This document shows positions 1 to 24,775 of a stretch of DNA of 24,775 bases, in pieces. The stretch is from positions 1 to 24,775 of the IMG/VR virus record IMGVR_UViG_3300025137_000272; one strand, written 5' to 3'. Numbering within the stretch: position 1 is the first letter of the stretch; the number at the start of each line of letters is the position of its first letter. Source of the DNA: a virus. The translations under genes and the position numbers were made by a program. The notes beneath the pieces are model-generated. The model ran no database searches and was not told where the DNA came from. It saw only the letters and a list, made by a program, of their open reading frames with translations.

Positions 1-60
1 GAAAACGTAGCCGGCTACCGGTGCCACGATCCAGGTCATTATTTGATTGAGGAGTTCCAT
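1..60 (-). CDS. Partial small membrane protein, 5' end only (holin-like candidate)
   Basis: A minus-strand ATG at 58-60 opens a frame that runs off the left edge; 20 residues are visible. They begin MELLNQIMTWIVAPVAGYVF, a mostly hydrophobic stretch that would suit an N-terminal membrane anchor. The start overlaps the TGA of the upstream gene by one base (TGATG), which argues for translational coupling; there is no strong Shine-Dalgarno of its own. Phage genomes often have a small protein of this type (single N-terminal membrane segment followed by a coiled coil) near lysis or packaging genes, so a holin or accessory lysis role is possible. That is inference from 20 residues; the rest of the gene is needed. 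Confidence 0.55.
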   Translation of the reverse strand, partial: MELLNQIMTWIVAPVAGYVF

Positions 61-1667
61 CAGCGTGCGCCTAAGTCGTAATAAATACTTCTAATGGGCA
101 GCCTTTGCTTCTTATCAGCCTCGAAGTAATCGAATATTTGCTTTTCATAAGGATATTCTTGAGTTGCAGATGGCAATATATCAGATTTATCACCTGATGC
201 ACGGTTTTGTACATTTCTCGCTTCGACCTCTCCAGCGTTACGATAATATGCTTCTACTGGGTCATAAGAAACTTCTTTTGCGCTTTCGATACGTTTCAAA
301 AGAGCCTCAAGCACTCCGGCATTTTCACGAAATTTGTCGCGCTGTCGTTCAGTGCGTTTTACTGCATTTTTTCGATCTTTAGCGCTTGGTAACTGATTAA
401 AAGTATCTTCAACTTGCAAGCGCTCATATGGCCTTAAATCTTCTAAGTGATATTTTTTCATCAAAGAAGCTGCGTTAGCCACCCAAGCGCTTCGATCCGC
501 ACCTTTTTTTTGAGGCATTACCCCAAGCTGACCTCTTATCCTATCGCTATATTTGTACCAATCACCTAAACGGGGCAAGTCACGCGGCTTTTCGCCCCCT
601 TCTCTAGCTCGATTGATAATAGCATCTAAACTATCTAAATAGCTTGCAGTATAGAGCGGGCGCAATTCCATGCTTTTTTCACGATATTTTCCAGCTTTTG
701 AATAATTTTCCGCATACTGCGAGCTTTCAGATAATTGTCGTGCAAAAGATTTTGCTTGAGATGAAGAAAATGGGTCAGCGCCTAAAAATGGTTTTTCAAT
801 TGAGCTACCACGGCCTAAAAAACCTTCATGGTCCTGAATGGCATGCTGAACCTCATGCAATAGTGTTGATTTAATCTCATCCTCACCTCTGTCCGAAAGC
901 AAACTTATGCTTTTATTTCCACGATCAAATTGGCCGCGCGCATTTAAATCATCTGTTAATGTTACCGGCATATTTTCTAAAAACGGGTAAGCCTCAAATA
1001 GATCAGGATGGTCTAAAACTTCATTTAAATTATAGGTGCCGGTATCTGTTTTTTTTAATTTTGAAGCTTGATCTGGTATTTCAAAGCGCAAAATATTATC
1101 GCCCCCAATAAATCTCTGAGTTTCCTCAAATACTTTTCTAGGGTTTACGTTATCTTCCAACATTATTTCAGCGTTTACCGCCTTGTTAGACTGCATATCA
1201 GAAAGATTTGCCATCGGTCCTGCGAATACGTTTACCGTCGGCATCTCGCCAGGCTGGTTCATGCGCTGGATAAATGCCTCATAAACATCAGATCCGACTT
1301 GAGCCATACTATCGCCAGTGCCGGTCAAAGTTTCCTGGATCGCCTTTGCCGCTGCAAGAGCCGTCTGAGGGCCATAAAGCTTCACAATGCCAGCTGGTAT
1401 AGCAACGCCAGCAACATTAACCATAGCGCCCACATAATCGCCCTCACCAGCCATTTGCATCGCATCGAGCGTGTCACCGACCGGATTAAGCATATCGCCA
1501 ACCTCAACCACGTTCATGGCCGCTTGGCGCCCTCTGGGGCTCAGAAACTGGCTGGCATTATCACCGATATTTTCTAGGATGCCGTACAGCTGGGGAGTAA
1601 AACCACCGCGCTTTCTAAAATCCTGGTAATTTTGAGCCGCGCCTGTCAGCTGATCGTAAATGCTCAT
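60..1667 (-). CDS. Large zincin-like phage polyvalent protein (LPD23-like)
   Basis: 535 residues, unusually large for the small genes beside it. A hydrophobic, Gly/Ala-rich segment lies near residues 78-96. A zincin-type HExxH motif (HEVQH, 271-275, inside LLHEVQHAIQD) is followed about 205 residues later by AYYRNAGEVEARNVQNR (474-489), whose Glu residues could give the third zinc ligand. The pairing of HEVQHAIQ with GEVEARN is one I associate with the LPD23-type domain of phage 'large polyvalent proteins', which are thought to be carried into the host with the DNA. The N-terminal part (1-160) is helical and resembles no domain I know. The start ATG at 1665-1667 overlaps the TAG of the upstream Gly-rich gene by 4 bases. 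Protease activity and delivery into the host are inferences; the gene is certain. Confidence 0.8.
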   Translation of the reverse strand: MSIYDQLTGAAQNYQDFRKRGGFTPQLYGILENIGDNASQFLSPRGRQAAMNVVEVGDMLNPVGDTLDAMQMAGEGDYVGAMVNVAGVAIPAGIVKLYGPQTALAAAKAIQETLTGTGDSMAQVGSDVYEAFIQRMNQPGEMPTVNVFAGPMANLSDMQSNKAVNAEIMLEDNVNPRKVFEETQRFIGGDNILRFEIPDQASKLKKTDTGTYNLNEVLDHPDLFEAYPFLENMPVTLTDDLNARGQFDRGNKSISLLSDRGEDEIKSTLLHEVQHAIQDHEGFLGRGSSIEKPFLGADPFSSSQAKSFARQLSESSQYAENYSKAGKYREKSMELRPLYTASYLDSLDAIINRAREGGEKPRDLPRLGDWYKYSDRIRGQLGVMPQKKGADRSAWVANAASLMKKYHLEDLRPYERLQVEDTFNQLPSAKDRKNAVKRTERQRDKFRENAGVLEALLKRIESAKEVSYDPVEAYYRNAGEVEARNVQNRASGDKSDILPSATQEYPYEKQIFDYFEADKKQRLPIRSIYYDLGAR

Positions 1668-2314
1668 ACCCGCATTCCCCCGCTAGCATCCATTCCAGAG
1701 AAATACGATGGCGCCGCCGGCTGCGATCGACCATAGAGCGCGTCATACATCTGCATTTGTGTCCTGGCGTTTAAAAACTTAACGCCTGGGCTTTCAGTAA
1801 ATTCAGAGAAAGTCGGGATGCCGGTATTATTTTGCGCCGGCATATTCTCATACACAGAGGGGTTATTTATTGCCGCTTTTGGATCATTTGTATCACTAGG
1901 ATTTGTTGCTGTTGCAAACGGTATGTTAGGCCGCACTGGCGGCGTAAAGATTTGCGGATCTTGCGCAACATTTTGCGCAATATTCTCAGAGCCCATCGGG
2001 TTTATGCCCAGAATGTTGGCCAAGATCGAATAAGGATTACCCTCAAAATAATCGCCAGAATATCCAAAACCACCGCCGTCAAACGCATCAGTCATAAATG
2101 GAACCGGCTGCTCATGCTTGATCCGCGTGCCACCGCCAGGGGCATCATCACCGCTGGCAAACGTACCGCCAAAGATTTTAGGACCACCCAGGCTATTACC
2201 AATCGCGCTAATGATCCCGCCGCCCTCAAATGCTGGGCCAGAAGCACCAGGGCCACCGCCGTCAAACATATCTGAAAACGATGTGTAGCTTTTCTCTTTA
2301 TCTTTTTTTGCCAT
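1664..2314 (-). CDS. Gly/Asn-rich hypothetical protein
   Basis: 216 residues with no recognised domain. The first 12 residues are Lys-rich (MAKKDKEKSYTS). The next 90 are Gly-rich, with a degenerate repeat of the form (M/A)FDGGG(P/F)G: SDMFDGGGPGASG, then PAFEGGGIIS, then DAFDGGGFGYSGDYFEG. The remainder is Asn/Pro-rich and ends in SGMDASGGMRV. Such composition suggests a largely disordered protein, perhaps virion-associated. The start ATG at 2312-2314 directly abuts the stop of the DUF6321-like gene, and its own stop overlaps the start of the zincin-like gene by 4 bases. Function unknown. Confidence 0.75.
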   Translation of the reverse strand: MAKKDKEKSYTSFSDMFDGGGPGASGPAFEGGGIISAIGNSLGGPKIFGGTFASGDDAPGGGTRIKHEQPVPFMTDAFDGGGFGYSGDYFEGNPYSILANILGINPMGSENIAQNVAQDPQIFTPPVRPNIPFATATNPSDTNDPKAAINNPSVYENMPAQNNTGIPTFSEFTESPGVKFLNARTQMQMYDALYGRSQPAAPSYFSGMDASGGMRV

Positions 2315-2563
2315 CTAGCACTTCCATCTTTTTCTAGCAGCCTTGCCACGCTCACCCGTCCAGGATCTTGACCTGGCGCAAAATGATTTCTTCCTGGCCT
2401 TCTCAGACTTGCTCTTAGGATTAGGCGCCGGTGCCTTTAGATTTGACCCCGTTGCCTTGTTATATTTTGCGCGCCCCTTGGCAGTCAGACCACCGCCGCG
2501 CTTTACCGAAAGCTTCTCGCCGCGCCCGACCGACAGGCTTGGGCCACTCTTACGCTTGCTCAT
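2315..2563 (-). CDS. Small basic protein, DUF6321-like
   Basis: 82 residues, very rich in Lys, Arg, Gly and Ser. The sequence contains SLSVGRGEKLSVKRGGGLTA, KYNKATGSNLKAPAPNPKSK and KSFCARSRSWTGERGKAARK, and ends RWKC. This string of motifs is what I recall for the family annotated DUF6321, widespread in tailed phages and commonly encoded near the terminase or structural genes. The two Cys residues (in SFCARS and at the C-terminus) fit the family. The high positive charge suggests nucleic-acid binding or a virion component, but no function is established. The ATG at 2561-2563 lies 14 bases inside the end of the upstream 63-residue gene, so the two are tightly coupled. Confidence 0.85.
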   Translation of the reverse strand: MSKRKSGPSLSVGRGEKLSVKRGGGLTAKGRAKYNKATGSNLKAPAPNPKSKSEKARKKSFCARSRSWTGERGKAARKRWKC

Positions 2564-2741
2564 CCAAAAAACTCACACACCGATAATCTACGATCCGATA
2601 GCCAGGGTTTTTTCTAACAACCGCTTGCAAACCAAATCGCTGCACCATTTGCTCGCACTGCTCTCTTGACCCAAAAGCCGGACTGCCAACCGTCATGCAC
2701 TCAGTTTGCGAACACAGCAAAAAGAGCGCACCGAAAATCAT
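2550..2741 (-). CDS. Small Cys-containing probable exported or membrane-anchored protein
   Basis: 63 residues. The N-terminus MIFGALFLLCSQTECMTVGS is short and hydrophobic and would suit a signal peptide or lipobox-like anchor, though no clear LAGC-type lipobox is present. Cys residues occur at about 10, 15, 29 and 54, an even number, so disulfides are possible if exported. The start ATG (2739-2741) overlaps the TGA of the upstream 50-residue gene in an ATGA, and the stop lies 14 bases into the next gene. I do not recognise the family. Its place among phage packaging and lysis-adjacent genes suggests an accessory envelope-facing peptide, which is inference. Confidence 0.65.
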   Translation of the reverse strand: MIFGALFLLCSQTECMTVGSPAFGSREQCEQMVQRFGLQAVVRKNPGYRIVDYRCVSFLDEQA

Positions 2742-2890
2742 TTCTTCTTGGCTTTTTTCTTCGCCGTCTTAGCCGCAGCCTTAAAAGCCTTGGCAGTCGG
2801 CGCGCCAGGAGATCCAGCCTTGCGCATCCGCTCGCCAGATCCGGCCTTTATGCGCTTGCGCTTTTTCTGAATGTTCTCGTAAAGAGACAT
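2738..2890 (-). CDS. 50-residue Lys-rich phage protein (MSLYENI family)
   Basis: Found by translating the gap by hand: ATG at 2888-2890, TGA at 2738-2740, 50 residues. It begins MSLYENIQKKRKRIKAGSGE, contains AGSPGAPTAKAFKAAAKTAK and ends in KKKAKKK. Small basic proteins starting MSLYENI and containing GAPTAKAF are, from memory, recurrent in marine tailed phages near structural or terminase genes; no function is known. Both ends overlap neighbours: its ATG shares one base with the TAA of the 23-residue gene upstream, and its TGA overlaps the ATG of the 63-residue gene downstream. The charge suggests DNA binding or a virion role. Confidence 0.8.
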   Translation of the reverse strand: MSLYENIQKKRKRIKAGSGERMRKAGSPGAPTAKAFKAAAKTAKKKAKKK

Positions 2891-2961
2891 TACTTAAACA
2901 TGCCTGATTTTTTGCCCTTGGGCTTTTTCTTAGGCTTTGGTTTCTTGCTACCGTAATTCAT
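2890..2961 (-). CDS. 23-residue Lys/Pro-rich micro-protein
   Basis: ATG at 2959-2961, TAA at 2890-2892, 23 residues: MNYGSKKPKPKKKPKGKKSG then MFK. Eleven of the 23 residues are Lys. It would be ignored on length alone, but its ATG overlaps the TGA of terL (ATGA at 2958-2961) and its TAA overlaps the next ATG by one base, so it fills the space between two genes exactly. Similar tiny Lys-rich peptides ending in SGMFK-like tails occur next to MSLYENI-type genes in phages, as far as I remember. It may be a real DNA-binding peptide or a coupling leader. Confidence 0.65.
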   Translation of the reverse strand: MNYGSKKPKPKKKPKGKKSGMFK

Positions 2962-4364
2962 GCGACACCTCGCAGATTTCGCCGTATAGGCTTATTCCAT
3001 CTCGACGCCCCAGATGACCCGTGCAACGCAATCGCCGCATCCCCAGAGAGGCTTAAACAAAGCGCGTCAGCCATGTCGGGGCTCTTCAACCCGCGTGACT
3101 TCATATCGCTCTTACTTTCGATTTTTATCTTACCGCTTGAGGTAAAACTATACTTAGGGGCAGAAAGTTCGCTCAATAGATTTTCATCGCGCGGCAATCG
3201 ACAATCACGCGCCTCTAGCCACGCCTTCAAACGAAACCATAACTCTGCCCTCAAATTGAGGTACTGAGTGCCCATTGAGGGGCTTTCGGACACATTGATC
3301 CCCTGGACAGGCAAACCCAACTCAGTGAGCCTGTCAGCCACTCCAGCGCCCAATCCCGAACTGTCCACAAATATCTGCCCTGGCTGATCAGAGGGCGGCA
3401 ACGCCTCATATTCAGCCATCACCGATCCAGACAGCTGCATCAGATCCAATTTGCGCCAGACGCGCATGTCAGTCACAACCCGACCGACACGCTTGCAAAG
3501 CACACTCGCATCGTCGCCCATGCGCGCAACATCCAACGACCAAACCGCCGTCACGCCGTCAGCCGCCTCAATGTCACGATGCATCGCGCTCTCAACCAAA
3601 TGCAGCGGTATCACCGTGTCATCGTCATGCACCGGAAACTCGCCAGTGACCCTTGTCCTCCACGCGTTAGTGCCCTCGCCATATCGCTCGCGCATCTCCT
3701 CGACATATTCAGATGATACCCTCGGGCTATCCAAACAACTAACCGTCCTGGTCCACCAGTTTTTTTGAAGACGATGGTGCGTGTCATAGAAAAACCCAGA
3801 GCCGCGCGTAGGGTTGCCGAGCAAAATCGTATGGGCATGCTCGCCAGACATCGAGCCAGCGGATGCCGCAAACACCTCTTCCGGTATCCCAGAGGCTTCA
3901 TCGGCGCACAAAAGTACATGATCTGAGTGTACGCCCTGCAAACTTTCTGGGCTTTCCTTCCGGCTGGTCTTCGCCGCAATAAAAGCCTCGCTAGGCGCAG
4001 CGATCAACTCGACACGATCAGACTTAACATTTAAAAGCTTCTGCAACGGCTCCGGCATCTCCCGAACCCATCTTTTTAGCTCCGCAAACAGCGCATCAAA
4101 CAGCTGGCTGGATGTCGGCGCCGTTACGACAACCTTCACCGGAAACCTGGTCAGCAAGAACCACAACATCAACCACGATGTGCCAGTAGATTTGCCAACG
4201 CCATGACCGCTGGCAACGCTGCACCGGCGCTCGCCGCTGGCAATCGCATTCATCAATTCCTTCTGCCAAGGGTCAGGCTCGCAATTTAAAACCTCTTGAA
4301 CGAACAAGACAGGCCGATTGCGGTATCGCCTTACAAAATCTTCAAATGCATTAATTTCCGGCAT
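2958..4364 (-). CDS. terL: Terminase large subunit (packaging ATPase-nuclease)
   Basis: 468 residues, normal length for TerL. The ATPase domain is N-terminal: a Walker A GHGVGKST at 53-60, and a Walker B VLLCADEA at 150-157 with D155 and E156. TAPTSSQLFD (81-90) lies between them, and LLGNPTRGSG (181-190) is the usual coupling segment. The RNase H-like nuclease domain follows, with candidate metal ligands D278 (VWSLDVARMG), D334 (IFVDSSGLGAG) and D430/D433 (SPDMADALCLSL). The protein would bind the portal vertex, pump DNA into the prohead using ATP and cut it at the end. The ATG at 4362-4364 shares one base with the stop of the upstream 72-residue gene, so it is coupled to it and to terS. All key motifs look intact. 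Confidence 0.97.
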   Translation of the reverse strand: MPEINAFEDFVRRYRNRPVLFVQEVLNCEPDPWQKELMNAIASGERRCSVASGHGVGKSTGTSWLMLWFLLTRFPVKVVVTAPTSSQLFDALFAELKRWVREMPEPLQKLLNVKSDRVELIAAPSEAFIAAKTSRKESPESLQGVHSDHVLLCADEASGIPEEVFAASAGSMSGEHAHTILLGNPTRGSGFFYDTHHRLQKNWWTRTVSCLDSPRVSSEYVEEMRERYGEGTNAWRTRVTGEFPVHDDDTVIPLHLVESAMHRDIEAADGVTAVWSLDVARMGDDASVLCKRVGRVVTDMRVWRKLDLMQLSGSVMAEYEALPPSDQPGQIFVDSSGLGAGVADRLTELGLPVQGINVSESPSMGTQYLNLRAELWFRLKAWLEARDCRLPRDENLLSELSAPKYSFTSSGKIKIESKSDMKSRGLKSPDMADALCLSLSGDAAIALHGSSGASRWNKPIRRNLRGVA

Positions 4365-4582
4365 CAGTGAAACGTAGCCCCATCAGCCTCATGCATCGCC
4401 TCTAAGATTTCATCAAAATCCTCTTCACTCTCTTGCGCCAAGCAATCAGCCGCCAGGATCAGCATGTGATACATCCCCCGCTCACCAACATCACTTAGCG
4501 TGACCAGACGATCGTCCTTGCGGCATACCAGGGCAAAGTCATCAGCCCAGCGCAAATAATCCATCACCTCAGTCGCCTTCAT
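4364..4582 (-). CDS. Small acidic hypothetical protein between terS and terL
   Basis: 72 residues, acidic, with two Cys and no recognised domain. It begins MKATEVMDYLRWADDFALVC and ends in a Glu/Asp-rich helix (EESEEDFDEILEAMHE type) followed by ADGATFH. It looks all-helical. The start lies 14 bases inside the end of terS, and its TGA shares a base with the terL ATG, so the three genes form one coupled unit. That position suggests a role in packaging, perhaps as a terminase accessory or a regulator of head assembly, but nothing in the sequence shows it. Confidence 0.8.
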   Translation of the reverse strand: MKATEVMDYLRWADDFALVCRKDDRLVTLSDVGERGMYHMLILAADCLAQESEEDFDEILEAMHEADGATFH

Positions 4583-5006
4583 GCTCGATCACCTCGCTTT
4601 GAACCTTACGCAGCGCATCCAGGTGCTGCGCGTGAATGTTCACCTGGACCTGTTGATTGGCCCTGGTCGTGTTCCAGCGATCAGGATCCATTGCGGAAGC
4701 GATCCACTTCCTCACAGCTATCCGCTCGCGCGCCTTGGATATCGCGGCGCTTTCTTCCGGCACGTTGTCAGCGATCTCCAGAGCGGCGTCCGCTAGCTGT
4801 TCCGCGCCCTGGCGTTGCGCCTCACGCAGCTGGGTCCGATATTCCGACTTATTGAGGATGCCGGAAAGCATGTTCCGCGATACTTGGAATTCACGGGCAA
4901 TCGAGGCGATGGTGCGACCGTTTGAAATTTCCTCAAAAATTTTTTCGACGCCGCCGGTTTCCGCGATAATAGCCATAAGGGTACGATGTTTTTTCTTCCC
5001 TGCCAT
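4569..5006 (-). CDS. terS: Terminase small subunit-like DNA-binding protein
   Basis: 145 residues, typical TerS length. After a basic start (MAGKKKHRT) a helix-turn-helix is visible at about 20-53: GGVEKIFEEISNGRTIASIA then REFQVSRNMLSGILN. The middle (58-110) is a long helical region rich in Glu, Ala and Arg that would serve oligomerisation. The C-terminal half contains RKWIASAMDPDRWNTTRANQ, a phrase I associate with TerS-like proteins. The ATG at 5004-5006 is preceded on the minus strand by AAGGATCACTT, a good ribosome binding site. It is the first gene of the packaging cluster, with terL two genes downstream. It would recognise the cos or pac site and load TerL. Assignment rests on the helix-turn-helix, length and neighbourhood. 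Confidence 0.85.
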   Translation of the reverse strand: MAGKKKHRTLMAIIAETGGVEKIFEEISNGRTIASIAREFQVSRNMLSGILNKSEYRTQLREAQRQGAEQLADAALEIADNVPEESAAISKARERIAVRKWIASAMDPDRWNTTRANQQVQVNIHAQHLDALRKVQSEVIEHEGD

Positions 5007-5105
5007 AAGTGATCCTTTTTTTTCAATTTACGCATAATTTTTTTTCAGCGCATTGTTTGGCGAAAATTCTGTGCGTGATTACTTGCCCAGCTTTTCAGCC
5101 AGGCA

Positions 5106-5122
5106 CCCCCCCTGGGGGGGGG
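5106..5122. repeat. G/C homopolymer palindrome upstream of terS
   Basis: Seven C, one T and nine G in a row form a nearly perfect inverted repeat that stands out sharply in this mixed-composition window. It is about 100 bases upstream of terS. It could be part of a terminase recognition or cutting site, a G-tract structure, or an assembly-unstable homopolymer. Confidence 0.6.
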
Positions 5123-5156
5123 TAAAATTCTGAAATCGCCTGGAAAACGGCCGCTT

Positions 5157-5174
5157 TTGAAACCCTTTTGAAAC
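5157..5174. promoter_or_regulatory. Paired TTGAAAC motifs upstream of terS (operator candidate)
   Basis: TTGAAAC occurs at 5157-5163 and 5168-5174, embedded in TTTTGAAACCC and TTTTGAAACCATG, one DNA turn apart. The same tandem arrangement and the 13-base string TTTTGAAACCATG recur in the integrase/repressor control region (14622-14640 and 14782-14794). This suggests one regulator, most simply the S24-like repressor, binds at both places. Confidence 0.4.
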
Positions 5175-5296
5175 CATGCCTTGTAACCCACTGATATCAT
5201 TAAGACTATGTAGCATAAACAGTTACATTTGATGTCACATATACCCCGTCTCGCGTACACGCGCGCGGATTTGTGCCAATGTGCAAATCCCTGGTC

Positions 5297-5893
5297 CTAG
5301 CTAAACGGGATCGGATCATCAGCTGGGTCACGCTGTGGTAGATCTAAGCTAGTAACTTGAGCCGAAGGGAATGCAGCCTTCACTACACCTGTCGCTTCCC
5401 CTAACTTGCTCTTGCGCCAGTGCGAGTAATACACGCCAACCTCATGCAGTGTGATTAGCTCTAGGTCAGGCCGATCAGCTGATACCTTCGGCCACGCATC
5501 CTGGTCGAGTAAGATCGCTGCGCGCACGCCATCCACCTCGAACTCCCAGTAGCTAGCGTCTGCCCCGACAGCACCGGTAGCTGTTGCCATCTCATCCATC
5601 TTGATCATGCCTCGAATGCAATCATCAGCGCAGTGCCTTGCCTGGGCTGCATCACATGCATTGAGTGCATCGTTCAGCGCGCCCAATGCCTGGCCATACC
5701 TATGAGCCATCTCAGGCTCTACCAGCTGCACCAGGCGATCGACGCCCCACTTCTGATTGAGATGCTGCACCCAGCGATCGAAGCCGGCTATCGCCAGGTC
5801 AACCTCGATCTCTTCCTTTGTCGCGGCCGGTTCTAATAACCGATCGAACTTCTTTGTTCTGGCCTTTCCTTTGGCCTTGTACGCGCCCCTCAT
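5297..5893 (-). CDS. Hypothetical protein with SSB-like acidic C-terminal tip
   Basis: 198 residues, no recognised catalytic domain. The N-terminus is basic (MRGAYKAKGKARTKK). A helical region at 27-115 holds Cys residues at about 80, 88 and 92. A predicted beta-containing part follows at 118-180, with YWEFEVDGVRAAILLDQDAW and LELITLHEVGVYYSHWRKSK. The last ten residues are DPADDPIPFS, resembling the DDIPF tip by which bacterial SSB recruits repair proteins, although no OB fold is evident. It is the last gene of the replication operon; its ATG overlaps the TGA of the 59-residue gene upstream (ATGA). A replication-accessory role is suggested by place and tail only. Confidence 0.8.
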   Translation of the reverse strand: MRGAYKAKGKARTKKFDRLLEPAATKEEIEVDLAIAGFDRWVQHLNQKWGVDRLVQLVEPEMAHRYGQALGALNDALNACDAAQARHCADDCIRGMIKMDEMATATGAVGADASYWEFEVDGVRAAILLDQDAWPKVSADRPDLELITLHEVGVYYSHWRKSKLGEATGVVKAAFPSAQVTSLDLPQRDPADDPIPFS

Positions 5894-6069
5894 TTCAAAG
5901 CACCGCTAGTAAGCCTGAGATATTCATCTTCAAGCAATCTCAGGTAATCACCTATGATGTCTTTCTGGATCGTCAGGTCCATTTCGCGGTAACCAACATT
6001 CATGCCGACTTTGCCCTCGCCAGCTGTCCGATCATAATACAACATCCCCATTTCTACGATGTCATCCAT
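5890..6069 (-). CDS. 59-residue hypothetical protein
   Basis: Found by hand in the gap: ATG at 6067-6069, TGA at 5890-5892. It begins MDDIVEMGMLYYDRTAGEGK and ends in a helical, Leu/Arg/Glu-rich tail (DYLRLLEDEYLRLTSGALK). There is no recognised domain. Support comes from the ATGA overlap with the next gene and from a codon pattern that keeps the frame open across the whole gap. The first 20 bases of the gene overlap one arm of a perfect 12-base inverted repeat (6050-6061 with 6086-6097), so its expression may be controlled by whatever binds the TAGAAA cluster just upstream. A later in-frame ATG (residue 7 or 9) is a possible alternative start; no strong ribosome binding site favours either. 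Confidence 0.65.
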   Translation of the reverse strand: MDDIVEMGMLYYDRTAGEGKVGMNVGYREMDLTIQKDIIGDYLRLLEDEYLRLTSGALK

Positions 6070-6177
6070 CAGAAGAAATCCGGTGCATCGTAGAAATATA
6101 GAAAGCCTTATAGGCTTTTTCTATTTCCTCTACGCTTTGCGGGTGTAGAAAAAGTGTAGAATTTCTATTTTTTCTAC
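6050..6177. repeat. Dense TAGAAA/TTTCTA repeat cluster (origin or operator candidate)
   Basis: Within 128 bases the hexamer TAGAAA or its complement TTTCTA, or a one-base variant, occurs about nine times in both orientations: near 6051, 6091, 6099, 6118, 6145, 6155, 6162 and 6171, with a weaker copy near 6128. Several are extended to GTAGAAA or TGTAGAA. They form nested inverted repeats: ATTTCTACGATG/CATCGTAGAAAT at 6050-6061 and 6086-6097; AAAGCCT/AGGCTTT at 6102-6108 and 6112-6118; and GTGTAGAAAAA with its complement around 6143-6178. The space is non-coding except for the left edge. Iterons of this kind mark replication origins or multi-site operators. The small helix-turn-helix gene directly beside it is a candidate binder. 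Confidence 0.65.
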
Positions 6178-6179
6178 AC

Positions 6180-6467
6180 CTAAGAATATTCATGCTTGCC
6201 ACTGATTAGCTCCGATACTCTGCCAGCATTTACCTGCCACTTCTTGGCCAATGTCATGCAGCTTTGCTTTTCGTTTGTGCGATAGTCATTAAGGATCTGA
6301 TTAGCCAAGTGCCTGGTGATGCGTTGGCTTTCGCACGGCGCTCTGCTCTTCACATATTCGCGGTAGCTATTAGCGATTGCCTGGTCGATTAGATCGATCA
6401 CCTCTTGATTGGCGGTGCGCTTCTTTGCCTCAACCAATAGCTCACGCACTAGTAACATATTAGACAT
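6180..6467 (-). CDS. Small helix-turn-helix protein next to the repeat cluster
   Basis: 95 residues. The N-terminal half is helical (LLVRELLVEAKKRTANQEVI). The C-terminal part, about 64-92, reads as a helix-turn-helix: NEKQSCMTLAKKWQVNAGRV then SELISGKH. Here CMTLAKKWQV would be the first helix and turn, and NAGRVSELIS the recognition helix. The start has a strong ribosome binding site (AAGGAAGGA) before ATG at 6465-6467 and overlaps the end of the primase-helicase gene by 8 bases. Its stop is within three bases of the TAGAAA repeat cluster. A role as replication initiator or autoregulator binding those repeats is an attractive inference, not shown by the sequence alone. Confidence 0.75.
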   Translation of the reverse strand: MSNMLLVRELLVEAKKRTANQEVIDLIDQAIANSYREYVKSRAPCESQRITRHLANQILNDYRTNEKQSCMTLAKKWQVNAGRVSELISGKHEYS

Positions 6468-8394
6468 GATGCCGTCCTTCCTTCGTTGTTATCCAAACGT
6501 GGTTTTCATTCATGGCCATCAGGCCGCTGCCTAACAGCGCGTCCATTGCCTTGTCATAAGCTGTCCGGCTGTTGGGTGTATTCATCTTACCCCTGGCGAA
6601 ATCACGCAGCTGGTCAGCCTCAATGCACCAGAATGCGCCGCTCTCTGGCCATCCCGTGCCACTAGGATTGGCTTGACCGACATTGTCGGCTTTCAGCTGC
6701 TTGAAGGCGTTCCAGATTGTGATTTGGTTCTTGCCGCCTGGCCGCTTCTTTTGCTTAGCTTCCTGGGCATCCTCTTCCGACGCTGCTCTGACCACTGCCG
6801 TGGTCACCGCATCGCCGTCTTGGTCTTTTCCCAGGTCCATGCTGTCTAAGACGAAAGCAAATGGCTCAGCTGGCTCCTGGTCACGCTGCTTGGTGGCGGT
6901 TGCGAAGCTTATGCCGTCCATCTTGGTCAATTCGATTTCAGTTGATACGCTCGCTCTGAGCAGGGAATGGCCCCTAGCTCCGCGTGACTGATCCTTGCCT
7001 GAGTGGTGGACCATGCTTACATGCGCGCCGGATTGCTCTACCACAGCGTCTGAAACCTTAACCATGCGCCCCAGGTCGGTTGAGCTATTCTCATCGCCGC
7101 CAGCGAGCGCCCTGGAGAGCGTATCGATGACGATCAGGGCCAGCTGCCCATATTGGTCCTGGACCTCTTGTATGAGCGCGCCCAGCGTTTGTAGATCCTC
7201 ATCGCTGTTGAGCATATCGAGCGGCGCACGCCTGACAGCAAGCGGTACGTTATTGCGTCCGTATTTTTGCTGGATTGCGTAGAGCCTGTTGGCCATGCCT
7301 AAGCCGCCTTCCAGGGCCAGGTAGAGGACCGGTCCTTGCACGGTCTTGTATCCATGCCAATCAATGCCAGCTGCCACGCAATAGGCCATATCCATCACGA
7401 AAAAGCTTTTGCCTATGTTGCTTTCGCCGTAGATCACGCTGGTCGTGCCTCGATCGAGCCATCTTTTGACCAGGTAATTACTTGTGAGGATTGGCCTGGC
7501 ATCGCCTGGATAGAGCAGCTGCGAGCTTACTTGTGCTTTTAATAGTGCGGTTGCCGGTGCTTTGAGTAGCTCGCTTGGCGCCTTGGGCACGATCGGCATG
7601 TAGCCTTTGTTGATAGCCCCGTCATACGCCATCTGCACCTCACGGCGCGTCTGATCCACTGACCAGCCTGACAGCGTCAATCCATCGGTAACATCATGCA
7701 CCTGGCTCGCTGACCATCCCTGGCTAACGTAGTAGCCCACCAGGGTGACAATATTGTTGTGCCAGTTATTGCCGCCCTGGATCTGCGCGATGAGATCGCT
7801 TGGGTTCACCGTACCGCGCGCCAAATCTATGTGGATGCCAGACAAGCTGGACATGTCCGGTTTTTGTCCTGTCTGTCCTTGCTCCAGAAGCGGCGCAGTT
7901 GACTTGCGAGGCACCCAGGATGGCAGTTTTGCCGGCGCATCATCGGTCTGCCATACATATGGCTTGCCGTCTATCCTGCTGGGTTCGATCAGGATATAGC
8001 CTTTGTGCTTAATATCTACCTGGTCGCACATTTCGCCAGGAAATTGATCGACCTTATCGTCCTCGAAAAGATAGTGCGTGCCGCCGGATGCCGACTTTTG
8101 TGTCAGCGTTGGTGGCATGTCTTTTCCGACCATAAATTCTTGGAATTTACAGTCAGGCTTGTAGTCATCAACATCGATGCAGACCAGGCCGCTATCAACC
8201 AGGTTGAGCCCCAAGTTAGCGTCTGGATGCGCCTCGAAGTACGCGATCAACGCATCGACATCGGTGCTAGCATCTGTGAATTTTAGCCTTGCGCCATTTT
8301 TGCGCTTGGCTGGTTTTTTGCCGTCTGGCTCAACCGGAAATATCTTCCAGCCCCGTTTTGTGTAATCTAAAATGGCTTCTTTCATGTCCATCAT
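6460..8394 (-). CDS. Primase-polymerase / RepA-type helicase fusion
   Basis: 644 residues in two main domains. The N-terminal 160 residues match a bifunctional primase-polymerase fold: RGWKIFPVEPDGKKPAKRKN, the metal-binding D74xD76 in GLVCIDVDDYK, SGGTHYLF (103-110) with H107, and VDIKHKGYILIEPS (126-139). The middle (about 300-500) is a RecA/RepA-like ATPase: Walker A GESNIGKS at 323-330, LYLALEGG at 357-364, Walker B LIVIDT with D424, and MVHHSGKD (461-468) as sensor. The C-terminal 100 residues look like a winged-helix or DNA-binding tail. It would prime and unwind phage DNA at the fork. The frame allows MMDMKEAI; which of the first three Met is used is unclear because only a weak GAGC precedes them. 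Three strong hairpins lie just upstream. Confidence 0.93.
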   Translation of the reverse strand: MMDMKEAILDYTKRGWKIFPVEPDGKKPAKRKNGARLKFTDASTDVDALIAYFEAHPDANLGLNLVDSGLVCIDVDDYKPDCKFQEFMVGKDMPPTLTQKSASGGTHYLFEDDKVDQFPGEMCDQVDIKHKGYILIEPSRIDGKPYVWQTDDAPAKLPSWVPRKSTAPLLEQGQTGQKPDMSSLSGIHIDLARGTVNPSDLIAQIQGGNNWHNNIVTLVGYYVSQGWSASQVHDVTDGLTLSGWSVDQTRREVQMAYDGAINKGYMPIVPKAPSELLKAPATALLKAQVSSQLLYPGDARPILTSNYLVKRWLDRGTTSVIYGESNIGKSFFVMDMAYCVAAGIDWHGYKTVQGPVLYLALEGGLGMANRLYAIQQKYGRNNVPLAVRRAPLDMLNSDEDLQTLGALIQEVQDQYGQLALIVIDTLSRALAGGDENSSTDLGRMVKVSDAVVEQSGAHVSMVHHSGKDQSRGARGHSLLRASVSTEIELTKMDGISFATATKQRDQEPAEPFAFVLDSMDLGKDQDGDAVTTAVVRAASEEDAQEAKQKKRPGGKNQITIWNAFKQLKADNVGQANPSGTGWPESGAFWCIEADQLRDFARGKMNTPNSRTAYDKAMDALLGSGLMAMNENHVWITTKEGRHHV

Positions 8395-8420
8395 TTTTGC
8401 TCATTATTATTTTTTAAAAG

Positions 8421-8537
8421 GGCCGGTGGGAGTGTCTGGAGAAAAACATGAGCCCACCGGCCAAGTAGCCGCGCTGACTAAACCCTACAAAAATCAGCGC
8501 GGCGCATTTGCGCACACAGGGAGGAAAGCGCGCAAAT
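8421..8537. repeat. Three consecutive inverted repeats between the Pro-rich gene and the primase gene
   Basis: The roughly 140-base gap holds three perfect inverted repeats one after another: GGCCGGTGGG/CCCACCGGCC (8421-8430, 8453-8462), GCCGCGCTGA/TCAGCGCGGC (8468-8477, 8494-8503) and ATTTGCGC/GCGCAAAT (8506-8513, 8530-8537). On the minus-strand transcript the last one met is followed by CCCTTTTAAAAAAT, so it could act as an attenuator or terminator before the primase-helicase gene. The other two have no T-run. A structured origin or RNA element is also possible. Confidence 0.75.
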
Positions 8538-9208
8538 TAGAAGTAAGTTGTGCCTGTTGCCGGCGCAGCTGGCGCTGGTGGGGTTGACGCTGGCATGGGT
8601 GGCAGCGCCTGGGCTGGCGTTGCCGGTGGCATCATTCCTGGCGCGGGTGGGGCTGGCATGGCGCTGACAGGCGCAGGGGTGCCCAAGTCGATTGCATTGC
8701 GCTTTGAAAGGCTCTCAGGACGCGGCATCCAGCTTTGGACCTTTAGTTTGGGGTAAACCCAGGTTCTATTTTCGTAGCGGCCTTCAGCTGGTCCTTCATA
8801 CATTACCAGCGGCACATGGCCGACCTCTGGGCACTGAGATAATTGTGGGCCCAGGTAGCCCAGCATATCCCAGGCAGAGGCGCCTGATGCCATCCACATT
8901 GCGACCTTGCCCGCCCCAACAGCCAAGGGCATTGCAAAACCTTTTTTCCAGCCGTCACCTGGCTTTGGCTGCATTTGCGAAACTGAGGCGTTGAATTGCC
9001 ATTTGTTCGTTTCGCTATCCTGCCAGCCGGTTCTAAGCTCAGTCGTGTCCAAGACGAGCCCCTGACTTACATCTACGACCTCTTTGGGCTGGCCGGATAA
9101 ATTGATGTAGAACACCTGGCTGTGATTAAAGTTGACGCCTGGTTTCTGAGCCCAACCAAAGTAAAGATCGGTGCCGGAGCCAGAGTTGTTACCCATATCG
9201 ATATTCAT
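8537..9208 (-). CDS. Pro/Ala/Met-rich-tailed hypothetical protein, possible ssDNA-binding role
   Basis: 223 residues. The first 160 look globular and beta-rich with many Trp and Gly: TDLYFGWAQKPGVNFNHSQV, WQDSETNKWQFNASVSQMQP, GWKKGFAMPLAVGAGKVAMW. The last 60 are a low-complexity Pro/Ala/Met tail ending GTTYF. It sits between a ParB-like gene and the primase-helicase, where phages often keep an SSB or recombination mediator. A globular aromatic-rich domain plus a disordered tail ending in Phe resembles an SSB in outline, but I cannot identify an OB fold and the tail is not acidic. A good ribosome binding site (AAAGGA) precedes the ATG at 9206-9208. Function is therefore left open. Confidence 0.8.
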   Translation of the reverse strand: MNIDMGNNSGSGTDLYFGWAQKPGVNFNHSQVFYINLSGQPKEVVDVSQGLVLDTTELRTGWQDSETNKWQFNASVSQMQPKPGDGWKKGFAMPLAVGAGKVAMWMASGASAWDMLGYLGPQLSQCPEVGHVPLVMYEGPAEGRYENRTWVYPKLKVQSWMPRPESLSKRNAIDLGTPAPVSAMPAPPAPGMMPPATPAQALPPMPASTPPAPAAPATGTTYF

Positions 9209-9223
9209 TTATTTAATCCTTTC

Positions 9224-10039
9224 TTAATCGAATGTTTCGGGGGAAGCTTGATAAAGGGCAGAAAAAACGTCTGCCTTCATTATATTGCGGAATGACTGAT
9301 AGCAGCGGATACTCGTCAAGTTTCTGTCGTAATTGGAAAAAACAAAATATGACCGCATGAATAAGTCGCTTTCCAAGCTGCGACCGTTTACGACCTTTGG
9401 GCCATCACCTGTTAATTGCATGTAAAGCTTTGCAAAAAGCGGGTGCCAATCTGTTATTGGTGCGGCGCAAAGTGTTTCAACAATCTCAACAGCTTTTTCT
9501 TCTTCAATCTTACCAGCTAAGATTGCCATCGCCGTGGCGGCACGAAAATTAGCTTTTCGCCACAACGTAGTCGATGATTTTATCGCAACTAACCTGGTCA
9601 AAATATCACCAAGCTCACTGTCTAAAAATGGCTCAATATCGTCAGCCTCAACAACAGACATCGTCATGGCTGCGCGCAGTAAATAGCTAACAGGCTGCAC
9701 TACGTTTTTATCGGCTCTCAGGGCATCTGACAGCGATCGAGATGCGCCAATATCAAGCACGCGATAAACATCTTCATACCGCGCATCAGGAATTATTGAA
9801 AACTTAACTTGGATCGGTTTTCCGGCTGCGACAACGCCCAAGCACCGATGCTGCCCATCGACTAACCTTCCCGCTTCTGTAACAATTATTGGAACCGGTG
9901 TTCCCGTCCAACGATCTTTAATTATTTGGCGCGTGTATCGTTTGACCACACCGCTTTTGATCGGCCGATTTGTGTGATTGTTTCTCAATAATTCGCGTGA
10001 CTTTTCGACAGTCAATTGTCCTTCATAATCTTGAAGCAT
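9224..10039 (-). CDS. ParB/sulfiredoxin-fold phage protein
   Basis: 271 residues from the ATG at 10037-10039, chosen because AGAGGAAGG lies just before it; a 36-residue longer frame would run into the upstream exonuclease gene. The ParB-like core is near 30-100: NRPIKSGVVKRYTRQIIKDR, then VPIIVTEAGRLVDGQHRCLG with the family DGQHR signature at 61-65. In ParB this pocket binds CTP; in phage relatives it is linked to DNA binding or nuclease activity. The rest (100-271) is helical and unknown, with SNYDRNLTSIRCYQSFRNIM near the end. It lies downstream of a Cas4/RecB-like exonuclease by 16 bases. A role in DNA processing or segregation is plausible; the ParB-like assignment is fairly safe, the job is not. 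Confidence 0.85.
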   Translation of the reverse strand: MLQDYEGQLTVEKSRELLRNNHTNRPIKSGVVKRYTRQIIKDRWTGTPVPIIVTEAGRLVDGQHRCLGVVAAGKPIQVKFSIIPDARYEDVYRVLDIGASRSLSDALRADKNVVQPVSYLLRAAMTMSVVEADDIEPFLDSELGDILTRLVAIKSSTTLWRKANFRAATAMAILAGKIEEEKAVEIVETLCAAPITDWHPLFAKLYMQLTGDGPKVVNGRSLESDLFMRSYFVFSNYDRNLTSIRCYQSFRNIMKADVFSALYQASPETFD

Positions 10040-10055
10040 TTTACCTTCCTCTGTT

Positions 10056-10826
10056 TTAAGTGCCGAATAATTCGGCGCGGGTTTTTTCCGCACCATTCCA
10101 GTAAAAACTGTCAGGGTTGTGCGGAACGATGGAGAGCGCATGCTCAACGCTTTCGCATGTCAGCAAAAAGTCATTGAGGCGCTGGATCTGGATTTTGGCG
10201 ATCCTTAAAATTGTGGTGGGATCGCCATCTTCCAGGAATGAGAATTTCTTTGGCGTAACGTATAAAAACTTTACGACCTGGTTGCCGCGTGCGAGCGCAT
10301 AAATCGCGCGCTGAAGTTGATGCTCCGCGCTCATCACGCTGGGCATGCGGCCGGTGGTTTTAAGATCGATGACCAGGCCGTGCTGGGCATAGACAAGATC
10401 GAGATATCCAATCACCTCAATCGCAGAGCCATCGTTTAGGCGTGTTGCGATTGAGATTTTATCCTGGCCAAAAGATCCGGCCTTTGCCTGGTCGAAGTCA
10501 GGCTTGCCGTATTCTTGCAGAGCCTCGACGCTCAGCCGCACAGATGGATCTATCGTCGCGCGCTCTTTGGTCGATTTGATGTCACCGATCGGATATTGTT
10601 TGTCGAAGCGCGCGTGACCCATCTCGATTGCTTGCTCAACCGTGACGTTAGTTGCCAATGCGGCAACAACAGCATCCTCAATTGCGATCCCCCTGGTCAT
10701 TGCGGGGCTACCAGGAAATCTTTTCTTGGCTAGCTTTTGTGTCATCCACACGTCTGGGGCGTTCTTTGCCAGGTTGATCGAAGACGCGCTTAAATGGCCA
10801 ATGCCAAACTTTTCAAAGCCGTTCAT
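10056..10826 (-). CDS. PD-(D/E)XK exonuclease, Cas4/RecB-like
   Basis: 256 residues. Catalytic features of the RecB/Cas4 nuclease group are visible in order: SASSINLAKNAPDVWM at 13-28; RGIAIEDAV with E50; IGYLDLVY with D143; VIDLKTTGR with D154 and K156; and HQLQRAIYALA (169-179), the Gln/Tyr motif IV. It likely degrades DNA ends to generate single strands for recombination, comparable in role to lambda Exo. No four-Cys iron-sulfur cluster is present, unlike true Cas4. The ATG at 10824-10826 lies inside the end of the 58-residue gene by 14 bases; its own ribosome binding site is weak, implying coupled translation. Confidence 0.9.
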   Translation of the reverse strand: MNGFEKFGIGHLSASSINLAKNAPDVWMTQKLAKKRFPGSPAMTRGIAIEDAVVAALATNVTVEQAIEMGHARFDKQYPIGDIKSTKERATIDPSVRLSVEALQEYGKPDFDQAKAGSFGQDKISIATRLNDGSAIEVIGYLDLVYAQHGLVIDLKTTGRMPSVMSAEHQLQRAIYALARGNQVVKFLYVTPKKFSFLEDGDPTTILRIAKIQIQRLNDFLLTCESVEHALSIVPHNPDSFYWNGAEKTRAELFGT

Positions 10827-10989
10827 TTTTTGTGTACGCCTGTTCTAAAAGAATATCGGCCAGCTGTTGAACCTCGCATGCGCGCATCAACAATTCGTCG
10901 TGCAGAAGGTTATTTTGAACCTCTTGATCGACTTTTTGCTGGATTAATTGGCCTACGCGCTTGATGCGCTTTGCGACTTCGTCGCTCAT
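10813..10989 (-). CDS. 58-residue helical hypothetical protein
   Basis: Found by hand: ATG at 10987-10989, TGA at 10813-10815. It begins MSDEVAKRIKRVGQLIQQKV and continues as a continuous helix or short coiled coil rich in Gln, Leu and Glu. A single Cys lies near residue 38. Its ATG overlaps the TGA of the 28-residue membrane peptide (ATGA at 10986-10989) and its stop overlaps the exonuclease start by 14 bases, which together support it. Function unknown; it is the second gene of the replication operon. Confidence 0.7.
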   Translation of the reverse strand: MSDEVAKRIKRVGQLIQQKVDQEVQNNLLHDELLMRACEVQQLADILLEQAYTKNERL

Positions 10990-11072
10990 GTCAGTAGGCT
11001 CAAGCTGACATATAAAAGGAAGAAAAGCGCAATCGCACCTAGCGCATCTTTAATCACTGTTTTTTTACACAT
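10986..11072 (-). CDS. 28-residue single-span membrane peptide
   Basis: ATG at 11070-11072, TGA at 10986-10988. The peptide begins MCKKTVIKDALGAIALFFLL and ends YVSLSLLT: a short basic N-terminus then a continuous hydrophobic helix of about 18 residues, so one membrane span with the N-terminus probably inside. GAGAG about nine bases upstream gives a credible ribosome binding site, and the ATGA overlap with the next gene supports translation. It is the first gene after the divergent control region, so it would be among the first expressed. Possible roles include a membrane-acting early peptide or superinfection exclusion; this is inference. Confidence 0.6.
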   Translation of the reverse strand: MCKKTVIKDALGAIALFFLLYVSLSLLT

Positions 11073-11218
11073 TATTTACTGCTCTCTTTTTTTATCAACT
11101 TTTCATTACTCCAGTTTACATTTATTCGTCAATATGTATTTTACCATTCAGGCAAGAAGTTGATTAAAGTGGAAAAACAGATGCGTATCAATAAGCGCAC
11201 GAAAAATTAGGCAGACAC
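11073..11218. promoter_or_regulatory. Divergent early control region with overlapping promoter candidates
   Basis: This gap separates the minus-strand replication operon from the plus-strand early genes. A plus-strand sigma70 candidate is TTTACA (11115-11120), 16 bases, TATTTT (11137-11142). A minus-strand candidate is TTGACG (complement of 11127-11132), 18 bases, TAATGA (complement of 11103-11108). The two overlap, so one bound protein could switch between them. An inverted pair ATCAACTT (11094-11101) and AAGTTGAT (11157-11164) brackets both and is a reasonable operator for the YdaS/Cro-like protein encoded next door. Confidence 0.4.
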
Positions 11219-11413
11219 ATGACGCTTAAAGAATATTTGGATTTATCGAAAAGTCGGCAGCGCGATTTTGTGGAGCTAACCGGCTTTGCGCCTGGCACTG
11301 TCAGCCGCTGGCTTTCTGGCGATCGAGTGCCGAGCAGATCCGCGATCGTTCGCATCCAAGATGTCACGAAGGGCGCTGTCACTTTTGCTGATTGGATGCA
11401 GCGAGATGACTGA
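11219..11413 (+). CDS. YdaS/Cro-like helix-turn-helix regulator
   Basis: 64 residues. The pattern MTLKEYLDLSKSRQRDFVEL followed by TGFAPGTVSRWLSGDRVPSR fits the YdaS/Cro-type helix-turn-helix, with the recognition helix at about 25-32 (APGTVSRW). The ending TKGAVTFADW is also typical (family form TGGAVT..DL). Such proteins dimerise on short operators in prophage early regions. It is the first plus-strand gene after the divergent control region and so probably regulates the promoters there, including its own. AGG about ten bases before the ATG is a modest ribosome binding site. The stop overlaps the next gene by 8 bases. Confidence 0.88.
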   Translation: MTLKEYLDLSKSRQRDFVELTGFAPGTVSRWLSGDRVPSRSAIVRIQDVTKGAVTFADWMQRDD

Positions 11414-11615
11414 TTTGGAAACGATCGAGCGGCTTCAGGCTGAGCTATCAAAAAAGAACGAGCAGCTTACCGAAATGTTTGGCCGCACAAATGACATGCG
11501 CAAAAAGATCAAACGTCAGCGCCTGGAAAATGGGCGCTTAAACCAGAGCCTGTCTGAGGTCATGGCACACAACCTAGAGTTGGAGGAAAAAATTAAATGG
11601 ATGACGGGTGGATAG
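11406..11615 (+). CDS. Small coiled-coil protein
   Basis: 69 residues from the ATG at 11406; the frame is open further upstream but that part lies on top of the regulator gene. The whole protein is a heptad-like helix: MTDLETIERLQAELSKKNEQ, then a basic middle (DMRKKIKRQRLENGRLNQSL), then LELEEKIKWMTGG. It would form a coiled-coil dimer, and the Lys/Arg patch could touch DNA. The last part of the gene carries GGAGG, the ribosome binding site of the next gene. Function unknown. Confidence 0.75.
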   Translation: MTDLETIERLQAELSKKNEQLTEMFGRTNDMRKKIKRQRLENGRLNQSLSEVMAHNLELEEKIKWMTGG

Positions 11616-11728
11616 AAGAGGCTGACGGCTGCGCTCGCTGCGACGATGGCGAGGTTTGCTTTGAGTGCCGGGATGAGGATTACGCCGGCGATTGGCGCGA
11701 TTACGGGGGATATAGTGACGATGACTGA
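11597..11728 (+). CDS. 43-residue acidic protein with two CxxC pairs (zinc-ribbon-like)
   Basis: Found by hand: ATG at 11597-11599, TGA at 11726-11728, with GGAGG eleven bases upstream of the start. It begins MDDGWIEEADGCARCDDGEV and continues CFECRDEDYAG, ending in DDD. Four Cys form two CxxC pairs (C12/C15 and C21/C24) separated by five residues, a spacing that could hold one zinc. Around them about one residue in three is Asp or Glu, making it strongly acidic. The gene overlaps both neighbours. Such a charge pattern could mimic DNA and block a host DNA-binding protein, or it could be a zinc-stabilised adaptor; both are inference. Confidence 0.65.
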   Translation: MDDGWIEEADGCARCDDGEVCFECRDEDYAGDWRDYGGYSDDD

Positions 11729-11909
11729 TGTCGTTTTTGTAGTAATGCTGACTTTTGCCAGCTTCGATGATTGCGTCTCGCACGCGCATCAGAACAATGC
11801 ATATGAGCGCCTACCAGAGCAGTGTGTGCGGGTGGCGATACCCAAGCCATCCCTGGCGCCTTTGCACAGCATACGGCCTCCACAGCGGCCGGAGCCGGCC
11901 AATGGTTGA
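11721..11909 (+). CDS. Small hypothetical protein with hydrophobic N-terminus
   Basis: 62 residues from the ATG at 11721, which overlaps the stop of the 43-residue gene; a longer frame from 11646 would overlap that gene almost fully. The start MTDVVFVVMLTFASFDDCVS is hydrophobic and may be a signal peptide or short membrane anchor, followed by HAHQNNAYERLPEQCVRVAI and a Pro/Arg-rich end. The two Cys could pair if exported. Similar short proteins with an N-terminal hydrophobic run and a CVRV-like motif occur in phages, to my memory without function. Confidence 0.55.
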   Translation: MTDVVFVVMLTFASFDDCVSHAHQNNAYERLPEQCVRVAIPKPSLAPLHSIRPPQRPEPANG

Positions 11910-12366
11910 TGGCAATAAAAAAGGCAAGAATTTCGAGAGAAAGATATGCCAGGATTTTACGCTGCTTTTTGGCATGTCGATGACATTTAAGCGCGACATC
12001 GAGCAGTATCGCCAGGGCGACCTGGGAGATGTTATTTGCTCTGACCCAGAGTTCCCGTTCATCGTCGAGTGCAAGCGATACGCCAAGGGCAATGGCCCAC
12101 AACCGGCATGGATCAGACAGGCTCAGAAGGCCGCTGATGAGGCAAAGAAGCATTGGGCAGTCGTTTATCAATACGACCGCAAACCGGTGCGTGTGGCCGT
12201 TTCTTTGGCCGCTTTGGCTGATGCTATGGGCAATGAAGATTTCCGCAAAGAAACGGTTTGGGAAAGTGACCTGGAAGGCTTCGCAGAGATTGTGCGCGAG
12301 ATCATGGCGCGCGTGAATGAAAAGAGACAGCTGGAGAGCATCTATGACCGAACAATCGGGGTTTGA
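11902..12366 (+). CDS. Holliday-junction-resolvase-like PD-(D/E)XK endonuclease
   Basis: 154 residues from the ATG at 11902 (MVDGNKKGKNFERKICQDFT); upstream residues of the open frame belong to the neighbouring gene's territory. The motif order matches Hjc-type or phage resolvase nucleases: G8/E12 in KGKNFERKI, RDIEQYRQGDLGDVIC with D43, and FIVECKRY with E56 and K58, then a basic region and a helix ending in WAVVYQYDRKPVRVAV. D43, E56 and K58 form the PD-ExK active site. It would cut branched recombination intermediates before packaging. It overlaps the previous gene by 8 bases and the next gene by 23. Confidence 0.85.
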   Translation: MVDGNKKGKNFERKICQDFTLLFGMSMTFKRDIEQYRQGDLGDVICSDPEFPFIVECKRYAKGNGPQPAWIRQAQKAADEAKKHWAVVYQYDRKPVRVAVSLAALADAMGNEDFRKETVWESDLEGFAEIVREIMARVNEKRQLESIYDRTIGV

Positions 12367-12712
12367 TCGATTTGAACAGAGGGCTGCGCGCGTAGCGCCG
12401 GCTCTGGAAGCCTTGGATTTTATTTGCGGTGACCGCGAAAAAGATTACGGGGGATTAGAGAATTTTACGCGCCTTGCGGAGCGTTGGAGCCAAACTTTTG
12501 GCCGACAGGTTGAGCCGTGGGAAATCTGTTTATTGATGATGGATCTCAAGCTCAGCCGCCTGATCAACCAGTACAAGCGCGATAGTGTCGTGGACATTAT
12601 CGGTTACGCTTGTCTGCTAGTCGAGCTTTATGATGACGCGAACAAAGGACGAGATACTCTCTTTAACCAACCAGATCGAGGCGCTGAAGCGCACCCGATC
12701 AAAGCTGATTGA
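12344..12712 (+). CDS. DUF6378-like phage protein
   Basis: 122 residues from the ATG at 12344, which has GGAG nine bases upstream; a start nine codons earlier is less likely. The signature GDREKDYGGLENFTRLAERW followed by CLLMMDLKLSRLINQYKRDS and VVDIIGYACLL matches what I know as DUF6378, common in phages of Proteobacteria. The all-helical layout with acidic residues recalls MazG-like nucleotide pyrophosphohydrolases, but the catalytic ExxE(12-28)ExxD pattern is not clear, so activity is not claimed. It overlaps the resolvase-like gene by 23 bases. Confidence 0.85.
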   Translation: MTEQSGFDRFEQRAARVAPALEALDFICGDREKDYGGLENFTRLAERWSQTFGRQVEPWEICLLMMDLKLSRLINQYKRDSVVDIIGYACLLVELYDDANKGRDTLFNQPDRGAEAHPIKAD

Positions 12713-13043
12713 GCAACTATATGCTGAGCAGCTGCGCCCACTGGTCGATGTTGAGAATAGCCGGATGCGGCGCAACATGTCGGTCTACTACGACGATCCA
12801 GAGGGGCACGTTTCAGAAAGCGCCAGGGGCAAGCAGGACAACATCGTTGATGCGGTCAAAAAGCTTGGAGTGTGCAGCTGCCACGACATCAGTTTGGAAA
12901 CTAAGATCAGCAACCGATCGGTCCAGGCGGCGATCGGTGACCTGGTGAGAAAGAAGCGCCTGGTGCGGCTCCCAACCGGACCAGGACACATCAAAAAATA
13001 CAGGCTTCCTAAATTAAGAGAAGTCGAAAATAAGGAGCTATAG
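12630..13043 (+). CDS. Coiled-coil plus winged-helix DNA-binding protein
   Basis: 137 residues. The N-terminal 40 residues form a helix suited to dimerisation (MMTRTKDEILSLTNQIEALK). The C-terminal part, about 68-130, reads as a winged helix: QDNIVDAVKKLGVCSCHDIS, then SNRSVQAAIGDLVRKKRLVR with SNRSVQAAIGDLV as recognition helix and RLVRLPTGPGHIKKYRL as the wing. The first ATG overlaps the DUF6378-like gene by 83 bases, which is much; a GAG precedes it, and no in-frame Met before residue 46 gives a better choice. A role in control of early or middle genes is likely. Confidence 0.78.
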   Translation: MMTRTKDEILSLTNQIEALKRTRSKLIEQLYAEQLRPLVDVENSRMRRNMSVYYDDPEGHVSESARGKQDNIVDAVKKLGVCSCHDISLETKISNRSVQAAIGDLVRKKRLVRLPTGPGHIKKYRLPKLREVENKEL

Positions 13044-13322
13044 ATGTCGGCAGCAACTAAGTGGCTTGAGCTAGCAAAGATTGAGCGGCAGCGCGCGCGT
13101 GAGCGCGATGGAACATCTGAAAAGCTGAAGCAAAACACGCCTAGCGATTTTAACATGGGTGGGCGTGAAATGATTGGCACGACGAAAGAAATTATTTCAT
13201 TAGCGCGCCAGGGCAAGAACACGGAGTATATTTGCAGACGCATGAATTTTAAGGGCATGAGCCGCAAGCGCGTCATCGAGGTTCTGTACCGATACAAGAG
13301 CCGGATCGAGGCAGAAGAATGA
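13044..13322 (+). CDS. Small basic protein with helix-turn-helix-like C-terminus
   Basis: 92 residues with an ideal ribosome binding site (AAGGAG) eight bases before the ATG. The N-terminal half is charged and probably extended or helical (LAKIERQRARERDGTSEKLK). The C-terminal half, IISLARQGKNTEYICRRMNF followed by KGMSRKRVIEVLYRYKSR, looks like a helix-turn-helix with MSRKRVIEVLY as recognition helix. It directly follows the winged-helix gene (adjacent stop and start) and overlaps the next gene in an ATGA. Probably another small phage DNA-binding protein. Confidence 0.78.
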   Translation: MSAATKWLELAKIERQRARERDGTSEKLKQNTPSDFNMGGREMIGTTKEIISLARQGKNTEYICRRMNFKGMSRKRVIEVLYRYKSRIEAEE

Positions 13323-13480
13323 ACATCAAGACAAACGAAAAGGCGCTCGACGCAATCCGGCTCTTAGAAAAGGATGGCCGGAAAGTTTATAGAGTTGTCT
13401 TAGACGGAAAGAAAATCGAGCTTGTGTTAGATAAGGGCGCCATCGGTGATGACGCCCCTGGAGAAATTGATTGGTCGTAA
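13319..13480 (+). CDS. 53-residue hypothetical protein
   Basis: Found by hand: ATG at 13319-13321 overlapping the previous TGA, TAA at 13478-13480. It begins MNIKTNEKALDAIRLLEKDG, then RKVYRVVLDGKKIELVLD, an evident helix followed by a beta hairpin, and ends in an acidic stretch (DDAPGEIDWS). It is the last gene of the plus-strand early operon and faces the integrase gene end to end. No family recognised. Confidence 0.65.
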   Translation: MNIKTNEKALDAIRLLEKDGRKVYRVVLDGKKIELVLDKGAIGDDAPGEIDWS

Positions 13481-13482
13481 AA

Positions 13483-13516
13483 GTTTGCATTTAATTAATT
13501 ACAATATTTTGCAAAC
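13483..13516. repeat. Inverted repeat between convergent genes (terminator or attachment-site candidate)
   Basis: GTTTGCA (13483-13489) and TGCAAAC (13510-13516) frame a 20-base AT-rich core between the plus-strand early operon and the end of the integrase gene. The loop is long and there is no T-run after either arm, so it is a poor intrinsic terminator. A tyrosine integrase often has its attP beside its gene, and an AT-rich core with inverted arms fits that, but no tRNA-like sequence is present. Left open. Confidence 0.3.
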
Positions 13517-13518
13517 AT

Positions 13519-14556
13519 TCACGCCGCCTGATCCATCGTTGCCATAGCGATTTTTGCTTGGGCTTTTTGCTTCGATGAGTTGCAGTAATGATGCACCATT
13601 TTGACTGATGTATGGCCGGTGATAGACATAATGGCTTCGGCCGACAGACCCTGCTCTGCGAGGCGATGTGCGCAGCTGTGACGCAGATCGTGCAGCGTCT
13701 TTTTAACACCAATTTTATCTTTTACTTTGCCCATCAGCACCTGGCATGTAATTACCGGCAGCTGCTCGCCTGGATCTTTTTTGTTCACGATGATGTAATC
13801 TGACCCCGACCGATCGATTTGATTGTCCAGGCGCTTGATGGCATCTTTCAGCCTGTTAGAAAAAGGGATAAAAACCTTTGCGCCAGTTTTGCGTTGCTGG
13901 ACCTCAATGCCATAGCCGGCGATCGGATCGTCGTAACACTGCGACCATTTCATCGCCAGGGCATCATTAAGGCGCTGGCCGGTGTTAAGCAGCAATTCCA
14001 GGATCAACGATGCGCGCGGATCTGCATGATCGTGAAACGCAGCGATTTCTTCGTCGGTCCACGGCTCGCGCTCTTCTGCGTTTTTTTCCAGACTTGCTAC
14101 GCCCTTTGCAGGGTTGAATGAAATCCAATCTAGATCGATTGCATATTCCAGAAGAATTTTCATCATAGTTAAAGTCGCGTTGGCAGTAACCGGCTGATCT
14201 TTTCGCGCATCGCGCATCTCAATGATAACTTTGCGTTTCATTTTTTTAACCTGGACGGTTTCGCAGCGATCGATGATCCACTTAATTTTTGAGCGATATC
14301 CGGCGGCGGTAGACCCTGCCACTTTTTTAAATTTATCGCTCGCAAAATATTTGAGAGAAAGCTCGCCCATTGTTCTGCTCGACTTGCCGACAACTTCGCC
14401 TTTAAGGCACTCAGTATATTTAGCGTAAAACTCATGCGACGATGGGTCGGTTGGCAGCTTTACCAGATTGCCATCCTTATTAAAGTAAAGATAAATCTTT
14501 TTCTTAACGTAAACATATGGCGGTAAAACGTGGCCTTGAAATTTGCGAGCTTTCAT
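13519..14556 (-). CDS. int: Tyrosine site-specific recombinase (phage integrase)
   Basis: 345 residues. All catalytic residues of tyrosine recombinases can be seen: R195 (LLNTGQRLNDAL), K223 (QQRKTGAK), H289 and R292 (TLHDLRHSCAHRLA), H315 (ITGHTSVKM) and the nucleophile Y324 (VHHYCN). The N-terminal 60 residues with two basic beta stretches (YVYVKKKIYLYFNKDGNLVK) would be the arm-binding domain, and 60-155 the core-binding domain. It integrates and excises the phage genome. A strong ribosome binding site (GGGAGGAAAG) precedes the ATG at 14554-14556. It is divergent from the repressor gene and shares its control region. No excisionase was identified with certainty; one of the small helix-turn-helix genes may serve. 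Confidence 0.96.
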   Translation of the reverse strand: MKARKFQGHVLPPYVYVKKKIYLYFNKDGNLVKLPTDPSSHEFYAKYTECLKGEVVGKSSRTMGELSLKYFASDKFKKVAGSTAAGYRSKIKWIIDRCETVQVKKMKRKVIIEMRDARKDQPVTANATLTMMKILLEYAIDLDWISFNPAKGVASLEKNAEEREPWTDEEIAAFHDHADPRASLILELLLNTGQRLNDALAMKWSQCYDDPIAGYGIEVQQRKTGAKVFIPFSNRLKDAIKRLDNQIDRSGSDYIIVNKKDPGEQLPVITCQVLMGKVKDKIGVKKTLHDLRHSCAHRLAEQGLSAEAIMSITGHTSVKMVHHYCNSSKQKAQAKIAMATMDQAA

Positions 14557-14606
14557 AATCTTTCCTCCCTGGTAACTGAGAGTGAAGATAAGTTATGGAA
14601 AGTGAA

Positions 14607-14790
14607 GTTTCAAGAGCATTTTTGAAACCCGTTTTGAAACTCGCGTTTTTGGCTAAAAATAATACAACAAAAACAATGGGTTAATTTTAACTATGTATTT
14701 GTGGAAATCTCACATATAATAAATTATTTCAATAACTTAACCTAAAAAGTTTCAATAAAATAAAGGTTTTTCTGGACTATTTTTTGAAAC
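14607..14790. promoter_or_regulatory. Integrase/repressor control region with GTTTCAA/TTGAAAC operators
   Basis: The 282-base gap between the divergent integrase and repressor genes carries five copies of one heptamer: GTTTCAA at 14607-14613 and 14749-14755, and TTGAAAC at 14622-14628, 14634-14640 and 14784-14790. The first two form a perfect inverted repeat with an 8-base spacer, and the last two sites pair across 28 bases. GTTAA/TTAAC (14679-14690 area) is a further small palindrome. A TATAAT lies at 14715-14720 but has no good -35 on the plus strand. Site placement on either side suggests the repressor controls both its own gene and int. Confidence 0.55.
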
Positions 14791-14838
14791 CATGACCATA
14801 ACACCAAATAGAGCAAAGTTTCCGTAGGGGAAAGAATA

Positions 14839-15390
14839 GTGGACGTTAAGAAAGAGCGCGAAAAAAGAGGTATGACCCAGGCGCAGTTAGCTGAGCTAAC
14901 CGGTATATCACCGACTGTCTTATCTCGCGTCGAAAACTTTGATGTCGTTCCCCAGGCAAAAACGATGTTTAAAATTAAACAAGCGTTTGGCCAAAAAACG
15001 AACAAGCAAGACCCCTACTGCCAGGTCGAAGATTTAGAAACCGGAGAGATTTTTCAGTACGATCGAGGGTTTATGATGGGCTGGAAGAACCTGGCGCGTG
15101 TTGCGTGCAATTCTAGTCGGAATGAGCCCTTTGCTCAAAAAGGTGACAGTTTGTTTTTTGACAAGGAACAAACAGACCCTCGCATCGAGGGTTACTATTT
15201 ATTCCGCTTTGAAAAAGATTGGGCAATGTTTTACAGCCATCCAGACATTCAAGCTGGCGATCGGGTTTGGCTTTCTTGTTTAAACCCAACAATCGATAAC
15301 ATGGGATGGTTCGAAGCCGACGATCTTGAGGTTGTCGGCGCCCTGGTGCACATCGGTCGTAACGTGCAGCAAAAAAAGAATACGTTTTAG
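14839..15390 (+). CDS. S24-like phage repressor, probably non-cleaving
   Basis: 183 residues starting at GTG (14839-14841) with AGGGGAAAG just upstream. An N-terminal helix-turn-helix of the XRE/CI type covers about 1-50 (KKEREKRGMTQAQLAELTGI then SPTVLSRVENFDVVPQAKTM). The C-terminal 85-175 has the shape of a LexA/CI S24 domain: NEPFAQKGDSLFFD, then EGYYLFRFEKDWAMFYSH, and DLEVVGALVHIGR at the end. Ser92/93 could sit at the nucleophile position by LexA spacing, but the position of the catalytic Lys is occupied by Tyr132 or a neighbour (AMFYSH), so RecA-driven self-cleavage is doubtful. It is divergent from int and flanked by TTGAAAC operators. Its stop overlaps the stop of the ejection gene by 4 bases. 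Confidence 0.88.
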   Translation: MDVKKEREKRGMTQAQLAELTGISPTVLSRVENFDVVPQAKTMFKIKQAFGQKTNKQDPYCQVEDLETGEIFQYDRGFMMGWKNLARVACNSSRNEPFAQKGDSLFFDKEQTDPRIEGYYLFRFEKDWAMFYSHPDIQAGDRVWLSCLNPTIDNMGWFEADDLEVVGALVHIGRNVQQKKNTF

Positions 15391-17090
15391 CGCATCTGTT
15401 GCTGTAGCTCCTGGAGCCCGACCAGGATGCCTGGTACGCTAGCTGTTGGGGCTCTCTCTCCTGGCCGCATAGTGCGCTTAAAATATTCCTGGGCAACATT
15501 GCTCTGCAACGCTTTGTTGCGCGCCAGGGGAACCATAGCCATGCCAGCCATCGCCGTTAATGGATTGATACCTGTTGCCATGCCGGTGAGCGCACCAGCT
15601 GCAACAGGAGCAGCGTAAGGCGCCATTGCCTTTAGTGTGTTTGCCGTACCGCTTGGGTTATCAGCGCGCGTCAAAATCGTGTTACCGGCGCGATACAAAT
15701 CAGAGAAAGTATCACGGCCATAAACATACGACTGTGTGTCTTTGTTTCTGGCAGCGATCGCAAGCGCAGAGGGCGTGATGTTAAACTCAACGTCTTTATT
15801 TTTTTTCGCTGCGTCCTCTAGCACCATCAGATCGCTATAGCCTTTGCGAACATCTCGATACAAAGCGATATCTTCAGTGTTGCGGCCCTTGGCGATCTGC
15901 TTGCCCATTGCGTCCTCAAGCGCAATAATTGCTTTGATCGCTGCTTTTTTTGTGATCCCGTCCTTGGTCGTAAGCTCGCTTAAGTCGCTTCTGATGCGCT
16001 GAAACTCAGATCCTCTTAGCTGACCAGCGCCGGCCAGATCGACCATCTCTTCAGCTAGCTGCTCGATGTATGGAGATTTCTCACTGGTGCTGAGTTTCTT
16101 TTTATAATCCTGAGCGATCTCAAAAATTTCTTCAAACAACTCAGTCGTGATCGGAACAGAGTTGCGCGCAGCTAACTCATCCATCGTGTCGGTCAGCGTT
16201 TTGCGCAGTTTTTCCATTTTTTCTTGGGGCATCATGCCTGGTTCAAACTGAACCCTATCCCGAAACGATGGCGGGATCGCTTGCGTAATTGCAGCATTCG
16301 AAAACTGATCGACTGCACCTTGTCGTTTTGCTTGGCCAGACCGCGTTGCTTCTTCTGCAAAGGCAAGGCTGCGCTGTCCAGTTGCCTGACCAGCTGTTGG
16401 CTCAATGCCAGCGTTTCTCAGCGTGTCTACGGCCTCTAATCGTCTAGGATCGACCTTGCCGCCGGCCAGGGCGTTCTCTGCGACATCTAGCGCCTTCCCG
16501 CCAACCATCAGCCCCGCGATTTGCGCTGGCGTTTCCAGGATTGATCCCTCAAACGCCTCTCTGCCGCCTTCTGACAAAAGTGTTGGTGCAACTACTTGCT
16601 GCAACATTTTCCGCGCGCCGCCACCAGCACCGCCAGATGCAACCAATTCTGATCCGGTTTTTAAGTAACGACCCGCGCGGGTTTGCGGCTGAAAGCTTGG
16701 ATCTGTGCCGGCCAAATATGGTGGCAGCTTTTCACGCACTTGGTTAATTGCAGCTGTCGCCTCTGGAAAACCAAACGCGCGGTTATCCGCATCACGGCTT
16801 CCCATGCCTAGCCGGTCCATTCCCATCTCGACAGTGTTTGTAAACGCACCAGGAAGCCCAATAACTCCAGCTAGGGCGCTATTAATCCCCGAACCTATAG
16901 CCTTAGTCAAATCCTCAAATACGTTTGTGTCAGGCGCGTCTGGATCGTCTATGCCCGTGACCGTAACATCAACACCGGTTTTTTTCATCGCCGCAATATA
17001 TTTGCTAGCAAACTCTTCGTCCGACATCGCCTGGATGCGTTCAGTCTGATATTTTGGGCGCTTGCGTAGCTCGCGTATTGAAATTTCCAT
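15387..17090 (-). CDS. Probable internal virion / DNA ejection protein
   Basis: 567 residues, mostly helical and Ala-rich. Near the N-terminus is a Gly/Ala-rich amphipathic stretch (IGSGINSALAGVIGLPGAFT, about 65-84), then long helices with a central region (280-440) of charged coiled-coil type (TELFEEIFEIAQDYKKKLST). Toward the C-terminus there are two Gly/Ala-rich hydrophobic helices (YAAPVAAGALTGMATG, INPLTAMAGMAMVPLA). Large, low-identity proteins with membrane-active C-termini in the last part of a podovirus tail operon are commonly DNA-ejection proteins, comparable in role to P22 gp16/gp20 or T7 gp15/gp16. The assignment is by character and place, not by a signature motif. Its start overlaps the stop of the upstream gene by one base (TAATG). 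Confidence 0.7.
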   Translation of the reverse strand: MEISIRELRKRPKYQTERIQAMSDEEFASKYIAAMKKTGVDVTVTGIDDPDAPDTNVFEDLTKAIGSGINSALAGVIGLPGAFTNTVEMGMDRLGMGSRDADNRAFGFPEATAAINQVREKLPPYLAGTDPSFQPQTRAGRYLKTGSELVASGGAGGGARKMLQQVVAPTLLSEGGREAFEGSILETPAQIAGLMVGGKALDVAENALAGGKVDPRRLEAVDTLRNAGIEPTAGQATGQRSLAFAEEATRSGQAKRQGAVDQFSNAAITQAIPPSFRDRVQFEPGMMPQEKMEKLRKTLTDTMDELAARNSVPITTELFEEIFEIAQDYKKKLSTSEKSPYIEQLAEEMVDLAGAGQLRGSEFQRIRSDLSELTTKDGITKKAAIKAIIALEDAMGKQIAKGRNTEDIALYRDVRKGYSDLMVLEDAAKKNKDVEFNITPSALAIAARNKDTQSYVYGRDTFSDLYRAGNTILTRADNPSGTANTLKAMAPYAAPVAAGALTGMATGINPLTAMAGMAMVPLARNKALQSNVAQEYFKRTMRPGERAPTASVPGILVGLQELQQQMR

Positions 17091-18178
17091 TATCCTAAAT
17101 CCGGTTCAAAGCTTGGCATTTCTAAGGCTGGTCGGTCACCCCTGGAGATCATTATTTGCAATTCCTCTTCCAGACGTAACACTTGTGATTGTAAGTCTAA
17201 TAAATATTGCTCTAACGCACCTCTGTAGGCTGGTGGATCTAACTGTCTATTGACATTAGACAAAGCTTCGGTGGCTTTTTGCCCTTCAAGTTCTGTAATT
17301 TGACCGCCACCTTTCAATCCAGCGAAAGCTGCTAAAAAGATTTTCCCAGCTAGCTGGTTATGCAAAGTTATAAATTCTTTTGCGGGGTTGTCGGCTCCAA
17401 AGGTTCCTAAACCCCTTGCGCCGTTTACTGTGCCGGTAGCCGCCGCCATGCCTGAGTGGTTGTATAGCTTGGCAATTAATGCCTTCGAGCTATTAAACAT
17501 ATTGGAAACGCCTTGAATGGCGGCGCGCTGGTCTACAATTTGAGTTCCTTCGCCTTTGCCTTCTGCCTTTGCTTTTTCCTTATCTCCAGCTTGCTGATTG
17601 TCAAATGCCTTTTCAGCTGCGATAGCTTGCCCAATTGCAACAGGATCAGTAATTTCAACGCCGTTATTGTAATACTTAGAGGTGGTGTCTTTTAATGTAA
17701 CTTTGGAAAGGCCACGACCAAATTCTTTTACACTTTGCACTGCGCTGCCAGAAGCATCTTTCTGAGCATAAATGCCAAGTATTTGAGCAGCGCTCCCACC
17801 GGCCTTGATGGCAGCTGCCATACGGCATGCGTCTTGCTCGCCGGCTTCACAACGCGCATCCAAAAGCTCAATCGTTCTATTCCGATCGACCTTACCGACA
17901 TTGCTGCGCGCCGCTGCGCTCTGCGCGGTGATAAAGCTTTGGATTAAGCTTGGACCATCTCCACCGGCGCCCAGGGCAGCGACATATGCATCAGCGCCTG
18001 GCTTGCCCTGGAAAAACTCCATTGCCGCGTCACGCCCCTGTTGCTGTTGGCGCAGCGCCTGGCGATTTTGGATTGTCGTTGCTAAGCCAGCATCCGGCCG
18101 CATGCGCAGCTGATTAAAGCCCAGCGCGAGCCGGTCCATGTTTTCTGGCTTTAGTAAGTTGCTTAAAATTCCGCTCAT
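17090..18178 (-). CDS. Probable internal virion protein
   Basis: 362 residues, helical and Ala/Gln-rich. The N-terminus has MRPDAGLATTIQNRQALRQQ and a Gln run. Two Cys (DARCEAGEQDACRM) lie around 108-118. The C-terminal region, about 270-340, with KEFITLHNQLAGKIFLAAFA, GLKGGGQITELEGQKATEAL and a final helix, is a pattern I have seen in phage virion proteins that lie with ejection proteins. It is followed by the 567-residue ejection candidate with one base of overlap and preceded by a Gln/Asn-rich virion protein. A role inside the capsid, leaving with the DNA, is likely but inferred. Confidence 0.7.
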   Translation of the reverse strand: MSGILSNLLKPENMDRLALGFNQLRMRPDAGLATTIQNRQALRQQQQGRDAAMEFFQGKPGADAYVAALGAGGDGPSLIQSFITAQSAAARSNVGKVDRNRTIELLDARCEAGEQDACRMAAAIKAGGSAAQILGIYAQKDASGSAVQSVKEFGRGLSKVTLKDTTSKYYNNGVEITDPVAIGQAIAAEKAFDNQQAGDKEKAKAEGKGEGTQIVDQRAAIQGVSNMFNSSKALIAKLYNHSGMAAATGTVNGARGLGTFGADNPAKEFITLHNQLAGKIFLAAFAGLKGGGQITELEGQKATEALSNVNRQLDPPAYRGALEQYLLDLQSQVLRLEEELQIMISRGDRPALEMPSFEPDLG

Positions 18179-18928
18179 CTATCTGCCTCTACCCATGCCG
18201 CCAATCGTTGCTCCCGCCGTCAGATAATCAAAAATCCCGGGATTGTATGTGCTAGACCCAGTGGTCGATCCTGTGGTCGTGCCACTTGTCGAGCTTGTCA
18301 TTGGCGCGGCGCCGACAGCTGCAAGAGGCAGCTGAAGCATGTTTGCGCCATATCCGGTGATGCCGCCATATTGCTGATTTGCAGCATTGATTAATTGCTG
18401 GATGAGATTTTGCTGTTGATTACCGACATTCGCCAGATTGTTGTTAAGGGTCTGATCATAATTAAACCCTTGCTGGCTGAGCCCGCCCAGCTGATTGGCT
18501 GCATTTAAAACAGCATTTTGCTGGTTAAACTGATTGCCAATATCGTACTGCGCCATGTTCTGCGCATTTTGAAACCCAGCCATATTTTGCTGCGCGATCA
18601 TTTGGTTTGCCTGGCGCTGAAATTCTGCGTTTGTCTGAGCCTCTGCCACGCCCTGCCTGGAGCCACCAAACGCGCCGGCGTTATCCGCTTGCGCGCCGAC
18701 ATTATTAAGAGCCATTTGATTAGCGCGGTTCATCGACGCCAGGTTATTGTCGATCACCTGTTGCTGATATGGATTTTGATATTGCGTCAAATCCGCGCCA
18801 GCGATCGAGCCAGGCTGAAAATTCATGGCGTTATTGGTAGCGTTTACCGCCGAATTGTAAGTATTTGCGGCGGTTGTTCCAACAGCCTGACCAGGCTGAA
18901 CCATTGCTGGATTTGCTGAGTTGCTCAT
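18179..18928 (-). CDS. Asn/Gln-rich virion protein (ejection-protein candidate)
   Basis: 249 residues, of which roughly a third are Asn or Gln, with Ala and Gly. Examples are DLTQYQNPYQQQVIDNNLAS and AFGGSRQGVAEAQTNAEFQR. The C-terminal 50 residues carry a Ser/Thr/Gly run (TSSTSGTTTGSTTGSSTY) then NPGIFDYLTAGATIGGMGRG. The Asn/Gln-rich helix plus AFGGSRQ motif is a type I know from podovirus proteins lying beside DNA-injection proteins, similar in placing to P22 gp7. Its ATG overlaps the end of the 165-residue gene by 4 bases; in some related phages these two appear to be one protein, so this pair may be a split form. Low complexity makes homology calls weak. Confidence 0.72.
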   Translation of the reverse strand: MSNSANPAMVQPGQAVGTTAANTYNSAVNATNNAMNFQPGSIAGADLTQYQNPYQQQVIDNNLASMNRANQMALNNVGAQADNAGAFGGSRQGVAEAQTNAEFQRQANQMIAQQNMAGFQNAQNMAQYDIGNQFNQQNAVLNAANQLGGLSQQGFNYDQTLNNNLANVGNQQQNLIQQLINAANQQYGGITGYGANMLQLPLAAVGAAPMTSSTSGTTTGSTTGSSTYNPGIFDYLTAGATIGGMGRGR

Positions 18929-19422
18929 GTGATCCTCAAATTTTGATATTCATCTAGAAGCGCATTTAGAATGCCTGGGCTGATCGGAGCGAATGGGCCA
19001 GACGTTGGCTGCTCACCGGTGACAGGGTCCATATACATGCCGGTCATTGCATCAAATTGGCCTGGCGCTTTTGCCTCTAATTCAGCCATCATATTATCGA
19101 CCACCGGCGCAGCTGAGTAACCCATTACGCCGCCGCCAAAATCTGTGGCTTTCGGCATGCCGGCCATTATGTCAGCGGGCACGCCCATGCCGAAAGCATT
19201 CGCCGTGTCAGCCGTATTTTGAAATGAAGCAATTTGCGTTGGATTAAAAGCAGCGACCGTGGGGCCATAATTTCTAATCGGGCCCATGCCGCTGATGGCA
19301 TCTGCCTTTAAAATGTTGTTGATGCCCAAACCTTCGCTAAACGGGGGAACTCTGTTTACAGCCTCGCTCGTTCCCGTTTGATTTGATGTTTGTTGTGTTT
19401 GACCGCCCTTGCCACCGCTCAT
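18925..19422 (-). CDS. Gly/Thr/Asn-rich hypothetical virion protein
   Basis: 165 residues. The N-terminus MSGGKGGQTQQTSNQTGTSE is disordered. The segment NYGPTVAAFNPTQIASFQNT followed by ADTANAFGMG recurs, from memory, at the front of podovirus virion proteins. The rest is Gly/Met/Pro-rich with DPVTGEQPTSGPFAPISPGI near the end. It overlaps the Asn/Gln-rich gene by 4 bases and follows a GNAT-like gene directly. It probably works with the ejection-protein cluster. Confidence 0.65.
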   Translation of the reverse strand: MSGGKGGQTQQTSNQTGTSEAVNRVPPFSEGLGINNILKADAISGMGPIRNYGPTVAAFNPTQIASFQNTADTANAFGMGVPADIMAGMPKATDFGGGVMGYSAAPVVDNMMAELEAKAPGQFDAMTGMYMDPVTGEQPTSGPFAPISPGILNALLDEYQNLRIT

Positions 19423-19788
19423 CTAAAAATCCAATCCTACTGTGCTCTGTATTTCTTTCCAGCCGTATTGCTTAAACGCGCGAACCCATCCGCGCCGGCC
19501 ATTGATCGAGGCGCCATTGCACCCGCTGTCCTTTGCCCACTTAATTATGTCCTGGTGCATGTCGGCCAGTTCGTCCAATTCACCGGCGCCCAAAAACACA
19601 TTAAGGATCTTTCGTTTTGGATATACCACGACTTCTGTAACCAGGCACCCTTTGGCGCGAGGCCAAAGCTGCATATGCCCAGAATAAACCCCATCGACGA
19701 TATCCCAGAAATCGTGCGTGCCTTCGCCCTTGGCCAAAGCAGCCTCGATCCAATCTTTGCAGCGTCCTAATTCAACGTGTTTTACCAT
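19423..19788 (-). CDS. Small protein, possibly GNAT-like, in the tail operon
   Basis: 121 residues. The layout is helix (CKDWIEAALAKGEGTHDFWD), strands (GHMQLWPRAKGCLVTEVVVY), a further strand and turn (KRKILNVFLGAGELDELADM), then a helix and a final strand (WVRAFKQYGWKEI). That arrangement, with VVVYPKRKILNVFLGAG in place of the acetyl-CoA loop and a C-terminal RRGWVRAFKQYGW, resembles truncated GNAT-like proteins in podovirus tail operons. The canonical Q/RxxGxG/A loop is not intact, so catalysis is doubtful and a structural role is possible. It overlaps the previous gene by 7 bases. Confidence 0.6.
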   Translation of the reverse strand: MVKHVELGRCKDWIEAALAKGEGTHDFWDIVDGVYSGHMQLWPRAKGCLVTEVVVYPKRKILNVFLGAGELDELADMHQDIIKWAKDSGCNGASINGRRGWVRAFKQYGWKEIQSTVGLDF

Positions 19789-20132
19789 GTGCTGAGCCCC
19801 ACCCGCTTCCAGATCGCAGCAGATCCATCGTGGTTACCGGTGCAGACATAAATGTAATTATTATCCCAGCTAACCATGCCAGCGACATCACCGGCCGATC
19901 CGGTGTTGGCGTTTGGTACGGCCTGTTTAGTCGCTACCTGGCGAAACGCATTATCAAGACTGACAACGACATATTTATTGCCGGCATCCCACAATATTAC
20001 GCCGTCCTCAGACGGGTTGTCGCTGGCCGTTTTAAAGCCCAGCTTTGCCAGGTTCGATTGTAAGAATGAGGTTAGCTGTAAGCCCCACTGAGTGAGGTCA
20101 AAGCCGATTGGTGGTAGGATGGGTGATGGCAT
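19782..20132 (-). CDS. Small tail-associated protein
   Basis: 116 residues. The start MPSPILPPIGFDLTQWGLQL then TSFLQSNLAKLGFKTAS is helical. The C-terminal half has VILWDAGNKYVVVSLDNAFR and VSWDNNYIYVCTGNHDGSAA, ending IWKRVGLSTW. The closing motif, YIYVCTG followed by WKRV(A/G)LSTW, I have seen at the ends of phage tail or fibre-associated proteins, where it forms a small beta domain. It is adjacent to the gp10-like gene, with one base of overlap (stop of that gene inside TGATG or similar). Confidence 0.7.
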   Translation of the reverse strand: MPSPILPPIGFDLTQWGLQLTSFLQSNLAKLGFKTASDNPSEDGVILWDAGNKYVVVSLDNAFRQVATKQAVPNANTGSAGDVAGMVSWDNNYIYVCTGNHDGSAAIWKRVGLSTW

Positions 20133-21949
20133 TATCTTCGCCCCCCTGGCACCATATCCAGGCGCATATTGCCAACCCTAAAATCAGCCAAGCGCGCGCC
20201 CTCAACGCGCATGCGCAGCTGCCGGCCGGTAAATCGCACCGGCGTAGGATTAGACGTTGTAAATGGGCCGTGGCTCGTTTCTGCGTCATTGGGATAAAAA
20301 CGCGTCTTAAAAGTCAGATTTACATCGCCCTGGGTTAGCTCGTCTGGAATGACCTTCGTCACCTTTGCGACTTGCTCCCCAGCGCCAATGCTGATTGGAC
20401 CACTTTCAGCAAAAATAGATGAGCTATCTACGTTTAAACCAACCTCATGCTCAAAAATACTGACAGGCCCACCAACAGCAATTGTGTTGCCCATAGCATT
20501 GCCATGCGCAGTGCAATAATATTTCAAGCTATCTGGCGCATCAGCTGCAACAACGATAGTTACTTTTGCTCCAGCTTGCCCAGCTGTTCCTGTTGTGGTT
20601 ACACCAGTTGTATAAGATGCATCTGCGCTTGTCCTAAACGCAAAGGGGTGCCCAGAATTTGATGCGTCCGAAAGATCGAATACATATGTATTCCCCCGCG
20701 CAAAGCTTAAAGTCGGAGCAGATCCAGAAATATTCTGTATTGCGTATTTATTTCCACCATCGCTCACAACCGTAACATTATAATTTACAGTTTGTGCATA
20801 TTCTCCAGAGAGAAATGGATAACGAAAAACGCCGCGCTGAACGCCGCTGGTCCTCGATAGATTTCCTATCAGCCAATGGCCTTCTTTGTAATCCAACGCG
20901 ACATAACGATCGATTTCGTTTGCACCGCCAGAGCAATAAAACCACCAAACTTCGCCATATTGGCCGTTTGCAAAAGACCAAATTTTTGATTGTTGAGAGG
21001 TGTTGATATCACCAAAAACATAATCGTGAACATCGCAGGGGATCTCTTGGACGCGGTTTCCGTCAAAGCGGAAGAAACCTTTCTGGGCCATCCAGAATAC
21101 ACCCTCATCGACATCGCTCGCAGCCTTGCGTGAAATAGCGCCGCACGATGTTCCAACGCGCTGAAAGCCATAAACATAGGGTGGACCCAGGTAGCGCGCC
21201 GTATGGGCCGATGTGTCGGTTAAGATAAGCGTCTGGCCGCGCGTTCTTATGCCCTGCATGATTTGGCCGGCATCAGCTAATTCAATATCACCGGCTTCAT
21301 TGGTTGCTGCCGCTGTCCAGACTGTATTTGCCTCACGATCGCACCAGCTGATTTTTCTTGGGTTTCCCCCAGATCCAAGGGCAAAAATAAATCGTTCTTC
21401 TGTAACTAACAGACCCAGATTATTAATCGGAGCGTTGGATATTGGCGCCGCGTCTGCACTCGATCCCAACTGCCACTCCAGCAAGCGGCCATCTTCTTTA
21501 TTACAAGCCACCAAAAATTGACCAAAATTATCGAGCGACCATTGAGTGGCTTCTTGAGGCACTGCATTAGCATTTTGTTGAATTGGAGTGCCATAATAGC
21601 CACTTCCATAAAAACCAAAACCGTAGCCAGTTTCAACAAGCGCGCTTTCTCGACCGGTCACTAAATCAGAAGGCGTAATGTCAAATAATGTTCCGTTGCC
21701 CGTCATCGCAATTAGCTCATTATATGAGCCAGCGGCAACGTATGCAGTTTGATTGTTGGCTTCCCAAGCGTGCATTCCGCGCACGGGATTAGTACAGAAC
21801 GATGCCTTGCGTTCTTGCCAGCCGCCGATCGGGCGTAAGCTGTTATCGCGCCACCTAACCAAGCTGCCATCGCGCCAGCGCCCAGACTGCTCTAGGTCAG
21901 TGCCGTTGCGGTAAAATCCGGCGGGTATATCAAGGGGAATTAGTGTCAT
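20132..21949 (-). CDS. Tail hub / packaged-DNA stabilization protein (P22 gp10-like) with cupredoxin-like insert
   Basis: 605 residues. The N-terminus MTLIPLDIPAGFYRNGTDLE followed by GRWRDGSLVRWRDNSLRPIG is the entry of a beta-propeller-type virion protein found in many podophages and similar to the P22 gp10 'stabilization' family. Repeating blades run to about 385 (for example SLDNFGQFLVACNKEDGRLL, WSFANGQYGEVWWFYCSGGA). At about 388-495 a separate domain is inserted: TYVFDLSDASNSGHPFAFRT, then KYYCTAHGNAMG. H434, C479, H482 and M486 match the ligands of a type 1 copper (plastocyanin) site. The propeller part resumes with IFEHEVGLN (498-506) and ends in a jelly-roll-like region. It would close the portal end after packaging. 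The family call is by memory; the insert is clear. Confidence 0.8.
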   Translation of the reverse strand: MTLIPLDIPAGFYRNGTDLEQSGRWRDGSLVRWRDNSLRPIGGWQERKASFCTNPVRGMHAWEANNQTAYVAAGSYNELIAMTGNGTLFDITPSDLVTGRESALVETGYGFGFYGSGYYGTPIQQNANAVPQEATQWSLDNFGQFLVACNKEDGRLLEWQLGSSADAAPISNAPINNLGLLVTEERFIFALGSGGNPRKISWCDREANTVWTAAATNEAGDIELADAGQIMQGIRTRGQTLILTDTSAHTARYLGPPYVYGFQRVGTSCGAISRKAASDVDEGVFWMAQKGFFRFDGNRVQEIPCDVHDYVFGDINTSQQSKIWSFANGQYGEVWWFYCSGGANEIDRYVALDYKEGHWLIGNLSRTSGVQRGVFRYPFLSGEYAQTVNYNVTVVSDGGNKYAIQNISGSAPTLSFARGNTYVFDLSDASNSGHPFAFRTSADASYTTGVTTTGTAGQAGAKVTIVVAADAPDSLKYYCTAHGNAMGNTIAVGGPVSIFEHEVGLNVDSSSIFAESGPISIGAGEQVAKVTKVIPDELTQGDVNLTFKTRFYPNDAETSHGPFTTSNPTPVRFTGRQLRMRVEGARLADFRVGNMRLDMVPGGRR

Positions 21950-21959
21950 ACTGCCTCCC

Positions 21960-22928
21960 TTAACGTACTACCGTAATCATAACAGTATGGGGGTTGGCAT
22001 AGTTGTTTCCAGATGGATCTGTAACTGTGAACGAAAAAGCAGAGGCAGATCGTGAATACACATCTATACAGGTTCCATCATTTGCTGACGCAGATGTAGT
22101 TACCCCCGCTGCAAATGTAATTGCGTAATTTGCGTCAGGCATCGCTGTGGTGAACGTAGCTGTAAAATTACCTGTTCCAGTTTTGTAAACGGTAGCAATA
22201 TTTCCAGAGCCATTTAATGTAGCATTTGCACTACTAGATCCATTACTAACAAAATTTACCCAAGCGCGAACGCCATAGATAGGAGCGGAGCCTGACACAT
22301 TAAGCTGGCTGTCAATCGCGCCCTTTAATTTAACTGGAGAAATAAGACTTTCTGTTGTGCCTGTTCCAGTTGTCCATGTGGAAGTTGACTGCTCTCCTAA
22401 ATGACCAACAACAGTATTTGTATCGGGAACTTTAGCTTTTGAAGTACCCCCATATTTTAAAAACAACTCATTACTGTCAACTTCAGCTGTCCAGTTCTGA
22501 GTTCCCCCAGAAACCGTAACCCCTGGAGTGGTAACGGTGCCAGTAAAGGTCGGTGAGGCAAGAGGCGCATAAACGCTACTTAATCCGCTGAACTGCGTCT
22601 GAATGTTACTCGTTACGCCATCAACATAATTAAGCTCGGCGGTCGAGGTCGTGCAGCCAGTAAGTTTGTTTAACTCGGCGGCTGACGCCGTGAGAGCGCC
22701 CAGGACGTTTAATTGGGCAGTCGTAACACTGGCTCCATCGAGCTTGTTAAGCTCGGCGGCTGACGCGGTGACAGCCGTGCCATTTATTTTCAGCGCGCTT
22801 AGATTTGGTTCGACCGTGCCTGTCGTACCGTTGACCGCATCAACGATGGTGTCGAGCGCAGTATTGGTTAGAGAGCCCCAAGAATTTTCGTTGCCGCCGA
22901 CAGTCGCTTTTGTGATGCTAATTGCCAT
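21960..22928 (-). CDS. Tail fibre-like protein with ELNxL repeats
   Basis: 322 residues. The N-terminus (MAISITKATVGGNENSWGSL) is a typical attachment region, followed by TASAAELNKLDGASVTTAQL and three further ELN(K/Y)(L/V) or QLNVL units (about 53-105). These repeats are common in tail fibres of cyanophages and other marine phages. SVYAPLASPTFTGTVTTPGV (118-137) is a further phage-fibre hallmark (ASPTFTGT). The C-terminal 120 residues form a beta-rich knob: NFTATFTTAMPDANYAITFA, ending NPHTVMITVVR. The DNA copies of the ELNKL unit are nearly identical. GAGG eight bases before the ATG is a clear ribosome binding site. It likely carries host contact or adapts another fibre. Confidence 0.85.
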   Translation of the reverse strand: MAISITKATVGGNENSWGSLTNTALDTIVDAVNGTTGTVEPNLSALKINGTAVTASAAELNKLDGASVTTAQLNVLGALTASAAELNKLTGCTTSTAELNYVDGVTSNIQTQFSGLSSVYAPLASPTFTGTVTTPGVTVSGGTQNWTAEVDSNELFLKYGGTSKAKVPDTNTVVGHLGEQSTSTWTTGTGTTESLISPVKLKGAIDSQLNVSGSAPIYGVRAWVNFVSNGSSSANATLNGSGNIATVYKTGTGNFTATFTTAMPDANYAITFAAGVTTSASANDGTCIDVYSRSASAFSFTVTDPSGNNYANPHTVMITVVR

Positions 22929-22989
22929 GTGATTGCCTCATATTTTTCGTCATAATATAGAATATTTTTAGTTTTTCTCTGCTTGGCGG

Positions 22990-23448
22990 TTATCGATTGT
23001 AAAGCGCATCAGCGCCCCAAATCATAAACGCAAGGCCGGCGATAAAGATTAAAACACCAGCTGTTAAGCTGAGCCCCCAAAACATCTGATCGCGTTGCCT
23101 TGCTTGCTCTTCAAGCGCCTCTTTGTGCCGCTTTCGCGCAGCTGCCATTTCGTGTTGAACGACATTCCAAATGCCGTAGATAGAGCAAATCTCGCGCAGC
23201 TGGTTCATCGTTTCTGAATGTGCTAATTTCGCCTGTGCAATCGCAAAACCTTCTTCCTCACTCGATGTAAGGCGCCCTAGCGGCCCCTTGTGTTTGCCGC
23301 GCTCTGCCAGGTTTATTTCTGTTTCCAGCTTCGCCAGCTTGCCGAAATGCGGTAGCAAGCTGGCAATATCTTTTCCGGCCCCAATAGCCGTCGAAAGGCT
23401 GGAGCCGATTTGAGTAACCGTGGCAGCAAGCGCCATAATCTCAATCAT
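22990..23448 (-). CDS. Membrane-anchored phage protein of unknown function
   Basis: 152 residues. The N-terminal 30 are hydrophobic/small (ALAATVTQIGSSLSTAIGAG), the middle (35-115) is charged and helical (LGRLTSSEEEGFAIAQAKLA, RKRHKEALEEQARQRDQMFW), and one clear transmembrane helix follows (WGLSLTAGVLIFIAGLAFMI, 124-143). This layout, ending in a short ADALYNR tail, is one I recall from marine podophages, located between structural genes and unassigned. It could act in lysis or at the membrane during DNA entry. Met1 and Met5 are both possible starts; GAG before Met5 slightly favours the latter. Confidence 0.75.
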   Translation of the reverse strand: MIEIMALAATVTQIGSSLSTAIGAGKDIASLLPHFGKLAKLETEINLAERGKHKGPLGRLTSSEEEGFAIAQAKLAHSETMNQLREICSIYGIWNVVQHEMAAARKRHKEALEEQARQRDQMFWGLSLTAGVLIFIAGLAFMIWGADALYNR

Positions 23449-23510
23449 CTTTTAAAACTTTTTAAGGATTATTTAGCGGCGATCTAGATCACCTCTCTGG
23501 CAGTGCCAGG
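23449..23510. promoter_or_regulatory. Short intergenic region with palindromes
   Basis: The 62-base gap between the repeat protein and the membrane protein contains a perfect palindrome GATCTAGATC inside a near-perfect 16-base one, and CTGGCACTGCCAG next to the stop codon. On the minus strand these follow the repeat-protein stop, so a terminator or processing element is possible; no T-run is present. Weak evidence. Confidence 0.35.
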
Positions 23511-24775
23511 CTAAGCAGCTTCAGTCCAAGTTTCAGAGGATTTTAGCTGCTCGGTCCAAACTTCGTCTGTGACAGAAACATCACTCCAAGTTTCTGAAAT
23601 CGGGGGTGCAGATATCCATCCTCTAATTTTCACATCACTGGCTAGAACTTTAAAAATACCAGCTTCTAACACTATACCTTTTGCATTTAATAGTATGACC
23701 GAAGATCCAGTAATTTGGAAAGATCCATGATCCGCAGAAATAAATTTACCGCCTTCAAACTGAACAGTAAATCCAGTAGAAACAAAAGAACCCGCGCCAA
23801 AGCTTTCAGTAATAGATTTTTTAAGAGATACGTTTTGGCCGTTTGACGCAAACGAACCAACGTCAGCAATAAGCTTTGCGCCCGCATCAAATATAACATC
23901 TTGCCCTGACAAGGTAAACGAACCAGTGCCAGCCAATAGTTTTACGGCTTTGCTTAAACCAACAGTTTGCCCCGACAGGCTAAACGCGCCTGTCTCAAAA
24001 ATCTCTCCAATAAATGCGCCAGCATCTTGACCCGTTAAAGTAAACGCTCCGACATCAGCAGTCATTCTTATTGTGCGATTTATCGTAACAGCTTGACCAG
24101 TTAATCCAAACGATCCCGCGCCAGCCTCAAGTAATCTAGCGACATTAATACTTACATCTTGGCCGTTTGTTGTAAACGTACCAGCACCAGCAGCAATCAA
24201 AGCGCCAGCAGCCAAGCTTACATTCTGACCAGTGAGTGTAAACGATCCTGTGCCGCCACTTACATTAAGCTGTTTATTAAAATCTACCGCTTGCCCAGAT
24301 AAACTAAACGATCCTGTGCTTGCTAAAAGCCTAACACCGCTCTCAACGATTGCGTCTTGGCCTGCTAAAGAAAAAGACCCTACATTCAAATCAACAGATA
24401 GTGACTTGGTTATCTGTGCAGTTTGCCAAGAAACCGCAAAGCTTCCGACTTCCGCAATAAGTTTGTTGCCAAAGTTTGGATCAAGCACAGCCGCCTGTCC
24501 AGACAAGGCAAAGCTGCCAGCATCTGCTGAGATACGGACAGCCTTATTTAAATTAATGCCTTGACCAGTGAGCGCGAAGCCACCTGTGCCAAATGCCTTA
24601 CTAATTCCAAAGTCTACCGTGCTACCAGTAAGGGCAAACGATCCAGTTGCCGCTGCCAACAAGTAAGCATTTTCAAAGTTGGCAGTCTGGCCTGTCAGTA
24701 CAAAACTGCCTGTGCCGCCAGAAACTTTTACTGCTTTATTTAAATCAACTGTTTGACCTGTGGCTGCAAAACTGC
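23511..24775 (-). CDS. Repeat-rich surface/tail protein, 5' end outside the window
   Basis: The frame is open to the right edge (no Met at 24662; that position is a TTG, not a real start). At least 420 residues are visible. They consist of about 17 tandem units of about 22 residues with the core G(S/A)F(x)L(T/S)GQ(D/A/T)V, for example GSFTLTGQNVSLAAGALIAA and GSFALTGQGINLNKAVRISA-like forms. The last 25 residues carry a Trp repeat (SETWSDVSV, DEVWTEQLK, SETWTEAA). Short Gly/Ser/Phe repeats with regular spacing suggest a beta-solenoid or long fibre. It is followed by the membrane protein gene and then the ELNxL tail protein, so a fibre or receptor-binding role is likely. Confidence 0.8.
   Translation of the reverse strand, partial: SFAATGQTVDLNKAVKVSGGTGSFVLTGQTANFENAYLLAAATGSFALTGSTVDFGISKAFGTGGFALTGQGINLNKAVRISADAGSFALSGQAAVLDPNFGNKLIAEVGSFAVSWQTAQITKSLSVDLNVGSFSLAGQDAIVESGVRLLASTGSFSLSGQAVDFNKQLNVSGGTGSFTLTGQNVSLAAGALIAAGAGTFTTNGQDVSINVARLLEAGAGSFGLTGQAVTINRTIRMTADVGAFTLTGQDAGAFIGEIFETGAFSLSGQTVGLSKAVKLLAGTGSFTLSGQDVIFDAGAKLIADVGSFASNGQNVSLKKSITESFGAGSFVSTGFTVQFEGGKFISADHGSFQITGSSVILLNAKGIVLEAGIFKVLASDVKIRGWISAPPISETWSDVSVTDEVWTEQLKSSETWTEAA
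23655..24775 (-). repeat. Tandem ~66-base coding repeats (17 or so units, diverged)
   Basis: At the DNA level the units are about 66 bases long (60-72), aligned with the protein repeat GSF-x-L-T-GQ. They are clearly diverged from one another, so the array is old rather than freshly duplicated. The best-conserved codons are those for Gly-Ser-Phe and Gly-Gln. Recombination between units could change the length of the protein. Confidence 0.8.

Follow-up and report, generated by a model that had tools for sequence, protein, structure and literature searches.

A predicted cupredoxin-fold domain with a conserved type 1 copper ligand pattern is an exchangeable insert in phage tail proteins

Introduction

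To our knowledge, type 1 copper sites are known from cells, as electron carriers and parts of oxidases, and not as building blocks of virions. The locus described here raises the question of whether such a site has been built into a phage tail and, if so, what it might do there. The stretch of DNA that we analyzed (the window) comprises the 24,775 bases of an IMG/VR virus record, in which the minus strand at 20132-21949 encodes a 605-residue protein. A preliminary description had read this protein as P22 gp10-like and proposed that a cupredoxin-like domain interrupts its propeller; on re-reading the sequence, the 605-codon ORF, the segment at residues 388-495 and the four residues quoted as copper ligands (H434, C479, H482 and M486) all sit where they had been placed. 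If tails hold copper, marine phages would constitute a copper pool and carrier in seawater, and infection could respond to copper supply; and a domain so far concealed within PHROG families that carry the labels tail fibre, baseplate connector or unknown can now be assigned a fold and a probable chemistry.

The host protein is a tail nozzle

The 605-residue protein is a tail nozzle (hub) of the P22 gp10 / T7 gp12 fold class. In a PHROG search, phrog_3287 (virion structural protein) matches residues 7-377 at 5.5e-84; a Pfam search with the whole protein returned no model at E < 1. A profile of 33 homologues searched against PDB sequences retrieves the solved nozzles of Pa223 (9nwi_Y, 6.9e-22) and VP1 gp16 (8zkm, 1.2e-14; 8zkk, 2.3e-14). 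The full-length model, computed from alignment A3, is of moderate quality (pLDDT 74.8, pTM 0.71); an alignment that mixed full proteins with loose domains (A2) was dropped because it misplaced the ends of fragments. The first 24 Foldseek matches to the model are phage tail structures, and the tail matches include Pa223, VP1, SU10, the cyanophages A4 and Pan3, GP4, T7, P22 gp10, Sf6 and Pam1. The protein thus combines the propeller-plus-platform fold of this class with sequence homology to solved nozzles. The label "P22 gp10-like" holds at the level of the fold, at which P22 gp10 itself is matched with E about 1e-8, but the closer relatives are the nozzles of Pa223, VP1 gp16 and SU10.

The N-terminal region and beta-propeller occupy residues 1-387 (20789-21949, minus strand), as delimited by the phrog_3287 match and the strands of the model. 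The C-terminal region, residues 496-605 (20135-20464, minus strand), has about eight strands in the model and is probably the platform domain facing the adaptor, judging from those strands and from the domain order of T7 gp12 (PMC6702177). By analogy with its relatives, the nozzle would be hexameric and lie below the adaptor ring. The nozzles of P22 (gp10), T7 (gp12), SU10, Pa223 and VP1 share its propeller-plus-C-terminal-region fold, and like it they belong to a tail operon that also encodes fibre and ejection proteins. In the window, the upstream gene that adjoins the nozzle gene, at 21960-22928 on the minus strand, encodes a tail fibre (PHROG tail fibre, 2.4e-9), and three further genes of the nozzle operon lie at 15387-18928 on the minus strand (phrog_26400, phrog_2534 and phrog_4287), two of them matching DNA-ejection families. 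The nearest cultured relative by nozzle, Octadecabacter Antarctic DB virus 2 (58.8% identity), has the identical fibre-nozzle gene order and lacks the insert.

The segment is an optional insert

Residues 388-495 (20465-20788, minus strand) are set off from the rest of the nozzle by AlphaFold2 prediction, by fold matches and by absence from close relatives. Relatives that are 82-87% identical over the rest of the nozzle read GHNADSDIYEHEVG at the insertion point, where the window nozzle reads GEYAQTVNYNV...GGPVSIFEHEVG; that is, close homologues show HNADS in place of about 115 residues, which bears out the earlier view that the segment is an insert. Its placement within the propeller, which had been thought to resume as IFEHEVG, has to be revised: in the moderate full-length model (pLDDT 74.8) the propeller ends before the insert begins, and about 110 residues that form strands follow the insert, so that model and sequence together suggest that it separates the propeller from the C-terminal region.

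Three near pairs of loci, each with one member that carries the insert and one that does not, have flanking DNA that is 90-97% identical, and the genes on both sides of the nozzle are of the same kinds in the insert-bearing and insert-less groups. Among the relatives compared, the presence of the insert was not found to track an altered neighboring gene, the fibre gene included. A tree built from the remainder of the protein, in which 10 rows carry the insert and 50 lack it, needs six changes of state, at least five of them imposed by well-supported branches; the tree was built by a quick method, and its changes do not distinguish gains from losses. Because near-identical pairs exist with and without it, and because the tree demands at least five changes, the insert is, on this comparison of sequences, an optional cassette, and the nozzle works without it. 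The GC3 of the insert is 0.30 versus 0.46 and 0.50 for its flanks, a weak signal that falls just at the 10th percentile of the window. Purifying selection acts on the domain (dN/dS 0.03-0.17), which usually shows higher conservation than the surrounding nozzle.

The insert is predicted to have a cupredoxin fold

Folded alone by AlphaFold2 with 64 aligned copies, the insert gives a confident model (pLDDT 93.3, pTM 0.86) with nine strand elements, in keeping with a Greek-key beta-sandwich of about eight strands. In a fold comparison of this model, all 50 of the best PDB matches listed are cupredoxins, with probability 0.98-1.00, so that structure prediction and fold search, which had been proposed as the check, both uphold the cupredoxin assignment. 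The best match is rusticyanin (1e30; E 2.8e-4, probability 1.00), and others include copper nitrite reductase, laccases and a Nitrosopumilus multicopper oxidase. TM-scores by query length are 0.44-0.65 for these matches, which makes the insert a distant member of the fold. It resembles rusticyanin- and plastocyanin-type cupredoxins in its predicted beta-sandwich and in the order and topology of a His...Cys-x2-His-x2/3-Met pattern; it differs from them in its identity of about 17%, in its C-x2-H-x3-M or x2-M loops and in forming part of a virion protein, whereas they are secreted electron carriers.

The domain is placed by fold comparison; sequence alone cannot place it. The window domain scores 12.8 bits against Pfam PF00127 (Copper-bind), below the curated cut-off of 21.2, and this family appears at E < 1 in 7 of the 64 copies (best 6.9e-3). 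PF02018 (CBM_4_9) appears in nine of the 64 (best 6.4e-4), a reading that we rejected on the fold comparison. A PDB sequence-profile search with the domain returned antibodies, SUMO and other unrelated chains at E > 0.08 and no true match, and in such a profile search of the PDB the domain matched no solved nozzle. A TAL effector match at 1e-18 in a single-sequence PDB search was set aside as well: it arose because about 14 matches to a repeat protein, each below threshold, had been added together, and none of the repeats is significant by itself.

The four predicted ligand residues are conserved

The predicted first copper ligand, H434 (20648-20650, minus strand, as are the other three codons), is H51 of the model and lies in the loop just before strand 53-57. 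The predicted thiolate ligand, C479 (20513-20515), is C96, at the end of strand 91-96, and the predicted second His ligand, H482 (20504-20506; H99 of the model), and axial ligand, M486 (20492-20494; M103), occupy the C-x2-H-x3-M loop between this strand and the last strand of the model. Plastocyanin holds its ligands at the same strand and loop positions. Order and positions of the four, checked in the model, are thus canonical for a cupredoxin. Homologues keep the four residues: an alignment of 64 copies (43-93% identity) has seven invariant columns, H, G, Y, C, H, M and G, with the ligands making up four of them, and among the viral loci fetched every one of the 135 distinct full copies has the complete set, a count made with a domain profile built from ligand-bearing copies, in which ligand-less copies are under-sampled. 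The type 1 ligand set proposed in the preliminary description therefore stands, both as a match and as a conserved feature.

The ligand loop reads C-x2-H-x3-M in 53 of the 135 viral copies and C-x2-H-x2-M in 82. A single Cys is found in 134 of them, and a disulfide is therefore not the reason for its conservation. In classical cupredoxins Asn or Ser usually follows the first His, a common feature of the family that is not strictly defining; here Pro follows it in 132 of 135 viral copies, and the second sphere is therefore unusual. When viral and bacterial copies are thinned together at 80% identity, 81 of 93 keep all four ligands. Two bacterial copies, one from a SAR86 bin (L346) and one from Prochlorococcus (L363), keep the two His and the Cys and have Gln for the axial Met; Gln is likewise the axial ligand in place of Met in stellacyanins. 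The swapped loops read CQAHANQGG (L346, domain at residues 816-917) and CHFHTGQGA (L363, residues 1511-1627). Ten copies are non-ligand copies: for six of these the match ends at or before the Cys and is uninformative on ligand loss, and the remaining four cover the Cys column usefully and have lost most ligands.

A cellular relative and the spread of the domain

A Prochlorococcus single-cell genome supplies a connection to cellular cupredoxins: L374, a secreted-type protein of 134 residues whose N-terminus is signal-like, scores 33.8 bits against PF00127 (cut-off 21.2). BLASTP aligns it with the window domain over 91 residues at 1e-7 with the four ligands in register, and hhalign against the 64-row domain profile gives 95.8% and 8e-9, again with all four ligands aligned; weaker alignments (46%, 2e-4), also with ligands in register, were obtained for plastocyanin-type members encoded in the same marine genomes. 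On these alignments, the protein bridges the phage domain to PF00127. Besides the ligands, the two have PTxTxxKG / SGTPGT text in common; the Prochlorococcus protein differs in being free-standing, with its signal-like N-terminus, and in lying above the PF00127 cut-off, below which the window domain falls.

That similar segments occur in virion proteins of marine phages had been stated in the preliminary description, and homologue searches bear this out. With one query and one threshold, the window domain matches 86 of 50,697 phage records, all with marine-type names or hosts; named isolates that carry it include S-SSM4, P-TIM68, S-B68, HTVC028P, Baldr and Melnitz, and in BFVD 68 predicted viral structures match the domain at E < 0.001. 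The domain is found in nozzles of another family, phrog_376 (L020, L027 and L029); one of these, L020, has matches among solved structures, the nozzles of Carin 1 and LME-1. Within the domain the DNA of these phrog_376 nozzles and that of the window are 78-82% identical; outside it there is no match, and L020 and L027 bear the domain at different points of the family. It is found also in a phrog_511 protein (L033), in tail fibres (L037, L057 and L066) and in the cyanophage baseplate wedge connector phrog_677. In S-SSM4 (L382), the adjacent genes for a baseplate wedge connector (1056-2234) and a baseplate wedge subunit (2238 onward) have one domain copy each, and in L061 and L062 a single phage protein, about 454 residues long, contains two tandem copies.

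In marine bacterial genomes, some bins of which may include phage contigs, the domain occurs in surface-type proteins, mostly of 2,000-3,500 residues. Giant carriers are found in SAR86 (L335, L337, L347 and L361), in Flavobacteriaceae (L348) and in L332, L342, L343, L351, L362 and L363. Two of the giant proteins have Pfam matches, RTX and cadherin repeats in one from SAR86 and a C-type lectin domain and DUF7507 in the one from Flavobacteriaceae, and from their sequences the giant carriers look like cell-surface proteins. Compared across unrelated nozzles, fibres, baseplate connectors and bacterial surface proteins, these sequences identify the domain as a shuffled module. Full-text searches of the open-access literature for cupredoxin or blue copper together with phage returned no paper on the domain, which may be described elsewhere. 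A ligand-less tail-fibre domain (L170, L178, L181 and L183) that was recruited by iterated profile search was left out as drift; it carries STxxSSSNAATINLRDGN... text, is weakly similar to the cupredoxin profile and may be a ligand-less relative or a chance match.

Position on the tail and proposed role

T7 gp12 has its fibre dock on the outer surface, as the link that leads from the propeller's end into the platform (PMC6702177). The short-fibre dock of SU10 is a loop on the edge of blade 1, at the place from which the chain runs on into the C-terminal platform (PMC9509320). The window nozzle differs from these two in having the cupredoxin insert where they have a jelly-roll or loop dock, and a profile alignment places an extra 30-residue stretch of the Pa223 nozzle at the insertion point. 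By this analogy the domain would be displayed on the outer flank of the nozzle near the fibres, in about six copies per tail; the docking position rests on gene-family analogy because the full-length model is moderate (pLDDT 74.8).

We propose that the insert is a cupredoxin-fold domain with the complete type 1 ligand set of His, Cys, His and Met, that it would most likely fold around one copper ion, and that it is an accessory cassette which marine phages exchange among nozzles, fibres and baseplate proteins that are unrelated to one another. The strict conservation of the ligands indicates that the metal site matters to the domain, the metal probably being copper and serving folding and stiffness. 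A stiff beta-sandwich of this kind would extend the lateral surface of the tail and may help to hold the fibres or to touch the envelope of the host. A contact or stabilizing module is suggested because the domain is optional, apparently outward-facing and exchangeable, and is found also in fibres and surface proteins; contact as such is put forward tentatively. As a whole, this reading of a copper-folded, exchangeable surface cassette on the nozzle flank, with a role in contact or fibre-holding, is one that we consider on balance probable. The more far-reaching version, in which one shared cupredoxin cassette, traded among unrelated tail proteins and also with the giant surface proteins of marine bacteria, loads copper on marine phage tails, where the copper is needed for host recognition or entry, seems to us unlikely.

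Several other explanations have to be weighed against the proposed copper-folded cassette. The one with a substantial minority claim is that the domain is a structural spacer, a rigid decoration with a cupredoxin fold in which the Cys/His/His/Met site is metal-free in the virion or holds another metal such as zinc. Ig-like spacers abound in phage tails and bacterial adhesins, the domain occurs in such repetitive proteins, and degenerate ligand-less bacterial copies at the profile level (L359, L363 and L364) suggest that the fold may stand without the site; yet a spacer should lose its ligands, which persist in every full viral copy down to 43% identity, with a lone Cys in nearly all, and the Met-to-Gln swaps are typical of type 1 copper. 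We give very little credence to the idea that the domain is no cupredoxin at all, being an Ig- or carbohydrate-binding-type sandwich with a coincidental ligand motif: sequence search taken by itself does turn up CBM_4_9 in more copies than Copper-bind, but the uniform cupredoxin matches among the PDB folds listed, the topology of the ligands and the bridging Prochlorococcus protein all argue against it.

The two remaining alternatives assign the copper a more active part. Bound copper might serve as bait for a host outer-membrane receptor for copper or metallophore uptake; in favor of such a Trojan horse are the invariance of the ligands in exposed fibre and nozzle positions, the marine-type names or hosts of all 86 matching phage records and the precedent of iron proposed for marine phages (PMC11705849). 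The iron-binding HxH fibre tips of T4 gp37 and of Alteromonas phage R22Y are indeed alike in presenting an exposed metal site on the tail with a proposed role in marine metal ecology (PMC11705849), but they are trimeric HxH iron sites, and metal, fold and location all differ from those of the cupredoxin domain. Our searches found no receptor, genetic link or host-specific pattern, a type 1 site is largely buried, unlike a metallophore, and the presence of the domain does not follow the neighboring fibre gene, all of which makes this explanation improbable. Still less probable, in our judgment, is a redox device, in which the site would sense the redox state of the envelope or pass electrons and so trigger genome release. 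Type 1 sites are one-electron centers in the relatives matched by fold (rusticyanin, nitrite reductase, laccase), but no partner redox protein was found among the window genes searched, close relatives without the domain keep the nozzle intact, and the baseplate connectors and fibres that also carry it share no trigger role. For the proposed cassette, the nearly identical nozzles with and without the domain are a natural experiment, and cultured phages that bear it (S-SSM4, P-TIM68, HTVC028P, Baldr and Melnitz) make the question testable.

The phage and its other genes

The window phage looks like a temperate, short-tailed phage, going by its gene content, because it has integrase, repressor-like, terminase, primase/polymerase, tail fibre and ejection-type genes. 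The integrase and repressor-like genes are at 13519-14556 on the minus strand and 14839-15390 on the plus strand, and the phage is probably temperate. The tail fibre encoded at 21960-22928 varies strongly among relatives (34-74% identity), the other neighboring genes being better conserved, and is likely to be a host-range part. A small gene of the tail operon lies at 19423-19788 on the minus strand; the annotation of Octadecabacter Antarctic DB virus 2 has an acetyltransferase gene at a similar place.
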